Assembly (NCBI RefSeq): GCF_001661965.1
Contig: NZ_LYWZ01000022.1
Span: 868,001-932,000, forward strand
Source: Croceicoccus mobilis
Lineage (GTDB): Bacteria > Pseudomonadota > Alphaproteobacteria > Sphingomonadales > Sphingomonadaceae
Reading direction: 5' to 3'
Length of the DNA stretch: 64,000 nucleotides
The notes under the pieces were generated by a model. That model was not told where the DNA came from, ran no database searches, and was given only the letters and a program-made list of their open reading frames with translations. This document shows, in pieces, positions 1 to 64,000 of the stretch. Every line of letters starts with the position of its first letter. The stretch's first letter is position 1. The translations under genes and the position numbers were made by a program.

Positions 1-654
1 CTTTTTGCCCCTATCGCCCTGCTTGCCGGTGCGGCATCGCCCGCTCTGGCAGAGGACATCGTGAAAACCCCCGCTGCCCGCGTCGAATCGCAGGAAAGCG
101 GCGGGTTGAAGACCGCCATTTTCGCTGGCGGCTGTTTCTGGGGCGTTGAGGGCGTGTTCAGCCATGTCGATGGCGTGACCAGCGCTGTGTCGGGCTATCA
201 CGGCGGCACAAGGGCCGATGCCGATTACCGGGCCGTCAGCTCTGGCCGGACCCGCCATGCCGAGGCGGTGCGGGTCACCTATGACCCTGCCAAGATCCGC
301 TATGATCAATTGCTGCAGATCTTTTTCGCGGTCGTTGCCGATCCCACCCAGCTTAACCGGCAGGGGCCGGACACCGGCAGCCAGTATCGCAGCGCGCTCG
401 TGCCGATGGACAAGGGGCAGGAACAGGTGGCCCGCGCCTATCTGGCGCAATTATCGCGCGCAGATCTGTGGCGCGGGGCTATCGTGACGAAGATCGAAAG
501 CCCCAAGACATTCTATCCGGCGGAAAGATACCATCAGGACTTCATGCTGAAGAACCCGCGCCATGCCTATATCCAGCGCTGGGACGCGCCCAAGGTGAAG
601 GGGCTGAGGGAATTGTTTCCCTCGCTCTATCGAGCGAAATTCGTAAAAGGCTGA
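1..654 (+). CDS. msrA: Exported peptide methionine (S)-sulfoxide reductase MsrA, 5' end outside window
   Basis: The frame is open from base 1 and the first 20 codons read as the end of a hydrophobic signal peptide closing with SPALA-ED, so the true start is upstream and the protein is exported. A GTG at 61 could be mistaken for the start but would remove the signal. The mature part carries the MsrA active-site motif GGCFWGVE, with the nucleophilic Cys, followed by SGYHGG and the YHQDF segment near the C-terminus, all typical of the family. MsrA reduces methionine-S-sulfoxide in proteins using thioredoxin-type reductants; here it would act in the periplasm. A lipoprotein MsrB at 12459-12944 could repair the R-epimer in the same compartment. 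The next gene lies 4 bases away on the opposite strand. Confidence 0.93.
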   Translation, partial: LFAPIALLAGAASPALAEDIVKTPAARVESQESGGLKTAIFAGGCFWGVEGVFSHVDGVTSAVSGYHGGTRADADYRAVSSGRTRHAEAVRVTYDPAKIRYDQLLQIFFAVVADPTQLNRQGPDTGSQYRSALVPMDKGQEQVARAYLAQLSRADLWRGAIVTKIESPKTFYPAERYHQDFMLKNPRHAYIQRWDAPKVKGLRELFPSLYRAKFVKG

Positions 655-658
655 CGGG

Positions 659-970
659 TCAGCCGGGCTTGTGCTGAACCGCGCTCATCGTCTGGCAATC
701 GTCCAGAGCCTTTTGCAGCTCTTCGCCCTGAAGACGCAGGGCATGGGATTCGAGCTGCGCCATCGCGTTACTGCTTTCCAGCTGACTGACCAGCTGATCG
801 CGGGCGCCTGCGCGGCGCACCGGATCGTCGATGCCCCAGCCTGCCACCACGTCGATCGCCGCGATGCAGCGCAGCGTCTGCGCATCGCGCGCACTGATGG
901 CCTGCTCTAGCGGAGCATCGACCACGGCAAGAGATGTAAGGGCGACCAGCGCGAGTATAGAGTGGACCAT
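659..970 (-). CDS. Small secreted protein of unknown function
   Basis: A 103-residue protein with an N-terminal hydrophobic segment (SILALVALTSLAVVDA) that looks like a Sec signal peptide. The rest is a short, mostly helical, Gln/Ala-rich chain with two cysteines. The ATG at 970 is preceded by GGAAG six bases upstream; an in-frame TTG at 976 is a poorer alternative. I recognise no domain. It converges with the msrA end (4-base gap) and diverges from the Fur-type regulator at 1064. A periplasmic helical role is only a guess from composition. Confidence 0.6.
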   Translation of the reverse strand: MVHSILALVALTSLAVVDAPLEQAISARDAQTLRCIAAIDVVAGWGIDDPVRRAGARDQLVSQLESSNAMAQLESHALRLQGEELQKALDDCQTMSAVQHKPG

Positions 971-1063
971 CTGCAAACTTCCGCACCATTTGCAAAACGA
1001 TCTTCACAGGCGCGCACGTGCTGCACGCTTGTATGATCGGCCCGACAGCAATATCTCAAAGAC

Positions 1064-1579
1064 GTGATGACGCAAGCCGAATTGAATCCGCACCTTCACA
1101 GCTGCGCCGACGAAACCCATGGGCACGAAGAACATTCGGGCCAGGCCCTGCTGCGCGCGGCGCGCAGCGCGCTGACCGATGCGGGTGAACAATGGACCGA
1201 CATGCGCGCCGCCGTCTTTGAACAGCTGATGCGAAACGATGCCCCGGCGTCTGCCTATGACATCGCGGACGAACTGACCCGCGTGCGGGGCAAGCGCGTG
1301 GCGCCCAACAGCATCTATCGCATCCTCGACCTGTTCGTGCGTACCAATCTTGCCAACCGGATCGAGAGCGCGAATGCCTATCTGGTCAATCGCCATCCCG
1401 GTTGCCGCCATGACTGTATCTTCCTGATCTGCGACATCTGCGGCAAGGCCGAGCATATAGACGACGATCGGCTGACCGATGGCCTGCGCGGTGCGGCAGG
1501 CGAAGCGGGGTTTACGGATTTGCGGACCGTCGTCGAACTGCGCGGCACCTGCAGCGTCTGCACGGCTAAGGCGGCCTAA
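1064..1579 (+). CDS. zur: Fur family regulator, Zur-like
   Basis: A 171-residue Fur-superfamily repressor. The N-terminus is His-rich (HLHSCADETHGHEEH) and is followed by the winged-helix segment, where PASAYDIADELTRV and the recognition region VAPNSIYRILDLF match the family. The dimerisation domain has HDCIFLICDICGKAEHID, with a CxxC pair, and a second CxxC (CSVC) near the C-terminus; together these form the structural zinc site. The order of domains and the paired CxxC motifs fit Zur (zinc uptake regulator) better than Fur. It would bind DNA as a zinc-loaded dimer and repress zinc import genes, none of which are in this window. The gene stands alone and converges with the membrane protein at 1588-3363. 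Fur or another subfamily cannot be excluded. Confidence 0.85.
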   Translation: MMTQAELNPHLHSCADETHGHEEHSGQALLRAARSALTDAGEQWTDMRAAVFEQLMRNDAPASAYDIADELTRVRGKRVAPNSIYRILDLFVRTNLANRIESANAYLVNRHPGCRHDCIFLICDICGKAEHIDDDRLTDGLRGAAGEAGFTDLRTVVELRGTCSVCTAKAA

Positions 1580-1587
1580 GGCGGGCG

Positions 1588-3363
1588 CTAGCCGATTACG
1601 CGCCAGAGCTTCATGCCGTTGGGGGCATGGCCCTCGATCGGCATCAGCCAGTCGGGCGCGTCGCCATCGGTCAGGCGCTGGGCGAAATTCGCCTTACCCT
1701 GCGCGCGATAGAATTCCATTTCCCGCATTGAGGGGCAGAGCATCACATAACCGACCTTGCGGCTGGCCAGGATGGCGCGGGCCTGATCCTCATCGCCGGT
1801 GAAGAAGCGGATCGTATCGCCAATGCCCCGATGAGCGCGGTGATGGGCGGTGGCGACGACGCTGTGCGGGCTGTCGAGCAGGATCGCAGGTCCCATGTCG
1901 ATGGGGGCGAGAATGGTCGCAGCTTTGCCGCCGATGGCGGGCAGGGCCGCATCCAGATCGCATGCGCTGTTTTGCGCTAAAGTAGCATCGGCAGGTGCAG
2001 CCGATTGGGCCGGGGCCGCCTGCATCAGCAGCGTCAGGGGCAGGGCGGGGAGCAGGGCCGCGACGATGCCGGCCACCGCCATCGCCTGCTTGCGCGGCTT
2101 GTGCAGCGTGCGCAGCGACCGCAGCCACAAGCGCAGCTGATAGCCCAGCGGCACGGCGGCAAGGCCGATCACCACGCCGCAGGAACGCGGAAGCGCAATC
2201 GCAAAGATCATCGCCGCCGCAATCAGCGCCGCATATTCCAGGTGCCAGCGATGCAGCCACGCGCCGCTCTGCATCGCAAGGCGCAAACACACGATGATGG
2301 CCAGCACCGGCGGCAGGAGGATCTGCACCGTCAGGTCGAGCGGATGATCCCAGATCGGCTTACTTTCGGAAACATTGGCGAGCCACATGTCATGCGCGAC
2401 CTGATCCATCCCGCCAAAGCTGCCGCCAGCGCATTGCGGCGCGATCTGCAGCAGCACGAGCACCGAGGCGAGGCCGGTGGAGCCGAGCACCAGCATGACG
2501 AAGAGCCACGGGCGCGACACCTCTACCCGCCCAAGGCCGGTGGCGCCCAGCGCCATTACGCCCAGCGCGGCGAGGTGAGCAGGCGCAATCGCATCGCAAA
2601 GCTCTCCGCCTGCGGCAGTGCCATGGGTCAGCAGATAGAGCGCGCCCGAACACATGGCGAGCGATTGCAGGATCGAGACCAGCCATTGCCGGTCGCCCCA
2701 GCAGCGCAGCCAGCGGACAAGCGCGATACCGCAGATGGCGATCACCATCGGCATCGCCTCCATCGAGATCGAGAGCCAAAGCGCCAGCGCCGCCCCGGCG
2801 ATCCAGCCGCCGCGCCGCGCATCGCGGGCCATCAGCGCATTGACTGCGAGCAGGGCGCAGGCGATCTGCCAGCCGTGATGGTCGATCCGCATCGGGCGCA
2901 GCTGGTAAAGCAGCGGGGCGGAGAGCGCGACAACGATGCAGGCAAGCGTGGTCGCCTCTTCGTCGAACAGCCGCCATGCCATGCGCCCGATCAGCAACAT
3001 GACGACAAACAGGGTAAGAAGCGGGACCAGCACGGCGGCGACCTGCTCTGCCGCGGCCTGCCCGATGATGGGTGACAGCGGCCAGACGATCATGGCCAGT
3101 GGTACGTCTACCAGACGCGACCAGTGCATCACCGCGCCAAAGGGCGCGTCGATCCGGTGCTGGGTCACATCGAACCAGCTTTGCCCCGCGAGCCAGTCAC
3201 GCACCTGGATCAGGCGCATGATGTCGTCGCCATCGGCGAATTGGCGATTCCAGATCATCGGAATCGCGGTCAATGGAAGCAGCACCGCCATCAGCGCCCA
3301 GGCCAGCGCGACCCGGACAATGAGTTCCCTTTCGAGAACCGGGCGGCGGCGTTCCCCGATCAC
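1588..3363 (-). CDS. Polytopic GT-C type membrane protein, STT3/AglB-like
   Basis: A 591-residue protein with about a dozen hydrophobic segments and a soluble C-terminal part of roughly 130 residues. The first periplasmic loop carries an acidic patch followed by arginines (FADGDDIMRLIQVRDWL), and a later loop has RPMRIDHHGW. Both resemble the DxD-like and DHH motifs of STT3/AglB oligosaccharyltransferases and related GT-C enzymes, which take a polyprenyl-linked sugar donor in the membrane. It starts with GTG at 3363, whose TGA-overlapping GTGA couples it to the gtrA-like gene, with GGGGAT upstream. The operon partners are a FAD oxidoreductase and a GtrA protein, so a role in envelope glycan transfer is plausible. 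No acceptor is known, and a protein-glycosylating activity is inference. Confidence 0.65.
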   Translation of the reverse strand: MIGERRRPVLERELIVRVALAWALMAVLLPLTAIPMIWNRQFADGDDIMRLIQVRDWLAGQSWFDVTQHRIDAPFGAVMHWSRLVDVPLAMIVWPLSPIIGQAAAEQVAAVLVPLLTLFVVMLLIGRMAWRLFDEEATTLACIVVALSAPLLYQLRPMRIDHHGWQIACALLAVNALMARDARRGGWIAGAALALWLSISMEAMPMVIAICGIALVRWLRCWGDRQWLVSILQSLAMCSGALYLLTHGTAAGGELCDAIAPAHLAALGVMALGATGLGRVEVSRPWLFVMLVLGSTGLASVLVLLQIAPQCAGGSFGGMDQVAHDMWLANVSESKPIWDHPLDLTVQILLPPVLAIIVCLRLAMQSGAWLHRWHLEYAALIAAAMIFAIALPRSCGVVIGLAAVPLGYQLRLWLRSLRTLHKPRKQAMAVAGIVAALLPALPLTLLMQAAPAQSAAPADATLAQNSACDLDAALPAIGGKAATILAPIDMGPAILLDSPHSVVATAHHRAHRGIGDTIRFFTGDEDQARAILASRKVGYVMLCPSMREMEFYRAQGKANFAQRLTDGDAPDWLMPIEGHAPNGMKLWRVIG

Positions 3364-3815
3364 CGCGCGCTATCCCCTGTTGCCCGTGCCAGCACGGGTG
3401 CGTGTCGCAGCGTAAAGACAAAGCGAAGGCGAAGCAGGAATGTCGCGATGAAGCTGGTGCCGACGGCGCACAACTTGGCAATCCGCGCGTCGATGCCCGC
3501 GTCGACCGCGACCGACACGATCACCCATGTCAGTCCCAGCCCGACCAGGGCCGACGCGATGAACAGCCCTTTCTGCACCGAACGCGGGCGCCCGGCATCG
3601 GCGACGCGATTGGCGAATACGACTCGGCTCGATGCCAGCCAATGCGCGACGATACCCAGCGAATAGCCTGCCACGGCTGCCAGCGGCGCGGCCATGCCGC
3701 TGGCAAGCAGCGCCATGTATCCCGCCATGTCGACCCCGAGCGCGACCACGCTGGCCAGCCCATAGGCGGCGAAGCGGCGGATCTCGCGCATCTGGATCGA
3801 AGGAAGGGAGATCAC
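3360..3815 (-). CDS. GtrA family membrane protein
   Basis: A 151-residue protein with four hydrophobic helices, opening with [20 protein letters not shown], a typical GtrA-like beginning. Members of this family are thought to help flip or present polyprenyl-phosphate-linked sugars (classically glucose in O-antigen glucosylation). I take the GTG at 3815 as start because it overlaps the upstream stop as GTGA and has GGAGG eight bases before it; the ATG at 3791 has no clear ribosome site. The stop overlaps the next gene's GTG in the same way, so the three genes are translationally coupled. It probably supplies or orients a lipid-linked donor for the GT-C protein downstream. Confidence 0.85.
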
Positions 3816-5422
3816 GCAGCGTCCCTCCCGGCTTCGACGGGTTCGCGCTCCGCGGTAACGCGGGTCGGAACCGCGCGCATCGAAGCAAGCGCAGCGGCGC
3901 GGTCTTCGGCGGTGCCGACATGCTGCGGGAAGGCGGGTTCTTCGCCTTCGCGCCCGGCCTCGTGATATTCCGCGTCCTCGTTCACGCACCATGTGTCATA
4001 GATGCGCGCCTCGGCCAGGATATTCTCAACCGTGAGCATCGCGGTCATCATCGCATGGTCCTGGTTGTTATAGCGATGCATGCCGTTGCGGCCGACCAGA
4101 TGCAGCGTCGGGTGCTTGGCTTCCAGCTCCTCGCGCATGGCCTGCACACGATCGGCATATTCCTCGTCATAGACCGGATAGGCCTTTTCCTGACGCACGA
4201 CGGTGCCGCCGATCACGTCTTTCGGATCGCACAGGCCGAGGATCGCCATTTCCTTCGTCGCCAGTGCGACGAGTTCATCGTCGCCCGACGCCCACAGGCC
4301 ATCGCCCTCGAAACAGAAATATTCGAGGCCGACACAGGCGACGGTGCTGTCGGGCACCATTTCGGGCGACCACGAACGGAAGTTCTGGATGCGGCCCACC
4401 TGCACCTTCGAATCGTGTATGTAGATCCAGTTGTCGGGGAACAGGTCCTCGCTCTTGATCTTGAGCGCCACGGTCAGGAAGTCGCGATATTTGAGGCCGC
4501 TGGCGTCCAGCACCGATTCGGGCACGGGCGACAGGCGCGCGGCAAGTTCCTTCATCGGGGCGCTGCTGATCGCGTGGGCGGCGCGAATCACGCGCTCGCT
4601 CCCGTCGGGAAGCGTGGCTTCCAGCCGCCAGCCGCCCTGGCCGTCGGATGCCAGCTGCTTCAGGGCATGCCCCATCAGCACCTTGTTGCCAGCCGCCACG
4701 ACATGATCGCGCGCAGCATCCCACATCATGCCGGGACCAAGGCGCGGATAGCGGAATTCCTCCAGCAGGGTTTTCGCCTGCATGCCGTTATTGGGCTTTT
4801 TATTGAGGCCCAGCGAACGTTTCAGCCCATCGGTGACCGCGCCCCACAGGGACAGGCCCTTGATGCGCTGTGCCGCCCAATCGCTGCTCATCTCGTCGCA
4901 GGGCATGCCCCACACCTTCTCGGTGTAGGTCTTGAAGAAGATCGAGTAGAGCTTTTTGCCGAACTGGTTGATGGTCCAGTCCTCGAAGCTCTTCACCTGC
5001 TTGCGCGGGAAAACCTGCGCATAGGCGAAGCTTGCCATGCACATGGTCGAGCGGAAAAGCCCCAGGTTGCGAAGCGCCTCGAACGCGCGCAGCGGATAGC
5101 TGTAGAACTTGCCCTCGTAATAGATCCGGCTCATCCGCGGGCGCGAAATGAAGTCGTCGGGCAGGATCTCGTTCCACAGATCGACCACGGCCTTCGATTT
5201 CGAGAAGAAGCGGTGCCCGCCGATGTCGAAGCGATAGCCCTCGTGTTCCACCGTGCGGCTGATGCCGCCGACATAGGTCTCGTCCTTCTCGATGATCGCG
5301 ACGGACTTGCCGGCCTTGGAAAGCAGGTAGCCCGCGGTCAGCCCTGCAGGGCCTGCACCGATGATGACGACATCAACGCTAAGCTCGCTTGGCTGGCGCG
5401 ATGGTGTGGCGGAAATATTCAC
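3812..5422 (-). CDS. NAD(P)/FAD-dependent oxidoreductase (amine oxidase / UDP-galactopyranose mutase-like)
   Basis: A 536-residue flavoprotein. Residues about 16-50 contain the dinucleotide-binding motif [20 protein letters not shown] and end with the acidic residue of the Rossmann fold (IIEKDE). Then come GGISRT and [11 protein letters not shown], typical of the COG1232-type flavin family found in polysaccharide clusters. The substrate is not evident from sequence. Related proteins include protoporphyrinogen oxidases, squalene/carotenoid desaturases and UDP-galactopyranose mutases. The link with GtrA and a GT-C protein through 4-base overlaps suggests it modifies a sugar or polyprenyl-linked intermediate used by them. 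It is the first gene of the operon; the promoter should lie in 5423-5539. Confidence 0.75.
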
Positions 5423-5539
5423 GAAGCCCCCTGAGTCGGCAGGTCCTGAGCGGTGGACCCAAGGAAATCCTGACCGAAAATGGCTAAGGGGTCGTTAACG
5501 CCCCACGCGTCGGGGCGGAGTTCGCGTTAACTTTGATGG

Positions 5540-6229
5540 TCAGCCGTTGACCGCGCGCGGTGCGGGCGGTTCGGGGCGCACGATTCGCTGCGAAGGGCGT
5601 CCCTTGCGCCAGACGCGCGACAGGGCCTGAAGGTTGCCTGCCATATGGGCGATTTCCTCGAACCGGAACGTCTCGACAAAGGCGAGTCCGTAATGCGGAT
5701 GATCGCGCCAGCGCACGACGGCGTAGACTTCGCCCAGCGACGGGATCGCGATGCGCAGTTGCTGGTCCATTGCGAGCGGGTGTTCGCATTCGATGCGCGC
5801 GCCCTGATGCGAAATGTCCTTGATCACGACATCATGCTTGGTGCCGAGCATGGAAACCGCAGAGGGCAGTTCGACCGCAATGCGGATCGCACGTTTCTGG
5901 AATGGCCCCTTTTCGCCCACCAGCGCCCGCAAATCCGCGAATTCGGGGAAGCGAAGGCCGGCATGGCCATCGCGCTGCCAGACCAGTTCGACGTGATGCG
6001 CATCGCCGTCGCCGAATTCGAGGCGGATCGGCGCCGTGCCCGGTTGCAGCGGTTCATAGATGCGCACGCGCAGGGCCGAATTGGAAATATCGCGCAGGAC
6101 GCAGGGCATCTCGACATCGTCATAGATCAGCTTGGCCGTGCGGATGATGGGGAAGCGCTGTTCGCTCCTGCGCTCCGCATGGCTGGCGATCGCTTCGCCG
6201 AAACTGCTGTGTTGACCCAGATCGCTCAC
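5540..6229 (-). CDS. Tandem PilZ-domain protein
   Basis: A 229-residue soluble protein with two PilZ-like modules. The first begins with RRSEQRFPI (RxxxR type) and has CVLRDISNSALRVRI. The second has DVVIKDISHQGARIE, matching the D/NxSxxG motif. PilZ domains bind cyclic di-GMP and pass the signal to motility, adhesion or polysaccharide machinery. The first module has lost the usual Gly of DxSxxG (SNSA), so it may not bind the ligand, which is common in tandem PilZ proteins. I prefer the GTG at 6229 because AAGGA lies seven bases upstream; a GTG at 6253 gives eight extra residues and has no visible ribosome site. It is monocistronic. The partner protein is unknown. Confidence 0.8.
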   Translation of the reverse strand: MSDLGQHSSFGEAIASHAERRSEQRFPIIRTAKLIYDDVEMPCVLRDISNSALRVRIYEPLQPGTAPIRLEFGDGDAHHVELVWQRDGHAGLRFPEFADLRALVGEKGPFQKRAIRIAVELPSAVSMLGTKHDVVIKDISHQGARIECEHPLAMDQQLRIAIPSLGEVYAVVRWRDHPHYGLAFVETFRFEEIAHMAGNLQALSRVWRKGRPSQRIVRPEPPAPRAVNG

Positions 6230-6429
6230 GCCAGATTCCTTACGTTTCCGCACGCGGATCAGGCAGTTGGTATAAGGGCCTGATCCTCCACGCTTCGCAG
6301 GATAAATCGGGAGTGGTTAAAGAGCCGTTCGCTAAACCGCGAAATTATACGCAGGACTGAGCGCGAGATTTTTTACCAAGGCTTTGCCTCTGCGGCGCGA
6401 ATCGAAGCGCATCGCGAGCGGTCGCGAGA

Positions 6430-6514
6430 TGGTGCGGACGGTGGGACTCGAACCCACACGATCAAGGATCAGGGGATTTTAAGTCCCCGGCGTCTACCAT
6501 TCCGCCACGTCCGC
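6430..6514 (-). tRNA. tRNA-Leu (anticodon UAA), CCA encoded
   Basis: On the minus strand the 85-base gene begins GCGGACG, which pairs with CGTCCGC before a discriminator A and an encoded CCA (plus-strand TGGT at 6430-6433). The anticodon loop reads ctTAAaa, giving anticodon UAA. The long variable arm (class II) and the GGTTCGAGTCC T-arm fit tRNA-Leu. No integrase lies beside this tRNA. Confidence 0.95.
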
Positions 6515-6634
6515 ATCGCGATCGGCCCCATGGGCCGGCGGCACGCTGATTAGGCGCGCGACAAGGCAGGCGCAATATGGCGCCCGCCGTTAAACCGCAG
6601 CTTTTGAAGGAGAAGGGCTGCGCTGCCTGCCCCG

Positions 6635-6919
6635 TCAGGGGTTAAGGCGCTCGCGCATTTCCTTGCCCGCCTTGAAATAGGGGACCTTCTTGCCCGGCAC
6701 CTCGACCGTTTCGCCGGTGCGCGGATTGCGGCCTGCGCGCGCTGCGCGCTCACGCGTCGAAAAAGCGCCGAAACCGCGCAGTTCGACCCGGCCGCCCTGG
6801 GCCAGACGCTCGGTAATGGCGTCGAAGAAAGTATTGACGACCTGCTCCACTTCCTCGGGCCGAAGCTCGGGATTTTCCTTGGAGAGAGTCTGGACGAGTT
6901 CCGATCTGATCATTCGCAT
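6635..6919 (-). CDS. ihfB: Integration host factor beta subunit
   Basis: A 94-residue HU/IHF-family DNA-bending protein. It has the start IRSELVQTL, the central [14 protein letters not shown], and the DNA-contact arm [16 protein letters not shown] with the intercalating proline, followed by [13 protein letters not shown]. The beginning and the length of 94 are typical of IHF beta rather than HU (compare the 90-residue HU gene at 55432). IHF would form a heterodimer with IhfA, which is not in this window. Two ATGs (6919 and 6913) are possible; the family start MIRSEL favours the second but no ribosome site decides. About 200 bases upstream (6920-7118) show no gene. Confidence 0.93.
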
Positions 6920-7118
6920 TCACCCGCTTGCCGTGGCTGCGACCCCATTGGCATCCGCGCCGTGACCTCTCATCCAAACCGGGCCCCCCCAGATCCAAAC
7001 CGAGCGCATGTCATGCGGACGAAAGGGAACATGCCATTCGCACGCGCAACATTCAACCCATGGAACGCGCTTAAAATGAACGAAAACACGGCGATAAGGG
7101 GTAGCTCTTTGCGGCAGA

Positions 7119-7520
7119 TCAGTTTTGCGTGGCGATCTCGGCGGATCGGCCTGCGTCCGCCGCCTCAACATTCGCCATCAGCTCTGCCGGATCGAGATCG
7201 AGGAGCGCCATGCGCTGGCGAATCGCGGGCCAGTCATCGGTCAGGAACTGCGCGCGCTCTGCCGAAAGCAGGGCGGCCCGGGCGCCGGGCAGCAGCTCCA
7301 CCCCGATGCCCCGGCGCACGGCGATATGGCCATCGTCCTGAAATTGCTGATAGGCTTTCGCCACGGTCAGCGGGTTGGCCCCGTGTTCGGCAGCAAAGGC
7401 GCGGACCGAGGGGAGCAGATCCCCTTCGGCGAAACGCCCGGTCAGGATCGCGGCCACGATCTCGTCGCGAAGCTTGAGATAGACGGGGCGCGTCGCCTGT
7501 GGTCCGGTCGCTTTGGGCAT
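7119..7520 (-). CDS. GntR family transcriptional regulator (YtrA-like, short form)
   Basis: A 133-residue protein. The N-terminal winged helix contains RPVYLKLRDEIVAAILTG, LLPSVRAFAAEHGANPLTVAKA and GIGVELLPGA, the classic GntR signature. The C-terminal tail is only about 55 residues, too short for a FadR- or HutC-type ligand domain, which places it with the short YtrA-like group. The ATG at 7520 opens the conserved domain. It diverges from the POT transporter at 7686, and a partly palindromic GTAATACTGGCATAAC at 7525-7540 lies right in front of it, consistent with autoregulation. Control of the transporter is inferred only from position. Confidence 0.85.
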   Translation of the reverse strand: MPKATGPQATRPVYLKLRDEIVAAILTGRFAEGDLLPSVRAFAAEHGANPLTVAKAYQQFQDDGHIAVRRGIGVELLPGARAALLSAERAQFLTDDWPAIRQRMALLDLDPAELMANVEAADAGRSAEIATQN

Positions 7521-7524
7521 AGGC

Positions 7525-7540
7525 GTAATACTGGCATAAC
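7525..7540. promoter_or_regulatory. Candidate GntR operator
   Basis: The 16 bases GTAATACTGGCATAAC match their own reverse complement at 10 of 16 positions (GTnATnC...GnATnAC). They lie 5 bases upstream of the gntR start codon, between the divergent gntR and POT genes. A minus-strand -10-like TTATGC is inside it. This is a pattern match by eye only. Confidence 0.3.
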
Positions 7541-7685
7541 ACACCGCATCGGGCAAGCACGGCGAAAGCGGCCCCAATCGCGGCGGAAGCACCGGCAAAA
7601 CCGGTAACAATTGCAAATAACCCCTTTCCTTGCGCGCCTTGGCGGTTAGGGTCGCGCGCCATAAGGACAGGAAACGGGATCCCAT

Positions 7686-9314
7686 ATGAAAGATATTGCA
7701 GCCTGGAACGAGGGTGACTGGGTCGCGGCTATCGCGGCTGTCGCCCTGTTCGCGGTTCTGGCCATCGGCGGCGTTATCGCCGCCAAGCGCAGCGAAGAGG
7801 TCGTCGGGCATCCGCGCGGGCTGTTCGTCCTCTTTTATGCCGAGATGTGGGAGCGTTTTTCCTATTACGGCATGCGCGCCATCCTGATCCTGTATCTGAC
7901 CAAGCATTGGCTGTTTTCGGATGGCGATGCGAACATCATCTACGGGGCCTATACCTCGCTCGTCTATATCACCCCGGTGCTGGGCGGCTATCTGGCCGAT
8001 CGCTTCCTGGGGCAGAGGAAAGCCGTCGTATTCGGCGGTTTCCTGCTGGCGATGGGTCATTTGCTAATGGCGGTGGAGGGCGATGGCTCAGGCTATCAGA
8101 GCAGCCCTGCGGTCAATGTCTTCTGGCTGGCGCTTGCCTTCATCATCGTCGGTTCGGGTTTCCTCAAGGCCAATATCTCGGTCATCGTCGGCCAGCTCTA
8201 TCGCCTGACCGACGAACGCCGCGACGGGGCCTATTCGATCTTCTACATGGGCATCAACGTGGGCGCGGCGCTGGGTTCGATCCTCGTCGGCTATCTGGGT
8301 GAGACGATCGGCTGGGGCTATGGCTTCGGCCTTGCCGGGATCGGCATGGTGATCGGGCTGATCGTGTTCTGGTTCGGGAAGCCTGCGCTAAACGGCAAGG
8401 GCGAACCGCCCGCACCGCTGGCCAAGGGTACCGAGTGGACCATGTATGCCATCGGCACCGTCGCCGTCGGCGCGCTGTGGCTCCTCATCCAGTACCAGTC
8501 GGTCGTGGGCGGGCTGCTGCTCGTCTCGGGCGGGTTGCTGCTGCTGTACATGCTTTACGAGGCGTTCAAGCTGGAGAAGCAGGCGCGCGACCGCATTTTC
8601 GCGATCATCTTCCTGCTGGCGTTTCAGCCGATCTTCTGGGGCCTGTTCGAACAGGCGGGCGGATCGCTCAATCTCTTCACCGACCGCTTCGTCGATCGCG
8701 GCGGTATTCCGGCATCCTTGTTCCAGTCGGTCAACGCGATCTTCATCGTGCTGTTCGCGCCGGTGCTGGCATGGCTGTGGCGCACCTTGGGTCATAAGGG
8801 CATCGAGCCGTCGGCCCCCGCGAAATTCGGCTATGGCCTGATCCTTGTCGGCCTCGGCTTCGTGGCGCTGGTCTGGGGCGACAGCGCCGCAGGCGATGCG
8901 GCAAAGGTCTCGGCGCTTTTCATCCTCCTCATCTACTGGCTGCACACCATGGGTGAGCTGTGCCTGTCTCCGGTGGGCCTGTCGGCCATGAACCGGCTGT
9001 CGCCCAAGCATCTTGCCAGCTTCATCATGGGGGCCTGGTTCTTCGCGACCGCAGGCGGCAATTTCGTCGCCGGCATGATCGGCCGCGCCACCGGGGGTGA
9101 GGACGGTGAGATGACGCGGCAGGGCACGGTCGATGTCTATGGCACCATCGGCTGGTGGGTCGTGGGCATTGGTGTCGTCGTCATTCTGGTCGCGCCCTTC
9201 GTCAAACGGCTGATGCATATCGACACGCTGGAAGACCGGCCCGAAGATGCTCTGGCGGGCGAGGACGAACTGGGCGAGCCGCAGGCAGGCGGGATGCATC
9301 CCGCACGTGATTGA
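7686..9314 (+). CDS. POT/PTR family proton-coupled oligopeptide transporter
   Basis: A 542-residue inner-membrane protein with 12-14 hydrophobic helices. EMWERFSYYGMRAILILYL near residue 55 contains the family E..ERFSYYG signature that couples protons. GGYLADRFLGQRKAVVFGG and FYMGINVGAALGS correspond to the two PTR2 signature regions. It should import di- and tripeptides with protons. The ATG at 7686 follows a GGAAACGGGATCC leader. The length fits bacterial members of about 500, with a charged C-terminal tail (EDRPEDALAGEDEL). It is divergent from a GntR regulator that may control it. Substrate preference cannot be read from sequence. Confidence 0.92.
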   Translation: MKDIAAWNEGDWVAAIAAVALFAVLAIGGVIAAKRSEEVVGHPRGLFVLFYAEMWERFSYYGMRAILILYLTKHWLFSDGDANIIYGAYTSLVYITPVLGGYLADRFLGQRKAVVFGGFLLAMGHLLMAVEGDGSGYQSSPAVNVFWLALAFIIVGSGFLKANISVIVGQLYRLTDERRDGAYSIFYMGINVGAALGSILVGYLGETIGWGYGFGLAGIGMVIGLIVFWFGKPALNGKGEPPAPLAKGTEWTMYAIGTVAVGALWLLIQYQSVVGGLLLVSGGLLLLYMLYEAFKLEKQARDRIFAIIFLLAFQPIFWGLFEQAGGSLNLFTDRFVDRGGIPASLFQSVNAIFIVLFAPVLAWLWRTLGHKGIEPSAPAKFGYGLILVGLGFVALVWGDSAAGDAAKVSALFILLIYWLHTMGELCLSPVGLSAMNRLSPKHLASFIMGAWFFATAGGNFVAGMIGRATGGEDGEMTRQGTVDVYGTIGWWVVGIGVVVILVAPFVKRLMHIDTLEDRPEDALAGEDELGEPQAGGMHPARD

Positions 9315-9345
9315 GGTTTAGGCCGACTCCGTAAGGGAGAGCGAT

Positions 9346-10004
9346 ATGGACCTGAGACAGTCGTTCCTATTGTCTGCCGCGATCGTTTTCGTCGGCAGCC
9401 ACGTGATCCTGTCGCACCAGTTCCGCCGCCCGCTGATGGGGTGGCTGGGGAAAATGGCCTTTACCGCCATCTATTCGCTGGTCGCTTTCATCACGTTTGG
9501 CTGGACGGACCCTATGCCTGGCCGCCGCATGATCTGTGGGCATGGATCGCCGCCATGGTGCTGACTTTCCTTGCCTTGCTGCTGCTGACAGGCGGCATCA
9601 TGCGCAATCCGGCGGCGCCTTCGCCCAACGGGGAGGAACTTGCCGCTACACGCGAAGCCGATGGCGCCTTTGCCGTCACGCGCCACCCGGTTATGTGGGG
9701 CATCGCGCTATGGGCGCTGTCGCATATCTTGCTGGCGCCTGATTTGCGCACATTGTTCTTTATGGGGGCGATGATCGTGCTGGCATTGGGTGGCAGCGCC
9801 GCACAAGATCACAAGAAGCGCGAATTCCTAGGCGAGGGCTGGAAAGTCTGGGCGGGCAAGACCAGCTATTTCCCGCAATTGTCGCAGCTGGGGCAGATCC
9901 GGCCGGTGATGTGGCTGGTATCGCTGGCGTTATGGCTGGCGATCAGCTGGCTGCACCTGCCGTTGGGCGGGATCCCGGCGGGCGTGTGGCGGTGGGTCGG
10001 CTAA
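9346..10004 (+). pseudogene. NnrU-family membrane protein gene with an apparent frameshift
   Basis: The ATG at 9346 has AAGGGAGA upstream and opens an NnrU-like N-terminus (VFVGSHVILSHQFRRPLMG, then YSLVAFITFGW). The reading frame then runs to an early stop at 9562-9564. The rest of the family (HDLWAWIAAMVLTFLALLLL, RHPVMWGIALWALSHILLAPD, HKKREFL) continues in the frame one base earlier up to 10004. The switch falls around 9505-9530 and fits loss of one base. The C-terminal half looks intact, so this is a recent mutation, a sequencing error or, less likely, recoding; no classic slippery heptamer is evident. NnrU proteins are multi-pass membrane proteins of poorly known role linked to nitrogen-oxide metabolism. 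Confidence 0.75.
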
Positions 10005-10402
10005 CGCGGCAGGGTCGCAAGATAACGCCCCAGATTGCGCGGGGTGACCCGGTGTTCCTCGCCCCATTTTGGCAATTCCTGCGCCGAGATCGCGAAGCGG
10101 TGGCAATAATCCATGACCCAGTCTTCGGGCTCATCCGGATCGATCAGCAGGTCACCGACCAGATCGTCATCGGGGTGCGGTGTGAGTTCGGGCCGGTAAT
10201 ACAGCTGAAGCGCGTCCCACAAGAAAGCGGCCACGTCCGGGCGTGCATTAACGGTCATCATTGCGACAAATTCATCCCGCGTGGGGTTGGCGCGCCGCCC
10301 CAGCAGTTCTGCGACCTTGCGCCCTCTGGCCCGGCTACCGAAGAACCATGCCCCGCCGAGATAAAAGATCAGGCAGACACCGGCGAAAACCCAGGCGATC
10401 AA
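10001..10402 (-). CDS. Small single-pass membrane protein coupled to dxs
   Basis: A 133-residue protein with one N-terminal membrane helix ([19 protein letters not shown]) and a soluble, acidic C-terminal part rich in D/E/P ([21 protein letters not shown]). I recognise no domain. Its TTG start overlaps the dxs stop as TTGA, with GAGGA nine bases upstream, so it is translated by coupling to dxs. Its stop overlaps the end of the NnrU gene on the other strand by 4 bases. A role alongside isoprenoid synthesis is suggested by position only. Confidence 0.65.
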
Positions 10403-12339
10403 GCCCGCGCTTCCTCTACGCCCGCGCTATTGTGGCGCAGCGCCTTCAGCACCGTGTCGACGATATTCGGGGCGTTGAGGCCCGCCTCGTCATATTGCTT
10501 GTCGGGGGCGTCATGATCCTGAAACACGTCGGGCAGGCGCATCGTGCGGATCTTGAGGCCGGTGTCGGTCAGGCCCTCGTCGCTCGCCATGGTCAGAACA
10601 TGCGCGCCCAGACCGCCGATGGAGCCTTCCTCGATCGTGAGCACCACATCATGCGTGGCGATCAGCTTGCGGATCAGTTCCTCGTCCAGCGGCTTGGCGA
10701 AACGCATGTCGGCAACGGTGGTCGAAAGGCCCTTGGCATCGAGCTGGTCGGCGGCCTTCTCAGCCTCTGCCAGACGGGTGCCCAGCGACAGGATGGCGAC
10801 CTTCGAACCTTCGCGCACGATGCGGCCCTTGCCGATGGGCAGGTTCTCCAGCACCTCCGGCATCGCCACCCCGGTGCCGTTGCCGCGCGGATAGCGGAAG
10901 GCGATCGGCCCGCTGTCATGGCAGGCGGCGGTGTAGGTCATATGCGCCAGCTCCGCCTCGTCCGCCGCGGCCATCACGACGAGATTGGGCAGCGTGGCGA
11001 GATAGGTCACGTCGAAGCTGCCCGCATGGGTCGCTCCGTCAGCGCCCACCAGCCCGGCACGGTCGATGGCGAAGCGAACCGGCAGGTTCTGGATCGCGAC
11101 ATCATGCACGACCTGATCGAAGGCGCGTTGCAGGAAAGTCGAATAGATCGCGCAGAACGGCTTCATGCCCTGCGCAGCCAGCCCTGCGGCGAATGTCACC
11201 GCGTGCTGTTCGGCGATGCCGACGTCAAAGCTGCGGTCTGGATGCGCCTTGGCAAAAAGGTCCACGCCCGTGCCGCCCGGCATGGCGGCGGTGATGGCGC
11301 AGATGGTCGCGTCTTCGTCCGCCAGCTTCGCCAGGGTCTTGCCGAACACGTCCTGATATTTGGGCGCGCTGGCGGTCGATTTCTTCTGCTCGCCGGTGAC
11401 GACGTTGAATTTCTGGACGCCGTGATACTTGTCCGCCGACTGCTCGGCGGGGCCATAGCCCTTGCCCTTTTGCGTGACGACATGGATCAGGCACGGACCT
11501 TCGGCGGCATCGCGCACGTTCTCCAGCACGGGGACCAGCGCGTCGAGGTCATGCCCGTCGATGGGGCCGACGTAGTAGAAGCCCAGCTCTTCGAACAAGG
11601 TGCCGCCCATGGCCATGCCGCGGGCAAATTCGTCGGTCTTGCGCGCCGCGACATGCAGGGGGCGCGGCAGCTTGCGCGCGAATTTGCGCGCAAGTTCGCG
11701 CAGGCCAAGGAAGCGGCCCGACGACACGAGACGGGCAAGATAGGTCGACAGCCCGCCAACCGGCGGCGCGATCGACATGTCATTATCGTTGAGGATGACG
11801 ATCAGGCGATTGCCCGCCTGCTCGGCATTGTTCATCGCCTCATAGGCCATGCCCGCGCTCATCGCGCCATCGCCGATCACCGCAATGGCCTTACCCTCTG
11901 CGCCGGTCATCTTGTTCGCCATGGCGAAACCCAGTGCCGCGCTGATCGAGGTAGAGCTATGCGCCGTGCCGAACGGATCGTATTCGCTTTCGCTCCGCTT
12001 GGTAAAGCCGGACAACCCGCCGCCCTGCCGCAATGTGCGGATGCGGTCGCGCCTGCCGGTCAGGATCTTGTGGGGATAGGCCTGATGGCCGACGTCCCAG
12101 ACCAGCCGGTCATCGGGCGTGTTGAACACGTAATGCAGCGCCGTCGTCAGCTCGACCACGCCAAGCCCCGATCCCAGATGCCCGCCGGTCGTCCCGACGG
12201 CATCGATCATCTCGCTCCTGAGCTCGTCGGCAAGCTGCCGCAACTGCTCCGGCGCAAGTCTACGCAGGTCAGCGGGCGTATCCACCGTGTCGAGAAGGGG
12301 CGTTTCGGGTTTCGTCTGGGCCGGTTCGGCAGTCATCAT
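10399..12339 (-). CDS. dxs: 1-deoxy-D-xylulose-5-phosphate synthase
   Basis: A 646-residue thiamine diphosphate enzyme that condenses pyruvate with glyceraldehyde 3-phosphate, the first step of the MEP isoprenoid pathway. Visible features are [20 protein letters not shown] and [15 protein letters not shown] near residues 55-105, the ThDP/Mg motif [19 protein letters not shown] with the following NDN, the pyrimidine-domain [10 protein letters not shown], and the C-terminal transketolase domain starting near residue 500. The length is close to the usual 620-640. Two consecutive ATGs open the frame (12339, 12336). The stop is overlapped by a small membrane-protein gene. The enzyme feeds carotenoid, quinone and undecaprenyl synthesis. 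Confidence 0.97.
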
Positions 12340-12458
12340 TCTGTTCTAGCCGTGAAGTTTGCATGAGTCGACCAAAGCCTCACCCATGCTCGGAAGAGGT
12401 CCTTAGCCTAACCGGAAGGAATAAAGCCAGTTCCGGCAATAGACTATTGCCTCTAGGC

Positions 12459-12944
12459 TCAGGCCGGAATGAAATCCAGTGCCGCGCCATTCATGCAATA
12501 ACGCTTTCCGGTGGGTTTGGGCCCGTCGTTGAAGACATGGCCCAGATGGCCGCCGCAATTGGCGCAGTGGATCTCTGTGCGCGGATAGCCGATCTTGTAA
12601 TCGGTGCTGGTCCCGACCCCACCTTTCAGCGGCTTCCAAAAGCTGGGCCAGCCGGTGCCGCTCTCATATTTGGTTTTCGACGAGAACGTGTGATGGCCGC
12701 AGCCGGCACAGGCGAAGATGCCTGCGCGCTTTTCCTTATTGAGGGGCGACGTATAGGGCCGCTCAGTACCCGCTTCGCGAAGAATGCGAAATTCCTCGCG
12801 CGTCAGGCGCTTGCGCCATTGCGCTTCGCTCAGCTTGAAGGGAAAGTCTTCGCGCGCCTCGGCGCGGCCCGAACATGCGCCGATGAACGGCGCGGCGGCA
12901 CCTGCCAGCAGCAGGTTCATGACGGATCGGCGATCTTTCAACAT
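12459..12944 (-). CDS. msrB: Lipoprotein methionine (R)-sulfoxide reductase MsrB
   Basis: A 161-residue MsrB with an N-terminal signal ending in a lipobox-like sequence (APFIGAC-SG), so the mature protein is probably lipid-anchored in the envelope. The catalytic domain has the two zinc CxxC pairs (CAGCG and CANCG), SGTGWPSFWKP, GGHLGHVFNDGP and the catalytic Cys in RYCMN. It reduces methionine-R-sulfoxide. A second, cytosolic-type MsrB is at 38549 and an exported MsrA at 1-654, so the cell appears to have a complete periplasmic methionine repair pair. The gene is close to the ABC permease upstream (24-base gap) and may share its transcript. Confidence 0.92.
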   Translation of the reverse strand: MLKDRRSVMNLLLAGAAAPFIGACSGRAEAREDFPFKLSEAQWRKRLTREEFRILREAGTERPYTSPLNKEKRAGIFACAGCGHHTFSSKTKYESGTGWPSFWKPLKGGVGTSTDYKIGYPRTEIHCANCGGHLGHVFNDGPKPTGKRYCMNGAALDFIPA

Positions 12945-12968
12945 TCCGGTGGGATAGCACCTTTCGCC

Positions 12969-14216
12969 TTATGCCTGCCTGAACGAGCGGGTCGACTGGT
13001 GCAGCATCCTGAACAATCCACGCTTCGTTCCGCGGGGGCCTGATTTCATGACCGTGCGGCGAAACAATGTTGCGCCCGTGCGAACGATGATCACCACCCA
13101 CAGGGCCTGCCACCCTATCGCCAGCAGATGCGGCCATAACGCCCCATCGGTCGCCGCCCGTGCCAGCATGGCAAAGGGCGAGGAGAACGGAAAGAGCGCT
13201 GCGGCCAGTTCGACGGGCTGCCCCTGCTGGCCCAGCGAATAGGAAGCGAGGAAGAACACGAGGAGCTGCGCCATGGTGACAGGCATCGACAAGGTCTGCA
13301 CCTCGCGCACCGTCGCGGCGAGGCCGCCGATGGTGAGAAAGAGCGATCCCAGCAGCAGATAGGCGCAGGCGAAATATATCGCGCCCAGCGCCATGAACAG
13401 CGGCCAGCCGACGGCAGGTGCAGACAGGAAAGCGACCGACGCGCCGCCCGCCACGATCACCAGCGCCGCAACGCCGCCCCAGATCGAGATGCCGACAAAG
13501 CTGACGCCCAGCATGGCCAGCAGCTTGCCGAAAAATACCGAATCCATCGGCACGGCGGCGGCCAGCACCTCGATGATCTTGTTCGCCTTTTCCTCGACGA
13601 GATTGGATAGCACCATGCCCGCCAGCAGCATGGTCAGGATGAACAGCAGGGTCTGCGCCGCCTGAGCGGTGCGGATGCGGCCGCCGGTCTGGTCGACCTG
13701 ACTGGGCTGGGCCACGGGGCGCAGGCCGATTTCGGGCCATTGGCGTGCCTGCCCCGGACCTGTGGCGCTGATCCGGCGCGCCTCTTCCACCAGCAGGGAA
13801 ACATCGCCGCTCCATGCCGCGATGCGCGGTTGCGGGCCGGAGAGCACCGGATCGTCGAGCGTGCCCGAAAGCACGGCGGCGACCCCCTGGCCTGCCCCGT
13901 CTTTCAGGATGGCGCTCACCTCTTGCGGAGAATTGGCCGGGCGGTCGAGGACGATAGTGCCCGGCAGCCGCGGCAGCGGCTGATTGAGCGCGGCCCGCGC
14001 CTCCGTGACCATCGCGGTATCAGTGTCGGCCATGGCAACGCCGATGCGCGCGGGCCCGGCCGCGCCCTGCACGCTGGCACCGATGCCGCCGGCCATGGAT
14101 GCGACGACCACCGGGAAAAGCGGGCCGAGGATAAAGAACAGGAACGACCGGCTGAACAGGATCGCACGGAAATCACGCCGCGCGATGGTGAGGATCTTGC
14201 CCATGCGACCTTTCAT
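12969..14216 (-). CDS. ABC-2 type transporter permease (NatB-like)
   Basis: A 415-residue protein with an N-terminal membrane helix ([20 protein letters not shown]), a large extracytoplasmic region of about 140 residues, and a C-terminal block of five or six helices, the layout of NatB/YhaP-type ABC exporters. [17 protein letters not shown] near the start is typical of the cytoplasmic lead-in. Its ATG overlaps the stop of the ATPase gene as TGATG, so the two are translationally coupled. The substrate is unknown; NatAB homologues export sodium ions or small compounds. Confidence 0.85.
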
Positions 14217-15244
14217 CAGCTGGCCTCCGCCGTGTTCATGGCGGCCAGCCCGGTTTCTTCGTCAAGCTGCTTGGCGGCAGCCTCGCCCGCGATGGCGACA
14301 AATGCATCGTGCAGACCCGCCCGTTCGATGGAGAGCGCCTGTATCCCGGCCTTGCCCTCCACCAATGCGGTAAGCAGTGGTTCGACGCCGCCGTCTTCCA
14401 GCGAGAAGTTCCACAGCGCCCCGCCTGTCGCCTTGATCTGCGGCTCCGCATGGGCGGGCAGGGCAGTGCGCCATGGTCCGTCCCGCTCGCGTGTCTCCAG
14501 ATGAACCTGCGGAGGCAAGCGGTCGCGCGCGGTGGAGACAAGGCCATGAAACGGCACCTTGCCCCCAGCGATGATGGCGATACGTTCGCAAAGCCGTTCG
14601 GCATGCGCGAGGACATGGGTGGAGAAAATCACCGTGGTGCCCTTTTCGGCAAGGCCACGGATGGTCCGTTCAAGCTTTCCCTGACTGATCGCGTCGAGGC
14701 CCGAGAACGGCTCGTCCAGCACGACCAGCGCGGGATCGTGGACCAGTGTCGCCAGCAATTGCACCGTCTGCGCCTGCCCCTTCGACATGGCGCGGATTTG
14801 GCGCTGGGCGATATGGCCAAAGCCATGCGCTTCAAGGATTTCGAGCCCGCGCTTGCGCCCTTCCTTTACCGACAGGCCGCGCAATGCGCCGACAAAGGCG
14901 ATGGCGTCGACCGCCTTCATCGCGGGATACAGGCCGCGTTCCTCGGGCAGATAGCCGATGCGGTTCGCAAGACGGTGCGGATCGTCGCTCCCCAGCACGC
15001 TGCGGGTTCCTTCATCGGGGTCGATGATGCCCAGCAACATGCGCAATGTCGTGGTCTTGCCCGCGCCATTGGGGCCAAGGATGCCGAAAATCGACCCCTC
15101 GGGCACAGCGATGTCGACGCCATCGACCGCCAGAGTGCCGTCGAAGCGCTTCACCAGGCCCTTCGCCTCTATGGCAAGCGGGCGGCTGTCGGTTGCGATT
15201 TGCGGAGCAGCGGTGAATTCGCCGGAGAAGGGTTCTTGTGTCAT
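14216..15244 (-). CDS. ABC transporter ATP-binding protein (NatA-like)
   Basis: A 342-residue ATPase. It carries Walker [10 protein letters not shown], the signature region [15 protein letters not shown] (SKGQ in place of LSGGQ, as in many NatA-type subunits), and Walker [12 protein letters not shown], followed by the H-loop [17 protein letters not shown]-terminal extension of about 100 residues matches the DUF4162-like tail of this subfamily. I use the ATG at 15244; a TTG twelve bases upstream is possible. The pair with the permease at 12969-14216 forms an exporter energised by ATP. It diverges from queG. Confidence 0.88.
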
Positions 15245-15373
15245 CGCCTGTTGCAACTAGAATCTCCCGGCTTCGCTTTCGCGGCGGGCGGATGGTCCGG
15301 CATTCCGCCCGTTTTCCACGGCCGGCGTGAAGAGACGCCATGGACCGCCAACTTGCAAGATAAGGTTAAGGCA

Positions 15374-16462
15374 TTGAACGTCGACGGGGCTGACAGGCTC
15401 GCCAAGCTAAGGCAAGCGCTTATGAAGCGCGCGGCGCAGGAGGGCTTTGCAAGCATCGGCATCGCAAGCGCCGGAACCGATCCCGTGCGCGCCGCCCGCC
15501 TGCACGAATGGCTGGACGATGGCCGCCACGGGGCGATGGAATGGATGGAGGGCCGGGCCGATCAGCGCGCCGCGCCTCAGGTGCTGTGGCCCGAGGCCAG
15601 ATCGGTGATCGCATTGGGCATGAGCTATGCGCCGGTGAACGATCCGCTGAAGCTGGAGGGGCACCCCGATCGCGGCCGCATCTCGGTCTATTCGCAGGGG
15701 CGCGATTATCACGACGTTGTAAAGGGCGCGCTGAAGCGGCTGGCCGGCTGGCTGGTGGCAGAGGCGCGGCGCAGGGGGCTGGAAGCTCCGGGGGAGGAAA
15801 TCGGCGTGAAGGTGTTTGTCGACACCGCGCCTGTCATGGAAAAGCCGCTGGGAGAGGCGGCGGGCATCGGCTGGCAGGGCAAGCACACCAATCTCGTCAG
15901 CCGTACCCACGGCAGCTGGCTCTTTCTGGGCGCGATCTACACCACGCTGGAATTCGCGCCGGACGATCCGCATCCCGATCGCTGCGGATCATGCAGCGCG
16001 TGTCTGGACGCCTGTCCGACGCAGGCCTTTCCCGCACCGCGCCAGCTGGATGCACGGCGCTGCATTTCCTATCTAACGATCGAGCACAAGGGCGAGATCC
16101 CGCATGAATTCCGCCGCGCCATGGGCAACCGGATATATGGCTGCGACGATTGCCTGGCGGTATGCCCGTGGAACAGCTTTGCGCAGGATGCGCAGGCCAA
16201 TCGCGCCTTCCTGCCGCGCGCCGAACTGGTCGCGCCGCGGTTGAACGAACTATTGGCGCTCGACGATGCCGGATTTCGCGCGCTGTTCTCCGGCTCTCCG
16301 ATCAAGCGGATCGGGCGGGACCGGTTCGTGCGAAATTGCCTGATCGCGGCGGGAAACAGCGGGGACAGGGCGCTGACCGGGCCGGTCGCCGAATTGACCG
16401 GCGATCCCGACCCGGTGGTGGCAGAGGCTGCGCGCTGGGCGCTGGCGGAACTGGCCGATTAG
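15374..16462 (+). CDS. queG: Epoxyqueuosine reductase QueG
   Basis: A 362-residue iron-sulfur enzyme that performs the last step of queuosine synthesis in tRNA, reducing epoxyqueuosine with a cobalamin cofactor. Two ferredoxin-like clusters are visible: [16 protein letters not shown] and [34 protein letters not shown] and [17 protein letters not shown] are family blocks. I place the start at TTG 15374 because the ATG at 15422 would leave only eight residues before the conserved EGFASIGI segment, where relatives have an extra helix. The C-terminal HEAT-like tail ([17 protein letters not shown]) is present. The stop overlaps the convergent ferredoxin reductase by 4 bases. Confidence 0.93.
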
Positions 16463-17691
16463 CCCTCGGCCATCGCCTTTAGCGGCACGTCATTGTCGGC
16501 AAGCAGTTCCGGATCAATCACCGCATGGCGGTCGACCAGCTTCTTGCCCTGCACGTAATCCTTGACCTTGTTGACGCAATCGAGCGCCACGACCTTGCCA
16601 TCGCGCAGATAGATGATCGAGAAGCTGCGTTCGGCAGGATCGCCGCGCAGCACCGTGCGGTCATGGCCGATAGAAAGACCCACGGTCTGCAGCTTCAGAT
16701 CGTACTGGTTCGACCAGAACCATGGCGTCGCCTTATACGGGACCTTTTCGCCGCAGATCTTCTGCGCCACGACCTTGGCCATGTCATTGGCGTTCTGCAC
16801 CGATTCCAGCCGGATCACCGCGCCATCGGCATAGTCGTTGGCATGGGCCGCGCAGTCGCCGATGGCATAGACGTCATCCAGCGAGGTGCGGCAGAATTCA
16901 TCGACGTCGACGCCATTGGCGCCGGTCGCCCCGGCCATGATCAGCGGGCCGATGCACGGCACGATGCCGATGCCCACGATCACCATGTCGGCGGGAATCT
17001 CGTTGCCGTCGGACAGCTTCACGCCGGTGACCTTCTCGCTATCGCCCAGGATGCAGTCGACGCCGGTTTCCAGCATGATATTCACGCCGTGGTCGCGGTG
17101 CTCCTTTTCATAGAAGCGCGAGAGCTCTTCACCCGCGACGCGCGCCAGCACGCGGTCGAGCATCTCGATCAGCACGACCTCGATGTCGAGCTTCCGGAGC
17201 ACGGCTGCCGCTTCCAGCCCGATATAGCCGCCGCCGATCACGACGCAGCGTTTCGCGCCGGCATCGATTTCGGCCATCATGCGGTCGGCATCGGCGCGGG
17301 TGCGCACGGCATGCACACCGGTCAGGTCGGCGCCCGAACACGACAGGCGCCGCGCATCGCCGCCGGCGGCCCAGATCAGATGGTCGTATCCCATCTGCTC
17401 GCCATTGGAGAGCTTGACCGTCTTGCCCATCGGCTCGATCTCGGTGACCGAGGTGCCGAGAATGAGCTGGACGTCCTTTTCCTCCCAGAAATGGGGCGGA
17501 CGGATATAAAGGCGCTCGAATTCCTTCTCGCGCGCCAGATATTCCTTGGAAAGCGGCGGGCGTTCGTAGGGCGGTTCCTTTTCGCGTCCGATCAGGGCGA
17601 TGGAACCCTCGAAACCCTGCTGGCGCAGCGCGAGAGCGGCTGCGGCGCCCCCGTGTCCGGCGCCGACGATTATGACATCTGCTTGGCTCAT
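16459..17691 (-). CDS. FAD-dependent ferredoxin/rubredoxin reductase
   Basis: A 410-residue pyridine nucleotide-disulfide-type flavoprotein. FAD binding is shown by [19 protein letters not shown] at residues 5-25, NAD binding by [19 protein letters not shown] around 150, and the second FAD motif by [10 protein letters not shown] around 275. RPPLSKEYL is characteristic of the reductases serving [2Fe-2S] ferredoxins of P450 and Rieske oxygenase systems (PdR/ThcD type). It would pass electrons from NAD(P)H to a ferredoxin. No ferredoxin, P450 or Rieske gene is adjacent, so its partner is elsewhere. It is monocistronic, with about 100 bases to the next upstream gene. Confidence 0.85.
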
Positions 17692-17795
17692 ACCGATCCT
17701 TTGTCAGGCCTCTCCCCCCGGTCTGTCCGACCGGGCCGTTCGGCGCAGGGGCTAGGCCAAGCCGGGGGTGGATTGCAAGCCGCGACGTGCAGCCA

Positions 17796-18791
17796 TCACG
17801 CAGGCGCTGCGGCGCGCATCGCCTCCATCGTCAGTGACAGCGACCGGATGCGGGCATCGGTGTCGAACGTATTACCCGCCAGCACCAGCTCATCCGCGCC
17901 GGTGCGGGCGATGATGGCGGACAGTTTTTCGGCGACTTCGACAGGCGTGCCTATGGCGCTCACCTCGCGTGTGCCGCGCAGCTGGGCGGCGGCCTGCGGG
18001 GGCAGGCTGTCGCGATAGCCGGGGACGGGCGGGGGCAGCTTGCCCGGTCTGCCGGTGCGCAGCGCGATAAAGCTCTGGTCCATGGAAGAGGCGAGGAGAT
18101 AGGCCTCCTCGCTCGTCTCTGCGGCATAGGCGGTGGTGCCGACCATGACATGAGGCCTGTCCAATAGGTCCGAGGGTTCGAAGCGCTGGCGGTAAAGGCG
18201 CAGCGCCTCGTCCAGATGGGTCGGCGCGAAATGGGCGGCAAAGGCATAGGGCAGGCCCAGCTTTGCCGCGAGCTGCGCGCCGAACAGGCTGGAGCCGAGC
18301 ACCCACATCTCGATTTTCGCGCCCAAGCCCGGAATGGCTGGCAGCGGCAGCCCTTCATCGCCCGCGAACAATGCCTGAAGTTCGACGACGTCTTGCGGGA
18401 AATATTCGGCGGCGGCGTGCAGGTCCTTCCTCAGCATGCGGCCGATCCGGCTGTCGGCGCCGGGCGCGCGGCCAAGGCCGAGGTCGATGCGGCCCGGAAA
18501 CAATGCATCCAGCGTGCCGAATTGTTCGGCGATCACGAAGGGATTGTGATTCGGCAGCATGATCCCGCCCGCGCCGATGCGGATGCGGCTGGTCGCATGG
18601 CCGACATGGGCAAGGCAGACCGATACCGCGCTGGACGCGATGCCGGGCATGGCGTGATGTTCGGCCAGCCAGAAACGGTGATAGCCCTCAGCCTCGGCAT
18701 GGGCGGCAAGGCGGGCGCTATTGGCAAGGGCGTCGGATGCGCTCCCGCCTTCGGGGATCGATGCGAAATCGAGTACGGATAGAAGGGTCAT
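17796..18791 (-). CDS. LLM-class flavin-dependent oxidoreductase (YhbW-like)
   Basis: A 331-residue luciferase-like TIM-barrel protein. The start [20 protein letters not shown], the [11 protein letters not shown] block and [20 protein letters not shown] are typical of the group that contains E. coli YhbW. It would use reduced FMN; the substrate is unknown for this branch. The C-terminal [22 protein letters not shown] is a conserved barrel-closing segment. The length is normal for the family. It lies between two other minus-strand genes with gaps of 104 and 39 bases and may be cotranscribed with the hydrolase. Confidence 0.88.
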
Positions 18792-18830
18792 GCGCCCCGA
18801 TATGGGGAGCGGGCAGCAGCTTGAAACCCT

Positions 18831-19607
18831 TTAGCCCAGCAGTTCGGCGAGCGCGGTCAGCAGCATGGCGATATCCTGATCGCGCGACAGGCGATGATCG
18901 CCATCCTTCACAAGGCACATGCGCACATTCTCGCTTTCAAGACTGTGAGCGAGGCGCAAGGCGGTTTCCCATGGCACGTCCGCATCGTTCTGTCCGTGCA
19001 GCAAGCGCACGGGCGCATGGATCGGCAAGGTCTCTTCCAGCACCAGCCGCGCTTCGGCATCGGCGAAGAAGCCGGGGTGATAGGGCGTGGGTTCGGGACC
19101 GTAGGGATTGTTTTCGTAAAACGGCTTGCCCGCCGCCAGCTGCGCGCGCTGCGCATCCTCAAAGCCCCAGACGGTAAAATCGGGTGCCGCCGCAATGCCG
19201 ATCAATCCCGCCAATGCCGCATCGCCGCGCGTCTCGGCGATTTCGCGGGCGATCAGCAACATCAGCCAACCGCCCATCGACGATCCGATCAGCAGCACCG
19301 GCCTGTCTGCCGTTGCCGCACCCGCTTCGTCGATCAGCTGCATCACCTCTGCCTGCCATTTCGACAGTGTGCCATCGGCAAAGCGTCCGGCACTGGCGCC
19401 GCAGCCCGAATAATCGAGCAGCAGGCAGGATCTGCCACCTGCCTTGGCCCATTCCATCACGGCGGTCGCTTTCGACCCTTTCATGTCGGACATATAGCCG
19501 GGGAGGAAAACGATCAGCGGCCCTTCGCCATCGAGCCGGCGGTGGGCAATGCTGGTGCCATCGGGGCCGGGGCTGCGCGAAACGGGTGGGTTGAGCGGTT
19601 CGGTCAT
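18831..19607 (-). CDS. Alpha/beta hydrolase
   Basis: A 258-residue alpha/beta-hydrolase fold protein. The oxyanion region is IVFLPGYMSDMKGSKA, the nucleophile elbow GSSMGGWL carries the Ser, an Asp is expected in GQNDADVPWE, and the His lies in DGDHRLS near the C-terminus. The family includes small esterases and the RBBP9/palmitoyl-protein-thioesterase-like hydrolases; the DGDHRLS ending resembles the latter. The substrate is unknown. I start at the ATG 19607; an ATG at 19622 adds five residues. Confidence 0.85.
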   Translation of the reverse strand: MTEPLNPPVSRSPGPDGTSIAHRRLDGEGPLIVFLPGYMSDMKGSKATAVMEWAKAGGRSCLLLDYSGCGASAGRFADGTLSKWQAEVMQLIDEAGAATADRPVLLIGSSMGGWLMLLIAREIAETRGDAALAGLIGIAAAPDFTVWGFEDAQRAQLAAGKPFYENNPYGPEPTPYHPGFFADAEARLVLEETLPIHAPVRLLHGQNDADVPWETALRLAHSLESENVRMCLVKDGDHRLSRDQDIAMLLTALAELLG

Positions 19608-19679
19608 GCTGCGATCCTGCATATACCCGCGAGGCGGGTCGTGGCCATGCGACCATTGCCCTAGCGCGTTATGATCCGG

Positions 19680-20735
19680 TCAGAAACCGAATTCCTCCAC
19701 ATCGGGGTCATCCTCGCACATGGTTTCCAGCGCGGCGAATTCATCGGGCGTCAGGGCGGGGCGATAGTCGCGGCCTTCTTCGATCGCAGCTTCGAACTTT
19801 TCCTGCCGGTCCGACGGGGCGGGGTGGCTGGAGATATAGCTCACCCAGCTCGGCCCTTCGCCCTTTTCGCTGAGCCAGCGGAAGAAGCCGGCTGTCGCCT
19901 CGGGCGAGATATTGGCATCATCCAGCCGTTCACGCGCGTAATCGTCCGCCTCCGCCTCTGCCGATCTTGTATAGCTGGTGGAGGCAAGGCCGAAGACGGT
20001 CGAGCCGATATCGGAATTGGCCCCGCCCAGCAAAAGCGACAGGCCGAACTGGCGCAAGAGCGCCTGCATCACGTGGCGTTCGCGCACATGGCCGATTTCA
20101 TGCGCCAATACGCCGGCCACTTCGTCAGCGCTCTTCGCGCCCTGGATCAGCCCGTCGAAGATCAGTACCCGCCCGCCTGGCAGCGCGACGGCATTGACCA
20201 TGTCGATATTGGCAACATCGACGCGGGTGACGGGGCGGCCCGGATCGATCTCGTTCACCAGCCTTGCCAGCGCCTTGTCGCCTGCGGGTGAGTGGCACAC
20301 GACATTGTTCATGTCGCCCAGCATCGCATCGCCCATCTTGCGCTCCCACGATTGCGGGATCATCGGGCCCAGCCATGCTGGCAGCGTATAGACCGCGGCC
20401 AGCGCGGCGGCGCTGACAACGGCGAACAGGGCCGCAGCCTTGGGCAGGCCCAGCCGGTCGATCCAGTGGCCGTAAAGCTGGCCCGAAGGCAGGCGCGCGG
20501 CCATGTCGCCCGGCACCTCCCCATGCAAACGCAGACGGAAGCCGGTGTTGTGGTCGAGCGTGTATACCGGCCCTTCGGCCTTTTTCTCATGAAAGCGCAG
20601 TTCGCTCAGGGTGATGGCGGTTTCGTCCCCGCCATCTTCGTGGAGCAATAGCTGCGTACCTGAAAGGACGGCCTCACCCTCCCGCTTGCGCGCGGTGAGG
20701 CCGTCGTACCAGCTTGCCCGGACGGGTTCCGTCAT
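19680..20735 (-). CDS. M48 family metallopeptidase with N-terminal membrane anchor
   Basis: A 351-residue protein. Residues 1-100 form a cytoplasmic-type beta-rich domain, then one or two membrane helices (AALFAVVSAAALAAVYTLPAW), then an M48 catalytic domain with VLAHEIGHVRERH (HExxH zinc site) and the downstream SAEAEADDYA that supplies the third ligand. HPAPSDRQEKFEAA is the conserved end. M48 proteins degrade misfolded or outer-membrane proteins; the catalytic domain should face the periplasm. The start is two bases from the stop of the DUF898 gene, so the two form an operon, an arrangement that suggests joint function in the envelope. Confidence 0.87.
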   Translation of the reverse strand: MTEPVRASWYDGLTARKREGEAVLSGTQLLLHEDGGDETAITLSELRFHEKKAEGPVYTLDHNTGFRLRLHGEVPGDMAARLPSGQLYGHWIDRLGLPKAAALFAVVSAAALAAVYTLPAWLGPMIPQSWERKMGDAMLGDMNNVVCHSPAGDKALARLVNEIDPGRPVTRVDVANIDMVNAVALPGGRVLIFDGLIQGAKSADEVAGVLAHEIGHVRERHVMQALLRQFGLSLLLGGANSDIGSTVFGLASTSYTRSAEAEADDYARERLDDANISPEATAGFFRWLSEKGEGPSWVSYISSHPAPSDRQEKFEAAIEEGRDYRPALTPDEFAALETMCEDDPDVEEFGF

Positions 20736-20737
20736 CC

Positions 20738-21883
20738 TTAGATCGCGCCCATGTCAAAAGCGTCGAGCAGACCCTCGCCATGTTTCGACATCGGCGTTTC
20801 CGACTGCGTCAGCGCATCGGGATCGACCTCGCCATAGGCTTCGAGATGGGTGATGAAGAACTTCCAGTGGCGATAGGTGAGGAAGATATAGCCCACGCCC
20901 AGCGTCACCAGCACCAGCCCGATGTCGACCGCGATCAGCTTCAGCCAGTCCTTCGTGCTGGCGTGGAAGCCGAACTCGATATTCTCGCCCAGCTTCATCT
21001 CACCTATCACGATGCGCATGTATTTGGCATAAAAGGCGAGATAGACGATGCCCCAGCCCGCATATACGCCGACCATCAGGATGACCGTCAGCGCGGCAAC
21101 CGTGATGCCAAGCGCGGTGTTCTCGTTCTCCATCCCCCCAAACCCGAAGGTCACTGCGGCCAAAAGGGCGAACATGGCAATGAACAGGACGAAAGGCGCG
21201 AGATAGACCAGCAGGTAACGCTTCATCAGCGGCGAGAAATCAGCCTCACTGCGGAAGGAAAGCTGGCCGAAGCTCATGGCGCTCCACCGCTCATTCCACA
21301 GCGACACCATCGCCCATGGCACCATCAGGCCCAGCGCGAGATAGCCCACCGTGTATTTCCACATGTGGGAGAGGCCGTATTTGAACCCCTGGTCATAGCT
21401 GCCCCCGCGAATGCCGCGCCAATGGGTGCGGCCAAGCCGATAGCGCAGCGCGCGAAAGCGGGCGACGCCCGAGAAATAGAACAATACGAGGAACGAGGCG
21501 ATGAATACGCCGGCGGCGACCCCCTCGTTCCCGCGGAAGATCAGCCCCTGCGTGATCATGTTGATCAGCGCGAAGGGCAGGATGATGAGGACGGTGGCCA
21601 GCAGGAAGCCGAAGAACAGTTCCTTGCCCCGTCCCGTCCATTCGAGGTGGTCGTCGATAAAGCGGGTGCGCGACCACAGATATTGCCGTTCGCGCGTTGT
21701 CGCCCAGAAACGATAGATTCCCAGCGTGACGATGGTCAGCAGGAGATTGGTGAAGGCGATCTTCGCGAAATCGCGCCAGTTGCCTTCGAAAGCGAAAGCG
21801 GTTTCGGGCGCGGCAGGTTCCTCATGCCACGGTTCCCCACCATCCGGTCCGCCAAAGGCGGGGCCGGTTCCCATACTGTCCAT
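20738..21883 (-). CDS. DUF898 (YjgN family) membrane protein
   Basis: A 381-residue protein with about eight hydrophobic segments. FEGNWRDFAKIAFTNLLLTIVT and LGIYRFWATTRERQYLWSRT near the N-terminus are hallmarks of DUF898/YjgN proteins, whose function is unknown. The family's repeat-like second half (KYGLSHMWKYTVGYLALG) is present. The first 25 residues are soluble and Gly/Pro-rich. It is followed after two bases by an M48 peptidase, an association that suggests the two act together in envelope maintenance. Direct repeats of GACAAGTCA at 21914-21922 and 21935-21943 lie just upstream. Confidence 0.85.
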   Translation of the reverse strand: MDSMGTGPAFGGPDGGEPWHEEPAAPETAFAFEGNWRDFAKIAFTNLLLTIVTLGIYRFWATTRERQYLWSRTRFIDDHLEWTGRGKELFFGFLLATVLIILPFALINMITQGLIFRGNEGVAAGVFIASFLVLFYFSGVARFRALRYRLGRTHWRGIRGGSYDQGFKYGLSHMWKYTVGYLALGLMVPWAMVSLWNERWSAMSFGQLSFRSEADFSPLMKRYLLVYLAPFVLFIAMFALLAAVTFGFGGMENENTALGITVAALTVILMVGVYAGWGIVYLAFYAKYMRIVIGEMKLGENIEFGFHASTKDWLKLIAVDIGLVLVTLGVGYIFLTYRHWKFFITHLEAYGEVDPDALTQSETPMSKHGEGLLDAFDMGAI

Positions 21884-21913
21884 TGATACCCCCGTTGTGA
21901 CCCTGTCCGATCA

Positions 21914-21943
21914 GACAAGTCACTTCTGTAACCGGACAAGTCA
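21914..21943. repeat. Direct repeat GACAAGTCA x2 upstream of the DUF898 operon
   Basis: GACAAGTCA occurs at 21914-21922 and 21935-21943, 21 bases apart (two helical turns), 31 bases upstream of the DUF898 ATG. The first copy is also the right half of TGTCCGATCAGACA. The spacing is that of an operator for a regulator binding one face of DNA. No regulator is identified. Confidence 0.35.
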
Positions 21944-21986
21944 AGCAAAGGGTTAATGCAGTTGGGAAAAGTGTAGCGGAAATGGA

Positions 21987-22181
21987 TCAGTCGTCGGGAG
22001 TAAATATCTCCTCTATCCGCATGTCGAACAAGGCAGCGATGCGAAAGGCTAGCGGGAGCGAGGGATCGTATTTCCCTGTCTCGATCGCGTTCACCGACTG
22101 GCGCGATACGCCCAGCTCGTCGGCCAGGTGCTGCTGGCTCCAGTCGCGTTCGGCGCGCAGGACCTTGAGGCGGTTTTTCAT
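21987..22181 (-). CDS. Small XRE-family HTH regulator
   Basis: A 64-residue protein that is essentially one helix-turn-helix domain: RLKVLRAERDWSQQHLADEL, then GVSRQSVNAIETGKYDPSLP, then FRIAALFDMRIEEIF. This is the compact Cro/YozG type that often travels with small multi-pass membrane proteins. Its ATG at 22181 overlaps the stop of the upstream membrane protein as ATGA, so it is the last gene of a three-gene coupled operon. It may bind the palindrome at 22990-23009 and repress its own operon, but this is inference. Confidence 0.9.
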   Translation of the reverse strand: MKNRLKVLRAERDWSQQHLADELGVSRQSVNAIETGKYDPSLPLAFRIAALFDMRIEEIFTPDD

Positions 22182-22774
22182 TCGTCGGCCCCGGCGCGGT
22201 CGCGCATCGACATGAAGGCGCGGCCAAGCCCCATGCCCACGGCCCAGATCGGCACCGCCCACCAGCCCGGCACATGCGGCACCATGCCGAAGGTTTCGAG
22301 AAAACCCCAGAATGAGCCGACTCCCAGCACCAGCCCAAGCCCGCACAGTGCCCCGATCATGGCGAGATGGCGCAGATATTCGTCGGTCTCTTCCATCAGG
22401 TACCGCGCCATCACCCAGATCATGCCGAAGATCGGCAGCACGGGGAGGAGCGCGACGAGGAAGCCCGCCGTCCCCTCTAGTTCCATGCGGTTATCAAGGT
22501 AAACCGCGATGCCCAGCCCCGCGACATAAAGGGCGGAGCTGATCGCGATTCCCTTCGTATAGCGCGCCGCTGCCGGGCTGGAGCAGGCGCCGCGATTGCG
22601 GCGCGTGGCGCGCACGAAGGGAACGAGCAGGCAGAACGATCCGGCCAGCAGCATATAGGCGGTGCCCGGATTGATTGCCGCGGTGGTCTTGAGCACGGCG
22701 ATCACCGCGATGGCGGCAAAAAACAGCCCCAGCCACAGGCCCGGTTTCGAACGCGGCGTGGTGGCGGCGTTCAC
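22178..22774 (-). CDS. Four- to six-helix membrane protein of an XRE cassette
   Basis: A 198-residue protein with helices LGLFFAAIAVIAVLKTTAAI, an adjacent AYMLLAGSFCLLVPFV, a middle pair and a C-terminal pair ending in a short basic tail. There is no recognised catalytic motif. Start is GTG 22774, with GGAGA eight bases upstream, and it overlaps the stop of the small upstream gene as GTGA. Its own stop overlaps the XRE gene. Such proteins are found beside small HTH regulators in many bacteria and may sequester or sense a signal for them; the function is unknown. Confidence 0.8.
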   Translation of the reverse strand: MNAATTPRSKPGLWLGLFFAAIAVIAVLKTTAAINPGTAYMLLAGSFCLLVPFVRATRRNRGACSSPAAARYTKGIAISSALYVAGLGIAVYLDNRMELEGTAGFLVALLPVLPIFGMIWVMARYLMEETDEYLRHLAMIGALCGLGLVLGVGSFWGFLETFGMVPHVPGWWAVPIWAVGMGLGRAFMSMRDRAGADE

Positions 22775-22938
22775 GACCGTTCTCCATCGCGGCGGCGGGG
22801 GGCGCAGCGCCACGTTGCCATCAGCGGCAGGGTCAGCACGGCGGCAAAGGTCGCCCAGTCGGGCAGAATATCGATGATGTTGAGGAGCGCGACCATCAGG
22901 ATGGCGGCGCCCCAGAGGAATGCGGTCTTGCGTGTCAT
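22771..22938 (-). CDS. 55-residue small membrane protein, first gene of the XRE operon
   Basis: A 55-residue frame starting at ATG 22938 with a strong AAGGAG eight bases upstream. It encodes two hydrophobic stretches (TAFLWGAAILMVALLNII and WATFAAVLTLPLMATW) and a basic tail CAPRRRDGERS. Its TGA overlaps the GTG of the 198-residue membrane protein. The strong ribosome site, the 4-base coupling and the operator and promoter just upstream support it as a real gene although it is short. The function is unknown. Confidence 0.75.
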   Translation of the reverse strand: MTRKTAFLWGAAILMVALLNIIDILPDWATFAAVLTLPLMATWRCAPRRRDGERS

Positions 22939-22989
22939 GGTCAAGTCTCCTTGCTTCGATGTAAAGGGAACTAGACAGATTCGCGCCTC

Positions 22990-23009
22990 GTGTCAAGCAA
23001 GCATGACAC
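22990..23009. promoter_or_regulatory. Operator palindrome overlapping a consensus -35 box
   Basis: GTGTCA-N8-TGACAC is a perfect inverted repeat 52 bases upstream of the 55-residue gene. Read on the minus strand, its second half contains TTGACA, a consensus -35 box, with a weak -10 (TAGTTC) 17 bases further. A regulator bound here would block the promoter. The obvious candidate is the XRE protein encoded at the end of the operon. Confidence 0.55.
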
Positions 23010-23075
23010 AATGTCGCGTGACCTTGGCAGTATTGAGCAATGACTTGCCCGGGATTGGGTGCTAACGCCGTGCCC

Positions 23076-23147
23076 ATGGCAACGCAGCGCACCACTACGA
23101 CCACTACCGGCACCCGGCTCGCCCCGGGGCGGTTGGTCCTGCGTTAA
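23076..23147 (+). CDS. Threonine-rich leader peptide upstream of thrS
   Basis: A 23-codon frame from ATG 23076 to TAA 23147 contains eight threonines, six of them consecutive (codons 6-11, 23091-23108), and a further Thr at codon 13. It ends 140 bases before the thrS start. A run of codons for the very amino acid handled by the downstream synthetase is the hallmark of a ribosome-stalling attenuation leader, as in thrL of the enteric thr operon. The ribosome site is weak to my eye. The peptide itself is probably not functional; its translation is the sensor. Confidence 0.7.
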   Translation: MATQRTTTTTTGTRLAPGRLVLR

Positions 23148-23176
23148 GGCCAGCTGCCGCCCGGGGGTCCGGGCGG
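23121..23176 (+). promoter_or_regulatory. Mutually exclusive hairpins: candidate threonine attenuator of thrS
   Basis: Segment 3/4 hairpin: CCGCCCGG (23157-23164), loop GGGT, CCGGGCGG (23169-23176), eight perfect pairs. The same left arm can instead pair with 23122-23132 inside the leader frame (ten pairs, one bulged G at 23126). A ribosome stalled at the Thr codons leaves 23122-23132 free, so the alternative pairing would form; a ribosome that reaches the stop would cover it and the 3/4 hairpin would form. No clear U-tract follows the hairpin, so the mechanism of termination is uncertain (Rho or hairpin pausing are possible). Confidence 0.55.
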
Positions 23177-23287
23177 ATGGCGTCTCCTCCCGGTTTCCGC
23201 TGAAATAAGACTGACGCCGCCCCTTCCGGTGCGCGCGCGCCTGTGCCAAAGCGCGGCGCTAAGGTAATTTGAGCGAAGACGATTGCG

Positions 23288-25300
23288 ATGACGGAACTTG
23301 TGAAGATCAGCCTGCCCGACGGTTCGGTGCGCGAGATGCCGGAAGGGTCGACCCCCGCCGATGTCGCTGCCGCGATCGGCCCCGGCCTTGCCAAGGCGGC
23401 GATCGCCGCGCGCGTCGATGGCGAGTTGGTCGACCTGACCCGTCCCTTCGCGGGCGATGCCGAGCTGGCGTTGGTGACGAGCCGCGACGAGGACGAGGCG
23501 CTGGAGCTCGCCCGCCACGATTTCGCCCATGTGCTGGCAGAGGCGGTGCAGGCGCTGTGGCCCGGCACGCAGATCACCTTTGGCCCGGCGACCGACGACG
23601 GTTTCTATTATGACGTGATGGCGCCCGAGGGCCGCGAGCCGTTCAGCATGGACGATCTTCCCGCCATCGAGGAAAAGATGCGCGAGATCATCAAGGCCGA
23701 CAAGCCGCTGGTCCGCGAAGTCTGGTCGCGCCAGCAGCTGATCGACCGCTGGAATGCGCAAGGCGAGAAGTTCAAGGCCGAATGGGCCGCCGAACTGCCC
23801 GAGGGCGAGGAACTGACCGTGTACTGGTCGGGCCAGCCAAGCAGTGAAGGCGCATGGCTCGATATGTGCCGGGGCCCGCATCTGCCTTCGACGGGCAAGC
23901 TCGACCCGCAGGCGTTCAAGCTGATGCGCGTTGCCGGTGCTTACTGGCGCGGCGATCAGAAGAATGCGCAGCTCACGCGTATCTATGGCACCGGCTGGCT
24001 GAATAGAAAGCAGCTGAACGCGCACCTCACGCGGCTGGAAGAGGCCGCCAAGCGCGACCACCGCAAGCTGGCGCGCGAGATGGACCTGTTCCATTTGCAG
24101 GAAGAGGCGCATGGCTCCGTCTTCTGGCATCCCAATGGCTATAAGGTCTGGCGCGAGCTGGAAGCATATATGCGCCGCGCCATCGACGGGGCCGGATATC
24201 AGGAGATCAAGACCCCGCAGGTGATGGACGCGCGGCAGTGGGAAAAATCGGGCCACTGGGGCAAATATCGCGAAAACATGTTCGTGGTGCCCGACGAGGT
24301 TCCGAACGTGGAAGACGAGGGCGACGTCATTTCGGGCGAAGCCGACTGGATGGCGCTGAAGCCGATGAACTGCCCGGCCCATGTGCTGGTCTTCAAACAG
24401 GGCATCACCAGCTATCGCGAACTGCCGATCCGCCTGTATGAAAACGGCTGCTGCCACCGGAACGAGCCGCACGGCGCGCTCCACGGGCTGATGCGCGTAC
24501 GGCAGTTCACGCAGGACGATGCGCATATCTTCTGCCGCGAGGACCAGATCGTGGCCGAAGTGCGCGCCTTCTGCGAACTGGCCGACCGGGTCTACAAGGA
24601 TTTCGGCTTCACCTATTCGATCAAGCTGGCCCTGCGCCCCGAAAAGCGTTTCGGCAGCGAAGCCGACTGGGACAAGGCCGAGGACGAGCTGCGCAACGCG
24701 GTGAAGGAAGCGGGCCTCGCCACCGAGGAATATGGCTGGGAGGAACTCCCCGGCGAAGGCGCGTTCTATGCGCCCAAGCTGGAATGGCACCTGACCGACG
24801 CCATCGGCCGCACCTGGCAGGTGGGCACGATCCAGTCGGACCGCGTGCTGCCCGAACGCCTCGACGCGACCTATGTCGGCGAGGATGGCGAGAAGCACCG
24901 CCCGGTCATGCTGCACCGCGCGATCTTCGGGTCCTACGAACGCTTCATCGGCATTCTGATCGAGCATTTCGCCGGCAAGCTGCCCGTGTGGCTGGCCCCC
25001 GTGCAGGCGGTGGTCGCGACCATCGTTTCGGACGCCGACGATTACGCGAACGAAGTGGTCGCCAAGCTGCAGGCGGCGGGCATCCGCGTCGAAAGCGATC
25101 TTCGCAATGAGAAGATCAATTACAAGGTGCGCGAACACAGCCTTGCCAAGGTCCCGCACCTGCTGGTCGTGGGTAAGCGCGAAGCGGAGGAAGGCACTGT
25201 CGCCATTCGTACGCTGGGCGAAAAGGAACAGAAATTCTGCTCGCTCGACGAAGCCATCGTCATGCTGAAGGGCGAGGCGAGCGCGCCCGACCTGCGCTGA
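23288..25300 (+). CDS. thrS: Threonyl-tRNA synthetase
   Basis: A 670-residue class II synthetase charging tRNA-Thr. The N-terminal TGS domain covers residues 1-60 ([21 protein letters not shown]). The editing domain follows, with [12 protein letters not shown] and the DGFYYD and [11 protein letters not shown] segments. The catalytic core contains [11 protein letters not shown] (zinc-ligand Cys) and [20 protein letters not shown] (motif 2 with a zinc His), and the anticodon-binding domain begins near residue 570 ([14 protein letters not shown]). The length is normal (about 640-670). It is preceded by a Thr-rich leader and hairpins (23076-23176), which suggests threonine-dependent control. It converges with the DUF1294 gene. 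Confidence 0.98.
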
Positions 25301-25310
25301 AGCTGCTATC

Positions 25311-25350
25311 CGGCGTGGCCCGCGATCGGGCTTACCACAGGGCCACGCCG
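25311..25350. terminator. Hairpin between convergent thrS and DUF1294 genes
   Basis: CGGCGTGGCCC (25311-25321) and GGGCCACGCCG (25340-25350) form an 11-base perfect inverted repeat. The right arm is the last codons of the DUF1294 gene. A nested GCCCG/CGGGC lies in the loop. There is no U-tract on either strand, so it may stop transcription only weakly, or block exonucleases. Confidence 0.5.
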
Positions 25351-25628
25351 ATCAGCAGCCCGACCTGCACCACGGCAATCAGCTGAAGCCGGGTCGTGAA
25401 AGGCTCCTTGCGCGTCTTGTGCCGGAACAGGTGCCGGGCAAGGAATGCGCCGGGCGTGCCGCCCATCGCCGCCCATGACAGCAGCCGCGCTTCGGGCACC
25501 CGTCGCGCGCCCGCGATCGCGCTGCGCTTGTCGAGATAGAACAGTGCGATGGTGACGAAGTTCACCACGATCAGCGCCAGCGGGATGAAAGGCAGCAGAC
25601 CCTCGCTGCCGCGCAGGAGGTCAGCCAT
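25332..25628 (-). CDS. DUF1294 membrane protein
   Basis: A 98-residue protein with two or three helices. The core is IALFYLDKRSAIAGARRVPEARLLSWAAMGGTPGAFLARHLFRHKTRKEPFTTRLQ, whose YxxDKxxA, GG.PGA and RHKTrK elements mark DUF1294 (in some bacteria fused to a cold-shock domain; no fusion here). The function is unknown. It is a single gene in a region that shows no other gene until 25910. Confidence 0.85.
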   Translation of the reverse strand: MADLLRGSEGLLPFIPLALIVVNFVTIALFYLDKRSAIAGARRVPEARLLSWAAMGGTPGAFLARHLFRHKTRKEPFTTRLQLIAVVQVGLLIGVALW

Positions 25629-25909
25629 GGTCCCGGCGGACCCCGACCCACACGCGAAATCTTACCGCAATCCTGCCCTGCCAATTCATCGAACCCCCTG
25701 TGTACGGGCTACGAAATTCTACTCGCAATCAATGGACTATGTGTCACCGCCAGCCGGTTCGCAACTGGGCCGGGGCGGCAAGGCACAGCCAATTCAGCTT
25801 GCTGGCGCGGCCCTCTGGGCAAGCGCGCCAAACAGGCGTAGCATGCGAATTCTTCCGACTGGGTCGCCCGAAAACACGATGGGTCGCAAAACCAGAAGGA
25901 GGGAATGCC
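25629..25909. other. Intergenic stretch without a recognisable gene
   Basis: These 281 bases separate the divergent DUF1294 gene and the exported protein at 25910. The only clear element is AAGGAGGG at 25897-25904, the ribosome site of the latter. Two short open frames cross the region with no ribosome site and no recognisable product, and I do not call them. Confidence 0.4.
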
Positions 25910-26452
25910 ATGCGAAAGACATTCGCAATCGCCGCGGTCATCGTGGCGCTACCCGCCGCCGGACTTGCCGGAGCCGCGCTGGCCGAGCACCACAGCGACA
26001 AGTCGAAACTCATTGCCAGTGCCGCCGGGGCCGCCCCGGCTTCGATCGCGAAGGATGCGACCTACAAGGACCTTGAAGGCAATGTGCTGAAAGAGGGGAC
26101 CAACGGCTACACCTGTTATCCGCAGGGGCCGGTGATCGGCCCGATGTGCAATGACGCCGAATGGGAAAAGCTGATGGGCGCCTTCATGACCAAGGGCGAT
26201 TACACGCCCGGCGGTTTCGGCGTTTCATACATGCTGATGGGGGACGGCGATTCGGCAGGGGTCAGCAATATCGATCCTTTTGCCACCCAGCCGACCGAGG
26301 ATAATGACTGGATCAAGGAAGGCCCGCATTTGATGCTGATCCTGCCGGGCGAAGGCGCGCTGGAGGGCATCTCCACCGACATTGCCGATCCGGTCTATGT
26401 CATGTGGAAGGATACGCCTTATCAGCATGTCATGGTGCGCATCGGCGACTGA
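25910..26452 (+). CDS. Exported protein of unknown function
   Basis: A 180-residue protein with a clear Sec signal peptide (FAIAAVIVALPAAGLAGAALA-EH). The ATG at 25910 follows AAGGAGGG closely. The mature part has two Cys (TCYPQGPVIGPMCND), acid-rich loops and a compact C-terminus ending in VYVMWKDTPYQHVMVRIGD. I recognise no named domain. It looks like a periplasmic soluble protein. The convergent gene at 26460 lies eight bases away. Confidence 0.75.
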   Translation: MRKTFAIAAVIVALPAAGLAGAALAEHHSDKSKLIASAAGAAPASIAKDATYKDLEGNVLKEGTNGYTCYPQGPVIGPMCNDAEWEKLMGAFMTKGDYTPGGFGVSYMLMGDGDSAGVSNIDPFATQPTEDNDWIKEGPHLMLILPGEGALEGISTDIADPVYVMWKDTPYQHVMVRIGD

Positions 26453-26459
26453 TGCGCCC

Positions 26460-26768
26460 CTAGTTCTTGCCGCCGGCCGTCTTGCGCCAGCCCCAGCCAT
26501 GGGGACGGCGCTCCTCCTCCTGCCCCGGCTTGCCCTGCGCCCAACCGGGCAGTTGTGCGCGCGCATCCCGGTTCAGGAAATTGGAAGGCGGCCCCGGTGC
26601 GCGCGATCTCGCGTGGCGAGTGATATAGGCGACGAAAGTCTCCTCGTGCCAAAGCTCGGCGCGGCGGCCCAGCGCTTCGCGGCGCATGTGCACGATGGCG
26701 CTGCGATCATTATCCGCCTCGAATTCGACAAGCGTCTGCTCCTCGCTTTCGAGCGGTTCGATCTTCAT
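26460..26768 (-). CDS. Small soluble protein of unknown function
   Basis: A 102-residue protein with an acidic N-terminal half (EPLESEEQTLVEFEADND) and a basic C-terminal half (GWAQGKPGQEEERRPHGWGW, then a Lys/Gly tail). I start at ATG 26768; an ATG at 26834 would add a 22-residue extension without domain support. No domain is recognised and the charge layout suggests only a small nucleic-acid- or protein-interacting factor. It stands between the exported protein and the GST gene, with about 150 bases upstream. Confidence 0.5.
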   Translation of the reverse strand: MKIEPLESEEQTLVEFEADNDRSAIVHMRREALGRRAELWHEETFVAYITRHARSRAPGPPSNFLNRDARAQLPGWAQGKPGQEEERRPHGWGWRKTAGGKN

Positions 26769-26921
26769 GAGATAGCGTCTCAAGGGGGATGACTTTCCGG
26801 CTAACTCCGAGGGGGTAGCGCGGTAACGCGGCAACCGGGACCCGGTTCCGCCGGAATGAGCCGATTGTGCCTGTTTACCCAGCGCTTTACCGCAAGCGCA
26901 GCACGTTTCAGTCGGCGGCTC

Positions 26922-27608
26922 TTAGTCGGCAGGGACCTCGAAAGCCGCGATCTGCCAGTCCTCTTCCTCTGCCGCGGTGATCCACTCCTGCATCCAGTCA
27001 TGCTCCCAAACCGCTTCCATATAGGTCTCGGCGAATTTGGGGACGCCCACGCCATAGGTCATGAAGCGGCTGACGACGGGCGCATAAAAGATATCGGCGG
27101 CGGAATAGCTGCCGAACAGGAACGGCCCACCCGCACCGAAACGCGCCCGCGCCTCGGCCCAGAGTGTGAGGACGCGCACGATATCGGTTTTTGCGGCATC
27201 GGAGAGTGCGTGCCCTTCCATCCGGCGGCGCACGTTCATCGGCATTTCGCTGCGCAGCGCGGCATAAGAGCTGTGCATTTCCGCCACCATAGAGCGGCAA
27301 AGCCCGCGCGCGACCGGGTCCTTGGGCCAGAACCGGCTGCCTGCCTTGCCGCCGCCTTCCTCGCGCACCTTGTCGTCGAGATATTCCAGGATGGCGAGAC
27401 TGTCCCAGATCACCACCTCGTCGTCCCACAAAACCGGCACCTTGCCCGACGATGGCTGCACATCGCCCCAGCTCTTCTTCGCCTCTTCCCAGTCCTCGCC
27501 TGAAATATTGACGGTGATCTCCTCGAAAGAGAGGCCCGACTGTTTCGCTGCGAGCCAGCCGCGCAGGGACCAGCTGGAATAGTTCTTGTTGCCGATGATG
27601 AGCTTCAT
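26922..27608 (-). CDS. Glutathione S-transferase family protein
   Basis: A 228-residue GST. The thioredoxin-like N-terminal domain begins LIIGNKNYSSWSLRGWLAAK and has the conserved cis-Pro region SSGKVPVLWDDEVVIWDSLAILEYLDD (glutathione-binding with the ESxAIxxYL-like motif). The C-terminal helical domain contains FGAGGPFLFGSYSAADIFYAPV, the N-capping D of the GST fold. The N-terminal Ser-Ser in NYSSW takes the usual catalytic position. The substrate is unknown. It begins at ATG 27608; 165 bases to the next, divergent, gene contain nothing I recognise. Confidence 0.88.
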   Translation of the reverse strand: MKLIIGNKNYSSWSLRGWLAAKQSGLSFEEITVNISGEDWEEAKKSWGDVQPSSGKVPVLWDDEVVIWDSLAILEYLDDKVREEGGGKAGSRFWPKDPVARGLCRSMVAEMHSSYAALRSEMPMNVRRRMEGHALSDAAKTDIVRVLTLWAEARARFGAGGPFLFGSYSAADIFYAPVVSRFMTYGVGVPKFAETYMEAVWEHDWMQEWITAAEEEDWQIAAFEVPAD

Positions 27609-27773
27609 GGCTGCGCTGACTAGACCTGTAGCGTGGTCAAGTCGAGGGCGCTCGAATGGGGAGTGGGGCTTGCCATCGCCCCGCTTTGTCAGCAAGAGCG
27701 GGGCGAGGCGGCAGGCGCGGGCGCGCATGGACCGCAAGGGCAAGAGGATGGCTGGTCGTCAACGGGACCGTCC

Positions 27774-28427
27774 ATGCATCGATCGAATGAAACCGTCACT
27801 GCCGAAGCCGTAGAGCACACGCCTTTCAACAATGGTCGGCGTCACTCTCTGGCCGAGGATTTCTACGCCATCACCATCGGGTCGAGCCTGATCGCCTTTT
27901 CGGTCGTGATGCTGAAAGCCGCGGGGCTGGTGACCGGCGGCATGGCGGGTGTGGCGCTGCTCGCGTCTTATCTGGTGCCGCTGCCGGCGACGACGCTCTT
28001 CATCATCATCAACATCCCGTTCTTCTTCCTTGCCGCGTGCGCGATGGGGCGCGCCTTTGCGCTCAAGACGCTGTTCGCCAATGTGGCGATCATGGCGCTC
28101 GGCCTTGTCATACCGCTGGGCTTGTCGGTGGAGGATGTGAACCCCGCCTTTGCCGCGCTGCTGGGCGGCTGGATGGCGGGGCTGGGCATTTTGGTGCTGG
28201 CCCGCCACGGCGCGGGCGTGGGCGGTTCGGGCATCGTCGCGCTGGTGCTGATGCGGTCAAAAGGCTGGAACGCGGGTCGCACCCAGATGATCGGCGATGT
28301 CATCATCCTGTCGGCGGCATTGCTGACACTGGAAATCACGCCGTGGCTGATATCGATCCTGTCGGCGCTGGCGATCAATTCGATCCTGATGGTGAACCAT
28401 CGGCCCGGACGCTACATCGGCTATTGA
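27774..28427 (+). CDS. YitT family membrane protein
   Basis: A 217-residue protein with five or six membrane helices. ITIGSSLIAFSVVMLKAAGLVTGGMAGVALLASY is a strong match in style to the YitT/YczE group (GG.aG.a motif). It is shorter than Firmicute YitT because the C-terminal DUF2179 domain is absent. The function of the family is unsettled (transport is suspected). The start at ATG 27774 follows a Met-rich region without a clean ribosome site, so an upstream start is possible. Confidence 0.75.
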   Translation: MHRSNETVTAEAVEHTPFNNGRRHSLAEDFYAITIGSSLIAFSVVMLKAAGLVTGGMAGVALLASYLVPLPATTLFIIINIPFFFLAACAMGRAFALKTLFANVAIMALGLVIPLGLSVEDVNPAFAALLGGWMAGLGILVLARHGAGVGGSGIVALVLMRSKGWNAGRTQMIGDVIILSAALLTLEITPWLISILSALAINSILMVNHRPGRYIGY

Positions 28428-28457
28428 AGCAAATGCGGCGCGTCCGGGCGCGTGCGA

Positions 28458-28838
28458 TCAAAGCGCCTTGGCGGAAAGCTTGTCGCGGCGGGCCTCGATC
28501 TCGGCCATCTTCTTCTTCGCCTTGGCGAGATCCGCCTGACGGTCGCGCAGGTCGTCCTGCTTGTCCTTCAGCCGGTCCTGCGCGTGCTTCAGATCCTGCT
28601 GCGCATCGCGCAGGTCTTCCTCGTTCTCGGCGATCTTCTTTTCGATCGTCGCCTGATCCTTCGCATTGTCGCGCGCGTCTTCGTTGATCTCGTTCCAGCT
28701 CTTCAGCTGCTTTTCATTCAGACCTTTGGGCGCCTCGACGGTGATGGTCGCCTTTTCGGGCGCGGCATGGGCCACGGGCGCTGCTGCGGGCAGGGCCAGC
28801 GAAAGGGCGACGACGGCGAGGCGGGTATTGAAAATCAT
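28458..28838 (-). CDS. Exported coiled-coil protein
   Basis: A 126-residue protein with a signal peptide (VVALSLALPAAAPVAHA-AP) followed by about 90 residues of highly charged heptad-like sequence (EEDLRDAQQDLKHAQDRLKD and KDKQDDLRDRQADLAKAKKK), a continuous coiled coil. No catalytic motif is present. It probably sits in the periplasm as an extended or oligomeric helix. The upstream palindrome TTACGC-AATA-GCGTAA at 28913-28928 may control it. Confidence 0.8.
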   Translation of the reverse strand: MIFNTRLAVVALSLALPAAAPVAHAAPEKATITVEAPKGLNEKQLKSWNEINEDARDNAKDQATIEKKIAENEEDLRDAQQDLKHAQDRLKDKQDDLRDRQADLAKAKKKMAEIEARRDKLSAKAL

Positions 28839-28912
28839 TTCTATTCAGATCCTTGGGGATTTGTGTGAGCGTTGCTTTTTACCAAAATAGGCTGCCACGG
28901 ACCTGAATAAGG

Positions 28913-28928
28913 TTACGCAATAGCGTAA
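28913..28928. promoter_or_regulatory. Palindrome upstream of the exported coiled-coil gene
   Basis: TTACGC-AATA-GCGTAA is a perfect six-base inverted repeat 75 bases upstream of the ATG at 28838. A second pair (GTGAGCGT at 28865-28872 and ACGCTCAC near 28942-28949) brackets it. Both resemble operator or hairpin elements. The binding factor is unknown. Confidence 0.4.
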
Positions 28929-29054
28929 TTTCAAGGCTATCACACGCTCACCTGAGAGCATGGCGCGATCATATGTGTCGGCAAGTTCATGCAGCCGATG
29001 AAGGCCACCGGACGCGGGCCCCGCTATACCGGAGCCCGCATCGCAATCTGCAAT

Positions 29055-30041
29055 TCAGCGCGCAGCGAAGAAGCTGAAAGTGCCGATTGTGCGCACATTA
29101 TTCTCGTCGGTATCCTGAATACCGGCGGCAAAGGCGGCTTCGGTGCCCTGCGGGCCGTAGAACCAGCCTTCGAACGGGGCGAAGAGCGTGGGATCCTCAT
29201 AGTTGAAAATGCCGCCGAAACCCTGAGTTTCCCCGTCGATATTGATCGTCGCGCCATAGGTCCCGAGGTCGATCGACGCCGGGACGGTGCTGGTACCGTT
29301 GACCGACACCAGCTCCCCGCTCAGCGCCAGCGAGATCGTGATTTCGCCCGTCGTGGCATTGGCGCTCATCGTCTGCGACGAACCGCTGAGGTTGTACACG
29401 GCGAATGTCGCGTCGGGGTAGATGCGATAAAGCGTGCCGCGGGTCGTGAAGTCGGTGAAGGTAATCGGCGATTGCGAAGGCGTGTCGGTCAGCAGCGTCG
29501 GAACGCCGAAATTGCAGCTAGAAGTTTCGACATAGCCGGTGTTCACGTTTTTCACGAAGGCATAAAGCGCGCGCGAATAATCGACCGCTTGCCCACCCGG
29601 CTGCGGCGCGGCGATCAGCAGGCGGCTGGTAAAGCCGGTGCCATCGTCCTTCGCATAGGCGATCTCGATCTCCGGATTGGTGACCGAGCTGTCGATATCG
29701 GCGGAACCGAAGCTTTCTTCCACGCCATAGTTCGACAGGGTATAGCTGTCCTGCGACGCGTCATAGGACAGGGTCACGCCGGGATCCGTGTAAAAGGCCA
29801 TGGGTGGTCCCAACTGGAACACGCCGCTACCCTGATCGAGAGTCTGGCAGGCCATCTTGAACTGCTGGCTGCCGGTCAGATCGGCATAGGCGGTGTAGCT
29901 GGGGCCCGAAGGCGTGGGCGTCGGCGTGGGGCTGGGCGAAGGCGTCACGACCGGTGACGAACCGCCGCCGCCGCTGCCACCGCCACCACACGCAGCCAGA
30001 CAGGCGCTGCCAAGCAGCAACCCAAGCATCCTCAATTTCAT
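29055..30041 (-). CDS. Glycine-linker lipoprotein, possibly TbpB-like beta-barrel
   Basis: A 328-residue lipoprotein. The signal ends in a lipobox (GSACLAAC-GG), followed by a flexible GGGGSGGGGSS and proline-threonine linker (SPSPTPTPTPSG), then a mature domain of beta-strand composition. The C-terminal segment FEGWFYGPQGTEAAFAAGI resembles the FYGP..xE...G pattern of transferrin-binding-protein-like barrels, so it may be an outer-membrane surface or solute-binding lipoprotein. I start at ATG 30041; an ATG twelve residues earlier would spoil the signal. It is monocistronic, with a terminator-like hairpin just upstream. Confidence 0.75.
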   Translation of the reverse strand: MKLRMLGLLLGSACLAACGGGGSGGGGSSPVVTPSPSPTPTPTPSGPSYTAYADLTGSQQFKMACQTLDQGSGVFQLGPPMAFYTDPGVTLSYDASQDSYTLSNYGVEESFGSADIDSSVTNPEIEIAYAKDDGTGFTSRLLIAAPQPGGQAVDYSRALYAFVKNVNTGYVETSSCNFGVPTLLTDTPSQSPITFTDFTTRGTLYRIYPDATFAVYNLSGSSQTMSANATTGEITISLALSGELVSVNGTSTVPASIDLGTYGATINIDGETQGFGGIFNYEDPTLFAPFEGWFYGPQGTEAAFAAGIQDTDENNVRTIGTFSFFAAR

Positions 30042-30116
30042 TATTATGCTCCCCAGGGGCAGGATACCCCTGAGCAAGCAATAATTTGAAATATAGGGAC
30101 AAACAATATTGAAAAT

Positions 30117-30144
30117 TCACACTATCCAGATTTGAATAGTGTGA
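30117..30144 (-). terminator. Terminator-like hairpin after engB
   Basis: On the minus strand TCACACTAT (plus 30136-30144) and ATAGTGTGA (plus 30117-30125) pair over nine bases with a ten-base loop, followed by ATTTTCAATATTGTTT. It lies 11 bases after the engB stop and so probably ends the rpmH-engB operon before the lipoprotein gene. Confidence 0.7.
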
Positions 30145-30155
30145 GGCCCGGTCGC

Positions 30156-30806
30156 TCAGACTTCCGCGCTCTCCAACACGAAGCCGCGCAATTCCGCGAT
30201 GCCCAGACCCTTCTCGCTGCTCGTCACCGAGATTTCGGGATAGGCTGACGAGTGCTTGCGCGCTTCGGCCAAGGTGCGCTCGGTCACGGCTTCCAGTTCG
30301 CTTGCCTTGATCTTGTCCGACTTCGTCAGGACAATGCGGTAAGAAACGGCCGCGGTGTCGAGCATCTCCATGATCTCGTGATCCACCGGCTTGATTCCGT
30401 GGCGCGCGTCGATCAGCAGGAGCGTGCGTTTCAGCACCTGCCGCCCGCGCAGATAGTCGTTCACAAGAAAGCGCCATTTCTTGACGACCGCGAGCGGCGC
30501 CTTGGCAAAGCCGTACCCCGGCATGTCGACAAGGCGGAACTGGAGCGGATCGCCAACGTCGAAATAGTTGAGTTCCTGCGTGCGCCCCGGCGTGACGGAC
30601 GTGCGGGCAATTGCCTTGCGGCCCGTCAGCGCGTTCAAAAGCGAAGACTTGCCGACGTTCGACCGGCCCGCGACGGCAATTTCCGGCACGGTGGGTTCGG
30701 GCAGGAACTTGAGCTGCGGCGCAGACAGCAGGAAATTGACGGGCCCGGAGAACAGGCGGCGGGCGCGCTCTTCATATTCGGCGCGCGCGCCTTCCTCTTC
30801 GGTCAC
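30156..30806 (-). CDS. engB: Ribosome biogenesis GTPase EngB (YihA/YsxC)
   Basis: A 216-residue GTPase needed for assembly of the large ribosomal subunit. G1 is GRSNVGKSS at residues 47-55, G2/G3 regions are [12 protein letters not shown] and [11 protein letters not shown], and the G4 motif is LTKSDKIK. It starts with GTG 30806; AAGGGA lies seven bases upstream and the gene is four bases from the yidC stop, so it belongs to the rpmH-rnpA-yidD-yidC-engB transcript. The length is normal for the family (about 200). Confidence 0.95.
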
Positions 30807-30810
30807 GATC

Positions 30811-32601
30811 TTATCCCTTCGCCTTGGCTTCTTCAGCCTTGCGCTTTTTTTCCTCGGCCTCGCGCGCCGCGGCTTCCTTGAGCTGCGGGTGACGCGAATA
30901 CAGGTACTGCTGCTGCGCGATGGTCAGCGTGTTCGAGGTGATCCAGTAGATCAGGAGACCTGCCGCGAACGGCGCCATCACGAACATCAGCACCCACGGC
31001 ATGATCATGAACACCTGCTGCTGCGCCGGGTCCATCTGGGCCGGATTCAGCTTGAACTGCAGGAACATGGTGATGCCCAGGAGCAGCGCCAGCACGCCGA
31101 TGGCGAGGAAGCTGGGCGGCTGGAAATCGAGCAGGCCGAAGAGATTGAGGATGTGCAGCGGATCGGGCGCGGACAGGTCCTTGATCCACAGGATGAAGGG
31201 CTGATGGCGCGTGTCGATCGCAATCAGCAGCACCTTGTACAGCGCGAAGAAGACGGGGATCTGCAGGAACATCGGCAAACAGCCCGCGAGCGGATTGACC
31301 TTCTCCTCCTTGTACAGCTTCATCATCTCCTGCTGAAGCTGTTGCTTGTCGTCCTTGTGCCGTTCCTGCAGCGCCTTCAGCTTGGGCTGGATCGCCTTCA
31401 TCGAGGCCATGGACGCGAATTGCTTTTGGGCGATCGGGAACATGACGCCGCGCACGATGACGGTGAGAAGGATGATCGCCACGCCGAAATTTCCGACGAT
31501 GGAATGCAGCGCCTTCAAGAGCCACAGGATCGGCTTTTCGAACCAGAAGAACCAGCCCCAGTCGATCGCGAAGGAGAAATTGTTGATGCCCTGCTTTTCG
31601 TAAGCGGACAGGACCTCGCTTTCCTTGGCGCCGGCGAAAAGCTGGGTGGTCCGGCTGTATTGCTTGCCGGGCTGGATGGTGACCGGATCATAGATCAGGT
31701 CGGCGCGGTAATGTTCGTTACCCAGTGCACGGAACGTGCCTTCGGCCCCGCTCGCATCCGACGGAATCAGCGTGGAGAGCCAGTAGATGTCGGTGAAGCC
31801 GAGCCAGTCGGTCTGGCCCTGTTCCTCGATCACCTTCGCATCGTCGACATCGTCGTAATCGGTGCCGAACTCGACCGAACCGTCGAGATTATAGATCGGG
31901 CCGGACTGCACGTTCCAGATGTCGTCGCTGGCCGTGCGGCTGGTGCGGTTGATGAAGCCATAGGGCTGCACCACCACGGGGCCGCTGCCGGTATTGGCGA
32001 CGGTCTGTTTCGCGGTGATGAGGTAATTGTCGTCGACCGTCAGTTCGATCCCGAAACGCTGGCCCTCGCCATTGTTCCACGTCAGCGTGACGGGGCTGTC
32101 GGGAGAAAGCGGGCCGCCTTCGGTCTGCCACACGGTGTTGGCATCGGGCACGCTCACGCCCTGGCCGACCCAGCCGAACTGGGTGAAATATTGCGCCGGG
32201 GTGCCATCGGGCGAAAACAGGCGGACAGGCGGCGAATCCTTGGCAACCGTCTGGGTGTGGCGGTTGAGCGTCAGGTCGTCGATGCGCGCGCCGACCGGGT
32301 TGATCGAACCCGAGATGGCCGGCGCCTCGATCTTCACGCGGTCGGCTTCGACCAGTGCGGTGGCAAGGTCGCGTTCTTCGGTCTCGATGTCGGATGCGCT
32401 CTTCAGCCCGCCTTCACGGTCGCGGCCGCGCGATGTCGGGGCTTCGTCTTCTGCCGCGGTGGTCGTGACCGTCGGATCGACGGTGGTCTGTTCCACCGGT
32501 TCCGTCGGCTGCGGATAGAAATACTGCATGGCCGAATCCCAGCCAAAGAGCAGCAAGGCCACCAGGACCAGTGCGACAATGATATTGCGCTGGTTTTCCA
32601 A
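30811..32601 (-). CDS. yidC: Membrane protein insertase YidC
   Basis: A 596-residue Oxa1-family insertase. The first helix ([20 protein letters not shown]) is followed by a large periplasmic domain of about 330 residues and five C-terminal helices. [37 protein letters not shown] and [20 protein letters not shown] are signature segments. It inserts proteins such as F0c alone or with SecYEG. The start is TTG 32601. The gene order with yidD, rnpA and rpmH is the standard one. Confidence 0.97.
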
Positions 32602-32697
32602 AATCCCAATCCAGTCGAATTAAAGCTGAGCCATCAATGGCGCGCTGCTTAAGAGCGCTTGGCGAAAAAAGCCAGAAGAGTCCAAACGGCCATGGGT

Positions 32698-32907
32698 TCA
32701 CGGAACCGGATCATGGCCACACCCGCCCCACGGGTGGCAGCGCAATAGGCGCTTCGTCGCCAGCCATCCACCCTTAATCGCGCCATGTTTGCGCAAGGCC
32801 TGAATCGCATATTCGCTGCACGACGGGGTAAAGCGGCACGATGGCGGCAGGATCATCGAGGGGCCGAGTTGCCACAGGCGGGCGATGGCGATGAAGATAT
32901 ATTTCAT
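32698..32907 (-). CDS. yidD: Membrane protein insertion efficiency factor YidD
   Basis: A 69-residue protein with [21 protein letters not shown] and [20 protein letters not shown], the YidD core with its three conserved cysteines (CRF, SCSEY and the C-terminal [11 protein letters not shown]). It is membrane-associated and assists YidC. ATG 32907 opens the core. It lies four bases after the rnpA stop and 97 bases before yidC. Confidence 0.95.
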
Positions 32908-32911
32908 CGGC

Positions 32912-33316
32912 CTATTTCCTGCCCCTGGGTTTCCGCCCTCTGGGCTTGCCCCGGCGCGGGGGATCGCCCTTGCCTTCGGCCGCGCGGGTAAGGGCTGCGC
33001 GCAATTCATCGCGCAGCTTGGTGAAATCACGCTCGATCCCGCCATCGCGGCCGATCAGCACATGATCGTGCCCGGGCAGGCCCAGTTGCGGCAGTTCGGC
33101 ACGCAGCAATTCGCGAAAGCGACGCTTCATGCGGTTCCTGACGACCGCGTTGCCAACCTTTTTCGTGATGGTGATGCCATAGCGCATGGTATCGCCCTCC
33201 ACTTCGTTCGGGCGCGCCAGCAGTACGAAACCGGGGCGCGCCACCCGCAGGCCTTTATTTGCTGCGAGGAAGTCGCTGCGTTTCTGCATCACGATGGGTG
33301 CCGAAGGGGTGGTCAT
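32912..33316 (-). CDS. rnpA: Ribonuclease P protein component
   Basis: A 134-residue protein with [19 protein letters not shown] and the RNR-like [20 protein letters not shown], the RNA-binding motif of RnpA, which helps the RNase P RNA to trim tRNA 5' ends. The C-terminus has an Arg/Lys/Gly repeat tail ([12 protein letters not shown]), longer than in most relatives. It is preceded by rpmH, with a terminator-like hairpin at 33344-33383 in between that may lower its expression relative to rpmH. Confidence 0.95.
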
Positions 33317-33343
33317 GGGGCGGAATCTAGGCGTGGGGGGCGG

Positions 33344-33383
33344 AAAAGCAAAACGCCGGCCCGGGCGATCCCGAACCGGCGTC
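33344..33383 (-). terminator. Terminator-like hairpin between rpmH and rnpA
   Basis: On the minus strand ACGCCGG (plus 33377-33383) pairs with CCGGCGT (plus 33353-33359) around a GC-rich loop, followed by TTTGCTTTT. It lies between the rpmH stop and the rnpA start. It may make rpmH mRNA more abundant than rnpA by partial termination. Confidence 0.6.
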
Positions 33384-33427
33384 TTGAATATCGTCTCGCA
33401 AATCGCGTGAGCGTGGGCGGTGAGGCC

Positions 33428-33562
33428 TCAGGCGCTCAGCTTGTTGCGACCGCGGCTGCGACGGGCGCGCAGAACCTTGCGGCCACCGGGGGTGGCCATG
33501 CGGCTGCGGAAACCGTGGCGGCGCTTACGCACGAGATTGCTCGGCTGAAAAGTGCGCTTCAT
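33428..33562 (-). CDS. rpmH: 50S ribosomal protein L34
   Basis: A 44-residue ribosomal protein too short for routine calling. It begins [20 protein letters not shown] and continues with [18 protein letters not shown], the invariant L34 sequence. It is the first gene of the rpmH-rnpA-yidD-yidC-engB cluster. Its upstream region (33563-33775) separates it from the divergent comM gene. Confidence 0.98.
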
Positions 33563-33775
33563 GGCGTAATTCCCAATTCAAATCTGTGTTACGGCGCAAC
33601 TGCGGATCACACCGCGCCGCGCCAACAAAAAGGGCCGCCCAAAGCGGGCAGCCTCGGCTGTGGAGGCGCGGATACTGGTCCGATGGCTGTGAGTCAAGCG
33701 CCAAGCGGGCTGGACATGCGATGCGCCGCTGATTCATAGCCTTGGGCCGGAAAGTCGCAAGGGTTCGCATATATC

Positions 33776-35284
33776 ATGGTCGCACTGGTGCAGACAGTGG
33801 CCTATCTTGGCCTGGAGGTGCGCGCCGTCGAGGTGCAGTGCCAGCTGGCAAGCGGATTGCCCGCTTTCCAGATCGTGGGCCTGCCCGACAAGGCGGTGGG
33901 CGAAAGCCGCGAACGCGTGCGCGCCGCGCTGGCCGCGATGGGCCTTGCCCTGCCGCCCAAGCGCATCACCGTCAACATGTCGCCCGCCGACTTGCCGAAA
34001 GAAGGATCGCATTTCGACCTTCCCATCTCACTCGCCCTGCTGGCTGCGATGGGGATCACCGATGGCGAACAGCTTTCCGAATATGTGGCCGTGGGCGAAT
34101 TGGCGCTGGATGGGCGAATCGTCGCCGCTCCGGGCGCTCTGCCTGCCGCGATCCACGCAGGGCAGAACGAAAGATCGCTGATCTGCCCCGCCGCGCAAGG
34201 AGCCGAAGCGCGCTGGGCGAGCGAGACCGGAATCGTCGCCGCGCCCGATCTTGTCAGCCTTTTGAACCACCTCAAGGGCACGCAGCAATTGCCGGTGCCC
34301 GATCGGGGCCGGGTGGCCGATGCGGCGATCGGTCCGGATCTGAAGCAGGTGAAGGGACAGGAAACGGCCAAGCGCGCGCTGGAGATCGCCGCGGCGGGCG
34401 GTCACAACCTGCTGTTCGTCGGCCCTCCGGGTGCGGGCAAATCGCTGATGGCAAGCTGCCTGCCCGGCATATTGCCGCCGCTGACGACCGAGGAGATCCT
34501 TGAAACCTCGATGGTGCAATCGGTCGCAGGGCTGTTGCAGGACGGGCAGATCAGCCGGGCGCGGCCATTCCGCAGTCCGCATCATTCGGCCAGTATCGCG
34601 GCGCTGACAGGCGGCGGGCTGAAAATACGCCCCGGCGAGGTCAGCCTCGGCCATCTGGGCGTACTTTTCCTCGACGAGTTGCCCGAGTTTCAGAGAAATG
34701 CGCTCGATTCGCTGCGCCAGCCGCTGGAAACGGGCGAAGTATCCGTAGCGCGCGCAAATGCGCATGTGACCTTTCCGGCGCGGGTGCAATTGGTCGCGGC
34801 GATGAACCCGTGTCGCTGCGGGCATCTGTCCGATCCGGCGCTCGCCTGTTCGCGCGCACCGAAATGCGCAGCCGATTACCAGTCGAAAGTGTCGGGGCCG
34901 CTGCTCGACCGCATCGACCTGCATGTCGAGGTCGAGCCCGTATCGGTCCGCGATCTGGCCCTGCCGCCGCCGGCCGAAGGCAGCGCAGAAGTGGCGGCGC
35001 GGGTGAGGGCGGCGCGCGACATTCAGACGCGTCGTCTGGCAGGCACGCCCATGCGCGACAATGCGGGGCTGGCCGGCGATGCGCTCGACCGCTTTGCAAC
35101 GCCAGATGATGCGGGGCGCGACCTCCTCATGCAGGCGGCGGAAAAGATGCGGCTGTCGGCGCGCGGCTATACGCGGCTTTTGCGCGTAGCGCGCACGATT
35201 GCCGATCTGGCTGGCGCTGAAAGCGTGGGCCGCACCCATGTGGCCGAGGCGCTGAGCTATCGGCGGCAAGCGCCGCGCGCCTAA
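33776..35284 (+). CDS. comM: YifB/ComM family Mg-chelatase-like AAA ATPase
   Basis: A 502-residue protein. The N-terminal Lon-C-like domain begins VALVQTVAYLGLEVRAVEVQ and has LPIS and DLPKEGSHFDLPISL. The AAA core starts at the Walker A GPPGAGKS (about residues 217-224), with the ChlI-type VLFLDELPEF Walker B, a Cys-rich NPCRCGHLS zinc-like segment and a C-terminal QIAAEKMRLSARGYTRLLRVARTIADLA-type helix set (LSARGYTRLLRVARTIADLA). ComM is a branch-migration helicase that promotes integration of incoming DNA in natural transformation. It overlaps the convergent kinase gene by 4 bases. Confidence 0.95.
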   Translation: MVALVQTVAYLGLEVRAVEVQCQLASGLPAFQIVGLPDKAVGESRERVRAALAAMGLALPPKRITVNMSPADLPKEGSHFDLPISLALLAAMGITDGEQLSEYVAVGELALDGRIVAAPGALPAAIHAGQNERSLICPAAQGAEARWASETGIVAAPDLVSLLNHLKGTQQLPVPDRGRVADAAIGPDLKQVKGQETAKRALEIAAAGGHNLLFVGPPGAGKSLMASCLPGILPPLTTEEILETSMVQSVAGLLQDGQISRARPFRSPHHSASIAALTGGGLKIRPGEVSLGHLGVLFLDELPEFQRNALDSLRQPLETGEVSVARANAHVTFPARVQLVAAMNPCRCGHLSDPALACSRAPKCAADYQSKVSGPLLDRIDLHVEVEPVSVRDLALPPPAEGSAEVAARVRAARDIQTRRLAGTPMRDNAGLAGDALDRFATPDDAGRDLLMQAAEKMRLSARGYTRLLRVARTIADLAGAESVGRTHVAEALSYRRQAPRA

Positions 35285-36816
35285 GCGCCGATATTCGAAA
35301 GCAGCGCGGTCATCACCACCCTGAGGCCGGTCTCGCCGAAATCCATCGTCACTTCGCCTTCGGGGTCGACGCCGCGTTCGATGAGGCGGGTGCCAAGTCC
35401 CCTGCGCTCTGGCTTCTGCGCGGGAGGTCCGCCGTTCTCGGTCCAGCTCAGCGTCAGCTGCGATTCGCCCTCGGCATCCGGTTCGCAAAAGGCATGCAGC
35501 ACGACCTGACCGTCGGGGACGGACAGCGCGCCATATTTCATCGCATTGGTGCCCAGCTCGTGCAGGATCATCGACAGCGTCAACACCGAGCGCGAAGACA
35601 GCATGCAGTCGCAGCCGGTCACCTCGACCCTCTGCTCGATCCCCAGCTTGTCGAACACGCTGCTGGCAAGCTCGTGGATGCGGCCCGATGCGCTCGAGCG
35701 GCTGAGCAGAAGATCGTGCGCGGTCGACATGGCCGCGATCCGGCGGTTGAATTCGCGCACGGGTTCGGGGTCGGTCACGCCGCGCAGCGTATGCCCGGCA
35801 ACCGCCTGCACCAGCGCCAGCGTATTTTTCAGGCGGTGTGCGATCTCTTCATTAACCGCGTGCTGTTCGGTCACGTCAGTGACGATGCCGACAAGGGTCG
35901 CGCCGTTTTCACCATCAGCGGGAACAACGCGGGCGCGCATCTCGACCCAGCGGACCGCGCCGTCATTGGCGCGAATGATCTCATACTCGTTGCTGAACTG
36001 GCCATCGGCATCGGCAATGCCCTGATCCTCGATCCGGGTTTCAAGCGGGACCTTGCGCAGCTTGCCAATGTCCGCGCCGTCGAGGACATCGACATTGTCG
36101 AAGCCGTGGATGCGGCAGAATTCGGGGCTGACCTTGACCCGGCGCGTCTCGATATCCAGCTCGAAAGCGCCGATATTGCCCGCTTCCTCGGCCAGCTGCA
36201 GGCGCTTGCTGGTGCGTTCGAGCACTTCTGTCTGGCTGCGATGCAGCTCCACCTCGCGCGCGGCCTGGCGCAGCGCCTTCCTCAGCTCAAGCTGGTCGAC
36301 GACCTGTCCGGCCAGCGCCTTGAGGATGCGGCGCTGTGCCGGGTCAAGCCCGGCGGGCCGGGGCTGCTGGTCAAGCACGCAGAGCATGCCGATGATCGTG
36401 CCCGAGGGCGTCACCAGCGGCGCGCCTGCGTAAAAGCGCGCGCCCTTGTCGCAGGTGACGAGGGCATTGTCGCAGGTCCGCTCGTCCACGCTGAGATCCG
36501 GGATGACAAGCAGTTCGGTCGAATGCATGCCCTTCGCGCAGACCGATTGTTCGATCGGGGTTTCACAGGCATCGAATCCGAGGCGGGCCTTGAACCATTG
36601 CCTGTCTTCATCGACCAGGCTGATCAGCGCGGTCGGCGTCTTGCAGACCGTGCGAGCCATGAAGACAATTTCCTCGAATGCCTCTTCGGGTTCGGAATCC
36701 AGAACCTCGTAATCGAGAATCGCGGCTGTGCGTTCCTCGGCAAGGCGATTCGCCTCACGCGGATCTGCCTTCCCGCCAGTTTCCGGGCGGGGGCCAGAGA
36801 TTTCGCCGTATGCCAT
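35281..36816 (-). CDS. HWE-family sensor histidine kinase with GAF and PAS domains
   Basis: A 511-residue soluble kinase. Residues about 30-180 form a GAF domain (EEIVFMARTVCKTPTALISL, FKARLGFDACETPIEQSVC). A short linker leads to a PAS domain near residues 210-325, and the kinase core begins EIAHRLKNTLALVQAVA, where H is the phosphorylation site. The N-box HELGTNAMKYGAL and the WTENGGP box define the HWE subgroup, common in alphaproteobacteria. No membrane segment is present, so it senses a cytosolic signal. I use ATG 36816, with AAAGG upstream; a GTG at 36822 is possible. No response regulator is adjacent. Confidence 0.9.
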   Translation of the reverse strand: MAYGEISGPRPETGGKADPREANRLAEERTAAILDYEVLDSEPEEAFEEIVFMARTVCKTPTALISLVDEDRQWFKARLGFDACETPIEQSVCAKGMHSTELLVIPDLSVDERTCDNALVTCDKGARFYAGAPLVTPSGTIIGMLCVLDQQPRPAGLDPAQRRILKALAGQVVDQLELRKALRQAAREVELHRSQTEVLERTSKRLQLAEEAGNIGAFELDIETRRVKVSPEFCRIHGFDNVDVLDGADIGKLRKVPLETRIEDQGIADADGQFSNEYEIIRANDGAVRWVEMRARVVPADGENGATLVGIVTDVTEQHAVNEEIAHRLKNTLALVQAVAGHTLRGVTDPEPVREFNRRIAAMSTAHDLLLSRSSASGRIHELASSVFDKLGIEQRVEVTGCDCMLSSRSVLTLSMILHELGTNAMKYGALSVPDGQVVLHAFCEPDAEGESQLTLSWTENGGPPAQKPERRGLGTRLIERGVDPEGEVTMDFGETGLRVVMTALLSNIGA

Positions 36817-36984
36817 TGTCACCGGACCTTTAACGACTTTGCCTTTTGGGGTGAACAGAAAAGGACCATCGGTTTATTGTTTACAGGTTTCGTCATGAAT
36901 CGCGGCTGCACCATCTTTCAAATCGGCTGGCCAACGCCTGCGAAATTGCGCATGCTGCCATAAAGGGACCGGCGCGAGAGCCGG

Positions 36985-37998
36985 ATGAATGGGGGAGCAA
37001 TCGCAGTGATCGAATTTCTCATCGCGCTGATCGTGCTGATGGTGCTGGTCCTCGCGACCAGCGTGCGCGTCGTGCGGCAGGGGCATGTCTATACCATCGA
37101 ACGGCTGGGCCGTTACGTGAAGCCGGCCCAGCCCGGGTTCCACCTGATCACCCCCTTCATCGAAAGGGTGGGGCACAAGATCAACGTGATGGAACAGGTG
37201 CTCGATATTCCGGGGCAGGAGATCATCACCAAGGACAATGCCATGGTCGGGGTCGACGGGGTGGTGTTCTACCAGGTGCTGGACGCGGGCAAGGCGGCCT
37301 ATGAGGTGTCGGGCCTGCAAAACGCGATCCAGGCGCTGACCACCACGAACCTGCGCACGGTGATGGGCTCGATGGATCTTGATGAAACGCTGTCGAAGCG
37401 CGACGACATCAATGCGCGGCTGCTGTCGGTGGTCGATCACGCGACTTCGCCATGGGGGGTAAAGGTTACGCGGGTCGAGATCATGGACATCCGCCCGCCC
37501 AAGGATATTTCCGACGCCATGGCCCGCCAGATGAAGGCCGAGCGCGAAAAGCGCGCCCAGATCCTTGAGGCCGAGGGCGAGCGCGCCAGCCGCATCCTGC
37601 GCGCCGAGGGTGAAAAGCAGAGCCGTATCCTCGAGGCCGAGGGGCGCAAGGAATCGGCCTTCCGCGATGCCGAGGCGCGAGAGCGTGAAGCCGCCGCGGA
37701 GGCCGAGGCGACCCGCGTGGTGTCCGATGCAATCGCATCGTCGGGTACGCAGGCATTGAACTATTTCGTCGCGCAGAAATATGTGAGCGCGGTCGAAGGT
37801 TTCGCCACGTCGCCTAATGCGAAAACCATCCTGTTCCCGGTCGAGGCGACGCAGCTGATCGGCTCATTGGGCGGTATCGGCGAATTGGTGCGCGATGCGG
37901 TGACACCGCCTGCCGGCGCGGCGCAGCCCGGTACCGGCGGCAATGTCACCACGGGTTCACGCCCTGTTGCCGGCAGCGGCGTGCCGCGGTCGGGATAA
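36985..37998 (+). CDS. qmcA: SPFH/Band 7 protein QmcA-like
   Basis: A 337-residue stomatin/prohibitin-family protein. One N-terminal membrane helix (VIEFLIALIVLMVLVLATSV) is followed by the SPFH domain (VVRQGHVYTIERLGRYVK, PFIERVGHKINVMEQVLDIP) and a long charged helical region (MKAEREKRAQILEAEGERAS) repeated as the classic EAEG heptads, then a Gly-rich tail. It forms membrane microdomain oligomers. The nfeD gene follows, the standard pairing. A 17-base tandem duplication covers the stop codon (37984-38018). Confidence 0.92.
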   Translation: MNGGAIAVIEFLIALIVLMVLVLATSVRVVRQGHVYTIERLGRYVKPAQPGFHLITPFIERVGHKINVMEQVLDIPGQEIITKDNAMVGVDGVVFYQVLDAGKAAYEVSGLQNAIQALTTTNLRTVMGSMDLDETLSKRDDINARLLSVVDHATSPWGVKVTRVEIMDIRPPKDISDAMARQMKAEREKRAQILEAEGERASRILRAEGEKQSRILEAEGRKESAFRDAEAREREAAAEAEATRVVSDAIASSGTQALNYFVAQKYVSAVEGFATSPNAKTILFPVEATQLIGSLGGIGELVRDAVTPPAGAAQPGTGGNVTTGSRPVAGSGVPRSG

Positions 37999-38018
37999 GG
38001 ACCGCGGTCGGGATAAGG
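37984..38018. repeat. 17-base tandem duplication across the qmcA stop codon
   Basis: CCGCGGTCGGGATAAGG occurs at 37984-38000 and again at 38002-38018, with one base between. The first copy holds the last codons and TAA of qmcA. The second lies in the gap and its AAGG serves as ribosome site for nfeD at 38027. It looks like a recent slippage duplication. Confidence 0.9.
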
Positions 38019-38026
38019 TTGAACAG

Positions 38027-38521
38027 ATGAGCTTTCTCGGCGGTTTCGATCCGGTCTGGATATGGTTGGTGCTGGGCATCGTCCTGCTCTGTGCCGAGCT
38101 ATTGGTACCGGGCATCTTCCTGATGTGGATGGGCGTGGCCGCGCTGGCCACGGCGCTGATCGTGGGGCTCGCCGATGTGCCGGTGGGCTGGCAGATCCTG
38201 ATCTTCGTCGTGTTCTCGGTCTTTTCGGCGTGGGGCGCGCGGCAATGGCTGTCGGCCTATGGCATGGAGAGCGCCGATCCGCTGATGAACGATCGCGGCG
38301 GGCGGCTGGTCGGCCAGCGTGTCGTCGTCACCAGCGCGATCGAGGGTGGATCGGGCAGGGTCAAGCATGGCGACAGCGAATGGATCGCATCGGGCGATGA
38401 CGCGCCCGTCGGCACGCGGCTGGTGGTGACGGGACACGATGGGGCGATGCTGCTTGTCGCTCCCGATCCCGCTTCCCATATCGCTGCCACACCCACGGAT
38501 GAACCGCCCGCGCTGTCATGA
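38027..38521 (+). CDS. NfeD family membrane protein
   Basis: A 164-residue short-form NfeD protein with three or four helices (VWIWLVLGIVLLCAELLVPG, FLMWMGVAALATALIVGLA, ILIFVVFSVFSAWGA) and a C-terminal OB-fold (NDRGGRLVGQRVVVTSAIEG). It is cotranscribed with qmcA, as in most genomes; the two proteins form a membrane complex of uncertain role in surface stress. Start is ATG 38027, where the second copy of the duplicated sequence supplies AAGG. Confidence 0.92.
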   Translation: MSFLGGFDPVWIWLVLGIVLLCAELLVPGIFLMWMGVAALATALIVGLADVPVGWQILIFVVFSVFSAWGARQWLSAYGMESADPLMNDRGGRLVGQRVVVTSAIEGGSGRVKHGDSEWIASGDDAPVGTRLVVTGHDGAMLLVAPDPASHIAATPTDEPPALS

Positions 38522-38548
38522 CCGGTCGCGGGCGATGAAAGGAAGCTC

Positions 38549-38956
38549 ATGGCCGAGACCGAGAAGAAGGACCTGTCCGAACGCGAATGGCGCGACCGGC
38601 TCACCCCCGAACAATATCACGTGCTGCGCGAAGGCGGCACCGAGCGGGCCTTTGCCGGCGCGCTTTACCATTGCGAGGAGGATGGCCTCTACCGCTGCGC
38701 GGGCTGCGACACGCCGCTTTTCACCTCTGACACGAAGTATGAAAGCGGATCGGGCTGGCCCAGCTTTTTCCAGCCGGTGAGCGAGGGCGCGGTGCGCGAG
38801 ATCCGCGATACCAGCCATGGCATGATCCGTACCGAGGTGCGCTGCGCATCGTGCGACGGTCATCTGGGCCATGTCTTCCCCGATGGCCCCGCGCCGACGG
38901 GCCTGCGCTATTGCATGAACAGCGTGGCGCTGCATTTCGACCCCGAAAAGGGCTGA
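38549..38956 (+). CDS. msrB: Cytosolic methionine (R)-sulfoxide reductase MsrB
   Basis: A 135-residue MsrB without a signal peptide. Zinc CxxC pairs are CAGCD and [29 protein letters not shown] and the catalytic Cys in [12 protein letters not shown] are present. It reduces methionine-R-sulfoxide in cytosolic proteins. Compared with the lipoprotein MsrB at 12459 it is the usual cytosolic version. It follows nfeD by 27 bases and may be read with it. Confidence 0.95.
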
Positions 38957-39161
38957 GCCAAGCCGCGATAAGCCTGCGAAAAGCGGAGGATGAGCCGCAT
39001 CCTGCGCTTGCCGCCCGGCTGCCTGCTCTCCATGTTCGTTCAGCATGGGTTTGGTTCCTTCCTGTCATCACGGCCCGATCATGGACCGGACGGGGCGCGT
39101 CATGGGCGCGCGCCGGGGTGAAGCTCAGGCTCATGGGGACCGACAGAATGACGGGTAGGTA

Positions 39162-41510
39162 ATGGCCAGAAACGGCAAGCGGCGTTCATCGCGGCGCACA
39201 TCGAGTGAAACACCGAAGCGTAGCTGGGTGCTGCGCATCTTCCTCTGGCTGATCGGGCTGGGCATCGTCGCGGCGCTGGGGCTGGTGCTGGCGGTGTTCA
39301 TCACCATGCGTTCGCTGCCCAGCTATTCCACGCTCAAGGCTTCCGAACATGCGCAGATGATCGTCGTGCGTGCCCGCGACGGGCGCGAACTGGTGTCCAT
39401 CGGGCCGAGCTATGGCGAATGGCTGGATCAGAACCAGATTCCGCAGACCATGAAGAACGCGATGGTAGCGGTGGAGGATCGCCGTTTCTATTCGCATCCC
39501 GGCGTCGATCCGCTGGGTCTGATGCGGGCGGTTTATGTCTGGGCGACGGGCGGCAACCGGCTGCAGGCGACCTCGACCATCACGCAGCAGCTCGCCCGCA
39601 ATCTCTTCCTCAATAATTCGCGCACCTTCGACCGTAAGGCACGCGAGGCGCTGCTGGCGCTGGCGCTGGAACAGAAATTCTCGAAGGACCAGATCCTCGA
39701 GCTTTATCTCAACAAGGTCTATTTCGGCGGCGGTGCCTATGGCATCGATTCGGCCAGCCGCCTGTTCTTTTCCCACCCCGCGACCGAGTTGAAACCGGCA
39801 GAGGCGGCGATCATCGCCGGGCTGGTCAAGGCGCCGTCCCGCTATTCCCCCACGGCCGATGCCGATGCGGCGGTGGCGCGCGCTTCCATCGTGCTGCGGC
39901 TGATGGAGCAGCAGGGATATATCACCGCATCCGAGGCATCGGGTATCGACGTCTCGACCGTGAAGCTGAAGGAAAGCCACGGGCAGAACTCGGTCCGCTA
40001 TTTTACCGACTGGGTCCTGCCGCAGCTCGATTTCCTCGCGCCTGACAGTTTCGAACCGCTTGAGGTGTGGACCACGCTGGACATCGGCATGCAGCGCGCC
40101 GCCACGGCATCGGTACAGGCCAATGCGCCCAAGGGGGCGCAGGGCGCGCTGGTCAGCGTCGACCGCGACGGGGCCGTGCTCGCCATGGTGGGCGGCACCG
40201 ATTACGTGAAGAGCAATTACAACCGTGCAACACAGGCGCAGCGCCAGCCGGGTTCGGCATGGAAGCTGTTCGTCTATCTCGCCGCGCTGGAGGCGGGATA
40301 CACGCCCGACACCCCCGTCTATGACCGGCAGGTAACGATCGATGGCTGGACACCGCGCAATTCGGGAAACAGCTATGCGGGCGAAATCGACGTGCGCACC
40401 GCCTTTGCCTATTCGAAGAACACGGTCGCGGCGCAGCTGGGCGAATCCGTGGGTTTCGGCACGGTCGCCAGCATGGCGCGCCGGTTCGGCATCACCAGCC
40501 CGATCAGCACCTATCCATCAATGGTGCTGGGCGCATCGGAAGTGCGCCTGATCGACATGACAGGGGCTTTTGCCGCGGTATCGGCAGAGGGACGTTCGGT
40601 CACGCCATATGGCATCACGCGCGTCACAACGGCGGATGGCGAGCTTTTGTATGAGCATAAGAAGGAGCGTCAGGACCAGCTGGTCGCCCCTTATGTCGCG
40701 GCGGAGATGACGGACCTTTTGCAGACCGCGGTCGCCACCGGCACGGGCCGCGCGGCGCAGATCGGGCGTCCCGCAGCGGGCAAGACCGGGACCACCAGTT
40801 CGAACAAGGACGGCTGGTTCATGGGCTTTTCCAGCGGCATCACCACTGGGGTGTGGATGGGGCGTGACGACAGCAAGCGGGTCGCAGGCCTGGCCGGCGG
40901 TTCGGCCCCGGCGCGGGCCTGGGCCGCTTATATGAAGGTCGCCACCGCGAAACGCCCGGTAGAGGAATTCACGACCGAACTGACCCTGCCCGAATGGCAG
41001 CTTGAGCCCGATGACGAGGCATGGTTCGGCGCAGGTGGCGGGCAGGACTATTACTTCTTCGACGAAGAAGGCAATCCGATCGACCCCTATGGCCGTGATT
41101 ATCAGGCCCCGCCCGATGATGGCGCGCGGCCTGGAGACGGTTACGGCTATGGCGACGGCTATGGCGCCGATGGCTATCGCGACGGCTATTACCGCGACCA
41201 GTACGGCGACCCCCGGCAGCAGCGGCAGCAGGACGAGCCGCGCGGCATCGATCAGGATTTCCTCGACCGCGCGACGGGGGCCACGCCCGATGGGCAGGCT
41301 CAGCAGTTGCGGCGCGACACGCCGCCGTCGCAGCAGGGCAGCAGGCAAGGTGCCGGCTATGGCCGCACACCCACGCCGCGCACCGGCGCGCCGGTCAGGG
41401 TCGATCCCGCCTATGCCCCCGTGCCATCGCGGGTCCAGCCCCGGCGGATAGAGGAGCAGTACCAGGATTCATCAGGGGTCAAGGTCGTCGAGATTCCAAA
41501 CGGGACCTGA
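39162..41510 (+). CDS. Class A penicillin-binding protein (PBP1a type)
   Basis: A 782-residue bifunctional peptidoglycan synthase. A basic cytoplasmic lead and a membrane helix (IFLWLIGLGIVAALGLVLAV) are followed by the GT51 glycosyltransferase domain (VEDRRFYSHPGVDPLGLMRA with the catalytic Glu, ATSTITQQLARNLFLNNSRT, LELYLNKVYFGGGAYGIDSA). The transpeptidase domain has SxxK (RQPGSAWKLF), SxN (YSKNT) and KTG (AAGKTGTTSS). The C-terminus is a 150-residue low-complexity tail rich in Gly, Tyr, Asp and Gln (DGYGYGDGYGADGYRDGYYR), not seen in the core domains. It is followed by a strong terminator. Confidence 0.95.
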   Translation: MARNGKRRSSRRTSSETPKRSWVLRIFLWLIGLGIVAALGLVLAVFITMRSLPSYSTLKASEHAQMIVVRARDGRELVSIGPSYGEWLDQNQIPQTMKNAMVAVEDRRFYSHPGVDPLGLMRAVYVWATGGNRLQATSTITQQLARNLFLNNSRTFDRKAREALLALALEQKFSKDQILELYLNKVYFGGGAYGIDSASRLFFSHPATELKPAEAAIIAGLVKAPSRYSPTADADAAVARASIVLRLMEQQGYITASEASGIDVSTVKLKESHGQNSVRYFTDWVLPQLDFLAPDSFEPLEVWTTLDIGMQRAATASVQANAPKGAQGALVSVDRDGAVLAMVGGTDYVKSNYNRATQAQRQPGSAWKLFVYLAALEAGYTPDTPVYDRQVTIDGWTPRNSGNSYAGEIDVRTAFAYSKNTVAAQLGESVGFGTVASMARRFGITSPISTYPSMVLGASEVRLIDMTGAFAAVSAEGRSVTPYGITRVTTADGELLYEHKKERQDQLVAPYVAAEMTDLLQTAVATGTGRAAQIGRPAAGKTGTTSSNKDGWFMGFSSGITTGVWMGRDDSKRVAGLAGGSAPARAWAAYMKVATAKRPVEEFTTELTLPEWQLEPDDEAWFGAGGGQDYYFFDEEGNPIDPYGRDYQAPPDDGARPGDGYGYGDGYGADGYRDGYYRDQYGDPRQQRQQDEPRGIDQDFLDRATGATPDGQAQQLRRDTPPSQQGSRQGAGYGRTPTPRTGAPVRVDPAYAPVPSRVQPRRIEEQYQDSSGVKVVEIPNGT

Positions 41511-41531
41511 GCTGCGGCAAAGGCTCATGAG

Positions 41532-41572
41532 AAAAGGGCCGCTTCCCCCCATCGGGAAGCGGCCCTTTCTTT
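41532..41572. terminator. Bidirectional rho-independent terminator
   Basis: GGGCCGCTTCCC (about 41537-41548) pairs perfectly with GGGAAGCGGCCC (about 41554-41565), with AAAA before and TTTCTTTT after. It separates the convergent PBP1a and degP genes and can stop transcription from both sides. Confidence 0.93.
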
Positions 41573-41607
41573 TGCCCTTGGCATGACCCGAAGCGGGCCC
41601 GCCGCGA

Positions 41608-43167
41608 TCAGCGATTGATGCGGATCGGCAAGTAAACCGCCGGACGGCCACGACGCTGGATGCGCAGCAGCACCGCCTCGCGGTCGTCATTGACGGCGCT
41701 GCGCAGCGCGCCTTCGAGATCGGCGACGGTGTTGAGGTCGCGATAGTTCGCCGACAGGATGATGTCGCCCCGCGACAGACCCTTCTGACCCGCATCGGAA
41801 CTGGCATTGACCGCCGCGATGACAAGACCCTGCATGTCGGAACCGACGCCAAGCTGGCGGCGGATCTCCGGAGTCAGCGGAATGGCGGAAACGCCCAGCG
41901 TGTCGGCGATATAGCTCTGCGTATCATCGTCGCTCGGCGCGCTCAGCGCGTCGCCGTCCTCGTCGTCCGAATTGAAGCTGTTCGCCAGCTCGTCTTCCGA
42001 AGGACGCAGGCCGATGGTCGCGGTCAGCGTCATGCGCTTGCCATTGCGGATCACCTCGATCGGAACGCGTGTGCCCGGCTCGATGTTGGCGACCACGAAG
42101 CTCAGCGTCTGGTCGGGGGTGATGTCCTTGCCGCCGATCTTCATGACGACGTCGCCCGGCTTCAGCCCGGCCTTGTCCGCCGCGCCATCAGGCACGACCG
42201 ATTGCACGAATTCGCCGCGATTGCGGGCAATGCCCAGCGAAGAGGCGAGATCGTCGGTGACCGGGTTGATCTGGATGCCCAGATAGCCGCGCTTGATGCT
42301 TTCGCCCGCGATCAGCTTCCTGACGATCGGCTCTGCGGTTTCGGCCGGAATGGCAAAGCCGATGCCGACGCTGCCGCCAGTGGGCGAGAAGATGGCGTTG
42401 TTGATGCCGATGACATTGCCGTCCATGTCGAACATCGGGCCGCCCGAATTGCCGCGGTTGATGGCGGCATCGGTCTGCAGATAGCGGTCATAGGCGCCAT
42501 TACTGCCGGTGTTGCGATAGACGGCGGAAATAATGCCGCTGGTCACCGTGCCGCCAAGCCCGAAGGGATTGCCGATGGCGATGATCCAGTCGCCCACGCG
42601 CGCGTCCTGGCTGTTGCCGAACTTCACGAAGGGAAACGGATCGCTGCCCTTGATCTTGAGCACGGCGAGGTCGGAAGCTGCGTCCTTGCCCACCAGATCG
42701 GCGTCATATTCCTTGCCATCGGGCATGGTGACGGTGATCGATTCCAGCTCGCCATTGCCCTCGGCGCTGATCACGTGGTTGTTCGTGACGATATAGCCGT
42801 CCGCGCTGACGATGAAGCCCGAACCCAGCGACTGCGCCTCACGCGTGGTGGGACGGCCGCTGCCCTGTCCGCCGAACAGCCCTTCGAACGGGGTGCCGGC
42901 AAAGGGGTTGTTCTGCTGCACCTGGATGCGCTGGCGGGTGGAGATATTGACCACCGCAGGCTGCAGCTGCGCGGTGAGATCGGCAAAGCTGGCCGGAGCG
43001 CCCGATCGGGGCACCATGCGGTTCATCTGGGCCTGATCGTTCTGGGCGACTTGCGCGCCGGCGGGAAAACCGGTGGCAAGAGAGACAGCAGCGCCGCCGA
43101 GAAGCAGCGCGGTGGTGACCGTATAGGCGTAGCGCAATTTGGGTGTCCTCTTGGAAATTTGCTTCAT
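41608..43167 (-). CDS. degP: Periplasmic serine protease DegP/DegQ (Do family)
   Basis: A 519-residue protein with a signal peptide (TVTTALLLGGAAVSLATGFPAGAQ). The trypsin-like domain has the His in TNNHVI, the Asp in ASDLAVLKI and the Ser in RGNSGGPMFD. Two PDZ domains follow (GYLGIQINPVTDDLAS and the one after QSYIADTLGVSAIPLTP). It degrades or refolds damaged envelope proteins. I start at ATG 43167; a longer frame upstream lacks a signal. It is downstream of hflK-hflC, with a 198-base gap that may carry its own promoter. The linkage of HflKC and Deg proteases is usual in this group. Confidence 0.95.
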   Translation of the reverse strand: MKQISKRTPKLRYAYTVTTALLLGGAAVSLATGFPAGAQVAQNDQAQMNRMVPRSGAPASFADLTAQLQPAVVNISTRQRIQVQQNNPFAGTPFEGLFGGQGSGRPTTREAQSLGSGFIVSADGYIVTNNHVISAEGNGELESITVTMPDGKEYDADLVGKDAASDLAVLKIKGSDPFPFVKFGNSQDARVGDWIIAIGNPFGLGGTVTSGIISAVYRNTGSNGAYDRYLQTDAAINRGNSGGPMFDMDGNVIGINNAIFSPTGGSVGIGFAIPAETAEPIVRKLIAGESIKRGYLGIQINPVTDDLASSLGIARNRGEFVQSVVPDGAADKAGLKPGDVVMKIGGKDITPDQTLSFVVANIEPGTRVPIEVIRNGKRMTLTATIGLRPSEDELANSFNSDDEDGDALSAPSDDDTQSYIADTLGVSAIPLTPEIRRQLGVGSDMQGLVIAAVNASSDAGQKGLSRGDIILSANYRDLNTVADLEGALRSAVNDDREAVLLRIQRRGRPAVYLPIRINR

Positions 43168-43365
43168 CACTTCGTGTCCTGGCGTTTGGCCAGTTCCCCG
43201 CAGCCATCCATGTGGGGATGCGCGGTGAATTTTCCAGCAAGTGAATCGGCTAGGAAGATCATCGCCTCCCATTCATACCCCTTGGCCTGAACACGGTTTG
43301 AATAACCCCGGATCCGGCGCGTTCGGGAAGGAAATGCCCGACAACGCCGGTCCGGAGCCGCCGAT

Positions 43366-44211
43366 TCAGTTCTGGCCCTGGAACTGGCGCAGATATTCAT
43401 TGTCGGGCGACAGGATGATCGAGCTTTCGCTGTCATCGCTGTTGAACACCGTGTTGTAGCTCTGCATGGCCCGGTAGAAATCGTAGAATTCCGGGTCCTG
43501 GTTGAAAGCGTCGGCATAGGTCTTGGCCGCGGTCGCCTGCGCTTCGCCGCGAATGATCTGTGCCTGCTTCGACCCTTGCGCGCGGATCGTGTCCGATTCC
43601 TGCTTACGCGCGGTTTCCATGCGGGTGAACGCCGTCTCCAGCGGACGGCCCGCGGGAAGATCGGCGCGCTTGATGCGAACGTCGATGACCTGCGCGCCAT
43701 ATTCGCGTGCCTGCTTGTCGAGGCCCTCGCGGATTTCGTCCATCGCCGCGCTGCGTTCCGCCGTCAGCAATGCCTGAAAACTGCGGGTGCCGAGACGCTG
43801 GCGCAGAACCGAGTTCAGGATCGGCTGCAGCTGTTCGGCCACGCGCTCGGTCGAGCCGGCGGTCTTTACCATCAGCACGGGGTCGATGATGCGGAAGCGC
43901 GCATAGGCGTCCACCTCAAGGCGGCGCTGGTCGCGGCTCAGCACTTCCTGCCGCTGCATGTCGACATCGAGCACCTGCCGCGAGACCCAGACCACCCGTT
44001 CAAGAACGGGGATGCGGAACACCACGCCCGCGCCGGTCTGGCCGAAATCGCTGTTCGGCTGAAAGCGGTTAGCGACGCGGTCGGGTTCGCCCGCCCGCAC
44101 GATAACCGCCTGCATGGTTTCAGGCACCACGATGAATGACGAAAGCGCGGCGGCCACGGCCACCGCAGCGGCCACGATCCATACTTTCCAGCGTTCCCAG
44201 ATCGCTTCCAT
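43366..44211 (-). CDS. hflC: HflC, SPFH-domain subunit of the FtsH modulator
   Basis: A 281-residue protein with an N-terminal helix (VWIVAAAVAVAAALSSFIVV) and an SPFH domain (PETMQAVIVRAGEPDRVANR, GVVFRIPVLERVVWVSRQVL). The coiled-coil region EKQAREYGAQVIDVRIKRAD-like (KQAREYGAQVIDVRIKRADL) is typical of HflC. With HflK it forms a cage around the FtsH protease in the inner membrane. I start at ATG 44211, which overlaps the hflK stop as TGATG; a GTG three bases earlier is possible. Confidence 0.95.
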   Translation of the reverse strand: MEAIWERWKVWIVAAAVAVAAALSSFIVVPETMQAVIVRAGEPDRVANRFQPNSDFGQTGAGVVFRIPVLERVVWVSRQVLDVDMQRQEVLSRDQRRLEVDAYARFRIIDPVLMVKTAGSTERVAEQLQPILNSVLRQRLGTRSFQALLTAERSAAMDEIREGLDKQAREYGAQVIDVRIKRADLPAGRPLETAFTRMETARKQESDTIRAQGSKQAQIIRGEAQATAAKTYADAFNQDPEFYDFYRAMQSYNTVFNSDDSESSIILSPDNEYLRQFQGQN

Positions 44212-45377
44212 CACTGGTCTCCCCCGTTGGCACTGGTGCTGGCGCGCGATGAGCGGCGCGCTTCGGGCAGCGGGAGATAGGGGACGACGCCATCGGCCTC
44301 GACCACGGTCTTGTCGGTGCGGCTCAGCACGCTCTCCATCGTTTCGTAATACATGCGGCGACGCGTCACTTCGGGCGCCATGCGGTATTCTTCATAGACC
44401 TGGTTGAATTCCGAAGCCTCACCCTCGGCGCGCGCGGTGACCTGTTCGGCCCATGCGCGGGCGCGGTTGATGTCGGATTGCGCGTCCTGCTGGGCTGCCA
44501 GCACTTCACGGAAGGCGTCGATCACGCGGGTCGGCGGATCGGCCTTCTTGATCTCGACACCCTGGATGCGGATGCCCGAGCGATAGGCATCGAGCAGCGC
44601 CTGCATGTTCGAGGCGACACTCTGCTCGATCTCGGCGCGGCCCGAACCCGACAGCGCCTCGTCCAGGGTCACTTCGGCAACGGCTGCGCGCATCGATGCC
44701 TCGGCCACTTCCTTTACGGTCTCGTCGGGCTCTGCCAGCTGAAAGGCGTAAAGCTTCAGGTCGTCGATGTTCCAGCGGATGAGATAGCTGAGGTCGACCA
44801 GGTTCTGGTCGCCCGTAAGCATCAGTTTTTCGCCTTCGCCCTCGGGGATGGTGTCGCGGCGGATGGAGGTCACGTCCTCCTTCCTCACTTGCTGGATCGG
44901 CCAGGGCAGGGTCATCGAAACACCCGAGGTCAGCGTCCTGTCATATTTGCCAAAGGTGGTGACGACCGCCTCTTCCTTGGGGTCGACCATGTGGAAGCTG
45001 CTGGAAAGAATCCAGAAAGCAATGATCGCGACGACGACCAGCGGCACCCAGCTTTTCCCGCCCGGCGCCTGCGGCATCTTCGGAAAGCCGCCGCCACCGC
45101 CCGATCCGCCGGGGCGTCCGGGGCGGCGACCGAAAAGATCCTCGATATTGGGGGCGCGGCGGCCACCTGCCTCATCGCCCGATCCTTCGGGAAGCCACGG
45201 ATTCTTTGGCTTGGTCCCGGGGCGCGGCTTGTCGCCAGTGTCGGCGCGCGGCTCGTCGCCGCCGGCAGCGCCGCCTTCGTTCCCGGAATCCTCGCCCGTG
45301 CCGCCGGAACCACCCCATGGGTTGCGTCCGGCCATTGCCAGTATCATGTCCTTTAAGGACCCGCCCTTGCTATTCAT
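44211..45377 (-). CDS. hflK: HflK, SPFH-domain subunit of the FtsH modulator
   Basis: A 388-residue protein. The first 100 residues are a disordered Gly/Asp/Pro-rich cytoplasmic region (NPWGGSGG, NIEDLFGRRPGRPGGSGGGG), followed by a membrane helix (WVPLVVVAIIAFWILSSSF) and the SPFH domain (MVDPKEEAVVTTFGKYDRTL). It ends with a Ser-rich tail. I choose ATG 45377; a longer frame would start 15 residues earlier. The hflC gene overlaps by one base. It regulates access of FtsH to membrane substrates. The promoter should lie in the 156-base gap shared with the divergent mrp gene. Confidence 0.95.
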   Translation of the reverse strand: MNSKGGSLKDMILAMAGRNPWGGSGGTGEDSGNEGGAAGGDEPRADTGDKPRPGTKPKNPWLPEGSGDEAGGRRAPNIEDLFGRRPGRPGGSGGGGGFPKMPQAPGGKSWVPLVVVAIIAFWILSSSFHMVDPKEEAVVTTFGKYDRTLTSGVSMTLPWPIQQVRKEDVTSIRRDTIPEGEGEKLMLTGDQNLVDLSYLIRWNIDDLKLYAFQLAEPDETVKEVAEASMRAAVAEVTLDEALSGSGRAEIEQSVASNMQALLDAYRSGIRIQGVEIKKADPPTRVIDAFREVLAAQQDAQSDINRARAWAEQVTARAEGEASEFNQVYEEYRMAPEVTRRRMYYETMESVLSRTDKTVVEADGVVPYLPLPEARRSSRASTSANGGDQ

Positions 45378-45533
45378 GCCTCTCTTATAGGCACGCACTG
45401 CGATAAAAACAGGGGCAGTCACGAAATCTCACAGTTTGCGTTTACCGGCAAAGGCGATGACCGGTCGCAAAACGGGCGATGAAAAGCGTTTTGCCCCGTT
45501 GGCAGGCGGGCTGCAAAATGCGAGTGGGCTTGC

Positions 45534-46526
45534 ATGACGAATGCCGCAGACAAGAGCGAAGAGAATGCAATCCGCGCAAAGCTGGCCCCGATTGCGGGCG
45601 ACCGGCTGGCGGGATTGCGGATAGCGGGCGGCACGGTCACGATCGTTCTCGAAACCGGCGGGATGGATGAAACCGCGCGCGGCGCTCTGGAAGCGAAGGT
45701 GCGCGGCGCGCTGGCATCCACGGGCGCGCAATTACGGATCGCGCATATGGCGGAACGCGCTGGAAGCGCCCCGGCCAAGGGCCCGCGGCTGATCGCGGTG
45801 GGATCGGGCAAGGGCGGCGTGGGCAAATCGACGCTCTCGGCTAATCTCGCGGTCGCGCTGGCGCGCAAGGGGCGCAAGGTCGGGCTGGTCGACGCCGATA
45901 TCTACGGCCCCTCGCAGCCGCGCCTGCTGAAAGCGGAAGATCTGAAGCCGCAGGCGAAAGACAAGCAGATGATCCCGGTCACCACGCCTTATGGCGTGAA
46001 ACTGCTGTCGATGGGCATGCTGGTCGAACCGGACAAGGCGATCGCATGGCGCGGGCCCATGGCGGCGGGCGCATTGACGCAGCTGATCGAGGGGGACTGG
46101 GGCGATATCGACGATCTCGTCATCGACCTGCCACCGGGCACCGGCGACGTGCAGCTTACGATGATCCAGAAATTCAAGCCCGCTGGCGCTTTGATCGTCT
46201 CAACCCCGCAGGACCTGGCGCTGATGGATGCGACCCGCGCGGTGCGCTTTTTCGAAAAGGCCGAGGTGCCGGTCATCGGCGTGGTCGAGAACATGGCGGG
46301 CTATGTCTGCCCCCATTGCGGCGAGGCGAGCGATCCCTTCGGCTCCGGCGGGGCAGAGGCCGAGGCGAAGCGGCTGGGCTATCCGTTTCTGGGGCGCATA
46401 CCGCTTGCCATCGACATTCGCACCGCCAGCGATGCGGGCACGCCGCCTGCCGCGGGCGAAGGGCCGATCGCCGATGCATTCGCACAGCTTGCCGATGCGC
46501 TGGTTGAAAGGGAGGCGCTCGCGTGA
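45534..46526 (+). CDS. apbC: Mrp/ApbC family iron-sulfur carrier ATPase
   Basis: A 330-residue P-loop protein. A partial DUF59-like N-terminus of about 80 residues leads to the deviant Walker A GSGKGGVGKSTLSANLAVAL, VDADIYGPSQPRLL, DLVIDLPPGTGDVQLTMIQK, and the cluster-binding CPHCG in AGYVCPHCGEASDPFG. It assembles [4Fe-4S] clusters onto targets. The next gene starts within its stop (GTGA), so the molybdopterin enzyme is translationally coupled; that enzyme family normally works with [2Fe-2S] subunits, and the coupling may be meaningful. Confidence 0.95.
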   Translation: MTNAADKSEENAIRAKLAPIAGDRLAGLRIAGGTVTIVLETGGMDETARGALEAKVRGALASTGAQLRIAHMAERAGSAPAKGPRLIAVGSGKGGVGKSTLSANLAVALARKGRKVGLVDADIYGPSQPRLLKAEDLKPQAKDKQMIPVTTPYGVKLLSMGMLVEPDKAIAWRGPMAAGALTQLIEGDWGDIDDLVIDLPPGTGDVQLTMIQKFKPAGALIVSTPQDLALMDATRAVRFFEKAEVPVIGVVENMAGYVCPHCGEASDPFGSGGAEAEAKRLGYPFLGRIPLAIDIRTASDAGTPPAAGEGPIADAFAQLADALVEREALA

Positions 46527-49042
46527 GCGAGAAGCCCGCGCCCCCTTCCACACAGGGCACCTCTCAACCGGCCACGGCGAAGGGGGCAAAGCCATCGGGG
46601 CTGACGCGGCGCAAGCTGCTGATCGGCGCAGCGGCGGGCGGCGGGATCATCGCCGCATGGATGTTGATGCCGCGCGACTATCCGGTGCCCCTGTCTGCTG
46701 GAGAGGGTGAACGCGCCTTCAACGCATGGCTCAAGGTCGGGCGCGACGGGGTGGTGACCGTGGCTGTGCCGACGCTGGAAATGGGGCAGGGGTCGACGAC
46801 GCTGTTCCCGCGCATCGCGGCGCAGGAGCTGGGCGCCGACTGGCGGCAGGTCGCGGTGGAGCCTGCCGCGGTCAGCGCCGCCTATGCCGATCCGGTGCTG
46901 TCGGCATGGTGGTCGGGGCTGTGGTCGTCGAATTTTCTCGGCACGGCGGATGATCCGGGCGATTACCTTGTCAAACGCCATGCTGAGACCGAGCGGTTGA
47001 TGGCCAGCGCCGAGGGCACCGGCATCGCCGCCTATGAACGCCAGATCCGCGAAGCGGCGGCATCGGTTCGGATGATGCTGGCCGAGGCTGCAGCCAATCG
47101 CTGGGACGTCGATGCCGAGGAGGTCGAGGTCGAGAACGGCTTTGTCCGCCATGGCGACAACGAGGCACGCTTCGGCGAGCTGGCGGACGAGGCGGCGCTG
47201 CTGTCACCGCCCGATCCCGCGCCGCTGCGGCCCGATCCGCAGACCGACCTGATGCCCGAACTGACCGGCAGCTCCTCCTTTGGCGAGGCGGCGCGCTTCC
47301 CGCGCCTCGACGCGCCCTCGAAGGTCGATGGCAGCTACCCCTTTGCCGGGGACATCCGCATTCCCGGCATGGTGTTCGCGGCGATCGCGCATGGTCCGAT
47401 GGCGAGTTCCACGCTTGACGGGTTCGATCCCGAACCGGGACGCCGCGTGTCCGGCTATCTGGGCCGGGTTGAGGGCGAGGGCCCTGCAGGCGGGGGCTGG
47501 CTCGCCTGCGTCGGCACCAATCATTTCGCCGCCGCAAAGGCGCTGGCCGCGATGAAGCCCAGATTCGCGCCGGGCCGGGAACTGCCCGACGATGCACGGA
47601 TCGAGGGTGCGCTGGACGAGGCGCTGGCCAATGGCACGCCCGAAATCCTGTTCAGCGCGGGCGATCCCGATCCGGCGCTTTCGGGGCAGGGCGTCAGCGC
47701 CGCTGAATATAGCTTCGCCCCCCAATTCCACGGCGCGATCGAGACCGCGACCGCCACCGCACGCTATCAGGATGGGCGCCTTTCCGTGTGGATCGCGACG
47801 CAGGCACCCGAGGCCGCGCGCCGCGCCGCTGCCGAAGCGATCGGCATCAACGAGGCTGATGCCGTGCTCCTGCCTGTGGGCGCGGGCGGCAGTTTTGATG
47901 CCCGCCTCGACATTCGCATCGCGCGTGAGGTCGCATCCATCGCTTACGCCGTCGGTCGCCCCGTGCAGCTGACCTATTCGCGTGAGCAGGAGCATTTGCG
48001 CGAATTGCCGCTGCCGCCTGCCCGGATCAGCTGCCGCGCCATTGCCGGGCCGCAGGGCACCATCCGCGCATGGACCAGCCGCATCGCCGCGCCGCCTGCC
48101 GCGCGCCAGCTGCACGAACGGCTGCGCAGCAAGGCTTCGGCGGAAGCGGCGATGGATGCGGCAGAGGGGTTGGTCGATCCGGCGAACCTGCTGGCGATGC
48201 GCCCGCCCTATGCCATTCCCGACATGCGGCTGGAGGCGGTGAGCGCCAATGTCGGCGTGCCGGTGGGGCGCCTGCGCGGCAATGGCGACATCCATTCCTG
48301 CTTTGCCGCCGAAAGCTTCATGGACGAACTGGCGCGGGCAAACGGGGCCGAACCGCTGTCTTTCCGTATCGCCATGCTGGGAAACAATGCCCGCCTGTTC
48401 GAATGCCTGCAGGGCGTAGCGCAGATCGCGGGCTGGGATGGCGGCACGGATGGCAGCAATGAAGGGCTCGCCTGTTGGCAGATGGCCGATCCCGCCGGGC
48501 GCGAGCAGGCCGGTGGACGCATCGCGGTCATCGCCAATGCGCGGTTGGGCGAGGGCGGGATCGAGGTCACCAATCTTGCCGCTTTCTGCGACATCGGGCG
48601 GATCGTCGATTATGACCTCGCGCTCCAGCAGGTCGAGGGCGGGCTGCTTTATGGCATGGCCCTCGCTCTGGGCATGGGGGCGAGCTATGACGGCGGTACA
48701 CCGCGCGAAAAGACGCTGGGCGCATTGAACCTGCCGCGTCTGGGGCAGATGCCGGAGATCAGCGTCGGCTTTGCGCAGAACGACGCGCCGCCCTTCGATC
48801 CGGGGGAGATCGGCGTGGTCGCGGTCGCGCCTGCCATCGCCAATGCCCTGCGCGCGGCCACCGGGCGGCGTTTCCGTGCCGTGCCGCTGCGCGCCGTGGA
48901 TGGCGCCGGCGGCGGCGAGGCCGGGACCGATGGCGCGCAGGACGCAGCCAGCCAGATTACCGATGAAGAAGCCGCGCCCGATGCAGGCCCTCCGCCCGAT
49001 GACGGTCCGCAGGTCTTGCCCGATGGCAGCATAGCCCAGTGA
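46523..49042 (+). CDS. IorB-like molybdopterin oxidoreductase large subunit with Tat-type N-terminus
   Basis: An 839-residue member of the xanthine-oxidase/IorB superfamily. The N-terminus carries a twin-arginine motif and hydrophobic stretch (LTRRKLLIGAAAGGGIIAAW). Then come EMGQGSTTLFPRIAAQELGA, the molybdopterin-binding blocks of the middle region, CFAAESFMDELARANGAEPL and, near the end, PGEIGVVAVAPAIANALRAA with the catalytic-Glu motif GExG. The tail after residue 800 is acidic and proline-rich. It would oxidise aldehydes or N-heterocycles in the periplasm. No [2Fe-2S] small subunit is adjacent. It starts with GTG 46523, overlapping the apbC stop. Confidence 0.85.
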   Translation: MSEKPAPPSTQGTSQPATAKGAKPSGLTRRKLLIGAAAGGGIIAAWMLMPRDYPVPLSAGEGERAFNAWLKVGRDGVVTVAVPTLEMGQGSTTLFPRIAAQELGADWRQVAVEPAAVSAAYADPVLSAWWSGLWSSNFLGTADDPGDYLVKRHAETERLMASAEGTGIAAYERQIREAAASVRMMLAEAAANRWDVDAEEVEVENGFVRHGDNEARFGELADEAALLSPPDPAPLRPDPQTDLMPELTGSSSFGEAARFPRLDAPSKVDGSYPFAGDIRIPGMVFAAIAHGPMASSTLDGFDPEPGRRVSGYLGRVEGEGPAGGGWLACVGTNHFAAAKALAAMKPRFAPGRELPDDARIEGALDEALANGTPEILFSAGDPDPALSGQGVSAAEYSFAPQFHGAIETATATARYQDGRLSVWIATQAPEAARRAAAEAIGINEADAVLLPVGAGGSFDARLDIRIAREVASIAYAVGRPVQLTYSREQEHLRELPLPPARISCRAIAGPQGTIRAWTSRIAAPPAARQLHERLRSKASAEAAMDAAEGLVDPANLLAMRPPYAIPDMRLEAVSANVGVPVGRLRGNGDIHSCFAAESFMDELARANGAEPLSFRIAMLGNNARLFECLQGVAQIAGWDGGTDGSNEGLACWQMADPAGREQAGGRIAVIANARLGEGGIEVTNLAAFCDIGRIVDYDLALQQVEGGLLYGMALALGMGASYDGGTPREKTLGALNLPRLGQMPEISVGFAQNDAPPFDPGEIGVVAVAPAIANALRAATGRRFRAVPLRAVDGAGGGEAGTDGAQDAASQITDEEAAPDAGPPPDDGPQVLPDGSIAQ

Positions 49043-49067
49043 CGAGGCCAATGATGAGGGTCGAAAA

Positions 49068-50105
49068 ATGAAGACGAGCCGCTTTACCCCCATGGACCGC
49101 CCCGCCGATCACCCCGCCGCCCCGGTGGGAAGGGCCGCGGTGCTGATCACCAATCTCGGCACGCCCGACGCGGCGGAAAAGGGCGCGGTGAAGCGCTATC
49201 TGGCCGAATTCCTGTCGGACCGGCGCGTGGTCGAAATCCCGCCCATTGCATGGCAGCCGATCCTGCGCGGCATCATCCTCAACACGCGGCCCGCCAAATC
49301 GGCGCATGCCTATGCGCAGGTATGGACCGAGGACGGATCGCCACTGGCCGCCATCACCCGCCGACAGGCCGAGGCTTTGCAGGCGCGGCTGGGTGAAAGC
49401 GTCAAGGTCGACTGGGCCATGCGCTATGGCAATCCTGCGATCGGCGAAAAGGTGCAGGCTCTGAAGGACGCGGGCTATGACCGCATCCTGTTCGCGCCGC
49501 TCTATCCGCAATATTCTGGCGCGACGACGGCGACGGCGGTCGACAGGCTGGGCGATGCGCTGGCGAAAATGCGCTGGCAGCCCGCGATCCGCACGCTGCC
49601 GCCCTATCACGATGATCCCGCCTATATCGAGGCATTGGCGGCCGATGTCCGCCGGCAGATTGCCTCGCTTGGCTGGGAGCCGGAAGTGCTGCTGCTGTCC
49701 TATCACGGCATGCCCGAACGCACGCTGCACCTGGGCGATCCCTATCATTGCCAGTGCCGCAAGACGTCGCGCCTGGTGGCCGATCTGTTGGGCAAAACCC
49801 ACCCCGGCATGCGGGTCGAGGTCAGCTTCCAGTCGCGCTTTGGCCGCGCCAAATGGCTGGAGCCTGCCACCGATCAGGTGCTGGAGAGCGAAGCGAAAGC
49901 AGGCGTGAAGCGCCTTGCCGTGGTCGCGCCGGGGTTCTCCGCCGATTGCCTTGAGACGCTGGAGGAGCTGGCCATGCAAGGGCGCGACCAGTTCACGGGC
50001 GCGGGCGGCGAGAAATTCGCGGCGCTTGCCTGCCTTAATGACAGCGAGCCGGGGATGGACATGCTGGAAACCCTGGTCCGGCGCGAGCTGATGGGCTGGG
50101 CGTGA
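49068..50105 (+). CDS. hemH: Ferrochelatase
   Basis: A 345-residue enzyme that inserts ferrous iron into protoporphyrin IX. LITNLGTPDAAEKGAVKRYLAEFLSDRRVVEIP opens the family fold, LLSYHGMPERTLHLGDPYHC contains the conserved iron/porphyrin-site His, and LAVVAPGFSADCLETLEELA holds the catalytic Glu. No membrane helix is present, as in other bacterial enzymes. The ATG at 49068 gives an N-terminal extension of about 24 residues before the first strand. The gene lies between the IorB-like gene (25-base gap) and dnaX. Confidence 0.96.
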   Translation: MKTSRFTPMDRPADHPAAPVGRAAVLITNLGTPDAAEKGAVKRYLAEFLSDRRVVEIPPIAWQPILRGIILNTRPAKSAHAYAQVWTEDGSPLAAITRRQAEALQARLGESVKVDWAMRYGNPAIGEKVQALKDAGYDRILFAPLYPQYSGATTATAVDRLGDALAKMRWQPAIRTLPPYHDDPAYIEALAADVRRQIASLGWEPEVLLLSYHGMPERTLHLGDPYHCQCRKTSRLVADLLGKTHPGMRVEVSFQSRFGRAKWLEPATDQVLESEAKAGVKRLAVVAPGFSADCLETLEELAMQGRDQFTGAGGEKFAALACLNDSEPGMDMLETLVRRELMGWA

Positions 50106-50175
50106 AAGTCATCTCCCACAGCCAATTGGCCTAACGGCTTCGACATTCCGGCCAAGCGCACCTAGATTGGATTCC

Positions 50176-52026
50176 ATGGGCGATTCACCCGATATTTTTG
50201 GCGCTGAACCGGAAGGTGAGAGCGAGGCGCAGCCGACCGCTGCGGAACTGGAAGCGGCCGGGCAGAACGCCCTTTTCGGCGGGCCCCCTGTCGATCAAAA
50301 GGTTCCGGATGAACCACCGGCAGCGCCCATCGAACCCGCAGCCCAGCCTGCCGCATCGGCTCAGCCCGGAACGGCGGCGCAACCCTATCGCGTGCTGGCG
50401 CGCAAGTACCGCCCGCAGACATTCGGCCAGCTGATCGGGCAGGACGCGATGGTCCAGACATTGGCCAATGCGATCAAGCGCGACCGGCTGGCCCATGCCT
50501 TCCTGATGACCGGCGTGCGCGGGGTGGGCAAGACTTCCACCGCGCGCCTGATCGCCAAGGCGCTCAATTGCGTCGGCCCCGATGGACAGGGCGGCCCCAC
50601 CATCGACCCGTGCGGGGTTTGCGAACCGTGCCGCGCCATTGCCGAGGGGCGCCATATCGACGTGATCGAGATGGACGCCGCCAGCCATACCGGCGTCGAC
50701 GATGTGCGCGAGATTATCGAGGCGGTAAGATATGCCGCCGTCTCCGCGCGATATAAAATCTACATCATCGACGAAGTTCACATGCTCAGCCGCAATGCGT
50801 TCAACGCTTTGCTGAAAACGCTGGAAGAGCCGCCAGCGCATGTGAAATTCCTCTTCGCCACGACCGAGGTCGACAAGCTGCCCGTGACCGTGCTGTCGCG
50901 TTGCCAGCGTTTCGACCTGCGCCGTATCACCTCGCCCATGCTGAAGGCGCATTTCGGCTGGGTTTGCGGGGAAGAGCATGTCGAGGCGGAGGACGAGGCG
51001 CTTTCGATGGTCGCCGATGCGGCGGAAGGGTCAGTCCGCGACGGTCTGTCGATCCTCGATCAGGCCATCGCCCATGCCGACATGGCGAGCGAGGGCGACG
51101 GCACCACCGTCACCGCCGCGCAGGTGCGCGAAATGCTCGGCCTTGCCGACAAGGGCGTGCAGCGCCGCCTGCTGACCGCGATCCTTTCGGGTGACGGGCC
51201 GGACATGCTTTCCGTGATCGACGAACAATATGCGCTGGGGGTCGAGCCTTTGGCGCTGATCCGCGCGCAGATGGACCTCGTCCACCGCATCACCCTGTTC
51301 CAGCTGGGCAGCCGGGGCGGAAAGGGTTCGGAGCCTGACGCGCCCACCGCCGAAGAGCGCGAAGCCATTGCGAACTGGGCCGAGAAGCTGAAGCCCGCGC
51401 AGCTCCACCGCTTGTGGCAGCTATTGCTGAAGGGCCATGACGAGGTGCGCACCGCGCCCGATCCTCTGGTCGCGGTGCAGATGGCGCTGCTGCGCGTGAT
51501 GCATGCCGCCGATATGCCCGATCCCGGCGCGCTGGTGCGCCGCATGGAGGAAATAGCCTCCCGCCCCGCCGCTGCCGCGCCTGTCACCGAGGGCAGCGCG
51601 CCCGCCGCGCCCGCGCCCGCCGCGAAAATCGACTGGGAAGATCTGGTCGAGAGTGTCGAGAATGCGGGAGCCTTGCAGGTCGGGCAGATCATGCGCGACT
51701 GGGTGCGGGTGGTTGAACTGAAACCGGGCAAGCTCACCTATCAGGTGGTACCCGAATATAAGCTCGATCCCGGTAATGACCTGCGTGACGGCCTGATGCG
51801 CGCCACGGGCGAACGCTGGCAGATCGAGGAAGCGCCCGCCGATGAAGAGGCTCAGCCCTCTCTGGGCGAGGCGGCCAAGGCGCGGGCCGAGGCGGAGACG
51901 CGCTCGGTCAACGATTCACCGCTGGTGAAGGCGGCATTGGCCGCGTTCCCCGATGCGAAACTGCTCGAACACGGGCATATTGACGACAGCGGCGCCCCCG
52001 ACGCGCGCCGCTATGGACACGGATAA
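50176..52026 (+). CDS. dnaX: DNA polymerase III subunit gamma/tau
   Basis: A 616-residue clamp-loader subunit. The first 70 residues are an acidic, Ala/Pro-rich extension; the core begins RVLARKYRPQTFGQLIGQDA. Walker A is GVRGVGKTS near residue 115, the zinc finger has CGVCEPC with an earlier Cys (LNC), and the DEVHMLS motif is the Walker B. Domain III follows, then a tau-type C-terminal part beginning near residue 480. I see no A-rich frameshift heptamer, so gamma may not be made. The ATG at 50176 is preceded by a TTG nine bases upstream. The ybaB gene follows by 10 bases. Confidence 0.96.
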   Translation: MGDSPDIFGAEPEGESEAQPTAAELEAAGQNALFGGPPVDQKVPDEPPAAPIEPAAQPAASAQPGTAAQPYRVLARKYRPQTFGQLIGQDAMVQTLANAIKRDRLAHAFLMTGVRGVGKTSTARLIAKALNCVGPDGQGGPTIDPCGVCEPCRAIAEGRHIDVIEMDAASHTGVDDVREIIEAVRYAAVSARYKIYIIDEVHMLSRNAFNALLKTLEEPPAHVKFLFATTEVDKLPVTVLSRCQRFDLRRITSPMLKAHFGWVCGEEHVEAEDEALSMVADAAEGSVRDGLSILDQAIAHADMASEGDGTTVTAAQVREMLGLADKGVQRRLLTAILSGDGPDMLSVIDEQYALGVEPLALIRAQMDLVHRITLFQLGSRGGKGSEPDAPTAEEREAIANWAEKLKPAQLHRLWQLLLKGHDEVRTAPDPLVAVQMALLRVMHAADMPDPGALVRRMEEIASRPAAAAPVTEGSAPAAPAPAAKIDWEDLVESVENAGALQVGQIMRDWVRVVELKPGKLTYQVVPEYKLDPGNDLRDGLMRATGERWQIEEAPADEEAQPSLGEAAKARAEAETRSVNDSPLVKAALAAFPDAKLLEHGHIDDSGAPDARRYGHG

Positions 52027-52036
52027 GGATAGTCAC

Positions 52037-52381
52037 ATGAAATCCATGGAAGAAATGTTCCAGGCAGCCCAGGAAGCGGCGCAGAACATCCAGAAGCAGA
52101 TGAACGAGGCGCAAGCGACGCTCGACGCGATCGAGGTCGAGGGCGTTTCGGGCGGCGGTCTCGTCAAGATCCGCTGCACGGCGAAGGGCCGCATCCTTGG
52201 CGTGTCGATCGACGATAGCCTTATGGTGCCCGACGACAAGCAGATGCTCGAAGACCTGATCACCGCGGCCTTCAACGATGCGCGCGCCCGTGCGGACCAG
52301 CGGGCCAACGAGGAAATGCAGAAGGTTCAGCAGGGCTCGGGCCTTCCCGCCGGTTTCGACCTGTCCAAGCTGGGCTTCTGA
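52037..52381 (+). CDS. ybaB: YbaB/EbfC family nucleoid-associated protein
   Basis: A 114-residue protein with MEEMFQAAQEAAQNIQKQMN (dimerising helix) and VEGVSGGGLVKIRCTAKGRI, the YbaB core. It binds DNA as a dimer. ATG 52037 follows the dnaX stop by 10 bases. In most bacteria recR comes next; here lon follows instead after 298 bases and no recR is found in the window. Confidence 0.96.
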   Translation: MKSMEEMFQAAQEAAQNIQKQMNEAQATLDAIEVEGVSGGGLVKIRCTAKGRILGVSIDDSLMVPDDKQMLEDLITAAFNDARARADQRANEEMQKVQQGSGLPAGFDLSKLGF

Positions 52382-52679
52382 TCGCCGATCGCGCCGGGCC
52401 CCGCCCTGAAAGGCGCAATTGCATCCGAATCGGGATTAGTGCGGCTGGGTGCTTGCGGGCGGTCCCGCGCGCCCCATATCTGGTGGGAACGACCCGCCTG
52501 TAACACATGCCCGGAAGCGCGGCTTGACGCCTTAACGGCATAAAAGGGTCGAAAACGGAGCCGACAGGCTCCCGCAGACGGGCGGGCAGGCATATAAGAG
52601 GCGGCAAGGTGATTTTCCTGGTCGCCAGCGGCAGGGGCCGAGTGCCGGGCCTCCGCTGCGCAAACGGACACAGTGACAA
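52382..52679. other. Long leader region of lon
   Basis: These 298 bases hold no gene. CTTGACGCC (52524-52532) and GCATATAAGAGG (52589-52600) are promoter-like patches but have no convincing partner spaced at 16-18 bases, so neither is called. A heat-shock promoter is expected for lon but I cannot place it with confidence. Confidence 0.4.
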
Positions 52680-55082
<2,403 letters not shown>

Positions 55083-55431
55083 GCTGGTCGCGAAGCGGTC
55101 ACCCAGCTGTCAGTAATTGCCGGGCGGCGTGCCGAATCGCGCTGCCCGCATTGCCGCTCATTGCGCGGTCTCGCCACATCATAGTGTCATTTCTTTATGT
55201 GCACTGCAGCATATCGTTCCGGCATATCGCATCTGCACACGGTTCGTCGCAATTGAGACCGGTTTCGTGAAAAAAATCGCGGAATTTCGCGCATTCCGGG
55301 GCGGATTTGGCTTTGACATAAGTGTAAAAAATGCTCACTTCCCGCCATCCGCGATTACGGGTCGCAGCCGTCAGCGGCGGGGCTCGTGTGAGTTGATAAT
55401 TACGAATCTGGATTGAAGGGGGTTTACCCAA
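55083..55431. promoter_or_regulatory. Regulatory region between lon and the HU gene
   Basis: 349 bases without a gene. Elements visible: CATATCG repeated at 55210-55216 and 55223-55229; the inverted repeat CGGAAT-N7-ATTCCG at 55280-55298; a consensus -35 TTGACA at 55313-55318 with no good -10 at 16-18 bases. The HU start has AGGGGG upstream. The length and the motifs suggest a complex promoter. Confidence 0.45.
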
Positions 55432-55704
55432 ATGAACAAGAACGAGCTGATCAGCGAAGTCGCCGAGACGAGCGGGCTTTCGCGCAGCGACGCCACCAAG
55501 GCGGTGGAAGGTGTATTCGATGCAATCTCCGCTTCGCTTGCGAAGGGTGACGAAGTGCGTCTCGTGGGCTTCGGCACCTTCTCGGTTGCCAAGCGCAAGG
55601 CCTCTACCGGCCGCAACCCGCGCACCGGCGAGCCGATGACCATCAAGGCATCGACCCAGCCGAAGTTCAAGGCCGGCAAGGGCCTGAAGGACGCGGTGAA
55701 CTAA
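55432..55704 (+). CDS. hup: HU family DNA-binding protein
   Basis: A 90-residue HU protein. NKNELISEVAETSGLSRSDATKAVE is the helical half; GDEVRLVGFGTFSVAKRKAS and [20 protein letters not shown] form the DNA-wrapping arms. The length of 90 and the absence of the IHF extras distinguish it from IhfB at 6635. It condenses and bends chromosomal DNA. AAGGGGG lies a short way upstream of ATG 55432. A strong terminator follows. Confidence 0.97.
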   Translation: MNKNELISEVAETSGLSRSDATKAVEGVFDAISASLAKGDEVRLVGFGTFSVAKRKASTGRNPRTGEPMTIKASTQPKFKAGKGLKDAVN

Positions 55705-55753
55705 GATTCGACCGTGAAGCGCGGCGGGGCCTAATCCCTGCCAGCGCCACGAG

Positions 55754-55797
55754 AAACCGCGCGAGAGGCATCAAGCTTCTCGCGCGGTTTTCTTTTG
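55754..55797 (+). terminator. Rho-independent terminator of the HU gene
   Basis: AAACCGCGCGAGA and TCTCGCGCGGTTT pair over at least ten GC-rich bases around an 11-base loop, followed by TTTTCTTTT. The hairpin lies about 50 bases after the HU stop and before the convergent lipoprotein gene. Confidence 0.93.
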
Positions 55798-55814
55798 CCC
55801 TATAGGCGCGTTGA

Positions 55815-56651
55815 TTATTTCAGGCGGATCAGCGCCATGGGCGCGGTGTCGCTGGTCTGGTCCACGGTCCAGCTCAGCACGCGCATCTTGCCGTCCATGG
55901 CAGGCCCGTCGTCGGTATTGTTGGTAAGGATCTCGCCATCGGTGCGGATGGTGAAAGTGCCATCGGGCAGCACGATTTCGGCCATGTCCTCACCGCCCTG
56001 CTGCTGCATCGCGCCCATGGCGGCCATCATGCCCATGCTGCCGGGACCCATGCCGCCATTATCCCCGCCAAAGCCGGGGGCCTCAACCTTTACGCTGCCA
56101 TCGGCGCGCGGGATGGCAGACACGAAATAGCCCATCGGCGGCATGTCTTCGACAATCGGGAACATGAACGTATGGGTGAGCACACCGCTCGCCTTGAAGC
56201 TGACGTCATAAATGCCATCGCCGCGATAGGAGACCTGCTCCCATCCGCGCAGCTTCTTCAACGTATCGACCAGCTTTGCAGCGATTTCCGGGTCTGACGG
56301 GTCCATGCCGCCGAACATCTTCATGAACTGCTGCTTTTCGGCGGCGTCCTTCGCCTGCTCTGCTTCCCACTCGCCATATTGCTCGTCGCTTTCGGCGTTA
56401 GTGCAGTCGCGCACTTCGCCCTCGTCGTCCATGCAATGCGCTTCGAACGGCTCGCCCTGGTCCATCTTCGCCATCTGCGACAGGCCCATGGTCGAGATCT
56501 CGCCCTCATAGCTGAAGGCGAACTTCCCGCCCTTGGTCAGCACGAGCTCTGACGTGAACTTACCAGGCGTGAACAGGCAGCCCGAAAGCGCCAGCGCGCC
56601 TGCGGCCAGAACGGCGACGCGCGCATGGCGCAGGATGGTGCTTTGAAACAT
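55815..56651 (-). CDS. Lipoprotein of unknown function
   Basis: A 278-residue protein with a lipobox (AAGALALSGC-LF) after a basic start. The mature part opens with FTSELVLTKGGKFAFSYEGE, a beta-rich stretch, has a two-Cys acidic segment (HCMDDEGEVRDC) and a Gly/Met-rich insert (GGDNGGMGPGSMGMMAAMGA) before a C-terminal beta segment. I recognise no named domain. It would sit in the envelope. Start at ATG 56651; the longer frame upstream has no signal. It converges with the HU terminator. Confidence 0.78.
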   Translation of the reverse strand: MFQSTILRHARVAVLAAGALALSGCLFTPGKFTSELVLTKGGKFAFSYEGEISTMGLSQMAKMDQGEPFEAHCMDDEGEVRDCTNAESDEQYGEWEAEQAKDAAEKQQFMKMFGGMDPSDPEIAAKLVDTLKKLRGWEQVSYRGDGIYDVSFKASGVLTHTFMFPIVEDMPPMGYFVSAIPRADGSVKVEAPGFGGDNGGMGPGSMGMMAAMGAMQQQGGEDMAEIVLPDGTFTIRTDGEILTNNTDDGPAMDGKMRVLSWTVDQTSDTAPMALIRLK

Positions 56652-56679
56652 CGTCGATCCCCCCTTCGACTGTGTGCAT

Positions 56680-57495
56680 CTATTCCGGTCTATAATGTGC
56701 CCGCATGTTGGCGGCGTAAAGCGCGATGGCCGCGGCGTTGGAGACATTGAGGCTCTCAACCGCCGATTCGATCGGCAGGCGCGCGATCTGGTCGCAATGC
56801 TGGCCGATATTGAAACGCAGGCCATCGCCCTCGGCACCCAGCACCAGCGCGACGGGGCCGGTTGGCAATGCCTCGCCCAAGGTCACTTCGCCATCGCCGT
56901 CGAGACCGATGCGCCAGTATCCGGCCTCGGCCAGCTCATCCAGAGCGCGGGCAAGGTTCACCACGCGTACCCATGGCAGGGTTTCCAGCGCGCCCGATGC
57001 CGATTTCGCCAGTACGCCCGATTCGGGCGGGGCATGGCGGTCCTGCGTCACGATGCAGGCCGCGCCGAACGCAGCGGCAGAGCGCATGATCGCGCCGACA
57101 TTATGCGGATCGGTCACGTGGTCGAGCATGACGACGGGCGCGGCCGGATCGCCGTCCAGTACGTCTTTCAGAAACAGCTCGGGCAGGGGATCGCATTCGA
57201 TAACGATGTTCTGGTGCGGCGCATCGCGCGATACGAGTCGCGCAAGGTCCGGTCCCTGCGCATATTCGACGCGGACGTCGGCAGCGGGCTCTATTCCCTC
57301 GGCCTTCAGCTCGTCCATCATCTCGTGGGTGGCCCAGATGCGGTTGATGGAGCGCTCGGGGTTCTCCATCGCCGCGACTACAGCGTGCCGACCCCAAAGC
57401 CGCACCGCCCCCTTGGTCGCACGCCCGCTGCCGCGTCCGCCCTGCATCCGGCCCGCGCGACCGCGCAAAACTTTCTTATCGCTTTTTTTTGCCAC
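56680..57495 (-). CDS. rlmB: 23S rRNA 2'-O-methyltransferase RlmB (TrmH/SpoU family)
   Basis: A 271-residue SPOUT methyltransferase. A basic N-terminus (KKSDKKVLRGRAGRMQGGRG) leads to an L30e-like RNA-binding domain (LWGRHAVVAAMENPERSINR) and the trefoil-knot domain, with VVMLDHVTDPHNVGAIMRSA (motif 1), ALVLGAEGDGLR (motif 2) and LNVSNAAAIALY (motif 3). It methylates G2251 of 23S rRNA by homology to RlmB. The start is GTG 57495, with AAGGAG seven bases upstream. It diverges from tRNA-Tyr. Confidence 0.93.
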   Translation of the reverse strand: MAKKSDKKVLRGRAGRMQGGRGSGRATKGAVRLWGRHAVVAAMENPERSINRIWATHEMMDELKAEGIEPAADVRVEYAQGPDLARLVSRDAPHQNIVIECDPLPELFLKDVLDGDPAAPVVMLDHVTDPHNVGAIMRSAAAFGAACIVTQDRHAPPESGVLAKSASGALETLPWVRVVNLARALDELAEAGYWRIGLDGDGEVTLGEALPTGPVALVLGAEGDGLRFNIGQHCDQIARLPIESAVESLNVSNAAAIALYAANMRAHYRPE

Positions 57496-57671
57496 GTAAT
57501 GCTCCTTGAGCCGGGGAATATGCCCGACGAAATCCTGTATTGCGTGCGCTGTTGCCAGCACCCCCATTGACAGGCAAGCGCAGCTTCGCCAAAGGGGCGC
57601 CTCTCGGCCAGAGACTTCCCTTTTCGGGAACTCGGCACGGGGCTTTTCGAGGCCCCTATATGCACCGGTGT

Positions 57672-57757
57672 GGACAGGTGGCCGAGTGGTTAAAGGCAGC
57701 AGACTGTAAATCTGCCCGCGCAAGCGTACGCTGGTTCGAATCCAGCCCTGTCCACCA
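57672..57757 (+). tRNA. tRNA-Tyr (anticodon GUA), CCA encoded, integration site
   Basis: The 86-base gene begins GGACAGG, pairing with CCTGTCC (57747-57753) before A-CCA. The anticodon loop is actGTAaat (GUA, Tyr) and the long variable arm is class II. It is directly followed by a P4-type integrase module, so the 3' end of the gene is the probable attB/attL core. Confidence 0.96.
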
Positions 57758-57794
57758 CCGTGCTTCCCGCTCAAACACGCCGAATCCCGTAGAA

Positions 57795-57813
57795 ACCCCA
57801 GAAGTTCTAGGGT
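57795..57813. repeat. Imperfect palindrome in the att region
   Basis: ACCCCAGAAGTTCTAGGGT: AGAA/TTCT and ACCC/GGGT pair, with one mismatch. It lies 38 bases after the tRNA and could be a core-type or Xis site. Confidence 0.4.
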
Positions 57814-57822
57814 ATTGTCCCC

Positions 57823-57840
57823 GCACAGGCCCGCCTGTGC
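57823..57840. repeat. Palindrome GCACAGGC-CC-GCCTGTGC in the att region
   Basis: An eight-base perfect inverted repeat. Between the tRNA and the integrase gene, so a possible recombination or regulator site. Confidence 0.45.
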
Positions 57841-57871
57841 CCGCTGCAATTCGTCTCCAGCCGGACCGGAA

Positions 57872-57950
57872 TGTGGGGGAAGTGTGGGGGAGGATTGGTT
57901 TTCCCCCACACTCTGATCCCCGGATGGCGGGGAAGAAAGTGTGGGGGAAT
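57872..57950. repeat. Repeated GTGTGGGGGA boxes, with an inverted pair over the integrase start
   Basis: The box GTGTGGGGGA occurs at 57872-57880 (first base missing), 57882-57891, reversed at 57901-57912, and at 57938-57949. The last two form a perfect 12-base inverted repeat (TTCCCCCACACT ... AGTGTGGGGGAA) with a 25-base loop. The right arm contains the GGGGGA that serves as ribosome site for the integrase ATG at 57954. The boxes look like arm-type integrase or regulator sites, and the hairpin could hide the ribosome site. Confidence 0.65.
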
Positions 57951-57953
57951 GAC

Positions 57954-59183
57954 ATGGGCAAGCTGACGGCAGTTGCGGTGAAGGCGCATTTGGCGAATCC
58001 CGGCACCTATCAGGACGGGGATGGGCTGTTCCTCAAAGTGGATAAACGTGGCGGCGCATCATGGACTTTGCGTCTCCAGCGCGACGGAAAGCGCCAAGAC
58101 ATCGGGCTGGGCTCGGCTCGCTTGCTGTCGCTTGCGGAAGCCCGCGAAAAGGCCAACGGACTTCGCAAGGCGGTCAAGGTGGAGCGCCGCGATGTTCTTG
58201 CAGAAAAGAAGGACGAGGCTGCCGCAAAGGTGACGTTCCGCGAAGCCGCGCGCCAGTATCACGCAGAAAACGAGGCAGGCTGGAAAAGCGCGATCTATAC
58301 GCGCCAGTGGCTCGCCAGCTTGGAGAACTACGCATTCCCGAAGCTGGGCAACATGCCGACCGGCAGCATCATGGCTCCGGACATTATCACGGTATTGACC
58401 CCTATTTGGCAGGAGATCCCGGAAACCGCGCGGCAGGTGCGCAACCGGATTTGTGCCGTGTTGGACTATGCCCACGCGAAGGGCTGGCGCTCAACTGAAG
58501 CCCCTTCGGGCAATGGCAGCCTGAAAGCCGGACGCGGCCTCCCCCGGCAGGTAAAGGAGCGGGGGAACCGTAAGGCAATGCCCTATGTTGCCGTGCCCGG
58601 TTTCCTCATCGCTTTGCGCCGCAAGCCGTCATACGGTCGTTTGGCACTGGAATTGCTGGTGCTGACCGGGGTGCGCAGCCAAGAGGTCCGATTGGCGACA
58701 TGGGAGGAATTTGACCTTGAAGCTCGCTTGTGGACGATTCCAGCCGCTCACATGAAGCGCAACAAGGCGCACATGGTTCCACTGTCCGATGCAGCGTTGG
58801 CGGTGCTGGCAAAAGCGGCAGCCTTGAAGCTGGAGGGCACCGATCAGGTGTTCCCCGGTGCGACCGGTAAGCCCATGTCCGACATGACGTTGCTCAAGGT
58901 GCTGCGCGACATGAGCGAGCCTTATCATGTTCACGGATTTCGCTCGGCCTTGACAGACTGGGCAGCGAACGAGGGCTATCCTGATGCTGTGGTTGAGGCA
59001 GCGCTGGCGCACAAGACCCCAGACGCTGTGCAGGCTGCCTATCGTCGAACAACCTATCTCGGCACACCCGGCCAGCCGGGTCAGCGTGTTAAGCTCATGG
59101 CGGACTGGGGCCGGTACTGCGCCAGCGGCACGGCAGGGAGCGGGAAAGTCATACCCAGCAAGAAGGCGAGGGGCTGCAAATGA
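57954..59183 (+). CDS. int: P4-type tyrosine integrase
   Basis: A 409-residue integrase. The N-terminal arm-binding DUF4102-like domain (residues 1-90) contains GDGLFLKVDKRGGASWTLRL and LGSARLLSLAEAREKA. The SAM-like core-binding domain lies near residues 95-190. The catalytic domain has Arg241 in TGVRSQEVR, HxxR at 327-330 (HGFRSALTDWA), His353 in ALAHK and the nucleophile Tyr363 in AAYRR. It inserts and excises the element at tRNA-Tyr. I start at ATG 57954; an ATG at 57924 adds ten residues and would avoid the hidden ribosome site. Its stop overlaps the next gene as ATGA. Confidence 0.95.
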   Translation: MGKLTAVAVKAHLANPGTYQDGDGLFLKVDKRGGASWTLRLQRDGKRQDIGLGSARLLSLAEAREKANGLRKAVKVERRDVLAEKKDEAAAKVTFREAARQYHAENEAGWKSAIYTRQWLASLENYAFPKLGNMPTGSIMAPDIITVLTPIWQEIPETARQVRNRICAVLDYAHAKGWRSTEAPSGNGSLKAGRGLPRQVKERGNRKAMPYVAVPGFLIALRRKPSYGRLALELLVLTGVRSQEVRLATWEEFDLEARLWTIPAAHMKRNKAHMVPLSDAALAVLAKAAALKLEGTDQVFPGATGKPMSDMTLLKVLRDMSEPYHVHGFRSALTDWAANEGYPDAVVEAALAHKTPDAVQAAYRRTTYLGTPGQPGQRVKLMADWGRYCASGTAGSGKVIPSKKARGCK

Positions 59184-59839
59184 GTGGCCATTCGACCTAC
59201 ACCCTTATGCAAGCACTGACTGCGCTGGCTTTCAGCGATCCGACGCCCGCAAGGCTTGTGCCAATCGCCATGGAAGATGGACGCTGGAAGTGTTGCCCCA
59301 CTGCTGCACGTGCTAGGCTTAGGCAGGCCGCTCAGACCTTATGTTATGCCGGTTACAGGGGCGATTTGAAAATTTGGGGAAAGCCCATCACCCAGTCGAC
59401 GGATGCCGCTCCGAACATCGGAGCACTCAAGCTACTCGATCAAGCCGATTGCCTGCAGAACCGCCTATTCATCCACTACCGTGACGCGTTGTTTTCTGGG
59501 AGCGGTAGCGGTGATGATTTCGCTGACACGTTTGAGGCAGAAGCTGGTCCCGGTGGCTTCGATTATGTCTGCGTTGATCGCAATCAACTTGATAGGCTTC
59601 TGTCAGCGTCCAACCATTCCACCGGGAAAGCGGAGCGCGACTGTGAAGTGTGGTTGCATAGGCAATTCGAGGCTGATCCAACAGCTAGGAAGGGGAAAAA
59701 GGCAATTGCGGTCGACGCGAGAAAGCACTTCGGCCAGCGGCTCTCCGGTCGAGGTTTTGATCGTGCTTGGGCGCGGGTAGCTCCATTGTATGGGCGTACT
59801 AAGGCTGGGCGTCGGAAATCGAATCAGAACACCAAGTAA
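59180..59839 (+). CDS. Unknown element protein coupled to the integrase
   Basis: A 219-residue soluble protein. Its ATG overlaps the integrase stop. Blocks: YTLMQALTALAFSDPTPARL, RWKCCPTAARARLRQAAQTL, FDYVCVDRNQLDRLLS, and a basic C-terminal part (AVDARKHFGQRLSGRGFDRA and KAGRRKSNQNTK) that suggests nucleic-acid binding. I recognise no domain. Its position between integrase and HTH suggests a role in integration control or a cargo function; neither is shown. Codon and base use is less GC-rich than in the core genes. Confidence 0.7.
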   Translation: MSGHSTYTLMQALTALAFSDPTPARLVPIAMEDGRWKCCPTAARARLRQAAQTLCYAGYRGDLKIWGKPITQSTDAAPNIGALKLLDQADCLQNRLFIHYRDALFSGSGSGDDFADTFEAEAGPGGFDYVCVDRNQLDRLLSASNHSTGKAERDCEVWLHRQFEADPTARKGKKAIAVDARKHFGQRLSGRGFDRAWARVAPLYGRTKAGRRKSNQNTK

Positions 59840-59928
59840 ATCATGGCACCTATTAAGGTGTTCACGTCACCGCCACCATTCCGCCACGGCCAGAAGCAAT
59901 CAGGCACGGCCGTGTCGGAGTATCCAAA

Positions 59929-60108
59929 ATGCATGCAGATTCACCTGAGCCCTTGCTCACATCTAAGGCGAACGGTCGCCGGATGCTGGGGGACATCGGA
60001 TCGACAAAATTCGATGAATTGATTGCCAGTGGGCAGGTCGAAAGCGTGAAAATCGGATCGCGGCGTCTCGTGGTTATCGAGAGCCTGCGACGACTGGCAG
60101 GCGTGTGA
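59929..60108 (+). CDS. Small HTH protein, AlpA/excisionase-like
   Basis: A 59-residue protein. The core is RRMLGDIGSTKFDELIASGQ followed by VESVKIGSRRLVVIESLRRL, the winged-helix/MerR-like pattern of AlpA and excisionase proteins (HTH, basic wing, R-rich second helix). It is the likely excisionase or primary activator of the element. The TGA at 60106-60108 is overlapped by the ATG of the next gene (TGATG). No clear ribosome site was seen upstream, where 59840-59928 holds a small CACCT-ATTA-AGGTG hairpin. Confidence 0.78.
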   Translation: MHADSPEPLLTSKANGRRMLGDIGSTKFDELIASGQVESVKIGSRRLVVIESLRRLAGV

Positions 60109-60587
60109 TGGAGAGGCTCGCATGGAAAACTGCCCGGATTGTGGGGCATCCTGATGGTGACATCTGGGCCGCTATCTCGGCACACCATTTCGAAGATGCC
60201 GCCGGGGCGCTCGATGCCATGGCCGGGGCTACTGCTCTGATGGAAGATGCTTTGCCAGCCGGGGGATTGGTCGCAGAGTATTTGTTCTGTGAGACGCTGG
60301 AACGCGCGGCGCTGGTTGCCGAGATTGATGCCATGCAGGCGCGACGAGAGTTTTTGCAGTGCTCTCGTATGATTGAAACCTTGCAGTTGGCGCACGCTCA
60401 GATCAAAGCCGCAAGGCACCGTTACGTCAGCGCAACCATGTCCGCTCTGGCGAAAATCGGAGACGCCAAGGCTAGGGACGCATTCCGCGACTTTTTGGAT
60501 GGCTATGCCTTTGCGGCCATGCAAGCACAGCGCGGCGATAATGGTGCTCCCCTCATCATTTCGTGGGAAGCTCGCCATGACAGCTAA
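60108..60587 (+). CDS. Unknown element protein between HTH and primase
   Basis: A 159-residue, mostly helical protein (EYLFCETLERAALVAEIDAM, ARREFLQCSRMIETLQLAHA, ARDAFRDFLDGYAFAAMQAQ). No domain is recognised. Coupled at both ends: TGATG with the HTH gene and an 11-base overlap with the primase gene. Constant coupling to a primase suggests an accessory role in element replication. Confidence 0.72.
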   Translation: MERLAWKTARIVGHPDGDIWAAISAHHFEDAAGALDAMAGATALMEDALPAGGLVAEYLFCETLERAALVAEIDAMQARREFLQCSRMIETLQLAHAQIKAARHRYVSATMSALAKIGDAKARDAFRDFLDGYAFAAMQAQRGDNGAPLIISWEARHDS

Positions 60588-62946
60588 GCCGAGCATGCAT
60601 ACCGGCACCCAAGCGGTTGATTATGTGCGTCACGGCTTGGCCGTTTGCGCAATCCCGCTAGGTCGCAAAGGCCCAACCGCGATAGGTTGGAATCTGCCCG
60701 CGAATGCAATTGCGTGCCCCACCGCAGCGGTGTCTCTGATAGGTAACGTTGGATTGCTTCATGCGTGGTCACGAACGATGGCGCTGGATGTGGATGACTG
60801 GGGTGAGGCCTCGCAATGGCTGCTGGCGCGCGGTGTAAACCTTGCGCAATTGTTCGCGACTCCTGACTGCGTGGAGATTGTCTCTGGTCGGGCTGGACGC
60901 GCCAAGCTGCTCTTCGGACTGCCTGCAAGCGTCAACGCACCGGTCCACACCTTGCAGATCAAGGACGATGACGGGGCGATGATCCTTGAATTTCGTTGTG
61001 CCGATGCCGGGGGCAACTCGATGCAGGATGTGCTTCCGCCGTCGATCCACCCTGATACCGGTAAACCGTATCAGTGGGGCGGGCCGGGAGATTGGCGCAA
61101 TCTGCCCGCGATTCCCGATGCGCTCTTGCAGGTATGGCAAGGCGAATTGGCAATCCGGACGAAGGCCAAAGCTCCTGCGACACCCGTGGCATTGCCGCCG
61201 GGCTTCGCTCCGCAGGGCTTTACGCCCCAGCCGGGATTTGGTCCTTTGGTGGAGGGCCTTTGGGGCATGACTTTGATGGAGTCCGCGCTTGATTATGTAT
61301 CGCCGGACATAGACTATGCCACTTGGCGCAATGTCGCCTGGGCAATCATGTCCACGGGCTGGAAATGCGCAGCACAGATTGTCCACGGCTGGAGCCAAGG
61401 TGCGACCTCTCGCTATGATAGGGTCGCCACTACCACACTGATCAAGGCCTTTGACCCAACGAAGGGCATTACGGTCGCCACCCTGTTCCACCATGCCAAG
61501 CAAAATGGCTGGATCATGCCCGAGCAATTCCCGCTGGCAGTTGCCACCTCACCACCATTGTCACCTGCTATACCTGCGGCTGCGTCCTATCACCCCGTTG
61601 ACTGGACCGTGCATGGCGACATTCGCAACGCCCGACATTTTGCCGGGATGTTTGGCGGAAAGATGCTCTACGTCCATGGCCACAATGAATGGTTGCACTG
61701 GTCCTGTGATCGATGGGCAATGTGCGATCAGGGGCAGGAACTTGAAGCTGCAAAACATGCAGCCCAAGCCATGATGGCCGATGCAGCGGCAAGCCTCGCG
61801 GTTGATCAGGATCGCGGCAAGGGGCGTGTCCGGGAGGCGATGGCGGCCCACAATATCACACGGCTCAAGGCCGCTCTGGAACTCGCGCAGTCCGAACCGG
61901 GCATGTCCACTTCATCCGATGAGTTAGACGCTAATCCCATGCTGCTTGGTGTCGGCAACGGCGTTGTGGACCTGACAACCGGCGCTTTGGTCCCCAATCG
62001 CTCGGACATGCTCATCACGCGGCACTGCGAGGCTGACTACGATATGGCGGCAACCTGCCCGCGATGGGTTCAGTTTTTGGACGAGGTATTCGCAGGTGAT
62101 CAGGCGACTATCCATTCAGTGCAACGGTCGTTGGGCTACACCCTTACCGGCCTGAACACCGAAGAGATTATCGTTTTCTGCATTGGGTTCGGGGCCAACG
62201 GCAAGTCGATCTTCGGCAACATCGTCAATAGGATCATTGGCGGCTACAGCAAGGTAGCTCCGCATTCGTTGCTTGCCACGCGGCGGCGCGACGATCACGG
62301 CCCGCGCGGTGACATCGCGATGCTAGAGGGAGCGCGCCTTGTATCGGTGAACGAATTGCCTGCCGGGATGCAAATGGACGAACAGGCGGTGAAGGCGCTG
62401 GCCGGGCGAGAGCCCATTTCGGCGCGGGAGCTGTACGAGGGGTTCCGCACCTTCGATCCGCGCTTCACGGTCTGGGTACGCACTAACCACCGGCCCATCA
62501 TCAAGGGCGATGATGATGGCATCTGGCGGCGGATTATCGTCCTGCCATTCCGGCAGAAGTTCGAGGGAGCAAGCTGTGACAAGCATCTTGAGGCCAAGCT
62601 GTGGGCCGAACGTAACGGCATTCTCCGCTGGATGATCGAAGGTGCACGCCAGTATCTGGCCACCGGAAACCTTTCCCTCAGCCCGACGATCCTTGCCGAA
62701 CAACGTCAGTATCGCAGCGACAGTGACTTGTTGGGCGAGTTTCTGGCAGATTGCACAATTGCCGACCCGGCAGGTCGGGTACATGATCAGGAGCTGTTCG
62801 CGAAGTGGCGGCATTGGTGTGACAGCAATGGGCACAAGGCAGGCACGAAGAAAACCTTCACGGTGCGACTGAACGAGAGAGGCTTCCCGAACAGGCCGAG
62901 CAATGGGAAGAAATTCTATTCCGGTTTGCGGGCCTCTGTACTGTGA
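60577..62946 (+). CDS. Primase-polymerase / SF3 helicase (phage-plasmid primase P4 type)
   Basis: A 789-residue replication protein. The N-terminal bifunctional primase-polymerase domain has VRHGLAVCAIPLGRKGPTAI and the metal-binding DVDD at residues 71-74. A PriCT-2-like region follows near 230-310 (YATWRNVAWAIMSTGWKCAA). Then the D5 N-terminal region and an SF3 helicase with Walker A GFGANGKS at residues 537-544, the sensor VSVNELPAG and FTVWVRTNHRPIIKGDDDGI. The D5 C-terminal ending reads ADPAGRVHDQELFAKWRHWC. It would start and drive replication of the excised element. The start at ATG 60577 lies inside the previous gene. Confidence 0.9.
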   Translation: MTAKPSMHTGTQAVDYVRHGLAVCAIPLGRKGPTAIGWNLPANAIACPTAAVSLIGNVGLLHAWSRTMALDVDDWGEASQWLLARGVNLAQLFATPDCVEIVSGRAGRAKLLFGLPASVNAPVHTLQIKDDDGAMILEFRCADAGGNSMQDVLPPSIHPDTGKPYQWGGPGDWRNLPAIPDALLQVWQGELAIRTKAKAPATPVALPPGFAPQGFTPQPGFGPLVEGLWGMTLMESALDYVSPDIDYATWRNVAWAIMSTGWKCAAQIVHGWSQGATSRYDRVATTTLIKAFDPTKGITVATLFHHAKQNGWIMPEQFPLAVATSPPLSPAIPAAASYHPVDWTVHGDIRNARHFAGMFGGKMLYVHGHNEWLHWSCDRWAMCDQGQELEAAKHAAQAMMADAAASLAVDQDRGKGRVREAMAAHNITRLKAALELAQSEPGMSTSSDELDANPMLLGVGNGVVDLTTGALVPNRSDMLITRHCEADYDMAATCPRWVQFLDEVFAGDQATIHSVQRSLGYTLTGLNTEEIIVFCIGFGANGKSIFGNIVNRIIGGYSKVAPHSLLATRRRDDHGPRGDIAMLEGARLVSVNELPAGMQMDEQAVKALAGREPISARELYEGFRTFDPRFTVWVRTNHRPIIKGDDDGIWRRIIVLPFRQKFEGASCDKHLEAKLWAERNGILRWMIEGARQYLATGNLSLSPTILAEQRQYRSDSDLLGEFLADCTIADPAGRVHDQELFAKWRHWCDSNGHKAGTKKTFTVRLNERGFPNRPSNGKKFYSGLRASVL

Positions 62947-63013
62947 CTGAGGGGCAGGTCAGGGAGGGCCGGATTGACGTTCAATTCCTTAAAGTTCGGA
63001 AGAGTAAATCTCA

Positions 63014-63189
63014 TGGACAGGCTTTCTGGAGAAAGCCGCCCTTTCCACCCTTTTGCTCCTTCTAATGTCGAAATTGACGCTTGTGAGAGCAACGCCGATG
63101 CCACCACCAGCGAAATTCAGAGAGATTACGATGTCGTCAGCCTATGTTCGCTCGCTGAAGCGAGGGCTCGAAGCCCAAGAGAGAACTGA
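63014..63189 (+). CDS. Possible 58-residue acidic protein (low confidence)
   Basis: ATG 63014 has GGAAGAG eight bases upstream and opens a 58-codon frame with an acidic middle (ACESNADATTSEIQRDYD). It overlaps the next gene in another frame by 59 bases. One of the two may be spurious; no domain is recognised. Confidence 0.3.
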
Positions 63190-63418
63190 ACAGACACTCA
63201 AGCCAGACCTGAGGCAGCGCTTTATCGATTGGTTTGCGACCGTTCCTGAGGTTAGCCGGAATCGCGCTTATGGGATGGTCGAGTTGGAGAGTGCGCTCGG
63301 CACGCAGGGACGGTTTCTTAGTCCGGTATTGCACGAGCTAGGTTGGGAGCGTCGGCGCAAATGGTCCGGATCGGGCCAAAGCCCTCGCTACTGGGTTCCC
63401 CCCGGTTTCTCAGGCTAA
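63131..63418 (+). CDS. Small basic protein, winged-helix-like
   Basis: A 95-residue protein. VELESALGTQGRFLSPVLHE followed by LGWERRRKWSG and RYWVPPG resembles a winged-helix DNA-binding tail of P4-type primases in style. The start at ATG 63131 has GAGAG six bases upstream; upstream in-frame ATGs (63053, 63065, 63098) would add up to 26 residues. It may be the detached C-terminal domain of the primase. Low certainty for both start and role. Confidence 0.6.
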   Translation: MSSAYVRSLKRGLEAQERTEQTLKPDLRQRFIDWFATVPEVSRNRAYGMVELESALGTQGRFLSPVLHELGWERRRKWSGSGQSPRYWVPPGFSG

Positions 63419-63448
63419 ATGCTCAACCGTCTCGCGACCCTCCGTCAG

Positions 63449-63673
63449 TCATGTAGCGACCTGATCCTCTGGCAGAACCAAATCGACGTGGCTGACGCCA
63501 AGCGCTTGGGCTAATTCATAGAGGGTGATGATGGTTGGGTTGCGTTGCCCGCGCTCAAGGCTGCTGATGTATTGCTGACTGAACCCGGATCGAGCGGCTA
63601 TTTCCTCTTGGGTGAACCCCATCTGCCGGCGCAGGCGTGCAAAATTGCTCCCGACCAGTTGTCGCATATCCAT
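63449..63673 (-). CDS. XRE-family repressor of the element
   Basis: A 74-residue Cro/CI-type HTH protein: FARLRRQMGFTQEEIAARSG, FSQQYISSLERGQRNPTIIT, LYELAQALGVSHVDLVL. It is read on the minus strand against all other genes of the element, as repressors of lysogeny-like switches are. An inverted repeat ATAGT-N12-ACTAT at 63696-63717 lies just upstream. It probably controls the rightward gene at 63756 and perhaps itself. Confidence 0.9.
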   Translation of the reverse strand: MDMRQLVGSNFARLRRQMGFTQEEIAARSGFSQQYISSLERGQRNPTIITLYELAQALGVSHVDLVLPEDQVAT

Positions 63674-63695
63674 GCAGTGACGGATCGCAACTTAC

Positions 63696-63717
63696 ATAGT
63701 CCGATTTTACCAACTAT
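63696..63717. promoter_or_regulatory. Candidate operator between the XRE repressor and the rightward gene
   Basis: ATAGT-N12-ACTAT, in an AT-rich 82-base gap between divergent start codons (63673 and 63756). Repeat arms are only five bases. Confidence 0.35.
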
Positions 63718-63755
63718 AGTATGTATCTACCTTTTGCTGCTTGAGGGGGAGATTG

Positions 63756-64000
63756 ATGGAAAATACGGGGCGAACCGTTCTGCTTGTTTGCGGCGCGATG
63801 ATACTGAGCTTCGCTGTTCTCGATGCTATTGACTCTCGGACCATTGCCGATGGCCCCTCAGAGGCCGCGATAGATGAAATCAACGACACCTTCATCGCCG
63901 ATGTGAACGAGATTCTGGAGAGGAATCGAGAGGATGGCGGGAGCTATAACAACTGGGCGTCGCCACAGCGGCAAATGTCGCAATCTGAGATCAGAAATTC
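63756..64000 (+). CDS. Unknown protein with N-terminal hydrophobic segment, 3' end outside window
   Basis: ATG 63756 has GAGGGGGA about six bases upstream. The open part (81 codons) begins with a signal or anchor (RTVLLVCGAMILSFAVLDAI) and then an acidic, Asn-rich segment. No domain is recognised. It is the first rightward gene after the XRE repressor and continues past the window end. Confidence 0.6.
   Translation, partial: MENTGRTVLLVCGAMILSFAVLDAIDSRTIADGPSEAAIDEINDTFIADVNEILERNREDGGSYNNWASPQRQMSQSEIRN

Follow-up and report, generated by a model that had tools for sequence, protein, structure and literature searches.

A conserved threonine-codon leader with competing helices upstream of thrS in Sphingomonadales, a candidate ribosome-mediated attenuator without a U-tract

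Introduction

The gene for threonyl-tRNA synthetase (ThrRS), thrS, is a classic example of autogenous control at the translational level in Escherichia coli, and is under T-box control in Firmicutes. Synthetase genes can also be under cognate-codon attenuation, as for E. coli pheST, which is preceded by the pheM leader and an intrinsic terminator. The element described here lies upstream of thrS in a 64,000-nt stretch of the Croceicoccus mobilis genome (hereafter the window, whose positions are used throughout). It shares with pheST/pheM the association of a synthetase gene and cognate codons; pheST differs by its intrinsic terminator, its amino acid and its lineage. If thrS is governed by a Thr-codon attenuator, as comparison suggests for many genomes of one family, with apparently separate origins in other Alphaproteobacteria, this would add a third solution to E. 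coli autoregulation and the Firmicutes T-box.

Leader peptides have been proposed for several synthetase genes. In Streptomyces lividans, the accessible part of one report proposes leaders on thrS, leuS, trpS and alaS (PMC8079986). The thrL leader proposed there before thrS carries only two Thr codons (MKRVRPFLETTPGFVPAR) and belongs to an actinobacterium, and no comparative helices are described in that part of the report; its start is leaderless, as is probable for the element studied here, and as in that element no uridine-rich sequence is present, a likeness that holds at the level of description only. The same text states, for some Streptomyces leaders, the same uncertainty about how they work without a canonical terminator. 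In Caulobacter, attenuation has been proposed for a leader coding sequence before trpS, as given in the available portion of PMC4117421.

uORFC-8-2, found before cysS in Rhodobacterales (PMC8632094), likewise combines an alphaproteobacterial synthetase gene with a short ORF of cognate codons and a proposed ribosome-mediated attenuation. It differs by its tandem Cys codons, its two prominent stems and its 3′ run of U, which marks an intrinsic terminator, and the element of the window, with Thr codons and no U run, falls outside its definition. trpL/rnTrpL of Sinorhizobium meliloti, as far as the sections available describe it (PMC7298713, PMC10117765), is likewise a leaderless leader ORF of an alphaproteobacterium with mutually exclusive terminator and antiterminator; it is an established attenuator of a Trp biosynthesis gene, whereas here a synthetase gene is concerned and no U-tract is present. 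For S. meliloti duf1127 and E. coli tnaC, a leader ORF and the position of the ribosome decide Rho-dependent termination (PMC12218461), as proposed below for thrS, but these systems sense translation inhibition or tryptophan, and neither a Thr run nor a five-segment fold is described in the part of the article available. The thrS element probably works like the synthetase leader-peptide attenuators previously proposed for cysS, trpS and S. lividans thrS. The literature searched, which was partly available as excerpts, did not describe a Thr leader before thrS in Sphingomonadales.

Results and discussion

A Thr-rich leader ORF precedes thrS

The region upstream of thrS includes the following features:

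23040..23068, + strand: inferred promoter P1, with a -35-like ATGACT (23040-23045), a 17-nt spacer and a -10-like TAACGC (23063-23068), from sequence and relatives
23076..23147, + strand: leader ORF of 23 codons, 8 of them Thr, from sequence and relatives; its mRNA is probably leaderless
23224..23259, + strand: conserved block with TGTGCCAA (consensus TGTGCCATGG) and G+C-rich flanks, from the alignment of relatives
23288..25300, + strand: thrS, threonyl-tRNA synthetase of 670 aa, identified by Pfam

As read directly from the sequence, the leader ORF runs on the + strand from the ATG at 23076 to the TAA at 23145-23147 and encodes MATQRTTTTTTGTRLAPGRLVLR, with six of its eight Thr codons consecutive (23091-23108). 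A pattern of six successive ACN codons occurs in two places in the 4.2-Mb genome, the leader and the inside of one long ORF (3 matches in total, of which two overlap, compared to 21 for a reversed control pattern). The observation of a Thr-rich leader before thrS is thus exact and is not due to chance. The downstream product carries the TGS, tRNA_SAD, class II core and anticodon-binding domains of ThrRS, as judged by Pfam.

We compared 87 distinct thrS upstream regions, after removal of 5 duplicates and of 2 loci without upstream DNA (L010 and L029). Of these, 62 have a Thr-rich ATG ORF (at least 4 Thr in 8 codons) no more than 450 nt from thrS, and 57 still qualify at a threshold of at least 5 Thr. 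In 3 more regions (L040, L047 and L048) the leader lies about 700 nt upstream of thrS, beyond a small gene. The remaining 22 regions, including that of Croceicoccus ponticola, carry no Thr leader in the upstream DNA examined, which covered only 334-364 nt for three of them (L038, L062 and L093). The element is therefore dispensable. The conserved block at 23224-23259 (CTT...TGTGCCATGG in many relatives), which may serve as a second promoter or form a hairpin, is kept in L074 and in C. ponticola (L005), both without leader; in the latter, no leader occurs within 1500 nt.

Among the 62 relatives carrying the leader, the peptide is 23 aa long in 43 and contains 4-12 Thr, while the sequence around the Thr run varies, as for example in MTQQRTTTTTTTTRHARARLVAA or MAKRVTTTTTTTTSDFRGRLSLV. 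The codon ACT accounts for 103 of the 455 leader Thr codons (22.6%) in these 62 regions; its share in the window's genome, taken over 239 long ORFs, is 6.7%. The corresponding binomial P of 6e-28 takes no account of relatedness and sets many species against a single genome, and is only indicative. Frequent use in the leaders of a Thr codon that is rare in that genome possibly tunes their sensitivity to tRNA charging.

A promoter-like TA box close to the leader ATG

According to simple definitions of our own, a TA begins at -15 to -10 from the leader ATG in 55 of the 62 leader-bearing relatives (background 0.11 per 7-nt window), and SD-like 3-mers are found before the leader ATG in 12 of the 62, versus 57 of the 62 before thrS. 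In the relatives, a TGAC-like box lies about 20 nt further upstream of the TA box. A simple promoter/terminator scan gave no match at all, and the P1 boxes in particular were not reported by its sigma-70 consensus. Given the proximity of the TA box to the leader ATG and the scarcity of SD-like 3-mers there, we infer that the transcript begins at the leader AUG, or very close to it, and is a leaderless mRNA. A start upstream of 23147, on which the preliminary description relied, is in keeping with the -10-like box found shortly before the leader ATG in these 55 relatives, the start site itself being deduced from the box.

Competing helices covary among relatives

The leader and the downstream region can be divided into segments with alternative partners:

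23113..23117, + strand: segment 1 (CCCGG), pairs with 23124-23128; the hairpin 1:2 region folds in all 53 aligned sequences
23122..23136, + strand: segment 2, within the ORF, partner of segment 1 or segment 3 (covariation of 2:3)
23151..23166, + strand: segment 3, partner of segment 2 or segment 4 (covariation of 2:3 and 3:4)
23168..23177, + strand: segment 4, partner of segment 3 (terminator-like hairpin 23157-23176) or of segment 5 (covariation of 3:4 and 4:5)
23179..23184, + strand: b (GGCGTC), left arm of b:b′ (covariation)
23186..23193, + strand: segment 5 (CCTCCCGG in the window, consensus CCTCCCGAA), partner of segment 4 (covariation of 4:5)
23213..23218, + strand: b′ (GACGCC), right arm of b:b′ (covariation)

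The hairpin CCGCCCGG-GGGT-CCGGGCGG, first pointed out from the sequence alone, is indeed present at 23157-23176, and 23122-23132 (CCCCGGGGCGG), proposed at the same time as its antagonist, can pair with its left arm. The computed energies in the window are -26.8 kcal/mol for the 2:3 duplex and -18.6 kcal/mol for hairpin 3:4. Helices 2:3 and 3:4 are mutually exclusive, with segment 3 common to both, and 4:5 competes with 3:4. Folded singly, 23076-23287 is not exceptional in stability (z = -0.43; 70 of 200 shuffles equal or exceed it). The evidence is therefore comparative and not thermodynamic.

For the comparison, 53 of the 62 leader regions were aligned (alignment A1), leaving out L013, L014, L015, L043, L052, L069, L081, L087 and L102, which are divergent or carry hairpin insertions. 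A second, shorter alignment of 50 rows (A2) corresponds to A1 without the near-duplicates L008, L057 and L094. RNAalifold alone kept only 12 pairs, as the alternative helices compete, and was replaced by counting named helices. Since the rows are related, the shuffle counts given below are not probabilities.

In A1, helix 2:3 is paired in 86.1% of cells, with changes on both sides in 8 of its 12 pairs; none of 500 shuffles reached it on any of five measures, and sliding the partner reduced the paired cells to 35-72%. One of its pairs alone is GC in 36 rows, AU in 10 and CG in 1. Helix 3:4 is paired in 95.0% of cells, including one pair that is GC in 41 rows and AU in 10; 1 of 500 shuffles reached it on three measures, but on the other two, the pair and type counts, 305 of 500 did so. 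Thus, as anticipated in the preliminary description for a genuine attenuator, the Thr run and the competing pairings are kept in relatives with compensatory changes.

Two further helices that had escaped the preliminary description, 4:5 and b:b′, also covary. Helix 4:5 is paired in 94.8% of A1 cells, with 16 cells changed on both sides (shuffle mean 4.4, reached by 0 of 500); its pair and type counts were reached by 46 and 16 of 500 shuffles, respectively. In the nine rows with A at column 105, its 4:5 partner at column 121 is U in all nine and the 3:4 pair is broken in eight. As these rows keep 4:5 while the 3:4 pair is broken, 4:5 is supported independently of 3:4. Helix b:b′ is paired in 92.3% of cells, with 22 cells changed on both sides (shuffle mean 5.1, 0 of 500), and its pair and type counts were reached by 215 and 437 of 500 shuffles. 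Five A1 rows form only 2 of the 6 b:b′ pairs, which we take as misalignment because in A2 at least 5 of the 6 pairs form in 49 of the 50 rows (pair 103:140 being CG in 37 and UA in 13). The hairpin 1:2 region folds in all 53 sequences with -14.1 to -4.8 kcal/mol; its register shifts, and no covariation was observed in fixed columns of A1.

Constrained folding of the 53 sequences gave a mean difference of -1.8 kcal/mol (sd 7.9) between the state with 3:4 and b:b′ and that with 2:3 and 4:5, the second being more stable in 21. On average the two states are close in energy, as expected of a switch. For the window's own sequence, the former (-55.7 kcal/mol) is 11 kcal/mol better than the latter (-44.7 kcal/mol), and 2:3 alone (-58.4 kcal/mol) beats both. 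If 6 or more of the 8 pairs are required for 4:5 and 5 or more of the 6 for b:b′, the two helices can form jointly in 46 of the 53 sequences, with connecting loops of 2-4, 0-2 and 10-17 nt which, on geometry only, allow an H-type pseudoknot.

Distribution of the element

A covariance model (R1) built from 50 sequences was run on 296 Sphingomonadales genomes, and matched 91 of these in 23 of 80 genera. In 88 of the 91, some of which are of the same species as R1 training rows, the match precedes thrS, in two cases with one small gene between. Thirty matches were fetched as loci and all have thrS 49-81 nt downstream as well as a Thr leader; among 15 doubtful ones, 12 precede thrS and 3 are spurious (G281, G157 and G069, E 0.007-0.009); the other 46, including the window, each lie just upstream of thrS, as judged by eye from the coordinates. 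By our count, all 88 verified matches belong to the family of the window (88 of 213 genomes, compared to 0 of 83 in seven other families). The figure of 88 is a lower bound, as only 8 of the 125 genomes of this family without verified match were checked for a missed leader. In these 8 and in 22 genomes of the seven other families, 30 Sphingomonadales genomes without match in all, the 450 nt before thrS never contained more than 4 Thr codons in a stretch of 8.

In 108 thrS upstream regions of Alphaproteobacteria outside Sphingomonadales (sets of 28, 20 and 60, two of the last ending at contig ends), at least 5 Thr in 8 codons were found before thrS in 4. Two of these, L172 (G354) and L267 (G434), carry the same genus label; in both, an ACCCTCC...GGAGGGT stem and T6 (U6) lie behind a short ORF rich in Thr. 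This lineage has a candidate for a textbook-like Thr attenuator with a U6 intrinsic terminator. The other two, L176 and L168, have a Thr-rich ORF with hairpins, and no U-tract was seen. Thr leaders on thrS seem therefore, on this comparison, to have had more than one origin.

Hairpins not followed by a U-tract

The absence of a U-tract, already conceded as a weakness in the preliminary description, is confirmed by the terminator scan and by the 53 aligned sequences. The 8 nt following 3:4 contain 0-3 T in 52 of them and 4 T in one; the corresponding numbers are 0-4 after 4:5 and 2-4 after b:b′. Within 60 nt of 3:4 the longest T run is 2-4 in 51 of the 53 sequences, and 5 and 6 in one each. By eye, these two were identified as L003 and L004, which are closely related to the window; their run lies in the b:b′ loop, not directly behind a stem. 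With more than 4 T in the following 8 nt in none of the 53, a role of the hairpin 23157-23176 as an intrinsic terminator is not supported, and we do not classify the element as a classical intrinsic-terminator attenuator. T-tailed hairpins are present, though not abundant, at other gene ends of the window's genome: in 400 kb, 5 of 39 strong gene-end hairpins had at least 5 T in 8, versus 2 of 59 controls, a modest excess. The consistent lack of a U-tract in the thrS leaders makes testable how ribosome-mediated attenuators work without a canonical terminator.

Since no U-tract follows the hairpins, Rho-dependent termination is favoured. The stretch between b and b′ is 37% C and 15% G. Such a C-rich, G-poor sequence suits Rho, but is shorter than the C>G site of about 90 nt described in the available part of PMC12218461. 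The OFF step would thus be premature termination, Rho-dependent or otherwise U-less and most likely the former, which is the leading though unproven output.

A gene inserted between leader and thrS

Five loci (L040, L047, L048, L235 and L236) carry a gene between the leader and thrS, of 163-168 codons in L040, L047 and L048. The product in Aurantiacibacter zhengii (L040) shows a weak match to the Rv2179c-like 3′-5′ exoribonuclease family (PF16473; 19.7 bits, below the 27-bit cut-off). Helices 3:4 and 4:5 fold in all five loci. A b:b′-like stem of different sequence belongs to the minimum-energy fold of L235 and L236, is partly formed in L040 and L048, and is not formed in L047. By eye, the right arm of this stem lies within about 20 nt of the ATG of the inserted gene in the five loci, beside a purine-rich stretch. 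With this exonuclease-like gene in between, the five loci offer a natural setting in which a transcriptional output could be told from a translational one.

In the same five loci, a CTTGCCTAG...GGCATAG motif precedes thrS and is possibly its own promoter.

A model for thrS control and its alternatives

The comparison of relatives supports the Thr run, its place before thrS and the helices 2:3, 3:4, 4:5 and b:b′. We propose that the element is a ribosome-mediated attenuator in which the supply of charged tRNA-Thr sets thrS expression, a reading to which we give a probability of roughly 75%. The Thr-rich peptide would be translated from a leaderless mRNA starting at or near the leader AUG. When Thr-tRNA is scarce, the ribosome would stall in the Thr run and cover segment 1, so that segment 2 could pair with segment 3 and segment 4 with segment 5, and thrS would be read. 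When Thr-tRNA is plentiful, the ribosome would reach the stop codon and cover segment 2; the 3:4 hairpin would then form next to b:b′, and reading into thrS would fall. The direction of control suggested by this arrangement is that more enzyme is probably made when charged threonine tRNA is short. The attenuator proposed in the preliminary description thus stands for its conserved Thr leader and competing pairings, not for its intrinsic terminator, and is extended by 4:5 and b:b′. The support is good for a control of thrS in which the ribosome responds to Thr-tRNA charging, but not for the output step.

A more specific version, which we put forward tentatively and consider less likely than not, is a five-segment, U-less class of attenuators. 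In shortage, 2:3 would form and 4:5 together with b:b′ would build an H-type pseudoknot barring Rho, while in the fed state the segment 5 C-rich stretch would be exposed to Rho. If true, synthetase control would operate via Rho loading and not via a terminator hairpin.

The same sensing could alternatively change how well the downstream message is translated or how long it lasts, for example with b:b′ near a ribosome-binding site. Both the lack of a U-tract after the helices and the position of the b′ side near the ATG of the inserted gene, at the purine-rich stretch, in L040, L047, L048, L235 and L236 would fit such an output. In the usual arrangement, however, b′ is far upstream of thrS: in the window its last base is 23218, which leaves 70 nt to the thrS ATG, so that it cannot cover the thrS ribosome-binding site. 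We regard this output as unlikely. More improbable still is that ThrRS represses its own translation in the E. coli manner, the TGTGCCAT block near thrS mimicking the tRNA-Thr anticodon and the Thr ORF being secondary. A conserved block does lie between leader and thrS, often with UGU, and the ThrRS here has the N-terminal TGS and SAD domains; but the UGU of the TGTGCCAT block is not invariant (TTCTGCC and CTATGCC variants occur), which weakens the idea of an E. coli-like operator, and autorepression leaves the Thr run and the upstream covarying helices unexplained.

We give very little credit to an unregulated leader, in which the Thr-rich ORF and the inverted repeats of a G+C-rich genome would be fortuitous or part of a constitutive 5′ leader. 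It would agree with a fold no better than shuffles and with the 22 of 87 relatives devoid of leader, but is contradicted by the conservation of the element before thrS in 88 genomes, by the covariation of four helices and by the absence of at least 5 Thr in 8 codons from all 30 Sphingomonadales genomes without match. The Rfam search, at the gathering threshold, found only two tRNAs elsewhere in the window and no T-box; the only other match was P15 (11.8 bits, E 3.2), on the other strand and below threshold.

Other observations at the thrS locus

A 671-codon open frame antisense to thrS (23144-25159, - strand) is very probably a shadow ORF, a by-product of the G+C-rich codon usage. In the leader-less regions L060, L078, L085, L089, L093, L098 and L101, a GCTAAG- or GCATAG-like box was noticed by eye about 8-10 nt before the thrS ATG; in these, thrS itself may be leaderless.
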